Source of the DNA: Rhodopirellula sp. P2
GTDB taxonomy: Bacteria; Planctomycetota; Planctomycetia; Pirellulales; Pirellulaceae
Length of the DNA: 64,000 nucleotides
NCBI RefSeq assembly: GCF_028768465.1
Contig: NZ_CP118225.1
Span: 4,321,001 to 4,385,000 of the forward strand
Direction: 5' to 3'
Part shown: positions 1-64,000 of the stretch, in pieces
Layout of the letters: the number at the start of each line of letters is the position of its first letter
Position numbering within the stretch: the first letter of the stretch is position 1
Notes under the pieces: generated by a model
Told to the model about the DNA's origin: nothing
What the model saw: only the letters and a program-made list of their open reading frames with translations
The model's database searches: none
Position numbers and translations under genes: made by a program

Positions 1-163
1 CACCGAGGGTTGTCAATCTTACCTGGTGTCCGGGAAGCGATGCTTTCGCGAGGGGGGCGATTGCACCGGTGGCTGGCTTCAAATCGATCGGTGTGATGGA
101 ATTGCAATCAAACGACGTCAGCGGATGCCGCCTCGCGTGGAGCGAATGACGAAATCCGATGAG
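1..163. other. Window-edge intergenic stretch
   Basis: I see no convincing gene here. Open frames that cross it are antisense to the response regulator that ends at 164. Confidence 0.5.
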
Positions 164-658
164 TCAGAATTCACGGAACTCCGAGGCAATGCGACGGAAT
201 CGTGCCGAGACGGAGTGGGCGGCCGTCGAGCCATCGCCGGGCGGCATGGGGCTGTTGCCTTGAGTGATGAATCGCACGCAGCCGACCACCTGCTCTTTCG
301 AGACCGGCTTTCTCAAATAGGCGTTTCCACCCAGGACCGCAATCATTCGATGGATTTCACCATCTTCCATGCTGCTCGAAATGATGACGGGAATGGCGGC
401 AACTTTCGGGTTTGCGTCGGATCGAACGGTTTGCAACAAGTGCAGGCCGCTGACATGGGGCATGTCGATGTCGGCGATCACCAGGTCGGTGGGTTCGCGG
501 CGCAATTCCGTGAGCGCCGTGTCGCCACATGACGCATGAACGACTGAGTACCCCAGTTCTCGCATCCAGTGTCCCAATTGCTCTCGGATGACGCGAACGT
601 CGTCCGCGATCACACACCGGCGGGGGTGATCCGTTTCGTGGGGCGATGTTGTTGGCAT
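164..658 (-). CDS. Single-domain response regulator (CheY-like)
   Basis: A 164-residue protein made of one receiver domain with no output domain. The acidic pair D19/D20 (VIADD), the phospho-acceptor D63 in IADIDMP and the conserved K117 in YLRKPVS are all present, so it should accept phosphate and signal by protein contact. The last 30 residues are low complexity and are not a known effector. It lies 124 bp downstream of the phosphatidylcholine-synthase-like gene on the same strand. No histidine kinase is visible in the window, so its partner is unknown. The 5' neighbour has no signalling role that I recognise. Confidence 0.9.
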   Translation of the reverse strand: MPTTSPHETDHPRRCVIADDVRVIREQLGHWMRELGYSVVHASCGDTALTELRREPTDLVIADIDMPHVSGLHLLQTVRSDANPKVAAIPVIISSSMEDGEIHRMIAVLGGNAYLRKPVSKEQVVGCVRFITQGNSPMPPGDGSTAAHSVSARFRRIASEFREF

Positions 659-782
659 ATAGACTCGTGGGCGTGGAGGGAGCTCGCGACCAGGGAAGCG
701 AACGACGTGTAAGCGAACGACGTGCCAAACGGTTCAAACCATTCCGGGTTGGGTACGTCCAGTCTCTCCCCAAAGATCCCAA

Positions 783-1556
783 TCACGACGGGACCGATCG
801 GCTTGGCTGGGAACTTTCAGCGGCGGATTCGGGCGGGAAATCCTGAGGGCGTCGGCGCCAAAGCTGGATCGATGTGGCGACGTACGCGACGGGGTACCCG
901 AGCGAGATGACCGCCAGCCAAATTGGTGGGTGGGGATAAGACGGAAGCATCGCGAGCAAGGCCAGCGTCCAGACCGCAGATCCCAGTAGCAACCAACGCC
1001 GATGCCGGCGCGGTGCTTGGTTGGGATAAATCAAATGGATCGGCGCCACAGTCAATCCAGCCAGCAACCACAGCAGCACGGCGACGGGCCAAGGGCCCCA
1101 CGACACGTGCACGATTCCTGCGTAGAAGACCGCAATGTTCCAGTAGGACGGGAATCCACGAAAGAATCCGTGACGTTCGTTCTTTGCTTCGCGATGAGCA
1201 AATCCAAACAGACTGGCGCCCATCGCCAAGGAGACTGTGAACCCCAGCCCAGTTGGCATCCAGTCCATCCGCCAGGCCAGCATCAACGGGATAAACGCGA
1301 AGGTGAGGTAGTCCAACAAATCATCCATGGTCCGGCCGTCAATTGACGGGGCTGTCGTTTGGACGTGATAGCGGCGTGCCAGCGGACCATCGACGGCATC
1401 GATGAGTGTCGTCAACAAAAGCCATCCAAAGACTCGACGCGGATCGCAGTCGGTTTGGATGATCTCGTGCATCGCAAGGGCGGCAGGGATGATGCCGGAA
1501 GCGGTGAACACGTGCACGCCGTAGGCGATCCACTTTTCCCTGCGTGGCTTCCACAT
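783..1556 (-). CDS. pcs: Phosphatidylcholine synthase-like CDP-alcohol phosphatidyltransferase
   Basis: A 257-residue polytopic membrane enzyme. It carries the CDP-alcohol phosphotransferase signature: D53, D56-G57, A60-R61, G74, D78, D82. There are 12 residues between the Arg and the second Gly, which is the spacing I recall for bacterial phosphatidylcholine synthases and longer than in PgsA or PssA. The N-terminal YGVHVFTASG and the downstream GFPSYWN also fit Pcs, which condenses choline with CDP-diacylglycerol. Family membership is secure; choline as substrate is inferred from motif spacing. It begins 3 bp after the stop of the upstream phosphatase-fold gene, so the two are probably cotranscribed. 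Confidence 0.8.
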   Translation of the reverse strand: MWKPRREKWIAYGVHVFTASGIIPAALAMHEIIQTDCDPRRVFGWLLLTTLIDAVDGPLARRYHVQTTAPSIDGRTMDDLLDYLTFAFIPLMLAWRMDWMPTGLGFTVSLAMGASLFGFAHREAKNERHGFFRGFPSYWNIAVFYAGIVHVSWGPWPVAVLLWLLAGLTVAPIHLIYPNQAPRRHRRWLLLGSAVWTLALLAMLPSYPHPPIWLAVISLGYPVAYVATSIQLWRRRPQDFPPESAAESSQPSRSVPS

Positions 1557-1559
1557 GGC

Positions 1560-2711
1560 TCAACCAATCGCGGGCGTGCGAGAGGAAAAGGGGGCCGAGG
1601 CGGTGTTGATGTCGCTTGATTCAGCGGCTCGTTGAAGCTTTTCTTGGGCCTCTTCCTCATCGCTGGCCTTTTCTTCCAACGGCCGTTGCTCGTCTTTCAG
1701 CACGGGTTGCAATTGCAGATCGATGAGAATTGGAAAATGGTCCGAACCCACATGGTCCATGCGTTTCAGTTCCCGGATCGCAAAATGAGTGGAATGAAAA
1801 ACGTGGTCGAGGGGGAAACGCATCCAGACATGATCGGCATGAAAGGAGTTGTAGAAGCCACGGCCGCGTCGAGGGTCCAGCAGTTGGCTCAGTCGCAAGA
1901 ACAAACGTGTGGATGGCGACCAGGCGACATCGTTCAGGTCACCTCCGATCACGATCGGACGATCGTCTTCGGCGAGTTCTTTTCCCCACAGAACCAATTC
2001 TGCGTCACGAGCGATTGCGTCGTTATCGCGGATGGGTTCAGGAGGACGCGGGTGGACTCCGATCACGCGGATGGCTTCGCCACTGGGAAGTTCAATCAAC
2101 GCGTCGATCGAAGGAACATCATCTTGGACTCGAAATCGAATTTGGCTTTCGAGAATGGGGAGCCGCGATAGCATCGCCATCCCATACCAGTTGTCTTGTG
2201 GGTAGATGATCTGATGCGGGAAGATCGACTTTAGTTCTTCGAGGGTTGGTTTCCATCGCTCATCGATTTCAGCTGCAATGACCACGTCGGCATCAGTCTG
2301 TCGAACGACTCGCGACCACTGTTCGAATTGGCTGTTCTCCATTTCAACGTTGGTCACCAGCATCCGAAATCGACGTTGCTCAGCGGAGTCGTTCGTGGTT
2401 TGGGGGGGATCCCAGGTGGTGGCTTGGGTCGGCGCAACACCGGTGTAGGGCACAATCCGAAACAGGTGCCAGGCTGCGATGGCGACGGCCAAAACAGCGA
2501 TTGATTTCCAACTGATCGCGGGCGACTCTGCCCCGAATGAATTCACCGCAAAAAATGCGACCGCTGCGACAGTCGCAATCAAAACGATTTGAACGCGAGG
2601 GAAGTCCCAACCACGGATGAACCAGTGAGGATGCGAACTGAGCGGTGCAAGCGAACCGAACGCCAGCACTGCAAACAGCAGATAGATGACTGAGTTGAAT
2701 GTGGTCAGCAT
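1560..2711 (-). CDS. Membrane-anchored endonuclease/exonuclease/phosphatase family protein
   Basis: 383 residues. Three hydrophobic segments fill about residues 1-85. They are followed by an EEP (DNase I-like) domain with the hallmarks VTNVEMENS, AAEIDER, GVHPRPP, GGDLNDVAWSP and, near the end, the catalytic pair GSDHFPI. The N-E-H-D-N-D-H set of the fold is therefore present. Close relatives are annotated as YafD-like proteins. The substrate could be a phosphodiester lipid headgroup or nucleic acid; the neighbouring lipid-synthesis gene hints at lipid but does not prove it. The C-terminal 40 residues are charged and look disordered. Confidence 0.85.
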   Translation of the reverse strand: MLTTFNSVIYLLFAVLAFGSLAPLSSHPHWFIRGWDFPRVQIVLIATVAAVAFFAVNSFGAESPAISWKSIAVLAVAIAAWHLFRIVPYTGVAPTQATTWDPPQTTNDSAEQRRFRMLVTNVEMENSQFEQWSRVVRQTDADVVIAAEIDERWKPTLEELKSIFPHQIIYPQDNWYGMAMLSRLPILESQIRFRVQDDVPSIDALIELPSGEAIRVIGVHPRPPEPIRDNDAIARDAELVLWGKELAEDDRPIVIGGDLNDVAWSPSTRLFLRLSQLLDPRRGRGFYNSFHADHVWMRFPLDHVFHSTHFAIRELKRMDHVGSDHFPILIDLQLQPVLKDEQRPLEEKASDEEEAQEKLQRAAESSDINTASAPFSSRTPAIG

Positions 2712-2813
2712 CTGACGTCCCGTGGTCCGAGGAGTGCGAGTCGAGGCAAAATGAAGTTTTCCAGCAAGGCCGAGAGTGATGTGCCGACGGTCAAGGCGAG
2801 AACTGGGAGCGGT

Positions 2814-3359
2814 TCAATCCGCGATCAGTCGTTGTGCATCGTAAACGTTCTGCAGCAGGAGCGGATCGATGGGTTCACTCGATTTCGAATGCAGAACAGA
2901 AATGTCCCCGGTTGTTTCGAAGACCACGGCTTGGACTTCGTTCAGGCGGCAGGCGTTTGCTTCGCGAAGTTTCCCCATCAAATCGTTTTCGGTCAGATTG
3001 GCTCGATGAAGATTTTCGTGGAGGATCGTGGAACCCGCCATCAACAGCACCGGTTGGTTGTCGATGCACTGACTGAACTTGTTCGAGCGACGGCGAAAGA
3101 ACGCAACGGCCCACTGGAGCGTGAAAAGCGAGAGCAAGGCCAGCGACCCTGCGAACAAAGTGGGGGAGGGCTGGGAAATGGTGGCACCCAAGATGGACCC
3201 GGTGGCGATGGTCATCGCGAAGTCCGGAGCCGACATCTTTGAGAAACTGCGCAGCCCAGTGACGCGTGTGTAGACCATCACGGCGGCATACGCAAAGAAC
3301 GCTGTCAACAGAATCCCCGCGATCTCAGTCGAGGAGATGTCAATCCATTTTTCGAACAT
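2814..3359 (-). CDS. DUF421 (YetF-type) membrane protein
   Basis: 181 residues with three N-terminal transmembrane helices, followed by a small cytoplasmic alpha/beta domain. The sequence VTGLRSFSKMSAPDFAMTIA and the later NLTENDLMGKLRE are typical of DUF421/YetF proteins. Family length is usually 160-230 residues, so it is full length. Function is unknown; relatives are linked to envelope or spore membranes in firmicutes. It lies 102 bp upstream of the endonuclease/exonuclease/phosphatase gene, in the same direction. Confidence 0.88.
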   Translation of the reverse strand: MFEKWIDISSTEIAGILLTAFFAYAAVMVYTRVTGLRSFSKMSAPDFAMTIATGSILGATISQPSPTLFAGSLALLSLFTLQWAVAFFRRRSNKFSQCIDNQPVLLMAGSTILHENLHRANLTENDLMGKLREANACRLNEVQAVVFETTGDISVLHSKSSEPIDPLLLQNVYDAQRLIAD

Positions 3360-3504
3360 CGGGTTCTGTCCTAAGCGAGAGTGGCGTCCAAAAGGGCGAG
3401 AGGACGAAGAATTGGGCGGCGGTTTGTCCCCTGCATTTCAGTGCGGAGTGGGATGCCGAGACGCCCAATTCGATCGGAATGATTCCGAAACCTGACGGTG
3501 CAGA

Positions 3505-3684
3505 TTACAGAACCACAATCAGTGCGTGGATGATTCCGATGATCCAGAATCCGACCAGAGTCAGCACAATGTTCAGCAGGAACTGAGTCCCCACCCCTTT
3601 GTCCATGTAGACAGCCAGGGGTGGCAGTAGAATCGCAAGCAAAACCTTGAGGACAGTGTTTTCATTTTTTGCAACGGTTGTCAT
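3505..3684 (-). CDS. Pmp3/YqaE-family small hydrophobic peptide (UPF0057)
   Basis: A 59-residue gene found by hand translation. It has two transmembrane helices joined by a short loop, with the family core LLPPLAVYMDKG, then LNIVLTLVGFWIIGIIHAL. This is the classical Pmp3 pattern (PPLgVfl..G ... LN..LTllgw.pG.iHA.). Pmp3 proteins affect membrane potential and salt or cold tolerance in plants and yeast; the role in bacteria is poorly known. A ribosome-binding-like GGAGAAACAAA precedes the ATG. It sits among other stress-type small genes. Confidence 0.9.
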   Translation of the reverse strand: MTTVAKNENTVLKVLLAILLPPLAVYMDKGVGTQFLLNIVLTLVGFWIIGIIHALIVVL

Positions 3685-3768
3685 TTTGTTTCTCCGGTGA
3701 ACGGGATGGGAAAGCAGAAGGGCGACGTGGTTCGCGTGTGTTGAACGAGAACGCGATCAGTCAACGAA

Positions 3769-4044
3769 TCACTCGTCGGCGGGGAGATCGATGTCGACGT
3801 CCGGAACTTCGATCGTCTTCTCTTTCATGTTGACATCCACATCGGGCACTTTGACCTTGCTTTCCTTGGTGGAGATATCGACGTCGGGTGCATCGACGTC
3901 GTACTCGGGCAGCTGACCTGAGTCGCCCTTCACATCGACATCGACCGTCGGCATTTCACCGTCGCGAGTTTGTTCCACGTCGCAACCGGTCGTTGCGAGT
4001 GCCAGGGAAAGCGACAGCAACGTCGTCAGAAATGTCTTGTTCAT
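3769..4044 (-). CDS. Small putative lipoprotein with VPDVDV repeats
   Basis: 91 residues. The N-terminus is MNKTFLTTLLSL followed by LATTGCDVEQ, a lipoprotein signal with the lipidated Cys at residue 21. The mature part is highly acidic and contains about five imperfect Asp/Val repeats (PTVDVDV, APDVDIS, VPDVDVN, VPDVDID). I know no family function; alternating Val/Asp could form an acidic beta-rich or cation-binding surface. It is 84 bp upstream of the Pmp3-like gene on the same strand and may share its promoter. Confidence 0.75.
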   Translation of the reverse strand: MNKTFLTTLLSLSLALATTGCDVEQTRDGEMPTVDVDVKGDSGQLPEYDVDAPDVDISTKESKVKVPDVDVNMKEKTIEVPDVDIDLPADE

Positions 4045-4442
4045 CTTGATTCTTTCATGGGTGGATCAGGACAGCGGCGTCGAACCTGATCGTGGTGTTT
4101 GCGTTGATGCCGCGAGAGAACTGTCAAGGCAAAGGGTGTGCCAAATCAGCCGGTTGTTGCCGGAGAGAGCGTCCGGGATGCCTCAGCACCTCTGTTGAAC
4201 TGCGGGCAGGCAGTGTGTCCCACCCAATCAACACCGAGACTGACAGCCAACCGGTCACGTTGGTGCCAAATCATTCTTTCATCAACGCTCAACCGGTGAG
4301 GGCAGACGAACGTCAGGCTTGTGAATCGATCGAAATGTCGCCTGTGTTTCAAACTCACAACGAGTGGCACGGTCGTTGCGTTCTGTTGGTTCTGCTGGCC
4401 CCATCACTTCGCTGGGGCGTACTTCAATCAAGGAACGACGTC
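4045..4442. other. Divergent intergenic region
   Basis: About 400 bp between the divergently transcribed lipoprotein and small membrane protein genes. An open frame runs through it into the downstream gene, but its residues look random and its better start is internal. It presumably holds two divergent promoters; I could not assign -35/-10 boxes. Confidence 0.4.
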
Positions 4443-4616
4443 ATGGCCAATGAAACTGGCATCTTCGAAGAAACAAAGAAGGCTGTTACCAACGACGAGC
4501 GTCCGCTCGGTGAGGAATCACCGGGGGCACCATTCTTGTTCGTGGCGCTCAGTTACCTGGCAGTGCTTGCGGCGGTGTCGGGTGTGGTCGCGTTGATCAT
4601 GTGGGCCTCGAATTGA
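4443..4616 (+). CDS. Small single-pass membrane protein
   Basis: 57 residues: a polar N-terminus (MANETGIFEETKKAV) and one transmembrane helix, about residues 31-54 (FLFVALSYLAVLAAVSGVV). The start is chosen for the AAGGA ribosome-binding site about 8 bp upstream (TCAAGGAACGACGTC). The longer frame that begins at 4092 gives low-complexity, non-protein-like sequence. I do not recognise a family. It is followed 51 bp later by a second small gene in the same direction. Confidence 0.65.
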   Translation: MANETGIFEETKKAVTNDERPLGEESPGAPFLFVALSYLAVLAAVSGVVALIMWASN

Positions 4617-4667
4617 CGCTGGTGAACCAATTGGTTCTGACGCCACCCATCCTTCCAGGAGAACGAA

Positions 4668-5018
4668 ATGAAACTTTCGCCTGAACTCGAGGCAGTGCTT
4701 TCCGAGTTGGCAGCGCAGTGCTGCGACGCACTGGAGCCAAGTCAAACACTGAATCAAGCACGTGTCGCATCACTCTGCCTGAATTTGTCGACCAGCGGTT
4801 GGGAGCGACATTCTGAAAACAGTCCACCGCTGTCAGTTGTTGTGAAGGACAGGGCAAAAGAGCACCGGCCGGAAATCACGATCCATCGTGGTGGCGAACT
4901 GGACGCGGTGGTGGGGAAGATCCAGTCCGCCTACGACGATGTTCGCCGAAGGCAAGCGTCTTCGGCTGGGGAGGATCCTGCGGGGACGGCGATGCCTCCC
5001 CGGACATCCTTGTCCTGA
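4668..5018 (+). CDS. Hypothetical protein, 116 aa
   Basis: The ATG follows a good ribosome-binding site (CAGGAGAACGAA). The protein is soluble and mixed alpha/beta. Residues 1-60 look helical (SPELEAVLSELAAQCCDAL) and the tail is Pro/Ser-rich. I do not recognise a family and assign no function. It is probably cotranscribed with the small membrane protein upstream. Confidence 0.6.
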   Translation: MKLSPELEAVLSELAAQCCDALEPSQTLNQARVASLCLNLSTSGWERHSENSPPLSVVVKDRAKEHRPEITIHRGGELDAVVGKIQSAYDDVRRRQASSAGEDPAGTAMPPRTSLS

Positions 5019-5115
5019 CCGCCTTGTTCGAACTGCGTGGCAGCGTCTTTCGCGGCTCGGCCTTCCCGGGAACGGGAGTCGATGTGGCTTCGCCAGGACA
5101 GGTTGGTTGCCAGCC

Positions 5116-5499
5116 TCACTCGCCGCGAGCGAGTGTCTCAATTTCGACCATCAGTTGTTCCAGCTTGGGGCCCACGGACGCGTGGGTGTGCTGGGCCGCT
5201 GCGGCATCCTCGCTTCTTGCTGCGTCGATGAAGGGCTGCAGTTGATCGACGGGCGGACCAGTTTCGAAGGTGCTCAGCAGCCCTTTGAGTGCATGTCCTG
5301 TTCGAGCGGCTTCGCTCCAGTTGCCTGTGTCGACAGATTGTTGAACCTGTTTCAACATAGGCGGTCCGTCTTCGGCCGCGATGCTGGCCAGCATCACGAG
5401 CATGTCTTCGTCGCCGGCAACTCGCTGAAGAGCGGCAGCAAAACGTTTGCGTTGGGCTTCATTCATGGGAGGGCTGAGGGGGGATGTCTGATCGGGCAT
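5116..5499 (-). CDS. HPt (histidine phosphotransfer) domain protein
   Basis: 127 residues from the ATG at 5499; a GTG at 5508 is an alternative start. The protein is all-helical with the HPt signature RTGHALKGLLSTF, where the His (residue 69) is the phospho-acceptor. Single-domain HPt proteins shuttle phosphate between a hybrid kinase and a response regulator. It lies 133 bp downstream of the NtrC-type regulator, on the same strand, which makes that regulator or one of the lone receivers in this window a candidate partner. No kinase is visible nearby. Confidence 0.82.
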   Translation of the reverse strand: MPDQTSPLSPPMNEAQRKRFAAALQRVAGDEDMLVMLASIAAEDGPPMLKQVQQSVDTGNWSEAARTGHALKGLLSTFETGPPVDQLQPFIDAARSEDAAAAQHTHASVGPKLEQLMVEIETLARGE

Positions 5500-5632
5500 G
5501 AATGCCACTCACAGGGAAGAAGGGAAGGTCGGTGTCGCTCGAGCTTCAAGGCGAGACAAGCGATGAATTCGCAAGCGACGCGTTGAACGTTTGGGCGGAC
5601 ACCGGCGAGGACGCAGGAACGGGTTGGCGGAC

Positions 5633-7096
5633 TCAGGACTCAACCGCAATGTCGCTCTTCAGGACGATGTTGTACGAGTTGATCCGGTCTCGAAGTTTGC
5701 CGCGGGTGATTCCAAGAATTTCAGCGGCCTGACTTTGGTTGCCATCGGTCGCTTGAAGGACCTGCAGGATGACGAAGCGTTCCATGTACTCCATGGCTTC
5801 ACCATACACGTTCGTGGATTTTTCTTTCAGCAGTCGCTTGACCAGTTGGGGAAGCTGGCTGCCGGGGGCTTGGTTTTCCAATGTCTCCCCCGACTTGGCA
5901 TCAGGTTTGTTTCCATTGGGCCTGGGGCCAGCGATTGCATCCGGCAGAGTGTCTGGGGTAATCACTGGCATCACCGTGTCGAGGACACAACGACGGATGA
6001 CGGCACGAAGTTGGCGAACGTTGCCGGGCCAGTCGTAGACCGTCAACAAATCAACCGCTTCCGGTGACAGGCCTTCTAGGTCAGGCTTGTTGAATTCAAT
6101 CTTTGCTTGTGCCAGAAAGAATCGAATCAATGCGGGGACGTCACTCAGGCGATCCCGCAAGGGAGGCAGTTCGATCGTGACCCCGTTGAGGCGATACAGG
6201 AGGTCCTCTCGGTAGTCACCGTCCACCACCATCTGTTCGAGTGGTCGGTTGGTGGCGGCAATGATGCGGACATTGGTGGTCAACTCTTTGTTGCCACCGA
6301 CTCGTTCGAAACGTTGTTCCTGCAGCACGCGAAGAACTTTGGCCTGGACCGACGGAGCCATGTCTCCGATTTCGTCGAGAAACAGAGTTCCACCGTTGCA
6401 CTGTTCAAACTTGCCGATCCGACGCGATTCGGCGCCGGTGAAGGCCCCTTTTTCGTGCCCGAACAGTTCGCTCTCGAGCAGGTTGTCGGGGAGGGCGGCG
6501 CAGTTCACCGCGAGAAACGTTTCTTCGCTGCGATGGCTGTACTGGAACAACGCTCGAGCGACCAGTTCTTTGCCTGTCCCACTCTCGCCTCGTACCAAAA
6601 TGGGCACGTCCTGCTTGGCCACCTTGCCGACTGCTTTGAAAACGTCCAGCATGACCGGCGAGCGACCGATGAACAGTTCGGCGGATTGGTCGCCGCCCTC
6701 GTCATCGGCAGAGATCGCGACGGGGACACTGCTGATTTGTCGTTGTTCGATCGCCTTTTCGACGAGATCGCGAAGCGACTCAACGTTCAAAGGTTTGGCG
6801 ATGTAATCGAACGCTCCCAGTTGCATCGCTTCGATCGCGGTTTTGCTGGCCGCTTCAACGGTCATGAAGATCACGGGGATGCGGCGATCGTGCTCGCGAA
6901 TTTCGCAGTAAACGGCGAGTCCATTTTGGTCGGGGAGCTGAATGTCCAGGAGCACCGCGTCGAAATTGCCCTCCCGAATCTGGGTCAATCCGGTTGCGGC
7001 GTCGGCGGCGACCGACACGTCCGCAATGGGAGCCAACGCTTTCTCGGCGAGCGCCAAGATGGTTCGGTCATCGTCGATGACGAGAAGGCTGGGCAT
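5633..7096 (-). CDS. NtrC-family sigma-54-dependent response regulator
   Basis: 487 residues from the ATG at 7096. The upstream 27-residue extension has no domain character and starts from an alternative codon, so I rejected it. Receiver domain: about residues 3-118, with phospho-acceptor D51 (LLDIQLPDQNG) and K101. AAA+ domain: Walker A GESGTGKE at 170, GAFTGA sigma-54 contact loop at 217-222, Walker B GGTLFLDEIGD at 235. The C-terminal Fis-type helix-turn-helix is GNQSQAAEILGITRGKL. It should activate sigma-54 promoters when phosphorylated. Its targets are not evident, and no matching kinase lies next to it. Confidence 0.95.
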   Translation of the reverse strand: MPSLLVIDDDRTILALAEKALAPIADVSVAADAATGLTQIREGNFDAVLLDIQLPDQNGLAVYCEIREHDRRIPVIFMTVEAASKTAIEAMQLGAFDYIAKPLNVESLRDLVEKAIEQRQISSVPVAISADDEGGDQSAELFIGRSPVMLDVFKAVGKVAKQDVPILVRGESGTGKELVARALFQYSHRSEETFLAVNCAALPDNLLESELFGHEKGAFTGAESRRIGKFEQCNGGTLFLDEIGDMAPSVQAKVLRVLQEQRFERVGGNKELTTNVRIIAATNRPLEQMVVDGDYREDLLYRLNGVTIELPPLRDRLSDVPALIRFFLAQAKIEFNKPDLEGLSPEAVDLLTVYDWPGNVRQLRAVIRRCVLDTVMPVITPDTLPDAIAGPRPNGNKPDAKSGETLENQAPGSQLPQLVKRLLKEKSTNVYGEAMEYMERFVILQVLQATDGNQSQAAEILGITRGKLRDRINSYNIVLKSDIAVES

Positions 7097-7265
7097 AGAT
7101 TTCGACCACTTTGAGCGAGGTGCGGTTTGGGGCCCCGTCTCAGTGTGAGGGGCGTGAAGAGCGGTGCCTGCTGCCATAGGAGATCACCCGAAGGGAGAGA
7201 TTATCGTTTGAAGAATCGTTTGTCGATCAGTTTGGTTGATGGCCGAGCAATTTTCGGGCCAACAT

Positions 7266-8384
7266 TCAAGTGGCCATCGCCGTGGGGACTGTTTCAGAGA
7301 CCACCTGAGCGACCACATTGCTCAAATTTCCGCCACGGCGTTGTCGGTCAGCTCCCGTTCCCGCCGAGACCAATTGGTTGGCGAAGTCTTCCACGGGGCG
7401 GGCCTCCCCGGTGGCAATCAGTGCTGGTTGCAGTGCTGACATCAGGCGATCGAGCAGATCTGCGGCCGGAATCATTTCGCTGGTCACCGGATCGACCAAC
7501 TGCTCGCTCATTCCGTATCTGGCAGCATGCCAGATGGAATAGGAAAGCACCGATGGATGAATGGCTGGGATGGGGTGTTGATGGGTTGCCTCCGAGACCG
7601 CCTGCATCACGATGGCACGGACGATCCCGACGTAGCCGACAGTTTCCTCGACATGAGTCATCACGTCTGCCGCCCGAAATTCAATCGTTGGCACACGAGT
7701 TGGCAATCGGATGTCCCAGTAGAGAAAGCTCTCGTCTCGGATCGCGCCACACGCCACCAGATCGTCCACGCATCGCGAATAGTCAGCGAGTGAGTCGAAC
7801 TGCGGGGGAGGTCCGGCCATCGGCCATTGGGCCCACAGTTCACGGCGGTAACTCGCGTACCCCGTGTCGACGCCGTTCCAAAAGGGCGAGTTGGCGGTGA
7901 TCGCTTGCAGAATTGGAAGCCATCGCCGGCAACGATTCATCACTTGAATCCCAAGCTCTCGATCATCCATGGCGACGTGCACGTGACAACCGAAGATGAA
8001 CAATTCGCGAGCGATCTGTTGGTAGCGATCTGTCATCGCCAAGTATCGATCTTTGGGCGTCAGAACTTCTTCATCGGGGAGTGGCAACGGGTTGGTGCCC
8101 GCCGCGGCCAGTTCGGTCTCGTTGGATCGGGCGGCTTCGATCAACAGGTGACGCGTTTGATTCAGGGCACTCCGAACCTGTTCCAGGCTGCTGCAAACGT
8201 CCGATGCCATTTCGATTTGGTTCAGATGCAGCTCATGTTGGATTTCTGATCCGACCGCCTGAGAACCACGATTGCGCCGTATGGTCTGCATCACTTCTTT
8301 GCAGTTCGGAATCAACTCGCCGCTTTGAGGGTCGACAAGTTGATACTCTTCTTCGACGCCGATGGTGGGGATGGTGAACGACAC
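7266..8384 (-). CDS. ybdK: YbdK-type carboxylate-amine ligase (glutamate-cysteine ligase family 2)
   Basis: 372 residues starting at a GTG preceded by a GGAG ribosome-binding site. The N-terminal GVEEEYQLVDP, the HELHLNQIEMAS segment, GCHVHVAMDD and TIEFRAADV are signature pieces of the GCS2/YbdK ATP-grasp-like family. E. coli YbdK has weak glutamate-cysteine ligase activity in vitro. Here it could make a gamma-glutamyl thiol precursor or another amide; the true substrate cannot be read from sequence. It stands alone between the sigma-54 regulator and the amidohydrolase. Confidence 0.9.
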   Translation of the reverse strand: MSFTIPTIGVEEEYQLVDPQSGELIPNCKEVMQTIRRNRGSQAVGSEIQHELHLNQIEMASDVCSSLEQVRSALNQTRHLLIEAARSNETELAAAGTNPLPLPDEEVLTPKDRYLAMTDRYQQIARELFIFGCHVHVAMDDRELGIQVMNRCRRWLPILQAITANSPFWNGVDTGYASYRRELWAQWPMAGPPPQFDSLADYSRCVDDLVACGAIRDESFLYWDIRLPTRVPTIEFRAADVMTHVEETVGYVGIVRAIVMQAVSEATHQHPIPAIHPSVLSYSIWHAARYGMSEQLVDPVTSEMIPAADLLDRLMSALQPALIATGEARPVEDFANQLVSAGTGADRQRRGGNLSNVVAQVVSETVPTAMAT

Positions 8385-8491
8385 GAGGGATCTCCAATCA
8401 AACAGGGGACCGCCGATTGGATACCGGACGGGGCAGGAACGAAGTCAGGGGAAGACGACAATGATGCGGTGCGTGACCGCAGACGGCTGAG

Positions 8492-9736
8492 TCACTGGAT
8501 GCGAGACGATTCCGGGTTCGAGAATTCGGAGAGTGGCGAGTCGGAATTCGTCGTGTCCTGGATCGCGGCCAGAGCCAGGACGCTGGCCCCGATCAGCAAG
8601 GCGGATTCGTCGATGTCGAACTTGGGTGTGTGGAGCGGTTCGCTGCCCAGGTCAATCCCGGCGACGCCGAGCCGGAACATCGCGGCCGGGACCTGTTGGG
8701 CGATGAACGCAAAGTCTTCGGCACCCATGCTGGGTTGCGTGATCTCACGCACGTTGGCTTCGCCCAAGATCTCCTCGCCCGCTTTTCGAAGTCGTCGGGC
8801 CACGATGACATCGTTGATCACAGGCGGCGTGTGTTGACCAAACTTCAGATCGATTCGGCAGGAGTGAATCGATGCGATTGCACGCGAGATTTCTGCCATC
8901 ATTTCTTGGGCTTGCTCGGCACTTTCGGGCGAAAGCGTGCGAAGCGTGCCACTGAGTGAGGCGGTGGAGGGGACAACGTTGGGAGCATTGCCGGTGTGAA
9001 AGCTGCCGACATTGATCACAACCGCATCGCGTGCATCAATTGCTCGGGGAACGCGGCGATAGACGTCCGTGACCCACTGGGACGCCGCACCGACCAAGTC
9101 GCCGGTCAGGTGAGGTCGGGCACCGTGGCCACCCGGTCCGGTCATCTCAACCGTGAACAGGTCGCAGCCAGCCGTGAAGGCACCCTCGCGAATTCCGATG
9201 GTGCCGACCGGACGAGTGGGATCCACGTGCAGTGCAATCGCCGACCGCACACCAGCAAGAGCGCCCGACCGAATCATGTGCAGCCCGCCGCGGCTGGTCT
9301 CTTCTTCGGGTTGAAAGATCACTCGGGAGTTGACGGGAAAACCATCGCGAGCCAATTCCGCGAGGATCGCAGTGACACCGTAAGCGATCGCTGAATGAGC
9401 GTCGTGCCCGCAGGCGTGCATGACTTGATCGGTGTCGCTGGCGTATTCGTGTTGGACCAGCGATTGAATCGGCAACGCGTCGATGTCGGCTCGGATCGCG
9501 GTGCGACCAAGTTCCAGTTCTTCTCCGATGTCGACGAACAGACCACGGTTGTCATCAGCAAGTGTGGGATGGAGTCCGAGGTTGGTGACAATCTCTGCGA
9601 GAAATTCGCTCGAGCGATATTCCTGGCCGGAGAGTTCTGGATGCCGATGAAGGTAACGGCGAACCTCACGCATCTTCATCGCCTGGGAGCGCGCCAGAGT
9701 TTGCAATCGATCGAGAACGCTCTGCTCAATCATCAT
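8492..9736 (-). CDS. M20-family metal-dependent amidohydrolase (hippurate/N-acyl amino acid hydrolase type)
   Basis: About 414 residues from the ATG at 9736. The longer frame to 9829 gives a non-homologous extension. Metal ligands are visible in HACGHDAHSA and EEETSRGG, and in the C-terminal SMGAEDFAF; RRYLHRHPELSG at the N-terminus is also typical. Relatives remove acyl groups from N-acyl amino acids or indole-amino acid conjugates. The ATG overlaps the TGA of the DUF4235 gene (ATGA at 9733-9736), so translation is probably coupled. It is the last gene of the stress-type operon that starts at 11965. Confidence 0.9.
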   Translation of the reverse strand: MMIEQSVLDRLQTLARSQAMKMREVRRYLHRHPELSGQEYRSSEFLAEIVTNLGLHPTLADDNRGLFVDIGEELELGRTAIRADIDALPIQSLVQHEYASDTDQVMHACGHDAHSAIAYGVTAILAELARDGFPVNSRVIFQPEEETSRGGLHMIRSGALAGVRSAIALHVDPTRPVGTIGIREGAFTAGCDLFTVEMTGPGGHGARPHLTGDLVGAASQWVTDVYRRVPRAIDARDAVVINVGSFHTGNAPNVVPSTASLSGTLRTLSPESAEQAQEMMAEISRAIASIHSCRIDLKFGQHTPPVINDVIVARRLRKAGEEILGEANVREITQPSMGAEDFAFIAQQVPAAMFRLGVAGIDLGSEPLHTPKFDIDESALLIGASVLALAAIQDTTNSDSPLSEFSNPESSRIQ

Positions 9737-10062
9737 GAGATTGATCGCATCGAACGGTAGGCCGAGGAGGATGCCCGGCGGGAAGCGATGCGAGCAGCAC
9801 CGACAATCGCGCCCGAAACGGCTCCCCACATCAACGCTTCACGCCACTGGACTTCATGGGAAGCCGGATTTTTCGGTGGGTCCCGTTTCAGGGCCGCACG
9901 CCAGCCAACCTGCAGTGCTTGTCGAACCAAAAAGGTGCAGCCGATCGCTGCTGCGAAGGCGAGTGCATTTTCAGTTTGCCCAATGCCCGGGTTGCGGCCA
10001 TCGGGTTCGTCTCGAAACAGATCGGTGGTCCGTTCCTTGAACTGTTCAAGTTGTTCGTGCAT
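9733..10062 (-). CDS. DUF4235-like small membrane protein
   Basis: 109 residues from the ATG at 10062, with ribosome-binding site AAGGACACCAACG. Two hydrophobic stretches (AFAAAIGCTFLVRQALQVGW and LMWGAVSGAIVGAARIA) flank a Lys/Pro loop (RDPPKNPAS). The layout and the WREALMWGAVSGA motif match DUF4235. Function is unknown; members often sit in operons with CsbD- and ElaB-like stress proteins, as here. Confidence 0.75.
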   Translation of the reverse strand: MHEQLEQFKERTTDLFRDEPDGRNPGIGQTENALAFAAAIGCTFLVRQALQVGWRAALKRDPPKNPASHEVQWREALMWGAVSGAIVGAARIASRRASSSAYRSMRSIS

Positions 10063-10172
10063 CGTTGGTGTCCTTGTTGAACGAGCAATCGACGGGGATT
10101 GCTCGGTAGAAATCGAGAGCGCGCCATCGATTGGCACGCTGGAGGAAACTCGCCCGAGGGCGGACGCCAGAG

Positions 10173-10442
10173 TTACGGCTTGAGTTTCCAACCGACCATG
10201 ACGCCCAATCCAAATGCCCAGCAAGCAGCAACGTCGGGATGGTCCTTCGCGTAGGCCTTGGCGAGCGCGAACAAGTCTTGAGCCGGTTCCTTGACGTAGT
10301 GCTGCGCCGCGTCTCGGCTGAACTCCATCGCGCCGTTGGCGACACGATCTGCCGCGTCACGTGCTTGATCCGACATGCCGTTCATGTTGGCAGTACTCGA
10401 CGCAAAACCAGCTTGGGTTTGTGGGGTGGTGGCTTCGTTCAT
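10173..10442 (-). CDS. ElaB/DUF883-like C-terminal-anchored protein
   Basis: 89 residues. A polar helical N-terminal part (SDQARDAADRVANGA) is followed by HPDVAACWAFGLGVMVGWKL, a short membrane anchor at the very C-terminus. The order helix, DHP, glycine-rich anchor is that of the ElaB/YqjD/DUF883 group, which associate with the inner membrane and ribosomes in stationary-phase E. coli. A ribosome-binding AAAGG precedes the ATG. It is the fifth of seven genes in a minus-strand run. Confidence 0.7.
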   Translation of the reverse strand: MNEATTPQTQAGFASSTANMNGMSDQARDAADRVANGAMEFSRDAAQHYVKEPAQDLFALAKAYAKDHPDVAACWAFGLGVMVGWKLKP

Positions 10443-10447
10443 GACAA

Positions 10448-10933
10448 TTACCTTTGAGGAAGTGGAGTGACAGGATCGGGTGAGTGATAGTGAGGGGGCT
10501 CACGGTACGTTTGAAACGATTCCCGACGCAGTTGATTGCGTGCGGAGGTGGATGGCGAAAGCATGGTCGCTTTCAGCCAGCGAACATTTTCGGCCAACTC
10601 GGACTTGGTTTCTGACATCGCATCGGTGGCAGCCTGAATGGCTTTGGCGGCGATGAACAGCAATCCGCCGACAATGGCAAAGGTCACGACGGCGAGCGTC
10701 AACAACGCACCGCCGGTTGACAGTTCCGTCATTTCGTCGAGTAGAAAACCCAGCCCAACCAGCGACACGGTCAATGCCGAACCCGCGAGCGCGAGAGCGA
10801 TGACCGCGAAGATGGCAGCGGTGGTCAGTTTGCGTTTCGCAGCCTGAGCATCGACCGACAGCAACTGCAGTTGCAGTTCACAGAGGTCAAGCACATCCCG
10901 GAGGACTTTCTGAATGCTGGCGTTGTTTGGCAT
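10448..10933 (-). CDS. DUF1469/phage-holin-III-like membrane protein
   Basis: 161 residues with two transmembrane helices (about residues 40-65 and 75-97), a short loop between them and a soluble amphipathic N-terminus (LRDVLDLCELQLQLLSVDA). This is the usual YqjE/DUF1469 layout, although the family match is by pattern only. It ends 5 bp before the ElaB-like start and begins 5 bp after the next upstream gene, which supports a single transcript. Confidence 0.65.
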   Translation of the reverse strand: MPNNASIQKVLRDVLDLCELQLQLLSVDAQAAKRKLTTAAIFAVIALALAGSALTVSLVGLGFLLDEMTELSTGGALLTLAVVTFAIVGGLLFIAAKAIQAATDAMSETKSELAENVRWLKATMLSPSTSARNQLRRESFQTYREPPHYHSPDPVTPLPQR

Positions 10934-10938
10934 GTCGA

Positions 10939-11148
10939 TCAGACGGGTCGGCGTTTAACGATCCAACCAAGAGCCACACCAAAGACACCGGCCGCAATCA
11001 GCGACGCGGTTGGGTACTTGGCAACGGATTGGTTGATGAACTTCAGTTTGCTAGGTGTTTTGCCATCCGCATCGAGGTCAATTGACTCCGGAAGAGCTTC
11101 GTCGAACTCGATGCGTCGGGGTGGTCGGGAGTGTGCGGGAGCAATCAT
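10939..11148 (-). CDS. Small C-terminal-anchored protein
   Basis: 69 residues. The N-terminal half is charged and Pro-rich. The end, YPTASLIAAGVFGVALGWIV followed by KRR, is a short membrane anchor resembling the DUF883/ElaB tail, so this is probably a diverged relative. Its ATG overlaps the stop of the preceding gene (ATGA at 11145-11148). Confidence 0.62.
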   Translation of the reverse strand: MIAPAHSRPPRRIEFDEALPESIDLDADGKTPSKLKFINQSVAKYPTASLIAAGVFGVALGWIVKRRPV

Positions 11149-11537
11149 GGGGACGTTCGGTTGGTCAGGATGCGGTTGATTTGATGAGCCGCCACGGTGC
11201 TGGCCTGCCGAATCGCGAGTGTCATCACGGTCCCGGCAATGCCCGCCATCAACCCTTTCTTAGCGGGTTCCGGAGTCGATTCAGCAGAACGCGACGTTTC
11301 GCGAATGATGATCCGATCCGGCGTTCGCTTGTTCGGAACGACGAGGAAACCGAGTGCCGCGACACCCGCCAAAATTGGCAGTGGGTGCCGCGACATGTGA
11401 TACTTCCAATCCGTCAATTGACGCACGCGGACACGAGCGTCGTCAACTTCGTAGGGAAGTTCCGTTCGGATCTCAGCCATTCGCTGCTTGATGGCGGCGG
11501 ACTGCTTCTTGGTTGCAAGCGTGGTCGCCATGATCAC
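11145..11537 (-). CDS. Small membrane-associated stress-operon protein (DUF3618-like pattern)
   Basis: 130 residues; an internal ATG at residue 3 is an equally good start. It has a basic helical N-terminus ([20 protein letters not shown]), a hydrophobic segment [18 protein letters not shown], and a second weakly hydrophobic segment near the C-terminus ([17 protein letters not shown]). This resembles DUF3618-type proteins found beside holin-like DUF1469 genes. Function is unknown. It overlaps its upstream neighbour by 4 bp and its downstream neighbour by 4 bp. Confidence 0.62.
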
Positions 11538-11965
11538 TTCTTGTTTCCGAAGAACAGCAATGCTCCAGCAGCGATTCCCAATCCGAATGCGATCGCCAAA
11601 GATTCACCGGGACGTGTTCGCACGGTGTCGGCCAACTTGGCGCCATACTCACCGGACTGCGAGGCCAGACGCTGATAGTTTTGCCGAGCGTAGGCGGCCG
11701 CGTCCGCGGCGGCAGCCTGGGCAGCCTCGCTATATTGCTGCACTGTTTCGGAGGCTTGATCACCGAAGTTGCGGTTCAAAACGCTGTCGAGAAACTTCTC
11801 GATCTCGTTTTGGGTGGCACCGGTCTTTTGCTGCACGACGCCAACGAGTTGCTCGGCTGAGCCGCGTGCTTGTTGCAGATCATCTTCGGTCAGTTGGCCC
11901 CAATTCTCTTTCAAGCGACCTTTGACTTCGTTCCAGTGACCTTGCAATTCTTGACGATTGACCAT
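11534..11965 (-). CDS. csbD: CsbD-like stress protein with C-terminal membrane anchor
   Basis: 143 residues. Residues 1-57 are a CsbD domain ([20 protein letters not shown], then [13 protein letters not shown]). They are followed by an alanine-rich helical linker and a C-terminal anchor [20 protein letters not shown]. Stand-alone CsbD proteins are about 65 residues, so this is CsbD fused to an ElaB-like tail. It is the first gene of the minus-strand stress operon, with a good ribosome-binding site (AAAGGAGTTCAACTC). Two AACGTT-centred palindromes lie about 90-130 bp upstream. Confidence 0.85.
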
Positions 11966-12466
11966 GAGTTGAACTCCTTTGAATGTGTGTTGTCTGGGTT
12001 GCGATCTCCTCTGAGATTGCGTTGGTGTAGAAATGCATTTCGTGGGCCAAAACGTTTTCTGATTTTGGAAACAGTTGGTGCGAGAACGTTTTCGGTATAG
12101 CGGGCGTTGGTGAAAATGCGATGTGCGGTTACCGGATGTCAGGGCATGATTTTGTGGGGAGCGTGTTGGGGAGGCAGTTTGCGAAGTGTTGTCGGTGCTT
12201 TCTCGAGCACTTTGGTCGGTTGCCGTTCAGCGAAACTGCTGGTTCGGTCCTGTTTGCCGTGCTTGCGTTTGCTTCGGACCGCGAGCGGCATGACGCCGGA
12301 TTGCTGACGCCAGGTGGTATGGCGATTGCAACCAACCGCATGTTCCGAACGCATCTTTCGAACGCTCCACGTCCCGGCGCGTTCGCTCACCGAGGGATGG
12401 AGAGGCAACTCACTTGCCCTCGGCGAGTTTCAACCACGTCAATCACTTGCACGAAGGAACATTCCG
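11966..12466. other. Divergent intergenic region with promoter-type palindromes
   Basis: 500 bp between the divergent CsbD operon and a TIGR03067-type gene. The only structure I see is a pair of AACGTT-centred palindromes at 12049-12093 (separate entry). No convincing ORF is present. Confidence 0.5.
12049..12093. promoter_or_regulatory. Paired AACGTT-centred palindromes upstream of the CsbD operon
   Basis: AAAACGTTTT at 12049-12058 is a perfect 10-bp palindrome. GAGAACGTTTTC at 12082-12093 is a near-perfect palindrome. Their centres are 34 bp apart, about three helical turns. They could be a two-site operator for the stress operon, but no -35/-10 pair could be tied to them. Confidence 0.35.
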
Positions 12467-12937
12467 ATGTCACGCTTCCCGCTGTCACGCTACGCCCTGT
12501 CCGCTGTTTTGCCTTGCCTCGTCTTCGCGTCCCTGGTTCCGGTTCAGGCCGACGAACACACCCAGCCGCTGCTCAAACGTTTGGCGGGTGTCTGGGAAGT
12601 CGAAGAGGGCGTCAATCAGGGTGAGGAAATCCCTGAGGAAGAGTTGGAGGGAACGATCATGAAGATCGAAAAGAACATGATCATCACTTACGACCGCGAG
12701 CAAAATGAAGTTTATCGAGCACTGTTCACTTTGGATGAGACCAAGAAGCCAGTGCAGATTGACATGACAACCGAGATGAAAGGGATGCCGCCCATGAAGT
12801 CGCTCGGCATCATCCAAATGGAAGAAGGTGACGAGTTCGAGCTCTGCTACGCCTTGCCAGGCGGCGATCGACCCCGGGAGTTCAAGTCACCCAAGGGCAG
12901 CAAAGTGATGTTGTTCGAGGTGGAGCGGGAAGACTGA
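12467..12937 (+). CDS. Secreted TIGR03067-type planctomycete protein
   Basis: 156 residues from the ATG at 12467, with ribosome-binding site GAAGGAAC. The signal peptide is MSRFPLSRYALSAVLPCLVF cleaved near VQADE. The mature domain begins LLKRLAGVWEVEEGVNQGEE and contains YRALFTLDETKKPVQIDM. This is the lipocalin-like TIGR03067 pattern, abundant in Planctomycetes and of unknown function. The longer upstream frame has no signal and is rejected. Confidence 0.78.
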   Translation: MSRFPLSRYALSAVLPCLVFASLVPVQADEHTQPLLKRLAGVWEVEEGVNQGEEIPEEELEGTIMKIEKNMIITYDREQNEVYRALFTLDETKKPVQIDMTTEMKGMPPMKSLGIIQMEEGDEFELCYALPGGDRPREFKSPKGSKVMLFEVERED

Positions 12938-13005
12938 TCGTGCTGGCACGCTGTCGAATCGATCCCCGAAGTCGTTTTCAGTTCAACCACGTCGAAGGAA
13001 ATGTC

Positions 13006-13494
13006 ATGAGTCATCAATGCTTGGTCGCCGAGTATTCCAGTCGCGAAAAGTTGGCGGTTGCCGTTGAGGCACTGCAGAAAGACGGCTATCAGGCCGCCGA
13101 CTTCAGCGTCATCACCGCGGCTGACGATCGGCATGACGTCACGTCTGGCAACGCCAACCACGATCTGACGTCGTCGCCACCGCCGGAGAAGACAACCGGA
13201 GCAGCGACGTTGGCCGGTGGTGCAATCGGAGCGTTGCTGGCGGCACCGACGATGATCGGGCCGTTTCTGGTCGCAGGGCCGATTGCTGGGATGGCTGCCG
13301 GAGCGGTGGGGGGTGGTTTGCTGGCGTCCATCAAAAACTGGGGGTTGGACGACAAGTCTAGCGCCGATTATGAGTCCAACTTGAACGCTGGTTCGTCGCT
13401 GATCGTGATTGAAGGCGACCAAGCCAAACTCAATACCGCCGCCCAAACCTTGCAGACGTGTGACCCGGTTTCGATAGAACGCTACGAAGCCTGA
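13006..13494 (+). CDS. YflT/general stress protein 17M-like protein with glycine-rich hydrophobic core
   Basis: 162 residues from the ATG at 13006, with ribosome-binding site GAAGGAAATGTC. The N-terminal part (LVAEYSSREKLAVAVEALQ, then AADFSVITAAD) has the fold pattern of the heat-induced YflT/GSP17M domain. It is followed by a Gly/Ala-rich hydrophobic segment (GAIGALLAAPTMIGPFLVAG, then IAGMAAGAVGGGLLA) and a second ferredoxin-like strand set. Related proteins are stress-associated and probably peripheral to the membrane. It lies 68 bp after the TIGR03067-type gene. Confidence 0.65.
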   Translation: MSHQCLVAEYSSREKLAVAVEALQKDGYQAADFSVITAADDRHDVTSGNANHDLTSSPPPEKTTGAATLAGGAIGALLAAPTMIGPFLVAGPIAGMAAGAVGGGLLASIKNWGLDDKSSADYESNLNAGSSLIVIEGDQAKLNTAAQTLQTCDPVSIERYEA

Positions 13495-13597
13495 GTTGGG
13501 TTTGGCTGCTGATTGGAGGGCAAGGTGGCTGAATCGACAGGTGTCGGTTCAGTCACGTTTTCGTGACTCCCGCCTCGCGAACCCGGTTTGCGGGCGT

Positions 13598-14638
13598 TCA
13601 TAGCACCGATTCAAAGAACTCCATGGCCGCGGACTCATGCCAGCGTTGGCGGTTCCGATCGAGGAACCCCGTGTGCCCACCGGATTTGCAGAGCATGGGG
13701 TGCAATGCCTCGTTGCGTTCCCACTGGATTCCTTCGAAGACGTACGGCACGACAACCGGATCGTCTTCCGCATGCAGCAGCAACGTCGGCGTGTCGATGT
13801 TGTGCAAAGAGTTGATCGCCGAGTTTTCCGCGTAGTAGTCTTCCGCTCCGTCGTATCCAAAACGCGGACCCGTGAATTGATCGTCGAGTTCCCAGACGGA
13901 AGCGACCGATTCGAGCGTGGCTCGTTCAACGTTCGTCAACTTCGCTGAGCTTCGGAGGAGTTCTGAGCGTTGTTTGGTGAGCAGGTACTGATCGAACACT
14001 CGGTTTGATCCCGTTCGCAGGTTTCTTGACGTGATCTGCATGTCCAATGGAGCGGACACACTCACCGCAGCGTCAAAGCTCGATTTCGAACCAGATTCGG
14101 CCAGGTACTTCAGCATCACGTTGGCTCCCAACGAGAATCCGACACAGACCAGGCCGTTTCTCGTCCACTCTGGTCGTTGTGCTTTCAGATGATCTGTCAA
14201 ATGGCAAATGTCAGCCGTCAAACCGGGATGATGAAAACGTGAGCAATTGGCTGCGGATTGTCCCGCGCCGCGATGGTTCCATAGCAAGACGTCGAATCCG
14301 TTGGCGTTGAGGTGTTGCCCAAGCGAACGCATGTACCGGCTGAGTGCGTGACCGCCCATCCCATGAAAAACCGTCACCAGAGGCTTGTTCCCTGAGCTTT
14401 GGGTGGCCGGAAAGTAGTGGCCACTCAGCTCGTCCGGTGGTGAGTGATCATCGGGCAGCGAAAGCGCGATGGAGTCCGGTCGAGATTGTAAATCGAGCTG
14501 AGGATTCAACCATTTCACGGAGAGTGTTTGCAGCCAGCCTCCACGGCAAAGTGGATGAGGTTCAAAGGGATCGATGGAATCGATGCATCTCGGGGCGGGG
14601 GAATCAACGTTGGCGTGCGTCGGGGTGACTTCGGACAT
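13598..14638 (-). CDS. YheT-family alpha/beta hydrolase
   Basis: 346 residues from the ATG at 14638; a 100-residue upstream extension runs into the divergent promoter and is rejected. It shows FHGMGGH (oxyanion region), nucleophile S169 in VGFSLGANV, the acid in LLLHAEDDPVV and the His in GGHTGFLD. Residues LWNHRGAGQSA and FRxxG-like spacing fit the YheT/ABHD1-3 group, which are esterases or lipases of membrane or lipid substrates. The substrate is unknown. It is divergent from the signal-peptide protein at 14866. Confidence 0.85.
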   Translation of the reverse strand: MSEVTPTHANVDSPAPRCIDSIDPFEPHPLCRGGWLQTLSVKWLNPQLDLQSRPDSIALSLPDDHSPPDELSGHYFPATQSSGNKPLVTVFHGMGGHALSRYMRSLGQHLNANGFDVLLWNHRGAGQSAANCSRFHHPGLTADICHLTDHLKAQRPEWTRNGLVCVGFSLGANVMLKYLAESGSKSSFDAAVSVSAPLDMQITSRNLRTGSNRVFDQYLLTKQRSELLRSSAKLTNVERATLESVASVWELDDQFTGPRFGYDGAEDYYAENSAINSLHNIDTPTLLLHAEDDPVVVPYVFEGIQWERNEALHPMLCKSGGHTGFLDRNRQRWHESAAMEFFESVL

Positions 14639-14865
14639 GGCGGTCACATTGGAAAGGTGAGGCTGAGCTCGCTCGTAGACGCTCTCTGGGATTGTTTGCA
14701 GATTGTGAAGAGGCGTCTTCGGCTCGCAATTTCTGCGGTGAATCGCAGGTCGGGTGGGAGATGCCAATTGCGAAGCGAATTTCAGGCCAACTGCAATTGG
14801 AACGGTGTTTGCGTAGATCCCCTCAGCACACTCACTCAGCAAGCACTCAACGATGGGGACCAACG

Positions 14866-15537
14866 ATGACACATTCAACACTCTCCCGACACGCGGTCGT
14901 GGCGATCGCTGCCACGGCACTGACCGCGATGTTCGCAATCACGATCGCTCACGCCGACGATGGTCTGTTTGATAGCGATGGCGCGTCCACCGTTGCAGGC
15001 GACGTTCTCGAATCTCGAGGCGATTTGGCGGAAGGGCTCGGCCGCGGAGCTGTCCTGCGATCCCTGTCGGCCAAGCGATTTCAGGAAGCCATTGCCAAAC
15101 AACTCGAAAACAGAAAGGAGTCGGTGGAACTGTATTACGACCTCAAGAAGTTGCGAGAGGAGCAATTGAAGGAGGATCGTCTGTCAGCCTCCGATCGAAT
15201 GAAGATCGCAAACGCGCAGAAGCCCAATCGTTTGAACGAAACGCAGATCAAGCGAGAGACCGGCGAAATCTTCTGGCCCGAACCGCTGGACAGTCCCGTG
15301 TTGGAACCGTACCGCCGTCCGATCGAACAGACGCTTGCCAAACGCTATCAGCCGGATGCGGAGTACCGGGAGTTTGACTTCATCAAGGTCCACCGGATGG
15401 TCAAGCGGATGGAAGAAGCGATCGACTCGATCAAAGACGAACTGGATGTTCGCGAAGTGGTCGCCCTGAAGGACTATTTGGTGCAGATCGACTATGAGGC
15501 TCGCTTCGACAGCAAGAACAACCGCGTCGACTTTTGA
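14866..15537 (+). CDS. Secreted hypothetical protein, 223 aa
   Basis: The start at 14866 follows a GGGGACC ribosome-binding site and gives a clear signal peptide (cleavage near AHADDG). The mature part is strongly helical and charged (LENRKESVELYYDLKKLREE), with a later segment rich in Tyr/Asp. I know no family for it. It probably acts in the periplasm or cell wall. An upstream in-frame extension to 14692 lacks signal-peptide character. Confidence 0.72.
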   Translation: MTHSTLSRHAVVAIAATALTAMFAITIAHADDGLFDSDGASTVAGDVLESRGDLAEGLGRGAVLRSLSAKRFQEAIAKQLENRKESVELYYDLKKLREEQLKEDRLSASDRMKIANAQKPNRLNETQIKRETGEIFWPEPLDSPVLEPYRRPIEQTLAKRYQPDAEYREFDFIKVHRMVKRMEEAIDSIKDELDVREVVALKDYLVQIDYEARFDSKNNRVDF

Positions 15538-15771
15538 TGCCCAGCGGGCTTCGTCGTCACCGGCTTGAAGGAGGGTGACGTCGATCCAAGACCCGTCGCG
15601 ATCGTCGCATCAATCACTTGAAGGAATCGTTCAAAACGCGTGCCCGGCTTTCCAATGTATCGGCCGGACGCGGGCGCTCAACGACTCGCAGCGTTTCGCT
15701 CACCACGATGTTGTTGCGGAACGATTCCAAGGACTCACGCTTTCATCCCGTTTCTCGCCCTTGTCTGCCCT

Positions 15772-17193
15772 ATGTACCGTGTTCTTCTCATCCTAGTCGG
15801 TTTGGCGTTGGCATTCATCTTGTCCATCACATCGGCGATCGTGCGGGGCAATGCACAGGATGAGGTGCCGACGGCCGATGACGTGGCCGCCGAGGTGACT
15901 GGCGGTGAAGCGGAATCAGCGAAGAAGACGGTTCAGGTTGCGGACGAAGTGCAGGTCGATCCCGTCAACAGTGATCAGCGAATCGAATCGCGATTGCAAG
16001 AGATCATGGAGGCGACCGGTTGGTTCAATCAACCCAAGGTGAAGGTCGATCGCGGTGTGGCCTTCCTGAGCGGGACGTCCGACACTAAGAGTCATCGAGA
16101 ATGGGCTGAGGCGACGGCGATCAAGACGTCCGATGTGGTCGCGGTTGTCAATCGGCTTCAGGTGGCAGAGTTGCCACTCTGGAACTTTGCTCCCGCGATG
16201 GCGTCACTCAGACAACTCGGACGCGAGGCGACCGGCGTGCTGCCGCTCGTGTTGGTTGCGATCGCAGTTACCATTCTGGCTTACTTCTTCGCCCGTGCAG
16301 GAGCGGGGTTGACCCGTTGGTTCACTCGCTCACGCATCGAAAGTTCGCTGCTGCGTCAAGTTGCCGGGAACGTGGTCGCGGTGTTGATCTTCATCATTGG
16401 CACCTACGTCGCGCTTCGAGTGTCGGGGCTGACCCGATTGGCTGTCACTGTTTTGGGCGGCACTGGTTTGATTGGATTGGCTCTGGGATTCGCCTTTCGT
16501 GACATTGCCGAAAATTATCTGGCCAGCATTCTGCTCTCGCTCAATCACCCGTTTCGCGTTGGAGATCTGATCGAGGTCGAAGGGGCCAAGGGATTCGTTC
16601 GCAAAGTCACAACGCGGGGAACGGTTCTCAACACGCTGGAAGGCAACCAGATCCAGATGCCCAACAGCACTGTCTTCAAAGGGAAGATCATCAACTACAC
16701 CGCCACCCCTCTGAGCCGCCAGGACTTCACCGTCGGGATTGGGTTTGAGGATTCAATTGTGGAGGCTCAGGAGATCGTGATGTCCGTGCTGAACGACCAC
16801 GTTGGCGTGGTCGATGATCCGGCAGCCATCGCGATTGTTGAATCGCTGGGGTCAGCCACTGTCAATTTGCGTGTCTACTACTGGTTTGACCAAACGACGC
16901 ATTCACCTCTGAAGGTCAGCAGCAGTGTCATCCGACTGGTGAAGCAGAAACTCACGGAAGCAGGAATCAGCATGCCCGATGAAGCTCGCGAATTGGTGTT
17001 CCCTCGAGGCGTGCCGGTGCAGATGATGGAAGAATTGCCTTCTGCCCCCCCTGCTCCGCCCGAGAAGTCTCCTTCCGTCGCCGAACCCACCACGTCGGTT
17101 GGCGAAGGTGACTTGGGGCCCGAACAAGGCGAAGTGCTGAGAGCGACCGAAGACGACGAGACGGTTGAGGGTGAGGCGAACCTGATCGCATGA
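15772..17193 (+). CDS. Mechanosensitive channel MscS with periplasmic BON domain
   Basis: 473 residues from the ATG at 15772. A signal or anchor peptide (residues 1-28) is followed by a BON domain (about 70-131, IESRLQEIMEATGWF to AVVNRLQVAE). Then come transmembrane helices and the MscS pore helix GGTGLIGLALGFAFRDIAEN, followed by the beta domain (HPFRVGDLIEVEG, QMPNSTVFKGKIINYT). BON domains bind phospholipid or envelope surfaces, so this channel may be tethered or gated at the envelope. It starts a four-gene overlapping operon. Confidence 0.9.
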   Translation: MYRVLLILVGLALAFILSITSAIVRGNAQDEVPTADDVAAEVTGGEAESAKKTVQVADEVQVDPVNSDQRIESRLQEIMEATGWFNQPKVKVDRGVAFLSGTSDTKSHREWAEATAIKTSDVVAVVNRLQVAELPLWNFAPAMASLRQLGREATGVLPLVLVAIAVTILAYFFARAGAGLTRWFTRSRIESSLLRQVAGNVVAVLIFIIGTYVALRVSGLTRLAVTVLGGTGLIGLALGFAFRDIAENYLASILLSLNHPFRVGDLIEVEGAKGFVRKVTTRGTVLNTLEGNQIQMPNSTVFKGKIINYTATPLSRQDFTVGIGFEDSIVEAQEIVMSVLNDHVGVVDDPAAIAIVESLGSATVNLRVYYWFDQTTHSPLKVSSSVIRLVKQKLTEAGISMPDEARELVFPRGVPVQMMEELPSAPPAPPEKSPSVAEPTTSVGEGDLGPEQGEVLRATEDDETVEGEANLIA

Positions 17194-18458
17194 AGACTTA
17201 TTTACAGCAGCTCATCTATCGAATCAAAGGTAGTTACTGGTTCATTCCGTCGTTGATGGTCTTCTCAGCGATCGTGCTGTCGCAGTTGACGATCTGGATT
17301 GACCGCACGCTCGGGAACACCTGGTTGCAGGACTATTGGTTCACGTCGATGAATCAACCTGACGGAGCGCGGGCGTTGTTGGCGACTGTTGCGGGGTCGA
17401 TGATCACCGTCGCCGGCGTGACGTTTTCGCTGACGATTCTGGCCATGTCGTATGCGACGTCGCATTTCGGTCCGCGATTGCTGGACAACTTCATGCGAGA
17501 CCGCGGGAACCAGATCACGCTGGGGACCTTCGTTGCGACATTTTTGTACTGTCTGCTTGTGCTGCGGGTCGTGCGAGGTGGTTCCGTCCCCGAAAGTTGG
17601 GATTTAGCGGTGGAGGCCTTTGTGCCTCAGCTTTCCTTGTTTGTCAGTTTGGTGCTGACCATCGCCAGCGTGGGGGAACTGATCTACTTCATTCACCATG
17701 TGCCCGACAGCATTCACATTTCGACCGTGCTGCGGCGGTTGTCCGTCGACATGTCCAACAAGTTTGAGGAACTGTATCCCGAGACGTTGGGGCAAGCATT
17801 GGATGAATCGCAGGATGTTCCAAGTCTTTCAAATGATTTCTTGCATACGGTGACGTCAGATGTGTCCGGGTACTTGCAAGGCATCGACGACGAGGAACTG
17901 ATACGGTTCGCAAAGGACCGGCAAGCGGTGGTGCGATTGACAAAACGGCCAGGTGACTTTGTCTGCCGCAGCGAGGTCGTCGCTGAGGTGACGCGAATCT
18001 CGAGTTGGAGTGAGGAGGACACGAAGCTGATTCGACGTGGTTTCGCGATTGGCTATTCACGCACGCCGACCCAAGACGTGTTCTTCATTCTGAATGAATT
18101 CGTGGAAGTTGCGACACGAGCGCTGTCGCCTGGGGTGAATGATCCCTTCACCGCCATGCAATGCATCGATTGGTTGTCGGATGGGCTGGTGCAGTTGTCT
18201 CAGCGAAGACTGCCGACTCGTTACCGGATGGATAGCGAGGACGAGTTGCGAATCATCACGACGGAGGTCACGAGGTCCGATTTTGTACAAGCCATGATTT
18301 GGCAGTTGATCCCCTACGTTCAAGGCGATCGAAATGTGTCGCAGTACATGGTTGCGTCGCTGAAACGCGTGGTTCAGATTTCGGATTGCAAGACGCTGAA
18401 CGAATTGATCGAAGAACCCATCCGTACTCTCGAACAGGCCTGGAAAGATGAAAACTGA
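17190..18458 (+). CDS. DUF2254 membrane protein
   Basis: 422 residues with four N-terminal transmembrane helices (about 20-135) and a large cytoplasmic domain. ATVAGSMITVAGVTFSLTIL and YATSHFGPRLLDNFMRDRG match DUF2254. Later, GVNDPFTAMQCIDWL is a conserved segment of the family. Function is unknown. The ATG overlaps the MscS stop by 4 bp (17190-17193), and the 3' end overlaps the next MscS gene by 11 bp, so it is translationally coupled to both. Confidence 0.9.
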   Translation: MKTYLQQLIYRIKGSYWFIPSLMVFSAIVLSQLTIWIDRTLGNTWLQDYWFTSMNQPDGARALLATVAGSMITVAGVTFSLTILAMSYATSHFGPRLLDNFMRDRGNQITLGTFVATFLYCLLVLRVVRGGSVPESWDLAVEAFVPQLSLFVSLVLTIASVGELIYFIHHVPDSIHISTVLRRLSVDMSNKFEELYPETLGQALDESQDVPSLSNDFLHTVTSDVSGYLQGIDDEELIRFAKDRQAVVRLTKRPGDFVCRSEVVAEVTRISSWSEEDTKLIRRGFAIGYSRTPTQDVFFILNEFVEVATRALSPGVNDPFTAMQCIDWLSDGLVQLSQRRLPTRYRMDSEDELRIITTEVTRSDFVQAMIWQLIPYVQGDRNVSQYMVASLKRVVQISDCKTLNELIEEPIRTLEQAWKDEN

Positions 18459-19773
18459 TTCACCAGTGAGTTGCGGGCGTCGGTGGTGGGACTGGGCAGC
18501 GGTCTGCTTGTGCCTTTGCGTGAGTCTGAATCACGCTGATGGACAGGAGGCCAACGAAACGGAACCGGTGGTGGAAGCAAATGCTCCCGCGGAAACGGTC
18601 GCCGTGCAGAACATTGTCGACGATGATGCTATTCGCGATCGACTGACGGAAATTTTTGACTCGGCCAGAAACGCCGGGTGGCTGACCGATGTGGAAGTCA
18701 AGTTGCAGAGCGGCATTGTCACGATTCAGGGACAAGCTGACACCGACGAGCACCGGCAATGGGCCGAGAATGTGGCGCGGAAAACGGAGGACGTGGTCGC
18801 GGTGATCAACGAGTTGTCGATTGACAGCGCGGTGGATTTGGGAACGACTCGCGATGTGGTCAGCAAGTCGCTGGACTCGCTGTGGACTGATTTTTTGGTT
18901 CGGTCCCCGTTGTTGGTCGCGGCGTTGGTGGTGGTTCTGTTCACGTCACTGCTTTCGAAACTCGCCAGTTGGATCATCCACCGATTGCTGGACAAGCGAG
19001 GGATGCGTACCAGTCTCAAGGACTTGATCAATCAGTTGACATCGATTGCGATTTGGATTGCCGGGCTGCTGATCGCAACCGTCGTTGCCTTTCCCGGGAT
19101 GACTCCCTCGAAGGCCTTGACGGTCCTGGGGTTGGGATCCGTCGCGATCGGCTTTGCGTTCAAAGACATCTTCGAAAATTTCTTCGCAGGGATTTTGATT
19201 CTGTGGGGCTACCCGTTCGATCGAGGTGACTTCATCACCTGCGGCGACGTGACTGGAGAGGTCAAGCAAATCACGATTCGCAACACGCTGATCCGCAAGC
19301 TGGATGGTGAGTTGGCTGTCGTTCCCAATGCGACTCTGTTCAAGAACAATGTCGATGTTTTGACCAACCAGCCTCAGCGACGAGTGCGGATCATTTGCGG
19401 GGTGGCTTACGACGAAGACGTTGCTCAGTCGCGGGATGTGATCAAGCAAGCGGTGCAGTCTTGCGAGACGGTGCAAGGCAAACGGACTGTCGAGGTTTTT
19501 GCCAAAGAATTCGCTGATTCCAGCGTCAACTTCGAGGTCGCCTGGTGGGCTGGTTCAAAGCCGTTGGATATTCGTCGCAGTCGTGATGAAGTGGTCGCGG
19601 CGATCAAGCGAGACTTAGATGAGGCTGGAATTGAGATTCCATTCCCTTATCGCACTCTGACATTCAAGAACCCGGAGCAGCTTGGTTTTCAATCGCCCGA
19701 AGCGGTTGGTGATGCCAATGGATCGGGCGGCAACTATTCTCCCTCACTGACGAAAGCCAATCCTGATGGATGA
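18448..19773 (+). CDS. Second MscS channel with N-terminal BON domain
   Basis: 441 residues: a signal peptide, a BON domain (about residues 55-125, with VEVKLQSGIVTIQG), transmembrane helices and an MscS pore (VLGLGSVAIGFAFKDIFEN), then the beta domain (YPFDRGDFITCGD, VVPNATLFKNNV). It is a paralogue of the channel at 15772 with the same BON-MscS order, separated from it by the DUF2254 gene. It overlaps the DUF2254 gene by 11 bp and the AI-2E-type gene by 8 bp. Confidence 0.88.
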   Translation: MKTDSPVSCGRRWWDWAAVCLCLCVSLNHADGQEANETEPVVEANAPAETVAVQNIVDDDAIRDRLTEIFDSARNAGWLTDVEVKLQSGIVTIQGQADTDEHRQWAENVARKTEDVVAVINELSIDSAVDLGTTRDVVSKSLDSLWTDFLVRSPLLVAALVVVLFTSLLSKLASWIIHRLLDKRGMRTSLKDLINQLTSIAIWIAGLLIATVVAFPGMTPSKALTVLGLGSVAIGFAFKDIFENFFAGILILWGYPFDRGDFITCGDVTGEVKQITIRNTLIRKLDGELAVVPNATLFKNNVDVLTNQPQRRVRIICGVAYDEDVAQSRDVIKQAVQSCETVQGKRTVEVFAKEFADSSVNFEVAWWAGSKPLDIRRSRDEVVAAIKRDLDEAGIEIPFPYRTLTFKNPEQLGFQSPEAVGDANGSGGNYSPSLTKANPDG

Positions 19774-20794
19774 CACTGGTTTTGCACGACGCGTTCTTCA
19801 GGCCAGCGGGATTGTCTTGCTGGTCGTCGCGACAGCTGGGCTGCTCTACGTCGCACGCAATTTGTTGCCGTTGATCTTTGGATCCATTTTGATCGCGGTG
19901 GTGTTGAACCAATTGGCGGACTTGATCGGACGTTGGATTCCGCTTGATTTGTCCCGAAAGACTCGAGTCGGTGGGGTGATTTCGGTGATTGCGGTGCTGG
20001 CCTGTCTGATGATGTATTCGTTTGCGAGTTCGGCGGCGCAGAAAGCGGCTCAGTTCAAAGACCGTATCGAGAGTTCGGTCCAGGAAACGTTTGAGTCGGT
20101 CAAGCAGCAACCGCTCGTTGAAGAACACTTGGATGAAGATGCCAAGCTCAGTTCCATGATGCCTTCCTCAGGGAAATCCTTCGGGCTGGCCAAGAACTTC
20201 TTTGCATCGGCGTTTGGTGGGATGGCGGACTTTTTGATTCTCATCATCCTTTCCATTTACTTCGCTCTCAGTCCTGACAAATACCGAGTGGGTGCGACAC
20301 GAATGCTGCCAATCGGTTGGCGTGAGCAGACGTCCGATCTACTGTCGGAATCATCCACAACGCTGTGGCGTTGGATGATCGGTCGTTTGATCGCGATGGC
20401 ATTGGTGGGGATCGTGTTTGGAATCGGTTTGGCTGTGATCGGCGTGCCCATGCCGATGGAACTGGGCGTGTTTGCTGGGTTGGTGACGTTCATTCCCAAT
20501 ATCGGTGGCATCGCGGCCGTGGTGCCGGCGTTGTTGCTGGCGTCGCAACAGGGATCGACAGCGCTCATTAGCGTTTTGGTCCTCTATCTCGTGATCCAAA
20601 CGATCGAGAGTTATCTCATCACACCGATGGTTCAGGAGCACCAAGTCGAGCTGCCACCAGCAATGGTGATTTTGGCCCAGATCATCGGAGGGTTGGTCTT
20701 TGGTTTCTGGGGGATCGTGTTCGCGACGCCGATGTTCGCGGTCAGCATGCTGTGGATCAAACAGATCTACGTCGAGGACTGGCTGGAACGCTGA
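19766..20794 (+). CDS. AI-2E-family permease
   Basis: 342 residues with eight transmembrane segments and a soluble periplasmic loop (about residues 95-145), the usual plan of the TqsA/PerM family. Signature pieces are GVFAGLVTFIPNIGGIAAVV and QTIESYLITPMVQ. Although named for AI-2 export, many members are Na+/H+ antiporters or have unknown cargo. It ends the overlapping BON-MscS operon, so a role in osmotic or ionic balance is the simplest inference. The inverted repeat at 20833-20869 lies just downstream. Confidence 0.88.
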   Translation: MDDTGFARRVLQASGIVLLVVATAGLLYVARNLLPLIFGSILIAVVLNQLADLIGRWIPLDLSRKTRVGGVISVIAVLACLMMYSFASSAAQKAAQFKDRIESSVQETFESVKQQPLVEEHLDEDAKLSSMMPSSGKSFGLAKNFFASAFGGMADFLILIILSIYFALSPDKYRVGATRMLPIGWREQTSDLLSESSTTLWRWMIGRLIAMALVGIVFGIGLAVIGVPMPMELGVFAGLVTFIPNIGGIAAVVPALLLASQQGSTALISVLVLYLVIQTIESYLITPMVQEHQVELPPAMVILAQIIGGLVFGFWGIVFATPMFAVSMLWIKQIYVEDWLER

Positions 20795-20832
20795 TTGGAT
20801 TGGGACTCAGTCGTTTCAAAAAGTGGCCTAGG

Positions 20833-20869
20833 CTTCCAGCCTGTGATTGCGCGGAACACAGGCTGGAAG
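20833..20869. repeat. Dispersed palindromic repeat, copy 1
   Basis: Stem CTTCCAGCCTGTG at 20833-20845 pairs perfectly with CACAGGCTGGAAG at 20857-20869, with an 11-nt loop. It sits between the convergent AI-2E and flagellin genes and may help terminate both. Other copies are at 35848 and 38876. Confidence 0.8.
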
Positions 20870-20991
20870 TCTCTGCCACCATTCCTGTCCGCCACTTATT
20901 CGTCGCTTGTTGCTAAGCAGATTGGCAGCAGTCTTTCGGCATTTGAACTGTTATCGCAAACGCCACTGCTCCCACGTACACCCGGGCCGTA

Positions 20992-21043
20992 CTCCAAACG
21001 GCTCACATGGTTTTGCCCGATCATTCCTGACGACGTGCTTAAG
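20992..21043 (+). repeat. CGGCTCACATGG repeat family, copy 1
   Basis: Begins CCAAACGGCTCACATGG. The same sequence, with a few changes, recurs at 55993, 57806, 58472 and 59137, all in the same orientation. Confidence 0.7.
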
Positions 21044-21055
21044 ATTTCAACCTCG

Positions 21056-23092
21056 CTACCCCAGCAGCGAGAGAACGTTTCGCGGATTTTGGTTGGCGAG
21101 CGACAGCACGTTGGTGCCGGATTGAACGAGGATCTGGGCACGGGTCAGGTTGGCGGATTCTTGCGCGAAGTCAGCGTCGCGGATGGAGGAGTCGGCTGCC
21201 TGCAAGTTGGCTTTGGTCTCATTGAGCGAGACCAGGTTGCTCTCGAGCGTCGTGCTTTGGAACGAACCCAACCGCCCTCGCATGCCAACGACTTTGCCAA
21301 TGACTTCATCGATGATTTTGGCGGCACCATGCACGTCGTTTGTCAGCGACTTGGCTTGTCCGCTGCCCAACTCGTAGAGACGTCCTGAATTGCCGCCGAG
21401 TTTGCCGGTGGAAACGCTGGCAATCCCCAGTGACGCTCGTTGGGTGTTGGTGACGTCGGCCCCAAGTTGAAAGGTGGCGCCGCCACCCAGGATGCTGAAA
21501 CTGAAATTGCTGCTGCTGCCATCTTCGACGGTCACCGAAAGGTCCAAGCTGGATGTGTTGATGGACAGTTTGTTGCCGCTGCCTTCGGCGGTCACGCCGT
21601 TGATCGTCGCTTGCACGTCGTTGCCAAGGTCGCGAGAGGCACTCAGGCTGGTTTCGAAGGTGCCACTGTCGCCTTCATGTATCACGTCCAATTCAACCAA
21701 CTCAGCACTGCCGTAGTTTCCGCTGGTGAAATGGAGACCGCCCTCGGTGCTGGCAACCACTCCCGTTGCATCGCTGACCAGATTGACCGCCGCGGCGATC
21801 TGCAACGCTGTGGCACCGTCCGAAAACTGCAAGGTTTCGCTGCCGGCACTCCCCTTGAGTTCGAAGATCAAGTCGCCTTTCAGCTTGGGCTCGAAACTGG
21901 TGATGTTGGTGTTGAGGTCAGCGGCGGTCAAGTTCTGGCGTTGCGTTGCTCCCGTGACTTCTTCTCCGTCGCTGTCGATGACCTGAGCGGTCAGGTCGGC
22001 GCCACCAGAGAGCGAGGGAAGGTCATTGATGAGCTGCGCGATGTCGACAAATCCCTTCTCGGTTTCGTCGGTTCCCAGTGCGATGTTGACGGTGTTGGTT
22101 TGTTCGTCGAAGGAGGCTGACGTGGCGGCTTGATCCGAATCAGAGTACGCGATCGCGATGTTGCCGCCATCGCTGCGACGAACTTCGAACCCGGCGTGCA
22201 CAGGCGTGATGCCGCCGGTTTGCTGGGTATTCTCGAATGGTCCTCCCTCCCAATGAGCTTCGATGCCGGGCAGACTGTTGATCGCATTCGCACTCATGGC
22301 AATGCTGTGCGGCTGATCATACGAGTCATAACGGAGCGTCATAACGCCGGCATTGATCGATGCTGCGGGGAGACTATTGAAGTTGCCGTCGTCGATGAAT
22401 TGGACCGATTCAAAGTCGCCCGTGATGCGGATACCGCTGTCATTGAGCACCGCATGATAGTACGAGTTGGTTTCCACTTTGCTGGTGGCGACCGCATCGC
22501 CATCCAGTGGTGGATCAAAGGCGGGACCGTCAATGGAAATTTCGGCCTTCGTTGCAGCAGCACTGACATTGACCTCGACGTCAAGGTTGCCGCTGCTGCC
22601 CAGGTTCGCTTGGTCGATTGAATAGTCGGTCACGCCGGGAGCCGTGTCCAATGTGCTGACGAAGTCTTGCGAACCGTCAAGCAGTTTGCGTCCCTGGAAG
22701 GTGGTTGTTTGTGAGATGCGATTGATCGCTTCAAGAGACGAATCGATTTGCAATTGATTCGCGGCAATCTCTTCCTTCGACATTGCGCCTGTGTTGGCCG
22801 CCTCGACCACCAACCCACGGACATCATTGAGCAAGTTGCTGACTTGACCGAGGGCACTGTCAGCAGTGCTGATGATTTGGCTGGCTCGGGTGGTGCTGCT
22901 GATCGCTTTGGTCAGTCCGGTGATCTCGCTACGCAGGGCTTGGCCCGCTATGAGACCAGCTGGGTTGTCAGACGCGCTGTTGATTTTCAGTCCCGTCGAC
23001 AACCGCGTCAGCGATTGCTGGAGGTCTTGATTGCTGGACGCCAGACGGTTCTGGGCGACCAACGACGAAACGTTCGTGTTGATTCGGGTCAT
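21056..23092 (-). CDS. fliC: Flagellin with a long central insertion
   Basis: 678 residues from the ATG at 23092; the frame extends upstream without homology. The N-terminal D0/D1 region (RINTNVSSLVAQNRL, LSTGLKINSASDNPAG) and the C-terminal D1/D0 region (AQILVQSGTNVLSLANQ) are classical. About 400 residues between them form a variable surface domain, which makes it larger than the E. coli type (about 500). No other flagellar gene is in the window, so it is an orphan here. The short ribosome-binding region (CGCCGCC) is poor. Confidence 0.93.
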   Translation of the reverse strand: MTRINTNVSSLVAQNRLASSNQDLQQSLTRLSTGLKINSASDNPAGLIAGQALRSEITGLTKAISSTTRASQIISTADSALGQVSNLLNDVRGLVVEAANTGAMSKEEIAANQLQIDSSLEAINRISQTTTFQGRKLLDGSQDFVSTLDTAPGVTDYSIDQANLGSSGNLDVEVNVSAAATKAEISIDGPAFDPPLDGDAVATSKVETNSYYHAVLNDSGIRITGDFESVQFIDDGNFNSLPAASINAGVMTLRYDSYDQPHSIAMSANAINSLPGIEAHWEGGPFENTQQTGGITPVHAGFEVRRSDGGNIAIAYSDSDQAATSASFDEQTNTVNIALGTDETEKGFVDIAQLINDLPSLSGGADLTAQVIDSDGEEVTGATQRQNLTAADLNTNITSFEPKLKGDLIFELKGSAGSETLQFSDGATALQIAAAVNLVSDATGVVASTEGGLHFTSGNYGSAELVELDVIHEGDSGTFETSLSASRDLGNDVQATINGVTAEGSGNKLSINTSSLDLSVTVEDGSSSNFSFSILGGGATFQLGADVTNTQRASLGIASVSTGKLGGNSGRLYELGSGQAKSLTNDVHGAAKIIDEVIGKVVGMRGRLGSFQSTTLESNLVSLNETKANLQAADSSIRDADFAQESANLTRAQILVQSGTNVLSLANQNPRNVLSLLG

Positions 23093-24014
23093 GGCGGCGG
23101 GGGCAAGGCGAGCCAAGAGGTGTTGCAAGAGTGACGACAGGAGGTCATGAAACCATGACACCTTTTTCAAACACGGCCTCGTTCAACCCTGGGCGAGGAG
23201 CCAAGATTGGGGGGTGAAAGTCTGCCTGTTCGCGGGCCATCCGCTACAGTCGAAACAACCCGATTGGGTGTCCGGTTTCAAAGGACTCATCACGGCTTCG
23301 ACGTGACCGATCCGCGTGCCCTCCGTCCGTCACAAAACTCAAATCGCAACGCCTGCGTTGATCTGCTGGTCCGATTCGGCTCGCTCGCCCAACGCGACGG
23401 TTTGGCTGGTACAGAACCGATCAATGAATCCGGTGTAGCCTCTGTTGCCTGGCATCAGCTTCTTCCGCGATTGCGACAAGGCAGCGGTCGAGTCGATCCT
23501 GGCCACTAAATGGCTCATCCGACGCAAGGGTGCGCACGAGGTTTTCAAGGCATGCACCGAGGTCCGAATGTTCAATGATGGACGGCGTCCGTGTTGAAAA
23601 CAACCCGCCGGCATGGCGAGCATGCCGGTGGGCCGGGAAGCATCTTCGGCGCATCGGAAACCAAGCGATTCATTGGCAAGTTGCTCCTCAGCAGAGCTTG
23701 CTTCCGCTTCACTTGGCAACTCAATTCGAACGCCTCGAAATGGTCCGTTCAAACTTCGGCCATCGGAGAAATCCCTCCAAAAACCTGAAGTCAGGGTACC
23801 GCGCACGCTTCCGTCGGATGAGCCCACTCAATTCCCCGAAGAACCCTCTAAATGAAGCAGGTAGGCAGGAGTCATTCGGCTTCCGAGACGTCGCCTGTAT
23901 CCGGGCTTGCTTGGTTCGATGGCTGGTTCCGTCTATCTTGTGGCCACTGAATACGGTGCCGCCAAGTTTTAGAATGTTTGTCACCAGCCATGCCATTCAC
24001 TTCGAAGTGACCTC
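23093..24014. other. Long intergenic region upstream of flagellin and serine hydrolase
   Basis: About 920 bp between divergent genes. A minus-strand open frame at 23339-23827 has irregular composition and no recognisable motif. A hairpin CCGGCATG...CATGCCGG lies near 23610-23632. I found no clear sigma-28 promoter for the flagellin. Confidence 0.45.
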
Positions 24015-25469
24015 ATGAACCGAAATCGAATGAATCCGCCGTCAGCCTTCCCCATGTTGGTTGCGTTTTCCATTCTCGCTCCGTTTGCATCTCTGTCTGC
24101 CGAAGATCTCACGGCGAGGGCACTGACCGAGAAAGAGAAGCAGCGGGAGAACATGGAGTTTCGCGCGGCGATCTGCGCTCATCATCTCAGTTCCGGCCTG
24201 TGGGTGGTGGGGCGTGACCATCAGCGGACCCCGGAAGAGGTCATCGCTCAGGACCTGGCCCCGTTCACGTCCTTCGGTTGGCAACCTGATTTTCAATATC
24301 AGGTCGATGACATTCGAAAGGTCGTCACGGTGACCGCTCCGGACGCTCCGCCCCGCAGCGCTCGATACACCGGTGACCAAGGCAGCACCATTCTTCCACG
24401 CGGTGAATCAGATGTTTTCTTTTCCCCAGTCGAAGTCCCTCGAAATCTACCCGATCCTTCGACCGTGGATTGGCCCATGGGGGATGTCGGCGCGAGCTTT
24501 CCGGTTCCCCCCGGCGTTGATTCGGAAGCGGTGGCTGCCGCGCTCGATTGGGCGATGGCTCAAGAAAAACAGAACACTCGCGGCTTGGTCGTTGCCTACG
24601 ATGGCAAGATCATCGGCGAGCGTTATGCGGCTGGGTGGACAAAGGACACGCCACAGCTCAGTTGGTCGCAGGGGAAAAGCATCACGGCAACACTGATTGC
24701 CATTTTGATTCAGCGAGGTTTGCTGGAGCTTGATCAACCGGCACCGATCCAGGAGTGGCAGGGAGACGCGCGACGCGAAATTCGGATCCGTGACCTTCTC
24801 CAGATGAGCAGCGGATTGAAGTTTGCCAACCTCGGTTTCAAGGGCGAGAAGCTGACGGTGGAGAACGAGCACATGCGGGTTTACTTCGATTCGTTGAATG
24901 TGTTTGAGCATGCGATCACGCCGCCTGCGGAGGTTCCACCGGGGACCCGAAACGCTTATCGCAATTGTGATCCTTTGAGCGTCGGGAAGATCATTCGTGA
25001 CACGGTCGAAGCGCAGGGGGAAGACTATCTCACTTTTCCACAGCGAGCCCTGTTCGACAAGATTGGTGCACGCAGCCCGGTGCTGGAAACTGACCCGTGG
25101 GGCAACTTCATTCTGTCGGGCTATGACTATCTGTCTGCCCGCGACTGGGTTCGCTTCGGGCAACTTTATCTTCAGGACGGCGTCTGGCAGGGAGAGCGGA
25201 TCCTACCCGAAGGCTGGACCGATTTCGTCGCGACGCCGGCGCCCTCGGATAAGAAAGAGAATTACGGTGGCATGTTCTATCTCAATCGTCCGCCTCGCAT
25301 GGCCAAGGTGCCCAAAGACACCTATTGGTCCGCCGGTTTCATGGGCCAGGTGACCATGATCATTCCCTCCCGCAAGCTAGTGGTCGTGCGTATGGGACCG
25401 AGTCCTGGAAATGTTTACCCGTATTTGAACGAAACGATTGGACGCGTTCTCAACGCAATTCCGAACTGA
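24015..25469 (+). CDS. Secreted serine hydrolase (beta-lactamase/DD-carboxypeptidase fold)
   Basis: 484 residues. A signal peptide (about residues 1-29, cleavage near LSAED) is followed by an unassigned N-terminal part and then a class C-type domain. It shows S218-x-x-K221 (SWSQGKS), the YxN-like NAYRNCD and a late SAGFMGQ that takes the KTG-loop position. The nucleophile Ser and general-base Lys are present. Such proteins hydrolyse esters, lactams or D-peptides; the substrate is unknown. Confidence 0.87.
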   Translation: MNRNRMNPPSAFPMLVAFSILAPFASLSAEDLTARALTEKEKQRENMEFRAAICAHHLSSGLWVVGRDHQRTPEEVIAQDLAPFTSFGWQPDFQYQVDDIRKVVTVTAPDAPPRSARYTGDQGSTILPRGESDVFFSPVEVPRNLPDPSTVDWPMGDVGASFPVPPGVDSEAVAAALDWAMAQEKQNTRGLVVAYDGKIIGERYAAGWTKDTPQLSWSQGKSITATLIAILIQRGLLELDQPAPIQEWQGDARREIRIRDLLQMSSGLKFANLGFKGEKLTVENEHMRVYFDSLNVFEHAITPPAEVPPGTRNAYRNCDPLSVGKIIRDTVEAQGEDYLTFPQRALFDKIGARSPVLETDPWGNFILSGYDYLSARDWVRFGQLYLQDGVWQGERILPEGWTDFVATPAPSDKKENYGGMFYLNRPPRMAKVPKDTYWSAGFMGQVTMIIPSRKLVVVRMGPSPGNVYPYLNETIGRVLNAIPN

Positions 25470-25623
25470 GTTCAGACGAGCCGGCAGGTTGATTCACAAC
25501 GACAAACGTGAGTGAATGAACGCACGGTTCTCCGCGGGCTTCCTCGATAGCTGCCCGTGACCTCGCCTCCCCGTTGGCAAACAAGGACGCCGTCGATGAC
25601 CAGCGGTTCAGGTGGCGATGGTG

Positions 25624-28218
25624 TCACTCCGTTCGACTGAGTTGAAGGTCGTCGATGAGGACCACGGCATCGCCATCGGCTTGACTGACGAAGCCGATCC
25701 AGTCCAGTCGATTCCATTCTTCGTTGACGAGCGGCAAGTCGCTAAACGTTTGCGTGTCCTGGTTGGGGATCGACACCGAGACGCTCCATCCGCCAGCATC
25801 CGGCCCAAGTTGGGCGCTGACGTCGACCAGGATCCACTGGTCGACGGGAAGTTCCGTCAGAATGCGATTCGAGGTGCGTAGCTTGCCGTGTTCGAACCAC
25901 AAACTGGGACCGGTTTGGTAAGGGTGAGCGGCATCCCGCCATTCATGCTGGAAGACAGCCTCCTCTCCGAGCCGGATTGCGAACCTGCAATTCGTCGTGC
26001 CTTCGCTGTGCTTGGGATGGAGGGATAGCATCGGGTAGTAACGGTGTTGTTGTCCGGGGGTGTCGGTGAACTGCATGACCTTGCTCCCGCTTCTAGCCAA
26101 TGGCGATTCGATCACCTGGATTCCGCCGAGTTCAGGTGTGACAGAAACCGATGAGCCAACAGGGAGGTTGCCCCATTCAAAGTCTTCGCGGAAGGTGATG
26201 GGCGGAGGTGCAGGGGCTTGTTGCATCTTCGGCATCGGTAACGAACTGGCCCGTTCTTTCCACGCTTCGTCGCCGTCAACGCCAGCCTGCGAGGCGTCGA
26301 AGGGGTGGAATCCAATCTTCTTTGCGACCGATGGGTCTGCAAAACGAAAGTCATCGTTGGCGGGATCGACAAACAATGGATCCGCGATCAGTGAATCCTC
26401 GCTGGTGTCGGCTGGGCTGAGGTCAACCGGTTTGCCCATTCGCCAATACAGATTGCCGCCAATTTCAACGCCTTTGTCTCCCCAGGTGCCGTGGAACAAT
26501 TTGTCGGAGTCCCACAACACAATGTTCTGTTGATAGGTGAAGGAGAGGTGCTTCTCAACTTTGCTGCGACGAATTTGATACTCACGACCGAACGCGAAGA
26601 TGTTGTTGCGGATCACATTTTCGCGACCGTAGTGTTGGTGATAGCCGCCGGATTTGGTGCGATAGACAAGGTTGTTTTCCAACAAGATGCCGGTGCTGCC
26701 TTCGTCGTTGTACAGCCCCCAACCCCCGTATCCCCAAGACTCGATGTCGTGGATGCGATTTCCTCGTAGCACGGTGCCCGCTGACGGACCCAGGGTGTAG
26801 ATGCCGCCCATGTCACTGAGCCAGCCCTTGCCGAGATGGTGAATGTGGTTGTGTTCGATCTGATTGCCCGTTGCCAAGCTTTGACCGTAACCCCAACGCC
26901 AACCCACCGAGATCCCGGTGTAGTACATGTTGGCGATTTCATTGTGTGTGACTCGGTTGTCGGCACTGTTCCCAATCCAAACGCCCACCGCACATGGGAA
27001 GAGATGTCCGGCGTCGTAGATGATATTGTTGTCAACGACGATGCGGTTGGTCCGTTCTGATTCATTGGATGCGATTCTCGTTTCACCGACACGCACTCCA
27101 CCTGCGCCCAGATCGTGCACGAAGCTGTGACGGAGGACGCCGTCCGAACAACCCTTGCGGAACCAGATGCCGTAGCCACCGGTGTGGCCGATCTCGCAGT
27201 GATCGAACACGACGCCTTTGGTTCCGTCGATTTGCACCGCGGCTTCGATCGGAGAGGCCGCTTGCGATGGATCAAAGCCGGCCCGCGGGGTGAGCATTCC
27301 GCAATGCCGAAACGCGATGCCACGAAATTCGAGGCCGTCTACGAACTTGTCGTTCGCCGAGTCTCCTCGGATCACAACCAATTTCTCGCAGACGGGAATG
27401 GTGAAGGCAGCGTCCTCCATCGATTCACCGGCGCGAGGTCGGTAGCTGAGTTCCCCTCCCGGTGCCAGAAAGAACTCCCCGGGCTCGTCCAGTGCCTTGA
27501 AATAGTTTTCAAGGAGGTAGCCGGTGTTCCGCGTGAGTGGATTCCAAGATTTCATCTCACGACCGGAGATGACCAAGTGACCATTCTCAGCATTGGCACT
27601 GTCCAGGAAACGGCGTGTGGTGTCCCATTTGTGGAACGCCAGAATCTGCACCTGGCGAACCTCTTCATCCGTGAGTCCCTTGAGGCTGAAGACGTCTTCG
27701 GGACGCACCGAAAGGGTTTGCTGAGCCCGTTTTCCACCGTCGATGGACTGCTCTCGGCAAGCAACGAGGTAGTGAAAAAAGTGGTCGGGTTCACGGGCTC
27801 TCACAGCGCGTTGACCGTTGACCCACATCTGTTCAAAACGCCAGTCCGGAGGAAGCCGAGTGGTCCAAATGCCCTCTTTGCCCTCCGTCCAATCAGACGT
27901 GATCCGGCGACCTCCTGAAATCACCGGGGTGGCGCCTGCCGCGGCTTCGTAAATCACGTTGCCATCGCCCAGTTCAAACGTCAGTGGCTCGGTGATTTCA
28001 TAGCGACCGTCTGCCACCAGCACACGAAACGCTTCCTTGGGGCGATCGATCCGGCGCTTGCGGATTTCGTTGCGGGCTTCGGTCAGGGATCGAAACGGGC
28101 GGGCTTCCTTTCCGTCCCCTCCGGCATCCGCATCGGCAGCCACGTGCAGGTTCGACTCGCAGTGGGCGATGTTTGTCATGGCCAAAAGAGCCAGCAGCAG
28201 GCAGGCAGTCGTCTTCAT
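25624..28218 (-). CDS. Secreted right-handed parallel beta-helix protein
   Basis: 864 residues from the ATG at 28218; the frame upstream crosses tandem repeats and is rejected. The signal peptide is MKTTACLLLALLAMTNIAHC. The N-terminus has the HVAADADAGGDGKEARPFRSL opening of the pectate-lyase-like fold. Many short turns of the type GIWFRKGCSDGVLRH, NRVTHNEIANMYYTG and GTVLRGNRIHDIE follow. The C-terminal 200 residues look like a lectin or LamG-type sandwich. It probably binds or cleaves polysaccharide; catalytic residues were not assigned. Confidence 0.85.
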   Translation of the reverse strand: MKTTACLLLALLAMTNIAHCESNLHVAADADAGGDGKEARPFRSLTEARNEIRKRRIDRPKEAFRVLVADGRYEITEPLTFELGDGNVIYEAAAGATPVISGGRRITSDWTEGKEGIWTTRLPPDWRFEQMWVNGQRAVRAREPDHFFHYLVACREQSIDGGKRAQQTLSVRPEDVFSLKGLTDEEVRQVQILAFHKWDTTRRFLDSANAENGHLVISGREMKSWNPLTRNTGYLLENYFKALDEPGEFFLAPGGELSYRPRAGESMEDAAFTIPVCEKLVVIRGDSANDKFVDGLEFRGIAFRHCGMLTPRAGFDPSQAASPIEAAVQIDGTKGVVFDHCEIGHTGGYGIWFRKGCSDGVLRHSFVHDLGAGGVRVGETRIASNESERTNRIVVDNNIIYDAGHLFPCAVGVWIGNSADNRVTHNEIANMYYTGISVGWRWGYGQSLATGNQIEHNHIHHLGKGWLSDMGGIYTLGPSAGTVLRGNRIHDIESWGYGGWGLYNDEGSTGILLENNLVYRTKSGGYHQHYGRENVIRNNIFAFGREYQIRRSKVEKHLSFTYQQNIVLWDSDKLFHGTWGDKGVEIGGNLYWRMGKPVDLSPADTSEDSLIADPLFVDPANDDFRFADPSVAKKIGFHPFDASQAGVDGDEAWKERASSLPMPKMQQAPAPPPITFREDFEWGNLPVGSSVSVTPELGGIQVIESPLARSGSKVMQFTDTPGQQHRYYPMLSLHPKHSEGTTNCRFAIRLGEEAVFQHEWRDAAHPYQTGPSLWFEHGKLRTSNRILTELPVDQWILVDVSAQLGPDAGGWSVSVSIPNQDTQTFSDLPLVNEEWNRLDWIGFVSQADGDAVVLIDDLQLSRTE

Positions 28219-28523
28219 ACGAGATGTTCTCGAGAGGGATGGACAAAGCGAGGCGACGCGGTGCTCGCCCTTCTCGAGCATGTTAGTTGACAAGGCAGAA
28301 CGAATGTTCGTCTTGTCCCCAGGCTCTGCCTGGGCACACACTGTCTGGGAGGCTCCTGCCTCACGAACCGTCAATCGGCAGGCAGGAGCCTGCGGCGCAT
28401 GGCGTTCCCAGGCGGGAGCCTGGGGACGAGCGGGTTGTCAACCTTGTGCCCAGGCTCTGCCTGGGAACACACTGTCTGGGAGGCTCCCGCCTCATGAACC
28501 GTCAATCGGCAGGCAGGAGCCTG
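28219..28523. other. Intergenic tandem repeat region left of the IS3 element
   Basis: About 300 bp with no gene. From 28318 it is a 131-bp tandem repeat, described separately. Confidence 0.6.
28318..28523 (+). repeat. 131-bp tandem repeat with CCCAGGCTCTGCCTGGG palindromes (left part)
   Basis: Unit 1 is 28318-28448. Unit 2 starts at 28449 and is split by the IS3 element; it resumes at 29801 and ends at 29856 (75 + 56 = 131 bp). A third partial unit begins at 29857. Each unit holds short palindromes (CAGGCTCTGCCTG, AGGCTCCTGCCT). Confidence 0.85.
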
Positions 28524-28588
28524 TGAGGTGGCCTGGATTTTGGGGGCCACGCGTGTCCTTAAAATGAAAGGAACTCAAGGAACCTCAG

Positions 28589-28888
28589 ATGCCACGAAAG
28601 ACCAAGCCTTCAGCTAATCCTGAACGACGTACTTACACCGACGAATTCAAACGTGATGCAGTTGCCATGCTGCTCGATGGTCACTCGGCGACATCGATCG
28701 TTGAGCGACTGGGGATCTCCGGAACGAACCTGCTTTACCGCTGGAAGAAGCAACAAGTTGAGTCGGCCGGGCCGGTTGGCGAGGTGCTCGATAGCCGCGT
28801 CGTCGAACTCGAGGCAGAGCTGCGACGAGTCGAGCGTGAACGCGACGTTTTAAAAAAAGCTTTGATCATTTTCGGCCGAAACGAGTGA
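28589..28888 (+). CDS. IS3-family transposase OrfA
   Basis: 99 residues. The helix-turn-helix of the IS911/HTH_Tnp_1 type (YTDEFKRDAVAMLLDGHSAT, then IVERLGISGTNLLYRWKKQ) is followed by a coiled-coil segment (VVELEAELRRVERERDVLKK). OrfA binds the IS ends and regulates transposition. A TTA-AAA-AAA-G slippery run (A7 at 28852-28858) near its 3' end allows a -1 frameshift into OrfB. Confidence 0.93.
   Translation: MPRKTKPSANPERRTYTDEFKRDAVAMLLDGHSATSIVERLGISGTNLLYRWKKQQVESAGPVGEVLDSRVVELEAELRRVERERDVLKKALIIFGRNE
28847..28860 (+). promoter_or_regulatory. Programmed -1 frameshift site of the IS3 element
   Basis: Codons GTT-TTA-AAA-AAA-GCT in OrfA. Slippage by -1 at the A7 tract (28852-28858) enters the OrfB frame (AGC-TTT-GAT...), which is open into OrfB. 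This is the standard control of OrfAB in IS3-family elements. Confidence 0.75.
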
Positions 28889-29757
28889 GCCAGCTCTACT
28901 CAGCAGCGGCAAGCATCATTCGCGATGGCACTGCATCGCAACGAGAAGTCGGCGAGATTCTCGGTTTCTCGCGATCCGCGTTTCAACGATTTCAAAGCGA
29001 ACCTCCAAGCCAAAGAGAACAGAGCGACATGGATGTCTTGCCAATGGTGATCACCACGTTTCATCGACACCGCAGACGCTACGGTGCCCGACGGATCGCT
29101 GCAGACCTGAAGCTACAAGGAGTTGCAATCGGACGTGAAAGGGTCGCCAAACTACTGCAAATTGCGGGGCTATCGGCGTTGCAGCCGAAATCGTTCAAGC
29201 CGCGAACGACCGAAAGTCGGCACACGCTGGGCTACAATGAGAACTTGTTGCTTGAGCGGCCTGAGCCAACGAGTGTCAATCGTTTGTGGGTAGGCGACAT
29301 CACCTACATCCCGATCGTACGAACCGGATTCGCTTACATGGCGACCCTCATGGATCGCTTTTCCAGACGGATCATCGGCTGGTCTTTGGAAATGGATATG
29401 ACCGAGAGCCTCGTGATCAAGACGCTTCAAAAGGCGATTCGCAATCGACAGCCTTCAAGAGATCTCATCCACCACACTGATCGCGGTGGCCAGTACGCAA
29501 GCAAGAAATATCGTGCGATCATCCAACGCAGTTCGATGCGTCAAAGCATGAGCCGAGCTGGTGACTGCTACGACAACGCGTTTATGGAATCTTGCTTTGG
29601 AACGATCAAGACAGAGCTGCAAATGACCGAGTATGAAAACTATCGCGAGGCGTTGAGTGAACTGACTGAGTTCATTGCCTACTACAACACATCGCGACTT
29701 CATTCATCGCTCGGCTATCTCTCGCCGGCCAGATTCGAATCAACCGTCCCCTGCTAA
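28885..29757 (+). CDS. IS3-family transposase OrfB (DDE integrase)
   Basis: 290 residues. The catalytic triad is complete: D138 (WVGDITYI), D199 (HTDRGGQY) and E235 (AFMESCFGTIKTEL), with 35 residues between the last two. It starts at a GTG overlapping the OrfA stop (GTGA), but the frame also continues upstream to the A7 run, so the active product is probably the -1 frameshift fusion OrfAB. No disruptions, so it is probably functional. Confidence 0.95.
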   Translation: MSQLYSAAASIIRDGTASQREVGEILGFSRSAFQRFQSEPPSQREQSDMDVLPMVITTFHRHRRRYGARRIAADLKLQGVAIGRERVAKLLQIAGLSALQPKSFKPRTTESRHTLGYNENLLLERPEPTSVNRLWVGDITYIPIVRTGFAYMATLMDRFSRRIIGWSLEMDMTESLVIKTLQKAIRNRQPSRDLIHHTDRGGQYASKKYRAIIQRSSMRQSMSRAGDCYDNAFMESCFGTIKTELQMTEYENYREALSELTEFIAYYNTSRLHSSLGYLSPARFESTVPC

Positions 29758-29797
29758 AATAAGAGGACGCGTGGCCCCCAAAACCCAGGCCACCTCA

Positions 29798-29883
29798 CTG
29801 CGTTGCATGGCGTTCCCAGGCGGGAGCCTGGGGACGAGCGTGTGTGCAACCTTGTGCCCAGGCTCTGCCTGGGGACGAGCGGG
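29798..29883 (+). repeat. 131-bp tandem repeat (right part)
   Basis: Continuation of the repeat interrupted by the IS3 element; 29857-29883 is a further partial unit (CCCAGGCTCTGCCTGGGGAC). Confidence 0.8.
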
Positions 29884-29896
29884 GGCTCAGTGTCTT

Positions 29897-30928
29897 TCAC
29901 GATCTTCTCTGTTTCCACTTGTAGGCCGCAAGCGAATTCTTCCAGAAGTACTTTTCTTGGAGTTCACGCGGTTTGTCAGCGAAGTAGTCTTTCGCGATGC
30001 CCACGACCTCATCCAGTGGAGCAACCCCGTCGCTGTTGGGCCAATCGCTGCCAAACAGAATCCGGTCGTCTCCAAACACATCGATCAGTCGATCCAGTCT
30101 CGGACGATGCACCTCGAGGTCCTTGATCACCTCCCCTGCACGGCGATGAATCACGGCCGACAGTTTCGCGAAGATGTTCTTTCGATGGTGGAGAACCTTC
30201 AGAACGTTTTCGTAGGCCGCCTGAGTGTTCGGCGTCGGTCCCAACTTCGGCACATGATCGAGGATGATGCGCAAATCGGGCACGCTGTCGTTGAGCTTCA
30301 CTGCAGCTTCCAGCAACGGCACCGTCGGGTTGGCAATGTCCAACGAGAGATCGAGCTCGGACAGCAAACGCATGCCCCTCATGAATGCATCGTCCCGGAC
30401 CATTTTCGTGAGGTCGTAGCCCCAGAGGTTCCCGTGACGAATGCCTCGAAACAGCGGGTTCTTGGCGTGGCGGACGAGCAGTTCGGCGAAGTCCGGTTTC
30501 TCCGGCCGCAGATTCCCGACCAGTCCGAGCATCAGGTCATCGGACTGCATGACTTGTAGTGCCCAGAGGTTGTCTTCCACCCACGGGCTGGCTTCGACCT
30601 TGATTGCACCCGTGATTCCCAGCGGGACGGCCAGCTTCCGATAGTCAGAGGGCAGGGAGGTGGTGGGCGAGTCGCCGCCCGGACCAACGTACGGGGCGCC
30701 CTGGGGGCGAGATCCGTCGAACAGATGGATGTGCGAATCAAGGATGGGAATCGGTTGTTGATTCGGCGAAGGTGCCGCGACGCCAGGCTCGGACACCGCC
30801 GCCGCTCCCAGGGCAACCGTGCCCATTACAAATCCGCGGCGGGTCGTGTGGGGGACGGATGAGACAGCAGGAGCGGAAGAGGGTTGGCCAACCGAGCTGG
30901 GTGCGTTTTGTGTTTTTGGACGGGTCAT
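29897..30928 (-). CDS. Tat-exported amidohydrolase (amidohydrolase_2, TIM-barrel)
   Basis: 343 residues with a twin-arginine signal (HTTRRGFVMGTVALGAAAV). The metal-dependent hydrolase motifs are LDSHIHLFDGS (first HxH), LRIILDHVPKLG and RILFGSDWPNSDG (late Asp). This is the amidohydrolase_2 group (gamma-resorcylate decarboxylase and lactonase relatives), so a sugar lactone or aromatic acid substrate is possible. The periplasmic location is inferred from the Tat signal. It lies downstream of the IS3 element, in the opposite orientation. Confidence 0.87.
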   Translation of the reverse strand: MTRPKTQNAPSSVGQPSSAPAVSSVPHTTRRGFVMGTVALGAAAVSEPGVAAPSPNQQPIPILDSHIHLFDGSRPQGAPYVGPGGDSPTTSLPSDYRKLAVPLGITGAIKVEASPWVEDNLWALQVMQSDDLMLGLVGNLRPEKPDFAELLVRHAKNPLFRGIRHGNLWGYDLTKMVRDDAFMRGMRLLSELDLSLDIANPTVPLLEAAVKLNDSVPDLRIILDHVPKLGPTPNTQAAYENVLKVLHHRKNIFAKLSAVIHRRAGEVIKDLEVHRPRLDRLIDVFGDDRILFGSDWPNSDGVAPLDEVVGIAKDYFADKPRELQEKYFWKNSLAAYKWKQRRS

Positions 30929-31094
30929 TGGTTGCGGTCCCGTGTCGTGGATGTTCGCAGGTTGGTAGACGTTCGCTCAGCGTTCACGAGCTGGGAGGAC
31001 CTGCATCATACAAAAAATGCACGATGAACAATCATCGTGCGATTCGGGAGCGAACGTTTGAGCGTGCTGGCGGGGCGACCGTCAGGTCCTGCTA

Positions 31095-31577
31095 TCACAA
31101 CGAGACGCTGGCATTGATTTGTTCGTCTGTCTCTGCTCGCTCACCTTGCAGGTAGGCTTTGCCCGCCCGGATCAAATAGTTGACTCCGCTGAGTCCGCTG
31201 TTGTCCCAGTACTCTCCACGAGCGGGGTCAACACGAAGCAACGTGATGTTGGGATCGTTCTTGCCTTTGGGGAACCAGACTTTCCAGGCTTCGTTCCAAA
31301 GTTGGTCCAGTTTGGCCCGGTCATCGATGACTCGGCACTCGCCTGACAACGTGACGAATTGGTTGGCAGCCTGCATGGTGACGGCCACATCACGGTCCAG
31401 CATCAGTTCGGCAATCTTTCCCGAGTTGCGGCTGGTCACAAACCAGACTTGTCCCTCTTCCGTCGCTTCGGCGATCGCCATGGGGCGAGCATCGAGCCCG
31501 CCATCGTCCGTTTTCGTAACGAGCATCGCGTTGTGAAAGTCTTGAATCAGTTCGATCAGTTTCTTTTGAGTGTTCAT
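31095..31577 (-). CDS. PNPOx-fold general stress protein 26-like protein
   Basis: 160 residues from the ATG at 31577; a GTG 51 bp upstream is rejected. The split-barrel motifs are FHNAMLVTKTDDGGLDARPM, GQVWFVTSRNSGKIAEL and LRVDPARGEYWDNSG. It resembles the GSP26/pyridoxamine oxidase-like proteins that bind FMN or FAD. Its role is unknown but fits the stress theme of this stretch. It follows the GlsB-like gene on the same strand by 66 bp. Confidence 0.85.
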   Translation of the reverse strand: MNTQKKLIELIQDFHNAMLVTKTDDGGLDARPMAIAEATEEGQVWFVTSRNSGKIAELMLDRDVAVTMQAANQFVTLSGECRVIDDRAKLDQLWNEAWKVWFPKGKNDPNITLLRVDPARGEYWDNSGLSGVNYLIRAGKAYLQGERAETDEQINASVSL

Positions 31578-31643
31578 TGGAGGGCTCTCGAAGGGAGTTG
31601 ATTTGACGGGAGATGGAAAGCGTCGCACAGCAAAGTTTGGGGG

Positions 31644-31916
31644 TCAGTTCAGATGGCTCTGCTGTGACGATCGGTTCCAACGCATGGCGATCGCGAGCAC
31701 GGCGATGGAGCCGATGATCGATCCGATCCAACCGGACGCTTGCACCGCCGAACCACCGAACAGGAGGGAGGCGAGGAAGCCACCGACAAAGGAACCGGCG
31801 ACACCGAGCAAGGTGGTTTGGACCAGGCCCAGTCCTTGGCGACCGGGGTAAATCAAACGGGCAATGGCGCCGACGATCAGTCCAAAGACGATCCAGCCAA
31901 TGATGGGAATCAACAT
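31644..31916 (-). CDS. GlsB/YeaQ/YmgE-family membrane protein
   Basis: 90 residues with three transmembrane helices and the family signature WIVFGLIVGAIARLIYPGRQ, then GLGLVQTTLLGVAGSFVGGF. These were once called transglycosylase-associated proteins; they respond to stress and acid, but no enzyme activity is established. It is followed by the PNPOx-like gene and preceded by dps, all on the minus strand. Confidence 0.92.
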   Translation of the reverse strand: MLIPIIGWIVFGLIVGAIARLIYPGRQGLGLVQTTLLGVAGSFVGGFLASLLFGGSAVQASGWIGSIIGSIAVLAIAMRWNRSSQQSHLN

Positions 31917-32028
31917 GCGTGAGCTCCTTTCAAGAGCGGTTCATGACGAAGTGGGAGTGGCCTCTCACTTCGGGGCAGGTAAAAGCGGTTGTCGAAAAGT
32001 GGTTGTCAGGGCGAAGGAAGAGGTGCGA

Positions 32029-32517
32029 TCAAGCTTCCTGAGCTTGCACCATCCAAAGGTGCTTCTCGAGGTCCCCTGAAAGAGCGATCAACAAGTCCTC
32101 GCTGATTGCGTCCAGTTCGCCCAGTCGTTCGATGGCAGAGCGCAGGGACTCGATGACGTGCTTCAATGAGTCCGCGACTCGTGTGATCGTCTCACTTGTT
32201 TTTACGAACCCGGCGGGATAGTCGTCCAGTTTGCTATCAGCGGCGACCGTCGAGACCCGACCATCTGCTGTGACACCGAGTGTGACGATTCGCTCAGCGA
32301 CTTCGTCGCTGCCGTTTCGAACCGTTTCGATGATTTCATCGAGTTGCAGGTGAACGCTTCGAAAGTTGGGTCCGACGACGTTCCAGTGGGCCTGCTTCAT
32401 CAGCAGGGCAAGGTCGATCAGGTTGGTCAAATTGTCTTGCAAGATTGCGGTGACTTCCGCGGTCGTGTCGTCTTGCAAGATGTCACGTTTGAACCGAGTG
32501 GAAGTTGCGGTGGACAT
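32029..32517 (-). CDS. dps: Dps-family ferritin-like DNA protection protein
   Basis: 162 residues, a four-helix bundle. The dimer-interface ferroxidase site is complete: His in QAHWNVVGPNFRSVHLQLDE, with the following Asp and Glu. It should oxidise and store iron with H2O2 and protect DNA. The N-terminal tail is short. It fits with the catalase and stress genes nearby, though they are not in one operon. Confidence 0.93.
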   Translation of the reverse strand: MSTATSTRFKRDILQDDTTAEVTAILQDNLTNLIDLALLMKQAHWNVVGPNFRSVHLQLDEIIETVRNGSDEVAERIVTLGVTADGRVSTVAADSKLDDYPAGFVKTSETITRVADSLKHVIESLRSAIERLGELDAISEDLLIALSGDLEKHLWMVQAQEA

Positions 32518-33110
32518 GTTGAGTCTTCTCCAGCGAGTGAGTGCGGCATAGGTGCCGCGGGAAATGAAAAATTGTGTGACGAGGCCAGTGGGCCGATTGG
32601 CAGTGACTGGCGGCGGTCGTGTGTTGTGTTGTGTTGTGTTGAAACAGCGCTGAGTTGAAGCGAGCCAGCCTTAAGCGGAGCGAAGGAACAAACCATGGGG
32701 GAGCAAACCATGGGCCAAAACCTTTCGTGGTCTGAGAAATCGCAGTCGGCACGTTGGATTCAGTTGGCCGACAGACAACTCCTGTCGCTCGCCGCTTCCA
32801 GACGGCTTGGAAAGCGAGGCGTGTCGGTTGGTCGGTAATCAGGCAGTGCGGAACCTTGGCGTTCGGGACCGTTGTTCTCACGCGGAGGTCTCGTAGGGGG
32901 GAAGACAGCACGAAGGGACGATCGGACCGGGGGGATGATCGACGGAGTCCGATGAGCGTGGCCTGCGCAGGGTGCGTGACCTTACCGAAAGGGGCCGGTT
33001 GCTTCCGTTTGCGGCGTTCTGGGGATGGCTTTCCGGGCACTTTGTCGATTGCGGCATGGCAGTTGCGACTGAGCATGCACGGTCACTTCCTACCCTGTTT
33101 GGTCCTCAGC
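32518..33110. other. Divergent intergenic region upstream of dps and the deaminase
   Basis: About 590 bp. It contains the pentanucleotide run (GTGTT)4 at 32621-32640 and a duplicated AAACCATGGG at 32692-32715. No convincing ORF. Confidence 0.45.
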
Positions 33111-33608
33111 ATGTCCGTCTCCTCGACCTTCCGTCACGAAACGCTTCGTCAGTGGATGAAGTCTGTTGTGACCGTGACGATCGAAGGAGTGGTTCAAGGG
33201 GAGTACCCCTTTGGAGCCGGCGTCTTCACGGAACAGGGAAAGCAAATTGCGGTCGCTCACAATCAAGTGGTTTCCCGTTGTGATCCAACCGCTCACGCGG
33301 AAATCGTCGCCATTGGCAAGGCAGCCAAGAGGCTCGCTGACACAAACCTTGCCGGTCATTGGTTGGTTTCGACGGGGGAACCGTGTCCGATGTGTCTCGC
33401 TGCAATCGGGTTGGCTGGAATCGAACGAGTCGCCTTTGGGGCAACCGCTGCCACCATTGAGGCAGCCAACTTTGGCACCTTGGGATTGAAAGCCAGCGAG
33501 CTCGCAAAACAGTTGCCTCCGTCCGTTGAGTTGGTGGGGGGGGTGTTGGAGTACGACTGCGCGGCCCTGCTGATCAATCATCCCAAGAAGGATCGAGACG
33601 ATGGTTGA
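33111..33608 (+). CDS. Nucleoside/guanine-type deaminase (CDA superfamily)
   Basis: 165 residues from the ATG at 33111; an upstream in-frame extension is low complexity. Zinc ligands and the acid: H62-A-E64 (CDPTAHAEIVAIG) and P91-C92-x-x-C95 (GEPCPMCLAAI). The arrangement is that of guanine deaminase and tRNA adenosine deaminase relatives; the substrate cannot be resolved. Its stop overlaps the start of the response regulator by 8 bp, an unusual pairing. Confidence 0.85.
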   Translation: MSVSSTFRHETLRQWMKSVVTVTIEGVVQGEYPFGAGVFTEQGKQIAVAHNQVVSRCDPTAHAEIVAIGKAAKRLADTNLAGHWLVSTGEPCPMCLAAIGLAGIERVAFGATAATIEAANFGTLGLKASELAKQLPPSVELVGGVLEYDCAALLINHPKKDRDDG

Positions 33609-34071
33609 TCTCAATGTGCAATTCGCTGAGCAACTGTCTCTGCCAATGATCGGCATGCGTAACGTGCTCGTGGTGGACGATGTTGCCGTGATGCGAACCA
33701 TCATTTCGCGGGTCTTGAAAGACCAACACGTCGACAGCGTTCAAGCCTCGGATGGCCAAGAGGCCTTCGAACAGTTGACCAAGCATTCCTTTGACGCCGT
33801 GATCACGGACATTGAAATGCCCAACTGGAGTGGGTTCGACTTGGTCGAAGCCATGCGGCAATCCAGAGATCAGCGTGTCGCAACGATGCCAGTGATCGTG
33901 ACCAGCACGCTCGCCAGTCAAGCGGTCGCTCGCAAGGCACGTCGCTACGTCGGAGTCTACTTTCTTCCGAAACCAGTTTCGGTTTCCAAACTGACGGTCA
34001 CCTTGCAAATGATCGCGATGAGCCGTTGGTTGCACAAGCGATTTGCCGATGGTCGACCGATTGGCATTTGA
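33601..34071 (+). CDS. Single-domain response regulator
   Basis: 156 residues, a CheY-like receiver with acidic D26/D27 (LVVDDVAV), phospho-acceptor D70 (AVITDIEMPNWSG) and a conserved Lys in FLPKPVS. There is no output domain. It overlaps the deaminase gene by 8 bp, so translation is coupled. The receiver resembles the one at 164-658 in layout. No kinase is nearby. Confidence 0.88.
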   Translation: MVDLNVQFAEQLSLPMIGMRNVLVVDDVAVMRTIISRVLKDQHVDSVQASDGQEAFEQLTKHSFDAVITDIEMPNWSGFDLVEAMRQSRDQRVATMPVIVTSTLASQAVARKARRYVGVYFLPKPVSVSKLTVTLQMIAMSRWLHKRFADGRPIGI

Positions 34072-34103
34072 ACACGCGTCTCGGCGTTAGGATTGGATGG
34101 ATC

Positions 34104-34721
34104 ATGGACCAATGGATCAAAACCATACTCGAGGAGTTCGGCGCGATTGGCGTTGGTGCTCTCATGCTGCTGGAGAACGTCTTTCCACCCATCCCGTCGG
34201 AGTTGGTGATGCCTTGGGCGGGCTATTCCGTCAGCCAGGGGAAGTCATCGTTCCTCGCGATCGTGAGCGCCGGCAGTGCCGGCTCTTTCGCTGGTGCCTG
34301 GGCATGGTTTTGGTTTGCTCGACGGATCGGAAAGGAACGTTTGGCGAACTGGGTGGACGCGCATGGCGCTTGGTTGACCATCACCCGGGACGACATCGAA
34401 CGGGTCGACCACTGGTTCAACGACTGGGGCGCCGCTGCCGTGCTGCTCTGCCGGATGATTCCGGGGCTGCGAACTCTCATCAGTGTGCCGGCCGGGTTCG
34501 CGAACATGCCACCCGAAAAATTCTCGGTTTACACCGGCATTGGAACGGTTGCCTGGACGGCACTGTTGGCTGCGGTCGGCCTGTGGCTGGGAAAGAACTA
34601 CGGCGATCTTGCTCGCCCGCTCAGTTGGGTGAGCACAGCAGTCATCGCATGCCTGTTTTCAATCTGGGTGTATCGGCTTGTCCAACAGCGGCGAACTGGA
34701 AGCCCTCACAAGGTTCGTTGA
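34104..34721 (+). CDS. DedA-family membrane protein
   Basis: 205 residues from the ATG at 34104; an upstream extension into the response regulator is rejected. The motif set is LMLLENVFPPIPSELVMPWA, AGSFAGAWAWFWFARR and CRMIPGLRTLISVPAGFANM. DedA proteins are membrane lipid flippases or scramblases linked to undecaprenyl phosphate recycling, pH and antibiotic tolerance. The catalytic acidic residue (E of ENVFPPIPSE) is kept. It follows the response regulator by about 33 bp. Confidence 0.92.
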   Translation: MDQWIKTILEEFGAIGVGALMLLENVFPPIPSELVMPWAGYSVSQGKSSFLAIVSAGSAGSFAGAWAWFWFARRIGKERLANWVDAHGAWLTITRDDIERVDHWFNDWGAAAVLLCRMIPGLRTLISVPAGFANMPPEKFSVYTGIGTVAWTALLAAVGLWLGKNYGDLARPLSWVSTAVIACLFSIWVYRLVQQRRTGSPHKVR

Positions 34722-34818
34722 CCACACTTCTAACTCACAAAAATGCTCAGCGCCAAAATGGCTGCTGTGTTTCGTCAATCATTTCTGCCCGCCTGCTTCC
34801 AAACAACACGAGAGAGCA

Positions 34819-35805
34819 ATGAATCATTCCGAAACGGTTGAAACACCTGAGACCATGAACGCGATGGTGTACGAAGATTACGGGGACGCCAGTGTTTTGC
34901 ATCAGCGGGAGGTGCCGATCCCGGAACGTCTGCCGGGACAGGTGCTGATCGACGTGCGTGCCTCCAGTGTCAATCCAATCGATTACCGCATTCGCAGCGG
35001 TGAGTTGAAAGGATTGTTGCCGGGCGGGTTCCCTCGCATTCCAGGGTATGACGTCGCGGGAGTGATTGTGGATTGCGCTGGAGATGGACCCTTTGCGGTT
35101 GGCGATCGAGTCGTTGCGTTCCTGGACACGATGCGTGGGGGAGCCTGTGCTGACTTCGCTGTGGCAGCGATTGATGTGACCGCCGCGATTCCCGATTCGA
35201 TGAGCTTCAACGAAGCCGCTGCCATCCCGCTCGCTGGCACGACGGCTCTTCAGTCACTCCGAGATCACGGCGGCATTGCGAAAGGCAAACAGGTGTTGAT
35301 CAACGGCGCGAGCGGTGGTGTGGGGATGTTCGCGGTGCAAATTGCAAAATCCTTCGATTGCCATGTGGATGCTGTCGCGAGCGGTGACAACGAGGAGTAC
35401 TGTCGTTCTCTCGGAGCGGATCATTTTTACAACTACGAAACGACGGATTTCACAACCTCCTCGGAGCGTTGGGATCTGATCTTTGACGCCGCGGGAAAGT
35501 CCGGCTACTGGGATGTCAAGCAGGTGCTCAAAGAAGGCGGGCGGTATGTGTCGACCGAGCCGGACGTGAAGGGCATGTTGATGACCCTGGTGACTTGGCC
35601 GCTGTCGAAGTCCGGGACGGTCATGTTGGCAAAGCCCAACGCTGATGATTTGCGGACGCTGATCGCCCTGCATCAAAAGGGGCAATTGCAAATCACGATC
35701 GATGCGATCTATCCCTTCTCTCAATTGAGTCAAGCTCACCAGCATGTCGAGAACGGCGTGGAGCGAGGCAAAGTTGTGTTGACTGCTGACGGCAGTGGGC
35801 TGTGA
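34819..35805 (+). CDS. Zinc-independent MDR oxidoreductase (quinone oxidoreductase-like)
   Basis: 328 residues from the ATG at 34819. It has the medium-chain dehydrogenase fold, with a GroES-like N-terminus (RASSVNPIDYRIRSGEL, FPRIPGYDVAGVI) and a Rossmann domain (INGASGGVGMFAVQIAKSF). No structural zinc Cys cluster is visible. It should reduce a quinone, enone or similar compound using NADPH. Its upstream extension is low complexity. Confidence 0.88.
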   Translation: MNHSETVETPETMNAMVYEDYGDASVLHQREVPIPERLPGQVLIDVRASSVNPIDYRIRSGELKGLLPGGFPRIPGYDVAGVIVDCAGDGPFAVGDRVVAFLDTMRGGACADFAVAAIDVTAAIPDSMSFNEAAAIPLAGTTALQSLRDHGGIAKGKQVLINGASGGVGMFAVQIAKSFDCHVDAVASGDNEEYCRSLGADHFYNYETTDFTTSSERWDLIFDAAGKSGYWDVKQVLKEGGRYVSTEPDVKGMLMTLVTWPLSKSGTVMLAKPNADDLRTLIALHQKGQLQITIDAIYPFSQLSQAHQHVENGVERGKVVLTADGSGL

Positions 35806-35847
35806 TCTCGGGTCGCTCCAAGCCGGTAGGAATGATCAAAGTGACAT

Positions 35848-35890
35848 AGGCTTCCAGTCTGTGATTGCCCAGAACACAGGCGGTGGGCCT
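35848..35890. repeat. Dispersed palindromic repeat, copy 2 (degenerate)
   Basis: AGGCTTCCAGTCTGTG ... CACAGGCGGTGGGCCT: same family as 20833-20869, with mismatches in the right arm. Lies between convergent genes. Confidence 0.7.
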
Positions 35891-35952
35891 GTCAGCGTGT
35901 TGATTCAATCAGCCGGAACGCGATCGCGTCCGGTTCGTCTCTGGTAACCTGT

Positions 35953-36150
35953 TCGCCCCAACGGGGCAGCCCTATGACAGCCCTGGGTTCCGGCGGGACC
36001 AAGATTGCAAAGCCTCAACGGGGCGGTCCTAGCAGGGAGTCACCCAAAAACGCTAGGACCGCCCCGTTGGGGCTCGCGTTGGATCATCCGTAACGAAACC
36101 CCAGGTGATGCCTGGGGCTGGGATAGGGCTGCCCCGTTGGGGCGTGAGAC
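35953..36150 (-). repeat. Diverged copy of the GCCCCAACGGGGC-rich core
   Basis: Shares the segments GGGACCAAGATT, CGCTAGGACCGCCCC, CCGTAACGAAACCCCAGG and ATAGGGCTGCCCCGTTGGGG with the core of the 329-bp element at 58143-58471, in the opposite orientation. The terminal inverted repeats are absent here. Confidence 0.65.
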
Positions 36151-36225
36151 AGAGCCCAAACCAAGGCCGCATCGGCTTTGGCAGCCCTCAAATTTTCGCG
36201 GGCCAGTGTTGGTCCCGGTTGCAGT

Positions 36226-37581
36226 TCAAAGCATTGACCGGACGTCGGATGCGAAGGTTGGGAAGGCAAAGAGCGTGGACTTCATGTCGGTTGCCGTCAG
36301 ATTGAACTTCATCGCGAGAGCGAACAAGTTGATGGTTTCCTCCGCGGACGGGCCGAGCAAATGAGCGCCCAAGATGGCATCGGTTTTGGAATCGATGAGA
36401 AGCTTGTAGCCGGCCACGGTTGGACCTGTTTTACGAACGCTTCCCCATGAGGAGATGTCGTCGCTGAGAACCGTCAGGTTGTCATTGCGATCGCGAGCTG
36501 CTTGTTCCGACAACCCAACCGAAGCGATGCTTGGAATCGTGAACGCAACTTTGGGGACGTGTCCGTAGTCCGGCGTTCGTTCCAATGTTTCGGAGAACAA
36601 ATTCTTCGCAGCAATGCGTGCGTCCTCGTTTGCCACGGGAGTCAGTCGAGGCATCCCGTTGTCGGCGCAGTCACCGGTGGCGAAGACTCGCGAATTGGTT
36701 GGGTTCTGCATGAACTGGTTGACTGCGATTCCCTTCTCACCGTGCTCGATCTCTCCCTGGGAAAGGCAAAGCTCGTCGATGTTCGGAACTCGTCCCGCAC
36801 CGTGGACGACCAAGCCACATTCGATGGCGGAGTCTTCCCCGGCGAGGTGAACCTGCAAGCCACCGTTGGAGGATTTCTCGATGCCGGTGATTTCGGCATT
36901 CATCTGAAAGCGAATCCCATGCTCGCGGAGCGAATCGGTCAGTTGATTGACGAGATCCGGGTCAAACCCGGACAGCACTTGATCGTTCTTTTCGATCACG
37001 GTCACTCGGCTACCCGCACGGGCAACCACGCCGGCAAACTCCATGGAGATGTATCCACCGCCAACGAACACGACGTGTTCCGGCATGGATTCCAATTCAA
37101 GGAACTCATCGCTGCGAGTGACATGTTCCGCACCGTCGAACGAGAGTTCTCGAGGTCGTCCTCCGGTGGCGATCAAGAATCGATCTGCGGTCAGCTTCGT
37201 TCCCACGACATCGATCGTATCGGGCGAGACGAACCGAGCGACACCGTGAACGGTCTTGATGCCATCCTCTTGAAACGACTGCTCCTTCTTTTGCGCGACG
37301 GGTTGGGTGAACTCCATTTTGAACGCGTGAAGTTGTTTCCAGTCAATCTTGACCGACGCGTTTGAAATTAGCTTCCCATCACCCCGGTGGACTCGATCGA
37401 CCAACTGACCGGCGTTGACATACACCTTCTTGGGATTGCAGCCACGCAGTGCGCAGACTCCTCCGAAGGTGCGCGAATCGACCAAGGCGACCCGTTTGCC
37501 TGCTTGGGCGATCTTCGTGGCGACCGTGCCGCCGGACGGTCCCGTTCCCAGGACCACCAAGTCAAAGTGTTCGCTGCTCAT
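36226..37581 (-). CDS. FAD-dependent pyridine nucleotide-disulfide oxidoreductase
   Basis: 451 residues. FAD motif LGTGPSGGTVATKIAQ; redox pair C43-x4-C48 (GGVCALRGCNPKKV); NAD(P) motif VFVGGGYISMEFAG; second FAD motif VFATGDCADNG. The C-terminal interface domain is present, but where the glutathione/lipoamide reductase family has HPTxxE it reads AFPTFASD, so the catalytic His-Glu pair is missing. Start ATG overlaps the AhpD-like stop by 4 bp (37578-37581). It probably recycles a thiol or another electron acceptor; the substrate is unknown. Confidence 0.85.
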   Translation of the reverse strand: MSSEHFDLVVLGTGPSGGTVATKIAQAGKRVALVDSRTFGGVCALRGCNPKKVYVNAGQLVDRVHRGDGKLISNASVKIDWKQLHAFKMEFTQPVAQKKEQSFQEDGIKTVHGVARFVSPDTIDVVGTKLTADRFLIATGGRPRELSFDGAEHVTRSDEFLELESMPEHVVFVGGGYISMEFAGVVARAGSRVTVIEKNDQVLSGFDPDLVNQLTDSLREHGIRFQMNAEITGIEKSSNGGLQVHLAGEDSAIECGLVVHGAGRVPNIDELCLSQGEIEHGEKGIAVNQFMQNPTNSRVFATGDCADNGMPRLTPVANEDARIAAKNLFSETLERTPDYGHVPKVAFTIPSIASVGLSEQAARDRNDNLTVLSDDISSWGSVRKTGPTVAGYKLLIDSKTDAILGAHLLGPSAEETINLFALAMKFNLTATDMKSTLFAFPTFASDVRSML

Positions 37582-38090
37582 GGCAGTTCAATGTCCAGTC
37601 CGTGGTTGATTCGGTTGGTGAAATTAGCAAGCGCCACCGCAGCGGCCAGCGTGACAAGTTGTTTTTCATTGAGGAACAACTTGAGTTCCTGCACCACGGC
37701 TGCCTCGACATTAGCCTTGGTTGTCAGTTGCTCGGCATACTTCAGGACCGCTTGTTCTTTCTCGTCGAACAGATCGCCTGCACTCACATTCATCGAGTCG
37801 AGTTGCTGGTCGGACAACCCCGCCTTCTTCGCAGCTTGACGATGGTAGTGCGAACAGTAGTCGCAGGAATTCAACTGGGACGCTTTGTAGTAGGCGAGTT
37901 CGCGATACTTCGCGGGAAGATCGTTTTGCAGGCCATCGTTGATCTGAGTCATGCCGCCCAGCACATCGGGTTGATGTGCCAGCGTGCTGAAGATGTTCAT
38001 TGATTGACCGAACTTCTCTTCGATTGCTTCCAGAATCGGCTTGGCTTCGTCAGGAGCTTCATTGATCGAGAGTGGTTGTGCGTAGGCCAT
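37578..38090 (-). CDS. AhpD-like carboxymuconolactone decarboxylase-fold protein
   Basis: 170 residues from the ATG at 38090. The AhpD active-site pattern is complete: Glu in YRELAYYKASQLNS, then C-x-x-C-x-x-x-H in NSCDYCSHYH, with 12 residues from Glu to the first Cys. This suggests a thiol-dependent peroxidase or reductase. Its stop overlaps the start of the disulfide oxidoreductase gene, so the two are translationally coupled and probably partner in redox recycling. Confidence 0.85.
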   Translation of the reverse strand: MAYAQPLSINEAPDEAKPILEAIEEKFGQSMNIFSTLAHQPDVLGGMTQINDGLQNDLPAKYRELAYYKASQLNSCDYCSHYHRQAAKKAGLSDQQLDSMNVSAGDLFDEKEQAVLKYAEQLTTKANVEAAVVQELKLFLNEKQLVTLAAAVALANFTNRINHGLDIELP

Positions 38091-38134
38091 GGTTTGCTTC
38101 CGAGTTTTTTGTGGGGGCGGTTCTGAAAAAGAAG

Positions 38135-38160
38135 CAGGCCAGATCAAACGAACCGGCCTG
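38135..38160 (-). terminator. Possible terminator of the PfpI-like gene
   Basis: On the minus strand CAGGCC ... GGCCTG with a 14-nt loop is followed by CTTCTTTTT. It lies between the stop of the PfpI-like gene and the start of the AhpD-like gene. The stem is short, so confidence is moderate. Confidence 0.45.
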
Positions 38161-38177
38161 TTGAATTGATGCAGGGA

Positions 38178-38744
38178 TCAGACCGTTTGCGCGGCGTGCT
38201 TGCCCTCGGCGAATTCTTCAATCGCTTTTTCACAGAAGGCTGGCAGGTCGTCGGGGTTGCGACTGGTCACCAATCCTTCATCGCACACGCATTCTTCGTC
38301 CACCCATTTTGCCCCCGCGTTTTTGAGGTCAGTTTTTAGACTTGGCCAAGACGTGACTCGGCGGCCACGAACGACGTCTGCTTCGATCAACGTCCATGGT
38401 CCGTGGCAGATCGCCGCGACAGGCTTGTGTTGCTTGAAGAAGTCACGAATGAAGCTCACCGACGTCTCGCAGGTACGAAGCGTATCTGGGTTGGCCACGC
38501 CGCCGGGCAGTACCAATCCGTCAAAATCTTCGGCGGAGACATTGGCGACGTTTTGATCGACCGTGAACTGGTCCGCTTTTTCATCGTGGTTCATGCCTTG
38601 GATCTTTCCGTCCTTTGGCGAAACCAGGACAACTTCGGCGCCAGCGGCTTGGATCGCTTCCCATGGCTTGGTCAATTCGACTTGTTCAAACCCGTCGGTT
38701 GCGAGGAAGGCGATCCGCTTTTTGTTCAGTGTTTGTTCACTCAT
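38178..38744 (-). CDS. DJ-1/PfpI-family protein (YhbO-like)
   Basis: 188 residues. The nucleophile-elbow Cys lies in AAICHGPWTLIEADVVRGR, and the family signature LVLPGGVANPDTLR is present. YhbO/PfpI members act as glyoxalase, deglycase or chaperone under oxidative and carbonyl stress; protease activity is disputed. It lies upstream of the AhpD-like/disulfide oxidoreductase pair on the same strand, so it may be part of a redox-stress group. Confidence 0.92.
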   Translation of the reverse strand: MSEQTLNKKRIAFLATDGFEQVELTKPWEAIQAAGAEVVLVSPKDGKIQGMNHDEKADQFTVDQNVANVSAEDFDGLVLPGGVANPDTLRTCETSVSFIRDFFKQHKPVAAICHGPWTLIEADVVRGRRVTSWPSLKTDLKNAGAKWVDEECVCDEGLVTSRNPDDLPAFCEKAIEEFAEGKHAAQTV

Positions 38745-39148
38745 ATCGTTGTCCTCATTTTTGAATTCGGTTTTGAATGCAGTTTTTGAACTGCGGAGGA
38801 CAGTGAACGCAGATAGCGTGCCACGACAACGTCATGAACAGAACGCGAGAAGGACTGAACAGAAATCAGGGGCCTAGGCTTCCAGCCTGTGATTGCGAGG
38901 AACCCAGGCTGGAAGCCTATGTCACTCACTTTGTCCGACGGTTTTGAACGCTCGTTGCTCAACGGGGCGATTACCGAGCGGAGTGACCGGTTTGCGGTCG
39001 ATGGCAAGTTGCGTGATGATTGATTCTGCCCGTTACGGCCTGGGAATTGCGTTGATGCCGCAATGTTGACCGGCGTTTGTTGCTCTAGCGATTTGATTCG
39101 CAGGCTGCGGATCGCCATTTTGATGAACTTCTGCAGAAGGACGAACAA
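38745..39148. other. Divergent intergenic region with dispersed palindrome
   Basis: About 400 bp between PfpI and the C39-like gene. It contains the palindromic repeat copy at 38876-38918 and otherwise no gene. Confidence 0.5.
38876..38918. repeat. Dispersed palindromic repeat, copy 3
   Basis: AGGCTTCCAGCCTG at 38876-38889 pairs perfectly (14 bp) with 38905-38918, loop of 15 nt. Same family as 20833 and 35848. Confidence 0.8.
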
Positions 39149-40006
39149 TTGATAGCGAGTGATTTGATGATCGCGATGTCGGTGATGGCCGGATTTTCAA
39201 TTGCGGCGGGGTGGTTTGTGTACGCAATCGCGTATTCCGACAAAGGCCAGCGTGTGATGTTGTGTTTGTCGCTCGCGGTTTTGGCGATGATTTACTTTCT
39301 GTTCTATGCATCGGGTCAGCTTTTTTGGGCCAAATACGTCTCCAGTTCTGCGGCGATCGTGTACACGAACTTTGCATCGATCTTTGCGGCACTGGCGGCG
39401 GGTTGGGCCTTGCGTCTTCCGGAAACACCCGCGTGGCGTCGTGGGATTTTGTGCGTCTTGTTGGCGATGGTTTCCGCCGCCGCGATTCTTTGGCCATTGC
39501 TATCCATCGCCATTCGTCCGGCGCCCGAGGGTGGTGACCAGTGGACGAATGGTGTCGCGATGCAAACGTCTTGGGCGACATGCAGTCCCGCTGCTGCGGC
39601 AACGTTGTTGCGTGCGGAGGGCATCGAAAAATCCGAATCGGAATTGATTGCCCTGTGCTTAACGGACTCGAGCGGCACACCCACACTCGGTTTGTATCGC
39701 GGAATCAAACTGGTCGCTGACGAACAAAACCGATCGGTCAGTGTGCTGGACGAAACACTGGACGAGATGTGGAATCGCGATGACTGGCCGGTGTTGATGG
39801 CGGTGAAGCTACCGTACGGAGTGGACGACCGACGTTATGTTGATCAATGGGGATGGATTCCAGGGATGGGGCACAGTGTCGTCGCGTTGGGGCTGACGAG
39901 CGATGGACAACGCATGCTTGTCGGTGATCCATCCGTTGGGCTGGAACAGTGGTCGAAAGATGACCTGCGAGTTCTGTGGCACGGCGACGGCATTCGCTTG
40001 GACTGA
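39149..40006 (+). CDS. Membrane-anchored C39-like cysteine protease
   Basis: 285 residues. About residues 5-120 contain three or four transmembrane helices. The rest is a papain-like domain: Q139 (oxyanion) six residues before C145 in QTSWATCSPAAAATLL, H242 in GMGHSVVALG and D260 in VGDPSVG. This is the peptidase C39 / bacteriocin-leader-protease pattern, but no ABC transporter domain is fused. The TTG start at 39149 is favoured because GAAGGA lies 7 bp upstream; ATG 39167 is the alternative. It lies 208 bp upstream of the SbnA-like gene. Confidence 0.72.
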   Translation: MIASDLMIAMSVMAGFSIAAGWFVYAIAYSDKGQRVMLCLSLAVLAMIYFLFYASGQLFWAKYVSSSAAIVYTNFASIFAALAAGWALRLPETPAWRRGILCVLLAMVSAAAILWPLLSIAIRPAPEGGDQWTNGVAMQTSWATCSPAAAATLLRAEGIEKSESELIALCLTDSSGTPTLGLYRGIKLVADEQNRSVSVLDETLDEMWNRDDWPVLMAVKLPYGVDDRRYVDQWGWIPGMGHSVVALGLTSDGQRMLVGDPSVGLEQWSKDDLRVLWHGDGIRLD

Positions 40007-40214
40007 ACGAATTGTCGAATGCGAGAAATCGGTTCGGTCGACACAAACTTCGTGATTTTGTGTTGATCGAGCCCAGTCGCGTCGCAATCGCTGAAGGGGC
40101 GGAAGTCGCCTGCTTTGATTTTGATTGCGAGTTCAATCGATCGGTGAAAGGTCATTGGCACGGTGATTGCGTTACCAGCAGCAATTCAAATCTTTGCTCC
40201 TGAGCCAACCATCC

Positions 40215-41243
40215 ATGAACCAACTTTCCTCGCGAGTTTGCAATGGCGTCCTCGATGCAATCGGCGGCACACCATTGGTTCGACTCAATCAATTTTTGGA
40301 CCGACCTGATATTGAGTTGATTGTGAAATGGGAGGCGGCGAATCCGGGCGGAAGTGCCAAGGACCGTCCGGCCGCGAAGATGTTGTTCGAGGCACTCAAA
40401 CGCGGTGAGATCGGCCCTGACACCACGATTGTCGAATCGACGTCTGGGAACATGGGTATCGGTTTGGCTCAAGCGTGCCGGTACCACGGATTGAAATTCA
40501 TCTGCGTCGTCGACCCCCGAGCACAGAAGCAAAACCTCTCGATCATCGAGGCACTCGGTGGAGCGATTGAGCTAGTCACCCAGCCGTTGAATGGTGATTT
40601 CCTGGCCGCACGCATCGCGAAAGTTTGCGAGCTGATCGAGACGACATCGAACAGTTATTGGCCCAATCAGTACGCCAACACTGACAACCCTCGATCACAC
40701 TTTGAAGGAACCATCCGCGAAATCGATGAGAGCCTCGATGGCGAATTCGATGTCTTGTTCGTGGCGACGAGCAGCACAGGGACGGCTCAAGGTTGTCGTG
40801 ATTTCTTGAAGTCGCGAGGACGCAACGTTCAGGTTGTGGCGGTCGATTCAGTGGGCAGTGTTCTGTTCGGCGGGTCGTCGGGGCCTCGCAAGATTCCCGG
40901 TTTGGGTGCGGGGAAGGAACCACGATTGGCGGCGGGTCAATCATTCGATCATCTCGTTCGCGTCTCCGATTTGGAATGTGTCGTCGGATGTCGCCGGGCG
41001 GCACAGCGAGAAGCGATGTTGATTGGCGGTTCGGCCGGTGGTGTTCTGATGAGCGTCGGAAGAATGCAAGAACAATTCGCTGGCAAACGCTGCGTCGCGG
41101 TGCTTCACGATTCAGGCACGCGATATCTCGAAACAGTTTTTAGCGATGAATGGGTTTCGGAGTCGCTGGGTTGTACCAGCGAGGAACTCAACTATCTGGT
41201 CGGTTCTTCCTCGTTTGAGTTTTTTGAAGGAGTGAGCGCATGA
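40215..41243 (+). CDS. sbnA: SbnA/cysteine synthase-like PLP enzyme
   Basis: 342 residues from the ATG at 40215. PLP lysine K49 in NPGGSAKDRPAAKM; phosphate loop TSGNMG at 76-81; ESTSGNMGIGLAQAC. Within the beta-subfamily of PLP enzymes the layout is closer to SbnA (which makes N-(1-amino-1-carboxy-2-ethyl)-glutamate from O-phosphoserine and glutamate) than to CysK, but a cysteine or cystathionine synthase role is not excluded. Its stop overlaps the next start (ATGA at 41240-41243). Confidence 0.75.
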   Translation: MNQLSSRVCNGVLDAIGGTPLVRLNQFLDRPDIELIVKWEAANPGGSAKDRPAAKMLFEALKRGEIGPDTTIVESTSGNMGIGLAQACRYHGLKFICVVDPRAQKQNLSIIEALGGAIELVTQPLNGDFLAARIAKVCELIETTSNSYWPNQYANTDNPRSHFEGTIREIDESLDGEFDVLFVATSSTGTAQGCRDFLKSRGRNVQVVAVDSVGSVLFGGSSGPRKIPGLGAGKEPRLAAGQSFDHLVRVSDLECVVGCRRAAQREAMLIGGSAGGVLMSVGRMQEQFAGKRCVAVLHDSGTRYLETVFSDEWVSESLGCTSEELNYLVGSSSFEFFEGVSA

Positions 41244-42877
41244 GCGTTGCGATTTCAGGCGGTCGCGTCGCCGATTATCCGGTGACCAATGACAATCCAT
41301 CTAAAACACGATTGCGTTTAGCAATCGTCGGTTGCGGGCCTCGTGGTTTGCAATGCCTCGACGCTCTATCGCAAACATTGTCGACGGATGAATTGTCGAG
41401 AATGGAGATCACCGTCTTTGAACCTTCGCCCTTTCCCGGCGCGGGCTGCATTTACAATCCGAAGCAACCTCGGATGCTTCGAATGAATTTCGCGACTCAG
41501 CACATTGATTTTTGGAAGGTTGATTCCGGCCAACCCACTCCACGATCCGGTTCGTTGATCGGATGGTTGGATCGAAACTATCCGGAGTATGCCGCGTCGG
41601 ATCAGTTTGTCCCGCGAGCCATCGTGGGGGAATACTTGCACGATTGTTTTGAATTGGTCTGCAAACGTCTGCGTCGTTGGACGAAGTTGAAGGTCGTTCG
41701 CAGTCGAGTGGAATCGATCCGATGTGTCGCCAGCCAGGCGTCCAGCGGCGGTTGGTTGTTGTGGGATGGAAAAGACGAAATCGGGTTTGATCGTGTTGTC
41801 TTGACGACGGGGCACGAAGGATTCCGCGGGTCGGACAGGGTTCCTTCATCGGATGACGAAGCGTTTGTGTTTCCGGTGGAGACCAATCTTTCATCCGAAC
41901 GAATTTCGGCCGGAAGTGACGTTTGGATTCGAGGGTTTGGGTTGACCGCCATTGACGCCATCATGATGCTGACGGAAGGTCGTGATGGTCGTTTCGAAAA
42001 CAGTGATGCACTTCCAGATTATGTCTGCAGTGGAAATGAGCCGAAGCGGATCACGGTTCATTGTCGTTCGGGTCGGCCGATGCTGGCGAAGCCCACCGCG
42101 AAAGTGGAGCCCATCACGGATGTGTTTTGGGAACCTTACCGAGAGGCACTGCGTGCGTGCGAACCGAATCATGGGAAGCTGAAATTTCACAAAGACATTT
42201 GGTGGGTGATTTGTGAAGCGGCAGCAGAATCGTTGTCGCAATCGGGCACGGTGGTGACTCCGCGTGAAATCGACGAATGGTATCGTGGGTGGTCGCGATA
42301 CAAGATGGACGAGGCCGCCGCACGTCGTGCGATGTTGCAGTCCTACGGCGTTGCGACTGGTGCCCGACCGATTGATATCCCGTTTGCGCTGGGGGATGCA
42401 TGGCGTCGCTTGTACCCACAGATCGTCGAATTGGTCAGCTTCGGTGGGCTGGCCGCTGGTCAGTACAAGGCGTTTCAGCAGGTGGCGATGGAAATGGAGC
42501 GCATCGCGTTTGGCCCGCCGGCCGAGAGCGTCGCAAAACTGTTGCGGCTGATGCGAGATGGTTTGGTACAACTGTGTGATCAAACCGTTGCACCAGAAGG
42601 GGCTGTGATCGTCAACGCTGTGATTGCTTCACCAAGTCAGGCGGATGAAACCGGGCCGCTTTCGCAACTGGTTTTGCGAGGTGATGTCGAGGTGGATCCG
42701 CTGACTGAAGCCATTCGCGTGAGCGATTCCGGTAACGTGCTGGGCGGAAGCAAAGGGCTTGCCGTGTTTGGTCGTGCGACGGAGGGTTGGGTTGTCGGCA
42801 ACGATACCCTTTCGCGAACATTGCATTCGCAGATTCAGAACTGGGCCGGCACGATCGCGGTGGATATGCATGGATGA
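41240..42877 (+). CDS. FAD/NAD(P)-binding protein of the Pyr_redox_9 group
   Basis: 545 residues. Rossmann GxGxxG motif at G31-C-G33-P-R-G36 (LAIVGCGPRGLQCLD). It continues with TVFEPSPFPGAGCIYNP and a second dinucleotide region (VWIRGFGLTAIDAIMMLTEG). This group is found in natural-product and siderophore gene clusters, and in N-hydroxylation-type enzymes. A direct role in the trio is inferred from coupling: its start overlaps the SbnA-like stop and its end overlaps the decarboxylase start. Confidence 0.75.
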   Translation: MSVAISGGRVADYPVTNDNPSKTRLRLAIVGCGPRGLQCLDALSQTLSTDELSRMEITVFEPSPFPGAGCIYNPKQPRMLRMNFATQHIDFWKVDSGQPTPRSGSLIGWLDRNYPEYAASDQFVPRAIVGEYLHDCFELVCKRLRRWTKLKVVRSRVESIRCVASQASSGGWLLWDGKDEIGFDRVVLTTGHEGFRGSDRVPSSDDEAFVFPVETNLSSERISAGSDVWIRGFGLTAIDAIMMLTEGRDGRFENSDALPDYVCSGNEPKRITVHCRSGRPMLAKPTAKVEPITDVFWEPYREALRACEPNHGKLKFHKDIWWVICEAAAESLSQSGTVVTPREIDEWYRGWSRYKMDEAAARRAMLQSYGVATGARPIDIPFALGDAWRRLYPQIVELVSFGGLAAGQYKAFQQVAMEMERIAFGPPAESVAKLLRLMRDGLVQLCDQTVAPEGAVIVNAVIASPSQADETGPLSQLVLRGDVEVDPLTEAIRVSDSGNVLGGSKGLAVFGRATEGWVVGNDTLSRTLHSQIQNWAGTIAVDMHG

Positions 42878-44390
42878 GGTATTCGACGTCATTTTTGAAC
42901 GCTCTTTGGCTGGTCAAATGTTTGAAGGTCTACCCGCCGAAGATCAGGCATTGCAGACTGGTGCGTTGCGTAGGGGGTGCAGGGGCGTTTTGCCTCTGGA
43001 TGCCCGGCTCGAATCGTGGATGGAGCGTTGTTTGCGTTCAGAGAACTTGTTCGATTGGGTTGAGACCTATGGTTCGCCACTGAATTTGGTGCGACCTCGA
43101 ACAATGCGTCGCAACGTGGAGGAACTGAACGCGGTCGCTCGTGAGCGGGGTCTTGATTTTCGAGTGTTCTTCGCTCGGAAGGCCAACAAGTGTTTGGGCT
43201 TTGTTGACGAGGCGATCGAGTCAAATTTTGGAGTCGACACCGCCAGCGAGAACGAGCTGCGGCAGTGTTTGCGGCAGTGCGTTCCCGCGAAAGATTTGAT
43301 TTGCACCGCGGCAATCAAAAGCGATTCGCTGATTGATCTGTGTCTGCAGCAGGAAGTCTGCATCGCGGTGGACAACGATGACGAGTTGCAGATCATTGTC
43401 GCCCGAGCAAATGAGCTTGGTCGGCAAGCTCGAATCGCATTGCGTTTAGGCGGGTTCCAGCACGAGGGAAACAAGCTTCCGACCCGTTTCGGTTTCGATG
43501 TGGATCGCGACCGTGATCTTCCTCAGCGTTTGACTTCATTGCCCGTGTTGGTTCAGGGGATTCATTTTCATCTCGATGGCTATGACTCTGGGCAGCGGGT
43601 GTCGGCTCTTTCGTTGGCCATGGAATGGGGCGAAAGATTGAAAGCGGTTGGGGAGCCGGTCGAGTTCATTGACATGGGCGGTGGTTTCCCAATGAGCTAT
43701 CTGGAAGAGCATCGCCAATGGGCTACGTTTTGGAGGGAACATCGTCGGGCGTTGCTGGGCGAACGCGACACACTGACCTATCGGGGGCACGGATTGGGGC
43801 TGTCGGTTGAGGGAGGGCGTGTCGTCGGGGAACCGAAAATGTATCCCTTCTTCCAGCGTCCTGTTCGCGGCCATTGGCTGGCCGGCGTTTTGGATTCACA
43901 GATCGAAGGAAAGTCGATTGCGGATCGATTGGTGGAGCTCAATGTTCAGTTGCGTTGTGAACCGGGGCGAAGCATCTTGGACGGATGCGGAATGACCGTC
44001 GCTCGGGTTGAATTCCGAAAACAGAACGCGGAAGGCGATTGGTTGATCGGATTGTCGATGAACCGGACGCAGTGCCGGACTTCGAGCGATGACTTCTTGG
44101 TGGATCCGATCTTGGTTCCGAAACAAAGCTCCTTTGATCGTGCCACTGAGACGAAGCCGATGTCGGGTTACCTGGTCGGTGCCTATTGCACGGAATCGGA
44201 ATTGATTTCACTGCGGAAGATGCAGTTCCCAAGCGGTGTCCAGCGTGGCGATTTGATTGCGTTCCCGAACACCGCCGGCTACTTCATGCATTTTCTCGAG
44301 AGCCGTTCGCACCAATTCCCTTTGGCGAAGAATTTGATTGTCGACTCGCATCCCGTGCCCTCGGTCCGTCTCGATTTGATCGATGAATGA
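42870..44390 (+). CDS. Y4yA-like type III PLP-dependent decarboxylase
   Basis: 506 residues from the ATG at 42870, overlapping the FAD gene by 8 bp. Fold-type III (alanine racemase-like) signatures: PLP lysine K104 in FFARKANKCL, HFHLDGYDS and CEPGRSILDGCG. The N-terminal extension and length fit Y4yA-type enzymes from rhizobial pNGR234a, where a cysteine synthase-like gene and a siderophore synthetase lie nearby. It probably decarboxylates an amino acid or a citryl-amino-acid intermediate. The substrate is unknown. Confidence 0.75.
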   Translation: MDEVFDVIFERSLAGQMFEGLPAEDQALQTGALRRGCRGVLPLDARLESWMERCLRSENLFDWVETYGSPLNLVRPRTMRRNVEELNAVARERGLDFRVFFARKANKCLGFVDEAIESNFGVDTASENELRQCLRQCVPAKDLICTAAIKSDSLIDLCLQQEVCIAVDNDDELQIIVARANELGRQARIALRLGGFQHEGNKLPTRFGFDVDRDRDLPQRLTSLPVLVQGIHFHLDGYDSGQRVSALSLAMEWGERLKAVGEPVEFIDMGGGFPMSYLEEHRQWATFWREHRRALLGERDTLTYRGHGLGLSVEGGRVVGEPKMYPFFQRPVRGHWLAGVLDSQIEGKSIADRLVELNVQLRCEPGRSILDGCGMTVARVEFRKQNAEGDWLIGLSMNRTQCRTSSDDFLVDPILVPKQSSFDRATETKPMSGYLVGAYCTESELISLRKMQFPSGVQRGDLIAFPNTAGYFMHFLESRSHQFPLAKNLIVDSHPVPSVRLDLIDE

Positions 44391-44754
44391 GCAGGCTGGT
44401 CGGGCATCGTTCGCTGGTTAGCACGGTTCTCAATGCCGCTGAGTTCGAGTTTGCTCAATGTTCTGGGGTTGCGACGTTAGGCGTCCAGAGACTCCAAGGA
44501 CGCCCGAAGTTTTCGTCTGATGGATCGGCACGTGGTTTACAAAATCGGCACGTGGTTTGCAAAGCGTAGAAGCGTGAAATTGCGATGAAGACGCTCCTGT
44601 TGTGAGTGGTCGTTGTCGGTTTTGGACGCGGTCGATTGGAGACCGCGTTGTTGCTCCCCACTTTCGATTTGGATGTTGCCATGCAGTTGTTGTCGCTCAT
44701 CCATTTGGGGTTCATGGTTGAGATCGGTGGTCCTCGTTCGCAGGACGCCCGTTG
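44391..44754. other. Intergenic region with a 20-bp tandem duplication
   Basis: About 360 bp with no gene. ATCGGCACGTGGTTTACAAA at 44524-44543 is repeated with one change at 44544-44563. Confidence 0.5.
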
Positions 44755-45939
44755 ATGTCACACATTCACCAATTTCGAACCATATTGGCTGGTGCACGTC
44801 CGGAGCGTCGGCGTGAAAAGTCGGATGAATTGGTGGCTGTCGAGCAGCTGTCGAGACACGTCCAGTGGGCTTCGGTTGGCGTGTGGGTGTGCGTGGCATT
44901 TTTGACTTTGTACACGCTTTACATCGGTCGAAACCTGTTCATGCCGATCTTGGTCGCGGGTTTCGCGTTTCTCACATTGCGGCCAGTGGTTCGCGCGGCG
45001 ACTCGCCTCGGAATCCCATCCGGTGTTGCCGCCACCGCGATCATGCTGGCGATTGCGACTGTCTTCGGAACGATCGGCTATGTGTTGTCTGGCCCAGCGC
45101 AAGACATGCTGCAGCAGGTGCCGGGATCGATGCCCGAAGTCAAAGACAAGCTGGGATTCATTTTTGACCATTTAGAAACCGTCAACCAAGCCACAGAAGA
45201 CATCTCGGACACCGCCGATGCAGAGCAATTGACATCAGAAGAGAAGCCTGTGCCGGTCGAGATCAAACAGCCCGCTTGGACAACCTCGTCGCCGTTGATC
45301 GCCGGGACGGGAAACGCGGTTTCGTTTGTCTCCATTGCCGCGGCGCTGTTGTTCTTTTTGTTGGCGGCGGGTGATTCATTGATTGTCTCCGTCGTCAGCT
45401 CGTTGCCGTCCTTTTCGTCCAAGCGACGGTTCATCGAAGTCTTGGAAGGTGTTCAAGACGCTCTGAGTAGTTATCTGGCGTGGGTCACCAGCATCAACGC
45501 GTGTCTGGGGGTTTGTATCGGAACTGCAATGTGGTTGCTGGGGATGCCCTCGCCATTGTTGTGGGGAGTTGCGGCCATGTTTTTGAACTTCATTCCGATC
45601 GTGGGCGCGATGGTCGGTATCGCGATGGTGTTCTTCGTCGCTCTGGTCAGCTTTGAGCATGCATCGTTTGCATTCGTGGTCGCGGGGACGTATGCGACGC
45701 TGACCACATTGGAAGGTCAGTTCATCACACCGACTCTGTTGGGCAAATCGATGAAGCTGTCGTCCGTGCTGGTGTTCATCTCAATCGTGATTTGGGGATG
45801 GATGTGGGGAATGCTGGGTGTGTTCTTGGCCGTCCCGATTTTGATTGCGGTCGTGATGGTGATGGAGAAGTTGGAGGCCACTTCTTCGATGAATGCCATG
45901 TTGAACGGCGGCGTTGGAAAGGCCGCTGACCCTGAGTGA
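44755..45939 (+). CDS. AI-2E-family permease, second copy
   Basis: 394 residues from the ATG at 44755. Eight transmembrane segments with the long loop (about 110-185). GVAAMFLNFIPIVGAMVGIA and TTLEGQFITPTLLGKSM are the family motifs. It is a paralogue of the gene at 19766 but longer at the N-terminus. It stands alone here, upstream of the catalase. Cargo unknown. Confidence 0.87.
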   Translation: MSHIHQFRTILAGARPERRREKSDELVAVEQLSRHVQWASVGVWVCVAFLTLYTLYIGRNLFMPILVAGFAFLTLRPVVRAATRLGIPSGVAATAIMLAIATVFGTIGYVLSGPAQDMLQQVPGSMPEVKDKLGFIFDHLETVNQATEDISDTADAEQLTSEEKPVPVEIKQPAWTTSSPLIAGTGNAVSFVSIAAALLFFLLAAGDSLIVSVVSSLPSFSSKRRFIEVLEGVQDALSSYLAWVTSINACLGVCIGTAMWLLGMPSPLLWGVAAMFLNFIPIVGAMVGIAMVFFVALVSFEHASFAFVVAGTYATLTTLEGQFITPTLLGKSMKLSSVLVFISIVIWGWMWGMLGVFLAVPILIAVVMVMEKLEATSSMNAMLNGGVGKAADPE

Positions 45940-46025
45940 TGCCATCGCATCGCTGATCTGACTTCCCCTTTTGCAATCGTATCAATTCAAACTCGTTTCT
46001 ATTCCTCTTCTAGCAAAGAAGTTCT

Positions 46026-47507
46026 ATGTCCGAAGAATCCAAGTGCCCGTTTCAAACTCAGCAATTCGGCCGGGCGGTCGATGACAATCAGCATTCGCAA
46101 ACCGCTGGACCACGCGGACCCGTCTTGATGCAGGACGTTCACCTGGTCGAGAAGATGGCGCACTTCAATCGGGAACGGATTCCGGAACGGGTTGTTCACG
46201 CCAAAGGCTATGGAGCTTTCGGCACGTTCACGGTCACGAACGACATCACCAAGTACTGCATGGCGGATTTGTTCTCCGAAGTTGGCAAGAAAACGGAAAC
46301 CTTTGCGCGCTTCTCGACCGTCGGTGGCGAAAGCGGTTCGGCTGACACGGCCCGTGACCCACGTGGGTTCTCGCTGAAGTTTTACACCGATCAAGGTGTT
46401 TGGGATTTGGTCGGCAACAACACGCCGATCTTTTTCATTCGCGATCCGTTGAAGTTCAGTGATTTCATTCGGACTCAAAAACGCGAGCCGCAGAATCACT
46501 TGCAGCCTCATTGGCGTCGTTGGGACTTTTGGGGCGAGGTGCCTGAGGCTCTTCATCAGGTGATGTTCCTTTACAGCGATCGTGGAACACCCAAGAGTGC
46601 ACGCTTCATGAACGGCTACGGCAGCCATACGTTCAGCATGTACAACAAAGACGGTGTCCGGCACTGGGTGAAATTCCATCTGAAGACCGAACAAGGTTCA
46701 GAGAACTTCAGTGCGGACGAAGCGATCAAGATGGCGGGCGAAGCACCGGACTACTCGACGCGTGACTTGTTCGAAGCCATTGAAAAGGGCGACTTCCCTC
46801 GTTGGCGAATGCACATACAGGTCATGCCCGAGTCTGACGCCGCAGACTACGAATGGCATCCATTCGATTTGACCAAGGTATGGCCGCACGATGACTATCC
46901 GTTGATTGAAGTCGGCGTGTTTGAACTCAATCGCAATCCGTCCAACTACTTCCAAGATGTTGAGCAAGCCGCCTTTGAGCCTGGCAACTTGGTCGAGGGC
47001 ATCGGGATTTCACCTGATCGCATGTTGCAGAATCGTGTGCTGTCTTATCCCGATGCACATCGTTATCGATTGGGTGTGAACTATCACCAGATTCCGGTCA
47101 ATCAACCGCGTTGTCCGTATGCGACATATCATCGTGACGGGACGATGCGAGTGGACGGAAACGGCGGCGGCACCGTTGATTATGAGCCCAACAAGATGAA
47201 CGGTCCAAAAGAGACCGGGCGAACGATGGAGCCGCCCATGCCAGTGCACGGCGACGGCGATCGCTACGACGAGTTCGCGTGCGATGACAAGGACTACTAC
47301 GGTCAGCCACAGATGTTCTGGAACAAGGTGCTGGACGAAGGAGCTCGCGAACGACTTTGCACTGCGATCTCCAATTCGATGGCCGACAGCCCCGAGAATA
47401 TCCGCGAAAGAATGTTGGCTCAGTTCGGCAAAGTCCATCCGGATTTTGAAGCGGGGGTCCGCAGTCGCTTGGATGCTCCCAAGTCACAACCGATCCCGAT
47501 CGCATAA
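46026..47507 (+). CDS. katA: Monofunctional heme catalase
   Basis: 493 residues. The distal His is H58 (RVVHAKGYGAFGTFTVT). RFSTVGGESGSADTARDPRG and NNTPIFFIRDPLKFSDFI flank the distal Asn. The proximal Tyr is in RVLSYPDAHRYRLG. The length fits the small-subunit clade. It should dismutate H2O2 in the cytoplasm. An excellent intrinsic terminator follows at 47532-47572. Confidence 0.96.
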   Translation: MSEESKCPFQTQQFGRAVDDNQHSQTAGPRGPVLMQDVHLVEKMAHFNRERIPERVVHAKGYGAFGTFTVTNDITKYCMADLFSEVGKKTETFARFSTVGGESGSADTARDPRGFSLKFYTDQGVWDLVGNNTPIFFIRDPLKFSDFIRTQKREPQNHLQPHWRRWDFWGEVPEALHQVMFLYSDRGTPKSARFMNGYGSHTFSMYNKDGVRHWVKFHLKTEQGSENFSADEAIKMAGEAPDYSTRDLFEAIEKGDFPRWRMHIQVMPESDAADYEWHPFDLTKVWPHDDYPLIEVGVFELNRNPSNYFQDVEQAAFEPGNLVEGIGISPDRMLQNRVLSYPDAHRYRLGVNYHQIPVNQPRCPYATYHRDGTMRVDGNGGGTVDYEPNKMNGPKETGRTMEPPMPVHGDGDRYDEFACDDKDYYGQPQMFWNKVLDEGARERLCTAISNSMADSPENIRERMLAQFGKVHPDFEAGVRSRLDAPKSQPIPIA

Positions 47508-47531
47508 TCGGCATATCTGTTGCTTTGTACA

Positions 47532-47572
47532 GCGATGGTCATCCCTCACTCGGGTGGCCGTCGCTTTTTTTG
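47532..47572 (+). terminator. Intrinsic terminator of the catalase gene
   Basis: A 14-bp stem (AGCGATGGTCATCC with GGGTGGCCGTCGCT, some G-U pairs), a 7-nt loop and then seven T (47566-47572). It starts 25 bp after the catalase stop. Confidence 0.88.
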
Positions 47573-47665
47573 TGCGTCTCACTCGGTCAAACGCTGGGGA
47601 CTGCGCGATCTGGGTGACCAGTTGTTGCCCCACCTCCCCCCATTTTTGACTCACCGGAGACCAGT

Positions 47666-50600
47666 ATGTTCGGATTTCGTTCTGCCTGCTTGCTCGATAA
47701 TCAATCACCTGATCAGCACGACACTTCTCATTCCGAAAAAGAACTTGGGAAATCTTGGAAACTGAGAGGACGCAGAACGAAAACACGCCGTGCAACTCTG
47801 AATCGATTGATCGGCGAGCGCCTGGAGGAACGTCGTGTTCTAGCGGCCTATGTCGTCGACACTGCTTTAGACGTCGTCGCCGTAGATGGCATGGTCAGTC
47901 TGCGAGAGGCGATCCAAGCGTCGAACAGCAATATGGCGATCAATGCGGATACCGCAGCCGGAAGTCCTACCTCGACCGAGATCGACAGCATCAGCTTTGC
48001 CGATGGGCTGAGCTCGATTCTTTTGGGCAGCGAACTGGAGGTCACCGAATCGCTTCGTATCTCCTTGGGGGATTCATCCGGCCAAATCGTCAGTGGCGAT
48101 AATGCATCGCGAATTTTTGCGATCAACGCGTCCGGTGATGGTGCGGTGAACGTCGACCTTTCCGGGTTGACGCTGCAAGACGGAGTGGCGGAATCGGGTG
48201 GTGCCCTCTATGTCGCATCGGGGCAATCACTCTCGCTCACCAACGTCACCTTGATGGGGAACACTGCGACTGGTGATGACGCTGACATGGGCGGCGGTGC
48301 TTTGGCCAACGATGGCGGAACCGTGACGATTACGGATTCGACGATCACCAACAATGCGGCAAATGGTGCGTCCGGCAGTGGCGGCGGGATCTTAAACCAA
48401 GGAATGTTGACCGTTTCCGGCGGCGAAATCAGCAGCAACGTCGCCAACCGCGCCGGTGGTGGGATCGAAGCGACCGCTGGTAGCAGCACAACGCTGACGG
48501 ATGTTTTGATGGAACTGAACGTTGCCGGTCCGGATGGATCCGCGGCTCCAGGCAACGGTGGTGCCCTGCATCTCTCTGGTGATGGCAACGCGGACATTTC
48601 AGGCGGAACGATTCGCGACAACACCGCGGCGAGCGAAGGCGGCGGTCTTTGGAACAACACCGGAACAATGACGGTCGATGGTACGATTCTGACTGGCAAC
48701 GTGGCGTCGGGTGACGCGGCCGACGACGGTGGCGGAGCGATCTTCAACAACGGTGGAACGCTGACGGTCAGCAACGCAACGATCAGCGGCAACGCGGCGG
48801 ACGGAACGCTCGGTAGCGGCGGTGGCATTTTCAGCACAGACGGTGCGGTGACGATCAACTTGAGCCAAATCGGTGGTGCAATTCCATCCGAGGGCAACAC
48901 TGCCAATCGTGCTGGCGGCGGCATCGAAGTGATCGCAGGCACGGTGACGTTGAACTTCGGAACCGATGTTTCGAACAACTTCGCCGGTATCAATGGCGGT
49001 GGATTGCACTCGACCGGAGCGGCCAGCGTCACCTCGAACTTGGCGATCTTCGGCAGCAACACGGCGGCCAGCGAAGGGGGTGGTTTGTGGAACTCGTCGA
49101 CCGGAACCATGTCGATCAACGGCGGGGCGATTTCATCGAATAGTGCCAGCGGCGATGACGCCAGCAACGGTGGCGGCGGTCTATTCAATGACGGTGGCAC
49201 GCTGAACGTGATCGACGCTGTGATCGGATTCAATGTCGCCGATGGTGCCAGCGGCAGCGGTGGGGGAATCCTCAATCAAGGCACGCTAACCGTCTCGGGT
49301 GGCGAGATCAGTGGCAACACTGCCAATCGAGCCGGTGGAGCGATTGAAGTGACCGCTGGATCCACGACCACGTTGACCGATGTGTCAATGGATCAAAATA
49401 TTGCCGGGCCAAATGGTTCGGCGTCGCCGGGTAATGGGGGAGCGTTGCACATCTCCGGTGATGGTGTCGTGACGATCACCGGCGGGATGGTCTCGAACAA
49501 CATCGCCGCTAGTGAAGGAGGTGGACTTTGGAATAGCGTGTCCGGTAGTTTGACTGTTGACGGGACTTTGGTGAGCGAGAACTCCGCACCGATCGGGGGC
49601 GGTATTTTCAATGACAGCGATGTCGACGTGACATCGCAAACGTTCCAAACTTCACTGAGTGCACTGAATGATTCTGGCGTGAGCGGAACCGCGACGGTCA
49701 CTGTGGATACCAGCGATCCCGACAATCCGTCGATCACGGTTAACATCAATGCATCTGGTTTGGTTCCTAACCAACCTCACATTCAACACATCCACGGTCG
49801 GTTTGCTTCGGATCTGGATTCAACCGAAACCATCCCAGGTCCGTTTCTCGGCGAAGGAGGAGTCGCGATTGATTCGCGAACTCCAGACGTGGGAGATGAC
49901 TCCAACGGAGATGGGTTCATCACGGTGGGTGAAGGAATCGCGGGGTATGGCAACGTGCTGCTAAATCTATCCAGTCCGCGTGCACCAGTTCCCTTGGAAG
50001 GCAACTCGCCCCTGGATGATTTCAATATTGCTGACTTCCCAACGACGGCCGATGGAACGATCGACTTCAGCGAGACTTACACGTTTGATCTGAGTGACTC
50101 TGATCAAGCTCGTCAGTTCAACAACCTGCTTCCGATGTCATTGCGAGAGATTGTGCTGCATGGAGTGAACACAGACGTTGATGTTGATGGGGACGGTTCA
50201 CCCGATGGTTATCGAGTCACCGGGCCCGCCGCTTCGGGGACGTTGCAAGCCGTTGGCGGAACGCTGATCATCATGAATGCACAGATCACCGGCAACGTGG
50301 CATCAGGCAATGGTGGCGGGATTGCCAACGAAGGCGGACAGGTTTCAATCACGGACTCGAGCATTTCTGGCAATGTCAGTGGCGGCGACGAACCGGGTGA
50401 AGGTGGCGGAGGTGTCTTCAATGATGGAGGTGTCGTCACAATCACCGACAGCGATGTGATCGAGAACACCGCGATTGCGGGACTCGGGAACGGCGGCGGG
50501 ATCCTGAATGCGAACGGCGGAACGTTGGTGGTTCGTGGTGGAACCATTTCCAACAACGACGCGTCTCGTGCCGGTGGTGGTGTCGAGAACGCTGGCAACG

Positions 50601-53600
50601 CAACGTTCTTTGCAACTGAATTCGACGGCAACACCACCGGTATCAACGGCGGTGCACTGCATACCTCCGGACCGTGGACAGCGAATTTCATTGACTCCAC
50701 GATCACCGGCAACTCCGCCGGTGCAGAAGGCGGAGGCGTTTGGAACAGTGCGTCGGGAACGATGGCTTTGGTCGGAACCAACGTCGAAGGCAACTCGGCC
50801 AGCGGTGCCGATGCAGATCAGGGCGGTGGCGGTATCTTCAATGATGGCGGAACCGTATCAATCAATTCATCCACTGTGAACAACAACACGGCCGACGGAT
50901 CTGCCGGAAGCGGTGGCGGCATTCTGAACCTCGGTGCGATGACGATCACCGGTTCAACGATCAGCGGCAACATGGCAAACCGCGCCGGTGGTGGGATCGA
51001 AGCCACCGATGCATCCTCCACTTCGTTGACCGATGTCAATCTGGATGGGAACAACGTCGGTATCAGTCCCGCGGTGGCGGCGCCCGGCAACGGAGGTGGT
51101 TTGCACGTCACCGGTTCCGGAACGGTGACGATCAGTGGCGGCACCGTGAACGACAACGTTGCGGCTTCCGAAGGTGGCGGTTTGTGGAGCGGAACCGGTG
51201 TGATGACCGTGACTGGGACCACGATCAGCGGCAACACGGCATCCGGCGATGATGTCGATAACGGCGGTGGCGGACTGTTCAATGTTGGTGGAACGCTGAG
51301 TGTCATTGACGCAACTGTCACAGGAAACGTTGCAAACGGTTCGTCCGGTAGCGGCGGTGGCATCCTGAACCAAGGAACGCTGACGGTTTCGGGCGGTGAG
51401 ATCAGCGACAACACGGCAAACCGTGCTGGTGGCGGGATTGAAGCCACCGCTGGTAGCAGCACAACGCTGACGGATGTGTTGATGGAACTCAACGTTGCCG
51501 GACCTGATGGATCAGCCGCGCCGGGCAACGGTGGTGCCCTGCACATCTCTGGCGATGGCAACGCGGATATCTCGGGCGGAACGATTCGCGACAACACGGC
51601 GGCCCGTGAGGGCGGCGGTCTTTGGAACAACACCGGAACGATGACGGTCGATGGAACGATTCTGACCGGCAACGTGGCCTCTGGTGAGGCGGCGGATGAC
51701 GGTGGTGGAGCGATCTTCAACAACGGTGGAACACTGACGGTCAGCAATGCGACGATCAGTGGCAACGCGGCGGACGGTGCACTCGGAAGCGGCGGTGCGA
51801 TCTTCAGCACTGACGGTGCGGTGACGATTAGCTTGAGCCAAATCGGTGGTGCGATTCCATCCGAAGGCAACACGGCCAATCGTGCTGGCGGCGGCATCGA
51901 AGTGATCGATGGGACGGTGACTTTGAACTTTGGAACGGATGTTTCGAATAACTTCGCCGGCATCAACGGTGGCGGGTTGCATTCGACCGGAGCAGCCGAC
52001 GTCACATCGAACTTGGCCATTTTCGGTAGCAACGCGGCGGCCAGCGAAGGGGGAGGGTTGTGGAATTCATCGACCGGAACGATGACGATCAACGGTGGGG
52101 CGATTACATCGAACGTCGCCAGTGGCGATGACGCCAGCAACGGCGGTGGCGGTTTGTTCAACGACGGCGGCACGCTGAACGTGATCGATGCAGTGATTGG
52201 GTTCAACATCGCCGACGGTTCCAACGGGAGCGGCGGTGGGATTTTGAATGATGGCGGAACGTTGACGGTGAGTGGAAACACGACCATTTCCAACAACACC
52301 GCCAATCGTGCTGGCGGCGGCATCGAAGCAACCTCAGGCACGCTGAACACGATCAGCGGGGCCACGATCGCATCGAACAACGCCGGTGTTTCGCCGGCGA
52401 CGGCGGCACCTGGAAACGGTGGTGGTTTTCACGTCACCGGAAATGGTTCGGTGGAGATCACTGGCGGAACGGTCAACGGGAACATCGCTGCCTCCGAAGG
52501 TGGCGGACTTTGGAATGGGACCGGAACGATGACAGTCGACGGGACGGTCATCGACGGGAATGTCGCGTCGGGCGATGACGCGGACAATGGAGGGGGAGGC
52601 ATCTTCAATGTCGGTGGAACGCTCGTGATCAGCGACGCGACCATTCAAAACAACGTTGCCAATGGTGTGTCTGGAAGTGGTGGCGGCATTTTCAACGCTG
52701 GGACTGCAACGATCGACAACACAACAATCTCAGACAACACTGCCAATCGTGCTGGCGGTGGGTTGGAAGCCATTGGCGGATCGACTACATCGTTCACCGG
52801 TGGATCGCTTACAGACAACGTGGCTGGCCCAAGCGGTTCCGCGGCACCCGGTAACGGAGGCGCGGTTCACATCTCAAACGATGGTTCCGTTGAGCTGACG
52901 GAAGTTGTCGTTGATGGAAACACGGCCGCCAGTGAAGGCGGTGGTCTGTGGAACAGCTCGAAGGGAACTCTGGTCGTCACACGTTCGACGATTTCCAACA
53001 ACATCACAATCGACGGCGGCGGCATCTTTGCTGACGGAGATGCCGGTGTGGTCACCGTTGTCAATTCAACCATCGCGGCAAACTCGGCGTCGAATGATGG
53101 TGGCGGTGTTTTGAGCGAAGGTGGAAACGTTTCGTTGACGAGTGTCACTGTCGCTGACAACACAGCTTCACAGGGGGGGGGCATTTCGGTTGAGGCGGGC
53201 ACGTTATCGTTAATCAATTCGATTGTTTCGCGGAACAACGCCTCAACCAATTCGAACCTATCGGGGGCAATTACCGATAGCGGAAACAATCTTGTCGATG
53301 TCGACGCAGGTCTAGGAACACTGGGCGAGTTTGGTGGTCCAACACCAACAATTCCTTTGCTCACCGGAAGTGCGGCTTTGGATGCGGGAGTGTTGGCCGG
53401 GGTGACGACCGATCAACGGGGTGTTTCGCGACCGCAAGGTCCAGGCGTCGACATTGGTGCGTTCGAATCAGATTTGGCGGCACCAGTTGCGGCTTCGTTA
53501 AGCATCGCTGCTGACAACACTCAACGCGTTGAAGGTGACTCAGAAACCACCGCGTTCACGTTCACAGTGACTCGATCAGAAAATACGATTGGCACCGTCA

Positions 53601-54655
53601 CGGTGGACTATTCAGTGGTCGGAAGCGGAGACAATCCAGCAGATGCGAGTGACTTTGGTGGGACGTTGCCGACCGGAACAGTGACATTCGCCGATGGTGA
53701 ATCGACGGCGACGATCACCGTGAACGTATCAGGTGACACTCAAGTCGAACCCAACGAAACCTTCTCGGTCGTGCTGAGTAATGCCAGCGATGACACGCTG
53801 ATATCACAAGCGGATGCGGCTGGAATCATTCTCAACGACGACATCAATGAACGTGAAACGCGAATCTTGATTCCGACCTTTGTGGCGCGTCCGCACTTGA
53901 TTCCAGGTGACGGCATTCCAACGGCAATCATCTTTCAGGCGTTGACGGACACGACAGTCACGGTCACGCCGATTAGCGTGACCAGCTTGAGCGAAACGGT
54001 GCGGATCGTCGACGCTGACACGTTGACAGTCAGCACCTACCGAAACGGAGTCGCCACGGCAAATCTTCAAGCCGGCGAACTGTACGCGGTGATCTTTGAG
54101 CCGCTATCAAGTGATCGTATCTTCTCGATTCGATCGTCTGCTGGTTCCGATACTTTGACCAATCGAGCGGCGACGAACATTCTGCAGCCGACGGACACAT
54201 CGGCGGATGGCGAAACAACCGCTTTGGACGCGTTGATGGTGGTCAACGAACTGAACCATTTGAACGATGCCGGTGGTGAACCATTGCTGGGAAGCTTCGT
54301 TGATGTCAATCGCGACGCGAGCGTTACGGCACTGGATGCGTTGCTCGTGATCAACCACCTCAACCGAATGGAACTGTCGACCAACACGGCGTCGGGTGAG
54401 TTCATTGCACCGCAAGTGCCATTTGTGAACTCTGAACGCAATGAGCTTTTGAGCGATGAAGTCGATGAGTTCTTTGACAGCGGCGAGGTCATCGGTTTTG
54501 AAGAACCAGGAAGCACGATCGCATTGTCATTCGACGGATCAGCATCAACCGCTTCTGCCACGGCGGTCGGAGTGGACGAGGCGATGGCGGAATTCAATGA
54601 CGAGGAAGACTCGTCATCAATGACCACCGAGATCGAGTTGTTGGACGCTGTCTAA
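47666..54655 (+). CDS. Giant secreted right-handed beta-helix protein with CHRD, Calx-beta and dockerin domains
   Basis: 2,329 residues. The N-terminus contains the planctomycete signal LEERRVLAAYVVDTA near residue 50. Residues about 60-640 and 870-1900 are Gly/Asn-rich repeats of the type GGGIFNNGGTLTVSNATISG, forming Omp_1/beta-helix rungs. Between them is a CHRD-like domain (about 650-865; NQPHIQHIHGRFASD). A Calx-beta domain lies at about 1940-2060 and a dockerin-like pair of Ca2+ loops at about 2175-2240 (ADGETTALDALMVVNEL, NRDASVTALDALLVINHL). It is probably a surface adhesin. Two blocks of about 900 bp inside it are near-identical and 2,973 bp apart. Confidence 0.9.
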   Translation: MFGFRSACLLDNQSPDQHDTSHSEKELGKSWKLRGRRTKTRRATLNRLIGERLEERRVLAAYVVDTALDVVAVDGMVSLREAIQASNSNMAINADTAAGSPTSTEIDSISFADGLSSILLGSELEVTESLRISLGDSSGQIVSGDNASRIFAINASGDGAVNVDLSGLTLQDGVAESGGALYVASGQSLSLTNVTLMGNTATGDDADMGGGALANDGGTVTITDSTITNNAANGASGSGGGILNQGMLTVSGGEISSNVANRAGGGIEATAGSSTTLTDVLMELNVAGPDGSAAPGNGGALHLSGDGNADISGGTIRDNTAASEGGGLWNNTGTMTVDGTILTGNVASGDAADDGGGAIFNNGGTLTVSNATISGNAADGTLGSGGGIFSTDGAVTINLSQIGGAIPSEGNTANRAGGGIEVIAGTVTLNFGTDVSNNFAGINGGGLHSTGAASVTSNLAIFGSNTAASEGGGLWNSSTGTMSINGGAISSNSASGDDASNGGGGLFNDGGTLNVIDAVIGFNVADGASGSGGGILNQGTLTVSGGEISGNTANRAGGAIEVTAGSTTTLTDVSMDQNIAGPNGSASPGNGGALHISGDGVVTITGGMVSNNIAASEGGGLWNSVSGSLTVDGTLVSENSAPIGGGIFNDSDVDVTSQTFQTSLSALNDSGVSGTATVTVDTSDPDNPSITVNINASGLVPNQPHIQHIHGRFASDLDSTETIPGPFLGEGGVAIDSRTPDVGDDSNGDGFITVGEGIAGYGNVLLNLSSPRAPVPLEGNSPLDDFNIADFPTTADGTIDFSETYTFDLSDSDQARQFNNLLPMSLREIVLHGVNTDVDVDGDGSPDGYRVTGPAASGTLQAVGGTLIIMNAQITGNVASGNGGGIANEGGQVSITDSSISGNVSGGDEPGEGGGGVFNDGGVVTITDSDVIENTAIAGLGNGGGILNANGGTLVVRGGTISNNDASRAGGGVENAGNATFFATEFDGNTTGINGGALHTSGPWTANFIDSTITGNSAGAEGGGVWNSASGTMALVGTNVEGNSASGADADQGGGGIFNDGGTVSINSSTVNNNTADGSAGSGGGILNLGAMTITGSTISGNMANRAGGGIEATDASSTSLTDVNLDGNNVGISPAVAAPGNGGGLHVTGSGTVTISGGTVNDNVAASEGGGLWSGTGVMTVTGTTISGNTASGDDVDNGGGGLFNVGGTLSVIDATVTGNVANGSSGSGGGILNQGTLTVSGGEISDNTANRAGGGIEATAGSSTTLTDVLMELNVAGPDGSAAPGNGGALHISGDGNADISGGTIRDNTAAREGGGLWNNTGTMTVDGTILTGNVASGEAADDGGGAIFNNGGTLTVSNATISGNAADGALGSGGAIFSTDGAVTISLSQIGGAIPSEGNTANRAGGGIEVIDGTVTLNFGTDVSNNFAGINGGGLHSTGAADVTSNLAIFGSNAAASEGGGLWNSSTGTMTINGGAITSNVASGDDASNGGGGLFNDGGTLNVIDAVIGFNIADGSNGSGGGILNDGGTLTVSGNTTISNNTANRAGGGIEATSGTLNTISGATIASNNAGVSPATAAPGNGGGFHVTGNGSVEITGGTVNGNIAASEGGGLWNGTGTMTVDGTVIDGNVASGDDADNGGGGIFNVGGTLVISDATIQNNVANGVSGSGGGIFNAGTATIDNTTISDNTANRAGGGLEAIGGSTTSFTGGSLTDNVAGPSGSAAPGNGGAVHISNDGSVELTEVVVDGNTAASEGGGLWNSSKGTLVVTRSTISNNITIDGGGIFADGDAGVVTVVNSTIAANSASNDGGGVLSEGGNVSLTSVTVADNTASQGGGISVEAGTLSLINSIVSRNNASTNSNLSGAITDSGNNLVDVDAGLGTLGEFGGPTPTIPLLTGSAALDAGVLAGVTTDQRGVSRPQGPGVDIGAFESDLAAPVAASLSIAADNTQRVEGDSETTAFTFTVTRSENTIGTVTVDYSVVGSGDNPADASDFGGTLPTGTVTFADGESTATITVNVSGDTQVEPNETFSVVLSNASDDTLISQADAAGIILNDDINERETRILIPTFVARPHLIPGDGIPTAIIFQALTDTTVTVTPISVTSLSETVRIVDADTLTVSTYRNGVATANLQAGELYAVIFEPLSSDRIFSIRSSAGSDTLTNRAATNILQPTDTSADGETTALDALMVVNELNHLNDAGGEPLLGSFVDVNRDASVTALDALLVINHLNRMELSTNTASGEFIAPQVPFVNSERNELLSDEVDEFFDSGEVIGFEEPGSTIALSFDGSASTASATAVGVDEAMAEFNDEEDSSSMTTEIELLDAV
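48370..49260 (+). repeat. Internal duplication in the giant gene, copy A
   Basis: This block recurs 2,973 bp downstream (51343-52233) with only scattered changes. It codes for rungs running from AGSSTTLTDVLMELNVAGPD to GTLNVIDAVIGFN. The period corresponds to exactly 991 codons, so the frame is kept. Confidence 0.8.
51343..52233 (+). repeat. Internal duplication in the giant gene, copy B
   Basis: Second copy of the block at 48370-49260, same orientation and frame. Confidence 0.8.
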
Positions 54656-55009
54656 CCAACGGATCTGTTGAAATGCGAGCACGTCCGGCGTAGCTCACGG
54701 GGTGCTCACTGAAGTGTTTCCAGTAGTAAGCCGAATGTCCAAGCGTCAATCGCATCGCTGTTGGTGCGAACGACGTCGTCTTGCTCATTGCAGCTTAATC
54801 TTCAAGATTGCTTGACCGCCGCACACGAAGCCGATTGGATCATCGTTCGTGGGGGCAGTCCTGGTTCGTCAACGGGGCACCATACAGACGCTTGGTTCAT
54901 CAAACGGCCACGCATTGGTACAATCTCTCGTAGTTCAACATCGCTCGCTTCGTTTAGGGCGGTGTCGTAAAAAACGTCCGTTGTGCGGGCGATCTGGTAT
55001 AATTCACCT
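54656..55009. other. Intergenic region with a possible TA promoter
   Basis: About 350 bp with no gene. TATAAT at 54998-55003 lies only 6 bp before the antitoxin ATG; no good -35 box is at the right distance. If used, the transcript would be leaderless. Confidence 0.35.
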
Positions 55010-55246
55010 ATGACCAACATGAGCGAAATTCTGACTGCGGCACAATCGCTTTCCTCTTCCGAGCGTGCGCAATTGATCGCCACCTTGTGGGACAGTGTTT
55101 CCCCTACTGATTGGGTTCCTCCGGATTCTCAATGGATTGCTGAGGCCAATCGACGAAGCGATGCATATGACGCTGGTGAAATGACCGGCTCCCCGTGGGT
55201 AGAGGTTCGCGAACGTGCTCGTCGCGAGGCTGGGTTGGATGGCTAA
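55010..55246 (+). CDS. Addiction-module antitoxin (TIGR02574-like)
   Basis: 78 residues from the ATG at 55010. The opening SEILTAAQSLSSSERAQLIA and WDSVSPTDW match the short antitoxins of the TIGR02574 addiction-module group. It overlaps the toxin gene by 8 bp. It probably binds the toxin and represses the operon. Confidence 0.83.
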   Translation: MTNMSEILTAAQSLSSSERAQLIATLWDSVSPTDWVPPDSQWIAEANRRSDAYDAGEMTGSPWVEVRERARREAGLDG

Positions 55247-55529
55247 TGTCATCATATGCTGGGCCGCCGAAGTCGATTTCATCGAATCTCTTAAATTGTA
55301 CGCCGAGCGTAGCATCGAAACTGCAAACGACTTCGATGCCGAATTCGATCGGGCAATCTCTCAAAGTGCTGCCGATCCCGAACGCTTTCTGATGTGCGAT
55401 GCACGTCACCGATACCTTCTGCTTCGACGCTTTCCATTTCGCATTATTTATCGGATCGCGAACTCCGACATTCTCGCAATCGCCGTTGCCCATGGCTCCC
55501 GCTCGCCCGACTATTGGACGAACAGGTAG
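55239..55529 (+). CDS. RelE/ParE-family toxin
   Basis: 96 residues from the ATG at 55239. It shows AEVDFIESLKLYAERSIETA and the C-terminal RYLLLRRFPFRIIYRIANSD, typical of the RelE/ParE fold. Its target (ribosome or gyrase) cannot be told from sequence. It is intact and paired with the upstream antitoxin. Confidence 0.85.
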   Translation: MANVIICWAAEVDFIESLKLYAERSIETANDFDAEFDRAISQSAADPERFLMCDARHRYLLLRRFPFRIIYRIANSDILAIAVAHGSRSPDYWTNR

Positions 55530-56091
55530 GGCACGCCGCACAACGATTTAGGATTTGGGGTCAGCGAGGTACGAGCCTGAACCTTAATCCTTGTTCAAGG
55601 CGAGTCGCTTCGCGGTGGGGACACTCCGGCGATTGTTCCCTCGTGGTTTTGTCCGCTGCGGCGTGCTCTGGCGGAGGGCTTCGTGCGAGGTTCGGTTCGG
55701 CGCGGTGGTTTGGGCAGCCGCTCTGGAAACGCAGAACGGTGTTTTGAATCGGGCAAGGGCGTTGATTGGCTGTTGGAATCGTGTGCCGGGATGCTTTTCG
55801 GGTCAGGTGATTGCGACGGGCGCGCAGGGGCAGCGGAGTCACCGATCAGATGACTTTGAAAACGACGTGTTATTGGAGCGACGATCTGGATCATGGCGGT
55901 GCTCTGGCTGGTTGTGGCGGAGTTGTCGTGGCGGGGTAAGCAGGTGTCATCGGGTAGGTGAGCCGTTGGCGTGAGCCACGGTTTTCACGCGCAGGCCAGG
56001 CGAACGCCCAAATGGCTCACATGGTTGTGCCCGATCATTCCAGCCGACCTGCTTAGTAGCCCAGGTTGATCATCGGGCCGCCGCAGCAGGG
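55530..56091. other. G-rich intergenic region with repeat copy
   Basis: About 560 bp; the plus strand is rich in G and T. It has no convincing gene and ends with a copy of the CGGCTCACATGG-type repeat (55993-56056). Confidence 0.5.
55993..56056 (+). repeat. CGGCTCACATGG repeat family, copy 2
   Basis: Contains AAATGGCTCACATGGTTGTG with the flanking GCGAACGCC of the family. Confidence 0.7.
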
Positions 56092-56715
56092 TCACTGCAT
56101 CGCGACCGGTTCCGCCATCACGATCTGCTGGCTGCAAGCCAGTTCGTACTGACGCTCCAGTGAGACAGCGACCAACCAGCGAACCTCTTCGAGGGATCGC
56201 TTGCTGCGCGCGTTGACGAATCCGTCGTGACGCACACGATGAAAGCCAGCCGGCAACACGTGCTGGAGCCAACGACGAATGAACTCTTCCACACGCATCG
56301 GCATCGGCTTGTACTGACGCGTTCCGCTGCGTTTGACTTGCAGCGTCAAGTAGGCTTCTTCGAGCGAAGTCAATTCGTCGCACTGCGTGACGCGTCGATT
56401 GGCCACCGCACCTCGCATCACGTAGGCCGCCAAGTACGCGACCGCGAATTCGCCGCTGCCGACCGCTTCGCTGTCGACGACAAAGCATACTTGCCAGGCA
56501 TCATCGAGGATCGAGTCAAAGAACGTTTCGGATCGCAGTTTGTGTTTCAACTTGCCGCGAAAAAACCTCTCCAGAATCTGCTCGGGCACGAACACGCTGG
56601 CGCGACTGCTTTGCCAAACGCCGCCAGCGTCGATGCCGCCGGCGGGAACCACGACGTGAACGTGCGGGTGGTAAACCAGGTCACGTCCCCATGTGTGCAG
56701 TACGCTATCGCAAGC
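56092..56715 (-). pseudogene. IS91-family transposase fragment
   Basis: The 3' part of a Y2 transposase. It retains the HUH motif (YHPHVHVVVPAGG) and a Tyr-containing segment like the Y2 site (AYLAAYVMRGAVANRR), but the N-terminal zinc-binding part is absent. In-frame homology begins near VLHTWGRDL (56703). The 5' end joins the truncated ParE-like gene, so this is the remnant of an insertion. It is not expected to be active. Confidence 0.75.
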
Positions 56716-56900
56716 TCCGGCACGCTGGTTGCAAATAGCCCGCCGCTTTTCGGGAACTGTGCCAACCCCTTGATCGTCTGTTCGGATCGCTCAAGAAATC
56801 GCAAAGCAGCATCAAGACTGCCGTCCGCAATGTGCATTGCGTGAGATTCGACATCCTCGATGGCTTGGGGCCGTCGGGTGATTTGCTTCCGGTTCGCCAC
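56706..56900 (-). pseudogene. Truncated ParE-like toxin
   Basis: From a GTG at 56900 the protein reads MANRKQITRRPQAIEDVESH, then LRFLERSEQTIKGLAQFPKS and GLFATSVPEL, a ParE-type toxin. After about 65 residues the frame runs into IS91 sequence, so the last third, which carries conserved toxin residues, is lost. It starts directly after the stop of the antitoxin gene. Confidence 0.72.
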
Positions 56901-57143
56901 TTACTTGACGCTCTTTGAACCAACGCGTTCCTTGATCGTCTGCCATTCTTCATCCGTCCACGGGTCGGCCGGACCACTATTTATCCCAGCCATCAATGCT
57001 TGCTCGATTTCGCATTGCTTCACGTTCGCTGCGGCGACTAACGCGATGATAAACTCACTCGGATTCGTAAATCCACCGTTCTTTGTGCCTTGATCCACAA
57101 ATTGCAGCAAATCATCTGGTAATTCGACTGGTATACTGGTCAT
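56901..57143 (-). CDS. ParD-like antitoxin
   Basis: 80 residues from the ATG at 57143, with ribosome-binding GAGG. The opening TSIPVELPDDLLQFVDQGTK and FTNPSEFIIALV form a ribbon-helix-helix DNA-binding module of the ParD/CopG type. Its toxin partner downstream is broken by the IS91 fragment. It may still act as a repressor. Confidence 0.78.
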   Translation of the reverse strand: MTSIPVELPDDLLQFVDQGTKNGGFTNPSEFIIALVAAANVKQCEIEQALMAGINSGPADPWTDEEWQTIKERVGSKSVK

Positions 57144-57805
57144 AGAAATAGACCTCAAACAATTGGTCCGCGACCGACAACATGGTTGGTGCGCAAGGGC
57201 CTGCGGCACACCTCCGATTTGGCGCAAACTGCGTTCGCATTGTACAATCAAAACTTGATCCAATCCACCTTCGCTTCGGTTGCGTCGGCGACGTAAATAC
57301 GTTCCGTTGTGCGGTCTGGCGAGGTGGAAGATGCAGTTCAATCGCATGGATTTGAAGGAGCGTTGGATCTGCGCCGATTCGTGTTTTCAAAATGTGTGCT
57401 GCGACGAACACTGATGTTCGCGAATCGAATGCTGATCCGAGGTTTGATCCTGCCGCCGAAATTGGTTTGCCCGCAAAGGACGTCCTGACATGCCTGCGTT
57501 GGTCAGTCAGCGACCACCATTGCTTCTGTTGTAGGGACGTGGCTGTCTGGTGTGCGGAAATTTTCGCGATGGCGATCGCTCGGTTGTTTCGCTCGTTGAA
57601 GCCACCACGAAATGGACGAACGACACGAAAGCGACCCTTGCTGAACTTTCGTGCGATTCGTGTCTTTCGTGGTTTCGACCTCCTCCGGGGTTGAGCGGTC
57701 AGCTTCGATGGTTCGCGGTCGTGGGGTTTGGCGAAGCAGGCCTGCAGGAGTCTTTGGGGAGGTGAGCGGTTCAAGCGTTCGCGCTGGTTACGCTCGAAAA
57801 CCGTG

Positions 57806-57855
57806 GCTAACGCCAAGCGGCTCACATGGTTGTTCCCAATCGTTCCTGCCAACCT
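57806..57855 (+). repeat. CGGCTCACATGG repeat family, copy 3 (empty site)
   Basis: GCTAACG followed directly by CCAAGCGGCTCACATGG; the uninterrupted target of the 329-bp element. Confidence 0.7.
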
Positions 57856-58142
57856 GGTTCGGGAGATTGCATTGCAGTTCAGGGGCTTCCACTTGGTGGA
57901 TGGTGAAGGCTCCGCTGTGGCGGTTATTCATTAACCACGAAATGGACGAACGACACGAGAACGACCCTTGCTGAACTTTTGTGTGATTCGTGTCTTTCGT
58001 GGTTTCGACCTCCCCCGGGGTTGAGCGGTCAGCTTCGATGGTTCGCGGTCGTGGGGTATGGGGAAGCAGGCCTGCAGGAGTCTTCGGGGAGGTGAGCGGT
58101 TCAAGCGTTCGCGCTGGTTGCGGTCGAAAACCGTGGCTAACG

Positions 58143-58471
58143 CTGGACTGTCAAAAGGTTGGTATTGACACGGAAAATGCGACGTTGATTTTTATTCTGT
58201 CCTACGCCCCAACGGGGCAGCTCTAAGATAGCCCCAGGCATCGCCTGGGGTTTCGTTACGGAGATTCCGACACCAGCCCCAACGGGGCGGCCCTAAGAAA
58301 GACTCCCCAAAACCCGCTAGGACCGCCCCCGTTGGGGCTTTGTAATCTTGGTCCCGCCACAACCCAGGGCGTTGCCCTGGGCTGGCATAGGGCTGCCCCG
58401 ATGGGGCGAAGTCGAGGAACGAAACCTGCGCAGTCCAAAGCGGTGTCAATACCAACCTTTTGACAGCCCAG
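58143..58471 (+). mobile_element. 329-bp MITE-like element, copy A
   Basis: Terminal inverted repeats of 24 bp are perfect (58148-58171 with 58443-58466), extending to about 29 bp with one mismatch. Flanks are GCTAACG (58136-58142) and GCGAACG (58472-58478), a likely 7-bp target duplication with one change. The interior holds GCCCCAACGGGGC-type palindromes and no ORF. The empty site is at 57806-57812. Confidence 0.8.
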
Positions 58472-58520
58472 GCGAACGCCAAGCGGCTCACATGGTTGTT
58501 CCCAATCGTTCCTGCCAACC
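58472..58520 (+). repeat. CGGCTCACATGG repeat family, copy 4
   Basis: Starts at the right target duplication GCGAACG and continues CCAAGCGGCTCACATGG. Confidence 0.7.
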
Positions 58521-58807
58521 TGGTTCGGAGATTGCAATCCAGTTCAGGGGCTTCCACTTGGTGGATGGTGAAGGCTCCGTTGTGGCGGCTATTCATTAAC
58601 CACGAAATGGACGAACGACACGAGAACGACCCTTGCTGAACTTTCGTGCGATTCGTGTCTTTCGTGGTTTCGACCTCCCCCGGGGTTGAGCGGTCAGCTT
58701 CGATGGTTCGCGGTCGTGGGGTATGGGGAAGCAGGCCTGCAGGAGTCTTCGGGGAGGTAAGCGATTTGGGCGTTCGCGCTGGTTGCGCTCGAAAACCGTG
58801 GCTAACG

Positions 58808-59136
58808 CTGGACTGTCAAAAGGTTGGTATTGACACGGAAAATGCGACGTTGATTTTTATTCTGTCCTACGCCCCAACGGGGCAGCTTTAAGATAGCCCC
58901 AGGCATCGCCTGGGGTTTCGTTACGGAGTTTCCGACACCAGCCCCAACGGGGCGGCCCTAAGAAAGACTCCCCAAAACCCGCTAGGACCGCCCCCGTTGG
59001 GGCTTTGTAATCTTGGTCCCGCCACAACCCAGGGCGTTGCCCTGGGCTGGCATAGGGCTGCCCCGTTGGGGCGAAGTCGAGGAACGAAACCTGCGCAGTC
59101 CAAAGCGGTGTCAATACCAACCTTTTGACAGCCCAG
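58808..59136 (+). mobile_element. 329-bp MITE-like element, copy B
   Basis: Identical in length and boundaries to copy A, offset by 665 bp. It most likely arose with the surrounding tandem duplication, not by a second insertion, since both flanks match. Confidence 0.8.
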
Positions 59137-59185
59137 GCGAACGCCAAGCGGCTCACATGGTTGTTTCCAATGGTTCCTGCCAACG
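59137..59185 (+). repeat. CGGCTCACATGG repeat family, copy 5
   Basis: GCGAACGCCAAGCGGCTCAC followed by ATGGTTGTTTCC; last copy of the array. Confidence 0.7.
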
Positions 59186-59507
59186 TGCTTCGGAGATTGC
59201 ATTGCAGTTCAGGGGCTTCCACTTGGTGGGTTGGTGAACACGCTGACGAACCAAGTGTTCGATGGTTGATCAAGTCACAGGTGCGTGGAACCAAGATTGG
59301 ATCCGGCCCGAGCGGTCGCCGCGTCCTGTTTCGGAAGTCGGCAATTGGCGTAAAGACTGGTAAGAAACAATTCAAATTCTGTTGCAATCGCGACGGCCCA
59401 ATTTGAAAGCTTCTTGATTGAAGGCCAGCAGACTGCACGTTGTTTTCAATGTTGACATGGGGCGTTCAACGCGTGGTGCACGCAGCTTACAAAGTTTGAT
59501 CGGCGCA

Positions 59508-59541
59508 AACAAAAAGCCATGTCATGGGACATGGCTTTGTT
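59508..59541 (-). terminator. Intrinsic terminator of the PA2169-like gene
   Basis: An 11-bp perfect stem (AAAGCCATGTC / GACATGGCTTT) with a 4-nt loop. On the minus strand it is followed by TTTTTG. It lies 39 bp after the stop of the gene ending at 59580. Confidence 0.85.
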
Positions 59542-59579
59542 TGTTCGGTCGGAAACCGAAATGATTCGACCAGCCGTGA

Positions 59580-60050
59580 TCAGCTGGCTTTGTAGGCATC
59601 GCGAAGATCGCGGATTTTGTCGTGGCCGGCTTTGACCTTGGCATATTGGGCGGTCAAGACATCGTTCATGGCGCTGCCTGCGGTGTCTTTCAAGACATCT
59701 TCGTAGGCTTCCTTGATGTGGTCCTCACCACGCTCAGCTTCGATCAAGATGACTGTTGCATCGCCGCCGTTGAGTTTGCCTCGGATGTTGATCCAAATGC
59801 GGTGCGTCTTGGCGGCAACACTGCCGTCGTCTTCGGCTTCTTTGCCGTTGAATTCGACGTACTGCTGCAGTTCGCTGGCCATCGCCGAACGTTCGTCGCC
59901 GATGCTGCGGAACAACGTTGCCAAACGCTCGTCCTTCAGTTCTTCTGCGGACTCGTGAAAGCCGTTGTACGAGTCGATGTTGGCACGAATCAGCTTTTGA
60001 AGCTTGTCGATGGTGGTTTCGTTCAAGTCGATTTTGGTTTCAAGAGACAT
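59580..60050 (-). CDS. PA2169/DUF2383-family four-helix-bundle protein
   Basis: 156 residues. The helical pattern ETTIDKLQKLIRANIDSYNG, then FHESAEELKDERLATLFRSI and ILIEAERGEDHIKEAYEDVL, is that of the PA2169/DUF2383 ferritin-like bundle. Members are stress-associated and of uncertain function; no clear metal-ligand set was assigned. It is followed by a strong terminator. Confidence 0.85.
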   Translation of the reverse strand: MSLETKIDLNETTIDKLQKLIRANIDSYNGFHESAEELKDERLATLFRSIGDERSAMASELQQYVEFNGKEAEDDGSVAAKTHRIWINIRGKLNGGDATVILIEAERGEDHIKEAYEDVLKDTAGSAMNDVLTAQYAKVKAGHDKIRDLRDAYKAS

Positions 60051-60797
60051 GTGAGATCCTTCAGTTTGCTGTGGTTGATAGTTTCATCAAACGGTTGCTT
60101 GATGAGATTGATGAGTCGCAACTACCGTGCCAGAACTGGACTTCGTTCTTCCAACGAGCCGTTGCCGTGGTCTGACACCGGCTTTGGTTGCACGTACTGC
60201 AGCGAATGCGTGCTCGAATGAAGTTGCGGGGAGTGGAGCGATGCTGGCGTGATGAACGCGGGCGCGGTTTGAGGTGGGGAATTGCGCGTACTGCCCTCCC
60301 CGGAATCCTCGCTGAACGCTTGGATTCCGACGCTCCTCAACTGCGTTGAGGTTGTGCAGTTATTAGGTGCTGTGTTCGTGACGTCCTGCAAACACCGCCC
60401 GCGCGGAAGGAAGGTCGTGCAGTTTTATTTCGCCCTCCCTCTGGGAGTGGCGGCCCGCTTCGGTCCGGGGAGGGTTACACGCTGGATCCAATGCTCGGCC
60501 CTCCCCTCGCTTCGCTCGACCCTCCCAAAGGGAGGGTGATGACAAACGCCTGGCAGGACAGCACCTAAAAACGGCATGACCTCCGTACGGGAGGGTGAAT
60601 TCAACCTCACGAGCACGACCATCAAAAACTGCATGAACTTTGCGTTCAGGAGGGTGACGTTTAAGACGCGACCTTTGGCGGCGAACAATGCTGAGAGAAG
60701 TTTGTGTAAAAGAATGCGGTCCACCACATTCGACATTCCGTCATTCAAGTGAACGCTCGGTTCACTTGGTTCCGCTTGTTCAATCTTGGGTGCCTGA
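60051..60797. other. Repeat-rich intergenic region
   Basis: About 750 bp. The only structure is a putative element at 60363-60568 with GGGAGGG/CCCTCCC palindromes. No ORF is convincing. Confidence 0.5.
60363..60568. repeat. About 206-bp palindromic element with 11-bp inverted ends
   Basis: TTAGGTGCTGT at 60363-60373 is mirrored by ACAGCACCTAA at 60558-60568. The interior has CCCTCCC...GGGAGGG pairs. No duplicated target was seen, so its mobility is uncertain. Confidence 0.5.
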
Positions 60798-61658
60798 TCA
60801 AAAGCCGGCCGGTGTCAGTGACGTTGCTTTTTGAATTTCCGATTCAGTCGGCAGGCGTTGGATTGCGATTGAATCGTCTTCTTTGTCGAATTTGATGAGT
60901 TCTCGTTCGGCGAAGGCGTTGAGCCAGGATTCCATCGGCCACACGCCCCACTTGCGGCGAAACCGTTCAGCGTTTTCGACAATTGGTTGGAGATGGTTCA
61001 GGGGTGGTTTGCAAACCGAATGATGCTGGTGATAGGCAACCGCGTTGACGAACCCAAATGGAACACCGGCCTTGCGGGCAGAAAATGCGAAGTCGGTGTC
61101 TTCGCCACCGTAGCCATCAAACGAGTCATCAAAGCCTCCGATTCGTTTGAAAGAAGACTGGCCGATTGCGAAGCACAATGACCAAAACATTTCGTATCGT
61201 TGGGAGCTTTGTCGTTCTTGATCGCCGAGTTGTGGTTGCAATGGATGGTCGACCGCTTGCTGGTGGAGTTGATTCATTTGCCAGTCGCCGTCAGCGGCTC
61301 CCGCAGGGAGGTAGCGAGGGCATCCCATCCACAAGCGGTCTTCTGCTTGAAGGGAATTCACCATCTTTCCGATCATGTCGGGCGATGGAATGCAATCGAC
61401 GTCCAAGAACACGATCCCGTCCGTCGTGCAAAGCGAAGCCGCGTGGTTGCGGGCTTGTGCCAGAGGAAGCGGTTCGGTCGGATGATAAACGCTGGATGTT
61501 CGGACCGGAAAACGTTTGCAATCGGGGAGCGTGACTGCCTGGTTCATGCCGACGACGATCCATTCGTGTGGCAAGACGGTTGATTGCAGCAATCCCTTCA
61601 GTTGGTTTTCGAGATGTGCTTGGCGTCCGCGGACGATGGTGAGAACACTGATCCTCAT
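60798..61658 (-). CDS. Family 2 glycosyltransferase
   Basis: 286 residues. GT-A fold: an opening MRISVLTIVRGRQAHLENQL, the DxD-like VFLDVDCIPSPDM and the acceptor-side FKRIGGFDDSFDGYGGEDTD that is typical of GT2/GT27-like enzymes. It should transfer a sugar in the cytoplasm onto a cell-surface glycan. Its start overlaps the stop of the next gene upstream (61655-61658). Confidence 0.9.
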   Translation of the reverse strand: MRISVLTIVRGRQAHLENQLKGLLQSTVLPHEWIVVGMNQAVTLPDCKRFPVRTSSVYHPTEPLPLAQARNHAASLCTTDGIVFLDVDCIPSPDMIGKMVNSLQAEDRLWMGCPRYLPAGAADGDWQMNQLHQQAVDHPLQPQLGDQERQSSQRYEMFWSLCFAIGQSSFKRIGGFDDSFDGYGGEDTDFAFSARKAGVPFGFVNAVAYHQHHSVCKPPLNHLQPIVENAERFRRKWGVWPMESWLNAFAERELIKFDKEDDSIAIQRLPTESEIQKATSLTPAGF

Positions 61659-62773
61659 AGCGTCACCAACTCCCCTGACATTCTGGCTTCGTGCGACCAG
61701 CGTGCGACTTGAGCGAGATGCTCTGCCGCCTGCGTGGCTCCATCGTGTTCAAAGACATCTCGCCATGGCGATGGATCCAACAGCATTGCTTCCTCAATCA
61801 GAGCCGGCCACTGGTTGGATGCGGGCCAACCTGTCAGTCCGATCGCCAACCGCTCGCGGCTGAGAATTTTGGCTTTTCGAATCTGTTCTTCGAAGGGACG
61901 GTCTTCTGCAATGGCAATGAACCGGCATCGGGCGTGCCCGAGTTCCATGACGCTGTTGTGACCCGCTGAGGTGACGACGACGCTGGCATCGGCGATCCAT
62001 TTGCCAGGATTGTCTTGCCAACCGGCGAAGAACAGATTCGACGGCGTTCGTTCGGCATGCGAATTGTCGTCTTTTCCTAACACGACCCAGTCTGCGTGTG
62101 GAACCAAGGTTGCCGCGTCTCGCAAGTGCTGGTGAACGTCGCCCGTTCCTCCTCGACCAAACATCACCACGATCATCGGCCGCTCGCGATTTGGTTTTGT
62201 TTCTTGAATGGAGCTCAACGTTTCATTCGTTTGCCCACGGCAAAACCCGTTCAGGTACACCGTTTTCTCTCGTACGAAATCGGGCGTGATGTCGTCTTCC
62301 ATCGACTGTGGAAATGGAGCCAGCAATGAGTGAGCGGCTTCGTAAGCAGTCAAGTGAGCTGGGTCGTCGCGACGTCCATGTTGCCGCATCACGATTTGTG
62401 GAATCGACGCCAGCCGCGTGAGCATCGATATTTCTGCGGAGACATCGATCACCATCACGTCCGGTCGAGTCTCATCCAGCCAACGCGTGTACTGGGCGAC
62501 TCGTTTGGTGATGGAATCGGTCCACAGGGGTGCGTAGTGCAACGCGGAGACATCCTGTGCGAGCTGCATCCCACGTACTGGAACATGATCGTTGTCACAA
62601 TCGATGCCGATGACATCTGTGAGCGTCGGGCCGCTCCAATCGAGGTCATGAATGCGGCTGGTAACGACCGATGCGGGCACCGGAAGCCGTCGGAGGATGG
62701 CCTCAGTCCGGTGCTTGTGGCCCATTCCGTGATAGTGAACGTAAAAGCCCACGTGAGGTTGTCGATCGATCAC
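61655..62773 (-). CDS. GT28-like glycosyltransferase
   Basis: 372 residues from a GTG at 62773 that overlaps the stop of the GT4 gene (GTGA). The frame continues upstream, but the extension is antisense to GT4. The N-terminal GFYVHYHGMGHKHR resembles a glycine-rich loop of MurG-like enzymes, and VVTSAGHNSVMELGHARCRF contains the donor-binding region (GT-B fold). The donor and acceptor are unknown. Confidence 0.82.
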   Translation of the reverse strand: MIDRQPHVGFYVHYHGMGHKHRTEAILRRLPVPASVVTSRIHDLDWSGPTLTDVIGIDCDNDHVPVRGMQLAQDVSALHYAPLWTDSITKRVAQYTRWLDETRPDVMVIDVSAEISMLTRLASIPQIVMRQHGRRDDPAHLTAYEAAHSLLAPFPQSMEDDITPDFVREKTVYLNGFCRGQTNETLSSIQETKPNRERPMIVVMFGRGGTGDVHQHLRDAATLVPHADWVVLGKDDNSHAERTPSNLFFAGWQDNPGKWIADASVVVTSAGHNSVMELGHARCRFIAIAEDRPFEEQIRKAKILSRERLAIGLTGWPASNQWPALIEEAMLLDPSPWRDVFEHDGATQAAEHLAQVARWSHEARMSGELVTL

Positions 62774-63855
62774 GCTGCGACCTCGTTTGGAAAGCTCCAG
62801 TCGGATTGGTTTTGGTAAAGCGACTCGTATTGCTCCACCATGCGATCGAAGCTGTAGTGTTCTTGTGCGACCCGGCGGCAGATTTCGCCGGGTAGCTTCA
62901 TGCAACCAAGAATCGCTTGCGCCAGTTCGCGGACGCTTCCCGGTTTGGCCAATCGGCCGGTGGATTTGCCGATCAGCTCTGGCAATGCACCGCGATTGAA
63001 TGCGGCAACGGGAGTCCCGCACGCCAGCGATTCTGCAACGACCAATCCGAAGGGTTCATCCCAACAGGGTGTGACCAGGGTCACTGCCGAACGACTGATC
63101 AGGGTGCAGAGTTCTTCGTGGGTGCGGTGCCCGTGATAGGCGTCGTCTGGACGGAGCAGTGGCAAGACTTCTGAGTCAAAGTAGTTTTGATCGGAGATCG
63201 GGCCGACAACGTCGAGCGGAATGCCAGCACGATGGGCGGCTCGCAAAGCCAAGTGCGTTCCCTTGTCCGGGAGTATCCGACCAAACCAAATGGCTCGTCG
63301 TTGTCTTTCCGCGTTGCAACGTACCCAGAACGAAGTGTCGACTCCATTGTGGATCACAGTCTGTTTGGGCAACAACGAACGCCAAGCATCCGCGTTTGCA
63401 TTGGAAATGTTGATGAATTGCCCACATGCTTCGCTGTCGCGACGTTGCAGTTCCGCTGCCATGCGAGGCAAGACAGGTGCGTGCAACGTGGTCATCAAAC
63501 GTGTCGGAAGCAGATGCGAGAACTGCAAAGGGATGGGGCTGAGCGAGTGATTGTGAATCACGTCAAAGTCGCTCGTGCTGAGTTGCAGCATCAATGCCGC
63601 GTAGGCTTCGTCTTCAACACTTTCGATCCAGTCATGGCACATCCGTCCAAGGCGTGCGTTGGATTCAGGAATGGTCGCGTTTGGGATGATGCTCTGGAGA
63701 GCCAACTGCGAATCGGAGTCCCCTGAAGCAAACAGCGTGACTTCGTGACCTCGGCTCATCAACGCGTTGGTGTACGCGTGAGTGAATGCTTCCAAGCCTC
63801 CTGCGTAGGGCTTCGCGATGGGAAATTTGAGATGACCTATGATGCCGATTTTCAT
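62770..63855 (-). CDS. Family 4 glycosyltransferase
   Basis: 361 residues. Opening MKIGIIGHLKFPIAKPYAGG; donor-site E-x7-E motif in WDEPFGLVVAESLACGTP; VIHNGVDTSFW; GRILPDKGTH. A GT-B enzyme using a nucleotide sugar. It is the first gene of a three-gene overlapping cluster with GT28-like and GT2 genes, so the three probably build one glycan. Confidence 0.93.
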   Translation of the reverse strand: MKIGIIGHLKFPIAKPYAGGLEAFTHAYTNALMSRGHEVTLFASGDSDSQLALQSIIPNATIPESNARLGRMCHDWIESVEDEAYAALMLQLSTSDFDVIHNHSLSPIPLQFSHLLPTRLMTTLHAPVLPRMAAELQRRDSEACGQFINISNANADAWRSLLPKQTVIHNGVDTSFWVRCNAERQRRAIWFGRILPDKGTHLALRAAHRAGIPLDVVGPISDQNYFDSEVLPLLRPDDAYHGHRTHEELCTLISRSAVTLVTPCWDEPFGLVVAESLACGTPVAAFNRGALPELIGKSTGRLAKPGSVRELAQAILGCMKLPGEICRRVAQEHYSFDRMVEQYESLYQNQSDWSFPNEVAA

Positions 63856-64000
63856 CGCGAATGGCTCCCCAGCCGATGGAGTTGGTAACGGGTGATTGAT
63901 CCTCAGATCATCCGTGATGTTGTTTTCGATTCCGTCGGCTTCGGCTTAAGCAACGACCGTGCCAAAGGTCGTGGGGAGTAGCTCAACGTCGTCGAGTTGC
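63856..64000. other. Window-edge intergenic stretch
   Basis: Upstream of the GT4 gene. No feature recognised. Confidence 0.4.

Follow-up and report, generated by a model that had tools for sequence, protein, structure and literature searches.

Bacterial MITEs (miniature inverted-repeat elements) such as RUP, NEMIS, Nezha, Chunjie and QMITE2 are described as short elements that carry no transposase gene, have inverted ends and target duplications, and are mobilised by transposases that recognise those ends (PMC3733652, PMC10969869). A second group of relevance comprises insertion sequences (ISs), among them ISPsy8, ISPpu9, ISPpu10, ISRm22 and others, which insert into extragenic palindromes (REP; PMC1525189). 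A third is formed by the prokaryotic Mutator-like (p-MULT) elements, which are described with a D-D-E transposase with a C/D(2)H signature lying 11-19 residues after the second D (D2), a helical insert of 99-138, duplications of 8-9 bp and, in ISMich2, two ORFs that need a -1 frameshift (PMC3942029). Here, we describe an element of Rhodopirellula sp. P2 that resembles the listed MITEs in that it is short, with inverted ends and target duplications, and that departs from them in three respects: The libraries searched do not recognise its end family, it strongly prefers one palindromic repeat, and it belongs with several families that have similar ends and different palindromic interiors. We consider it very probable that the element is a non-autonomous DNA transposon (MITE) moved in trans by the transposase of a related IS family, with a preference for a palindromic target. 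Judged from its sequence, this 327-bp element is a true MITE, and the IS family to which it belongs targets palindromes and appears to be absent from the catalogues compared (Pfam, NCBIfam, PHROGs and PDB).

The element occurs in a tandem array within the window, i.e., the whole analysed stretch of 64,000 nucleotides. Alignment of the three array units, all on the plus strand, placed an empty unit 1 of 330 bp at 57605-57934, a filled unit 2 of 665 bp at 57935-58599, and an incomplete, filled unit 3 at 58600-59227. The target 9-mer GGCTAACGC is present singly in unit 1 (57805-57813, plus strand), and the unit alignment and flank comparison identified it in unit 2 as the left copy of a 9-bp duplication (58135-58143, plus strand), of which the right copy, GGCGAACGC (58471-58479, plus strand), carries one mismatch. 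Between the two lies MITE copy 1 (58144-58470, plus strand; 327 bp by unit alignment and consensus). An inverted-repeat scan showed that its terminal repeats (58144-58171 on the plus and 58443-58470 on the minus strand) span 28 bp with 27/28 positions paired; the perfect 24-bp repeats at 58148-58171 and 58443-58466 that a sequence-only reading of this DNA had described are thus present and can be extended to 28 bp at the cost of one mismatch. The same reading had taken unit 1 to be a 330-bp unit without the element and unit 2 to measure 665 bp, which the alignment bears out, and had given the element as 329 bp and the target duplication as 7 bp, which the alignment corrects to 327 bp and 9 bp. 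Its length balance still closes, with the 1-bp deletion kept and the other terms replaced (330 - 1 + 327 + 9 = 665). The occurrence of filled and empty sites in one array likewise stands, with the addition of a second filled copy that had been overlooked: MITE copy 2, 327 bp, at 58809-59135 in unit 3 (plus strand; unit alignment), which differs from copy 1 at 3/327 positions. This copy has its own inverted-repeat pair (58809-58836 and 59108-59135; shuffled sequences gave 0 such matches) and is flanked by a duplication (58800-58808 and 59136-59144) with the same mismatch as that of copy 1.

By eye, two short adjacent ORFs beside the array (56547-57140, minus strand) resemble a ParE/ParD toxin-antitoxin pair, for which Pfam gave no match at E 0.001. 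A DUF2383 gene also adjoins the array (59580-60050, minus strand). Beside the same gene in the related genome G006 (L174), the sequence aligns for ~90 bp past the gene and then diverges, with no aligned array, and another end-related element lies in that region. Among the loci fetched for other comparisons, a clean filled/empty pair between species was not found.

We searched the element's own genome, a single contig of 7,291,416 bases, with a 319-base element query. This yielded 24 full copies at 98-100% identity, in which at most one base of the query is left uncovered, together with 10 diverged or truncated ones of 250-309 bp (85-99%), besides shorter pieces. Among the 23 ungapped copies, pairwise identity averages 98.4% and never falls below 95.7%, and the copies differ from their consensus at 0-8 positions, which suggests a fairly recent spread of the MITE. 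The sequence-only reading had seen no ORF in the element; the 327-bp consensus stays free of stop codons for at most 92 codons, on the minus strand. The sequence-only reading had reckoned with the possibility that the ends occur nowhere else or never with a flanking duplication: The 23-bp end sequence in fact matched 53 places in the genome at ≤3 mismatches (reversed-pattern control, 0), and perfect 9-bp duplications were found at a good part of the copies (see below). Comparison of the two lists placed all 53 end matches inside MITE copies, and therefore no full IS with ends that close (23-bp end, ≤3 mismatches) is present in this genome.

To describe the insertion sites, 30 copies were fetched with their flanks, of which 28 had both ends and were kept (L029 and L030 were dropped). 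The 9-mers on the two sides were identical in 13/28 copies and differed by one mismatch in 5, two in 3, three in 3, five in 1, and six in 3, such that 10/28 copies had at least two mismatches; by eye, the six-mismatch copies L005 and L012 are one base out of register. At eight shifted control offsets no perfect pair was found, and a single mismatch occurred in one copy each at -1 and +1. The target 9-mers themselves vary (GGCTAACGC, GCGTTAGCC, CACCAAGCC, GGCTTGCCC, GCGCAAGCC and GGCTAACTC). At 12/28 insertions, at least 20 positions matched a 28-nt target repeat with the 9-mer in a fixed register, where this consensus was built from the flanks of these same copies; none of ~20,000 random window positions reached 20 (largest, 17), and the window's own two copies score just 17/28. 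An uninterrupted copy of the target repeat, with ≤5 mismatches to the 28-nt consensus, lies in the window at 55993-56020 (plus strand), and by eye the sequence flanking L029 on the right shows the repeat as two facing arms of ~70 bp in all. The insertion into palindromes is akin to that of the REP-targeting ISs named above, a likeness of target, and differs from it in that the target here is common to the MITE and a related IS. The strong choice of one base within a palindrome, by an IS and its satellites, makes palindrome finding by a transposase directly testable.

Some of the duplications share further features. Four copies (L001, L011, L015, L019) show the same change, with GGCTAACGC on the left and GGCGAACGC on the right; L001 and L011 are those of the window array, L015 and L019 lie elsewhere in the genome, and a copy in the related genome G009 (L163) has the same left/right change. 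This may have come about, for instance, through conversion between target repeats. In the right flanks of L008, L012 and L023, a MITE-end-like sequence (TGG(G/A)CTG...) directly follows the right duplication copy, a layout that would result if the MITE had entered a duplication left by an earlier insertion.

Matches to the element were also found beyond its own genome. Some match was present in 19/60 related genomes (own included), and a looser end pattern matched in 8/13 genomes of the genus. Among the matches listed in related genomes, many are interior pieces, G009 has full-length copies at 95-98%, and G003, G004 and G006 have long, more diverged copies. Reading some of the matched places revealed sister MITE families with similar ends, 9-bp duplications and other palindromes inside: a 296-bp MITE in G005, with a perfect 9-bp duplication in 4/4 distinct copies read; a 308-bp MITE in G000 and G009 (3/3); and a 293-bp MITE in G010 (2/6). 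The right flank of one G000 MITE (L019) aligns with a G006 contig (L162) at 79.6% over 1,147 bp, and another end-related element lies close by on that contig, in what may possibly be a shared hot spot. In plasmids, the search for the MITE gave one 49-base interior match, and the strict end pattern gave 0 stretches in general genome contigs, a set from which near genomes may be left out. The reading of the element as a MITE moved in trans makes the origin and spread of several dispersed repeat families in these genomes open to test. In the literature as far as it was covered, ISfinder lying outside this comparison, we found no paper that combines Rhodopirellula with miniature inverted-repeat elements and nothing on the 327-bp MITE.

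The interior of the element is itself palindromic, and this raises the question of whether the copies might be a dispersed palindromic repeat of the REP/BIME kind, multiplied through recombination or the action of a REP-associated Y1 transposase, with the ends being incidental. Facing palindromes do form the interior: The single-strand DNA of the element folds far better than its shuffles (z -11.25, 0/100), the window contains 8 instances of the GCCCCAACGGGGC core, three of which lie between 35955 and 36143 (none in 100 shuffles of the window), and the core 13-mer occurs 58 + 60 = 118 times in the genome (reversed control, 0). Interior pieces that have no ends exist as well. The core at 35953, which the sequence-only reading had reported without inverted repeats, is indeed there; it looks, however, like part of a decayed, truncated element and not like an independent core, since 35952-36172 (minus strand) matches element positions 30-263 at 75%. 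Against this explanation stand the sharp boundaries and the 9-bp duplications at many different sites, as well as ends that are common to families with other interiors. Duplications of 9 bp at sharp boundaries are not expected from Y1 transposition or recombination, and they largely refute this explanation already, which we regard as very unlikely. It is also unlikely, though slightly less so, that units 2 and 3 of the array received their elements independently. In favour of this, the target acts as a hot spot, and neighbouring insertions are seen elsewhere: In G009 (L081), the 327-bp and the 308-bp MITE lie side by side across one 9-bp target, and G010 (L183) has a similar layout with two mismatches at the far side. 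Yet the two window copies have the same orientation, and because both inserts share the same mismatched duplication and are only 3 differences apart, a single insertion, after which the filled unit was duplicated, appears the likeliest origin of units 2 and 3.

Which enzyme would move the MITE is a question on which the rival readings lie closer together. The candidate partner came to light once a more permissive end pattern was applied to the genus genomes and an ORF start next to a G010 end was traced back to the MITE's own genome. In G010, an end matching that of the MITE at 26/30 positions (left end; 0/200,000 shuffles reach this) is present in five copies; an ORF start follows in four of them, which all break off in the assembly at an identical base (three at contig ends, one at a gap), and the fifth diverges after 55 bp. 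The G010 stretch has one more counterpart in the MITE's own genome (75% over 71 bases). There, a 1,690-bp IS at 6370169-6371858 is flanked on both sides by GCGTTAGCC, a perfect 9-bp duplication, and sits in the same target repeat as the MITE. Its ends match those of the MITE at 20/30 and 19/30 positions, which 1 and 3 of 200,000 shuffles reach, compared with 5, 4 and 7 matching bases for three IS4-type ends; more distant IS ends score 16/30 (G023; 336/200,000 shuffles) and 13/25 (Nostoc; 2,552/200,000). G010 contigs that start with the other IS end show the same kind of target, and across the contig breaks L164 would pair with L238 (GGACAGTCC) and L158 with L234 (CGCTAGCGC). The proposal of the sequence-only reading of a MITE that needs a transposase in trans is supported; where it had suggested looking for a full-length, transposase-bearing relative with the same ends, the related IS has ends that are similar and not identical. 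That the ends of the MITE are closer to those of the G010 IS than to those of the own IS, and that the own genome holds a single copy of the related transposase, leaves some room for a different mobiliser, unfound so far, with better ends, either lost or residing in a mobile pool, in which case the own IS would merely belong to the same end superfamily. We rate this as possible, on the weaker side. A lost member of the same family would be a variant of the main reading rather than a different mechanism, and four other transposase profiles, which do not represent all families, gave no partner: PF13808 was not found in the own genome, PF01609 gave 8 places there with inverted repeats that differ from those of the MITE, PF00872 occurred in 5/13 genus genomes (own not included) with no MITE-like ends found by script, and PF13737 occurred in 7/80 relatives, none of them in the genus.

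Under the favoured reading of a MITE moved in trans, the transposase would recognise the ~28-bp ends TGG(G/A)CTG..AAA...TTGGT.TTGACAC and insert the element at cuts staggered by 9 bases, which would leave the 9-bp duplications. Its insertions would often fall at a fixed position within palindromic repeats of the type GGGGC(T/G)AACGCCC, and the enzyme would come from the own IS or from a closer relative such as that of G010. Clusters of interior repeats are seen as well; at 947244-947973 of the own genome, four GCCCCAACGGGGC cores exactly 239 bp apart form a tandem array of the interior palindrome, with a fifth at 948738, and contig C7 of G005 has clustered matches to the repeat interior at ~170900-182200, probably palindromic-core arrays. 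Rfam returned one chance-level match for the element.

A broader version of this reading, about which we are evenly divided, is that an uncatalogued IS family of planctomycetes, cyanobacteria, Thiodictyon and Persicobacter has several satellites, of which the MITE is one. The pattern of its transposase, D-69/73-D-24-D(2)H-~200-E, lies beyond the p-MULT spacing described above, and orfA and orfB would meet at a poly-A slippage site. In planctomycetes, this enzyme would choose palindromic repeats and insert at a single base within them, so that repeat-in-repeat structures arise, in which a MITE with palindromes of its own interrupts another palindrome. In the own IS, orfA has 78 codons and orfB, which follows an A9 run in the -1 frame, has 455. 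Relatives of the transposase were found in 8/80 related genomes (own included), in Rubripirellula obstinata (61%), and in 11 and 10 of 72,556 plasmid records (Nostoc, Gloeothece, Calothrix, Thiodictyon, Persicobacter). The plasmid relatives found are annotated "hypothetical protein," save for one Persicobacter record without a feature under the match, and the findings thus point to a widespread putative transposase family behind that label. No relatives were found in viral contigs, and there was no match in phages. At 5/7 plasmid loci read (from six records), we found inverted ends starting TAGG and exact 9-bp duplications (mispaired control, 0/42); L242 and L248 had no such ends or duplication, nor did a wider search around L248 reveal any. 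Of the planctomycete loci inspected, 4/13 had a 9-bp duplication (L199, L221 with weak ends, L224 and L235), and the other 9/13, some of them cut or broken, had none.

OrfB and 15 relatives had no credible match in Pfam or NCBIfam, where hits at E ≤0.1 were scattered over coiled-coil and other models, with 0.0032 for two members (IS5 model) and 0.0061 for one (IS6 model). PHROGs and PDB likewise gave nothing credible, and a single-sequence structure model was unusable (mean pLDDT 38.8). Upon alignment of the 16 sequences, the first two D residues were present in 16/16, as was the H of the D(2)H motif, whose D is E in one; the E was present in all 14 aligned sequences that reach it. The first two D residues are 69 or 73 apart, D(2)H lies at +24 residues from D2, and D2 and E are separated by 198-203 residues in 13/14 and by 261 in one. 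From the conserved D, D, D(2)H and E, we infer a DDE-type enzyme. It shares with p-MULT the D(2)H signature and the 9-bp duplications, and differs from that account in the placement of D(2)H 24 residues after D2 (versus 11-19), in a D2-E distance of ~200 (versus a helical insert of 99-138) and in ends that start TGG/TAGG, which we count as a further difference. For the p-MULT families, the 16 members gave no Pfam or NCBIfam match at E 0.1. With both spacing and sequence comparison negative, the transposase is therefore not filed in p-MULT. In hhalign, five IS256-type proteins scored a probability of 1.2%, in a nonsignificant match that nonetheless had the two D residues and H in register, and the IS4-type scored 0.1%.

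The joining of orfA and orfB would, to judge from the A run, occur by transcriptional slippage. In the seven two-ORF members, the overlap always contains an A6-A9 run, and the frame change is -1 in four and +1 in three, which rules out that a -1 shift is always needed. In L242 and L246, the orfA-like and orfB-like parts are fused in one ORF.
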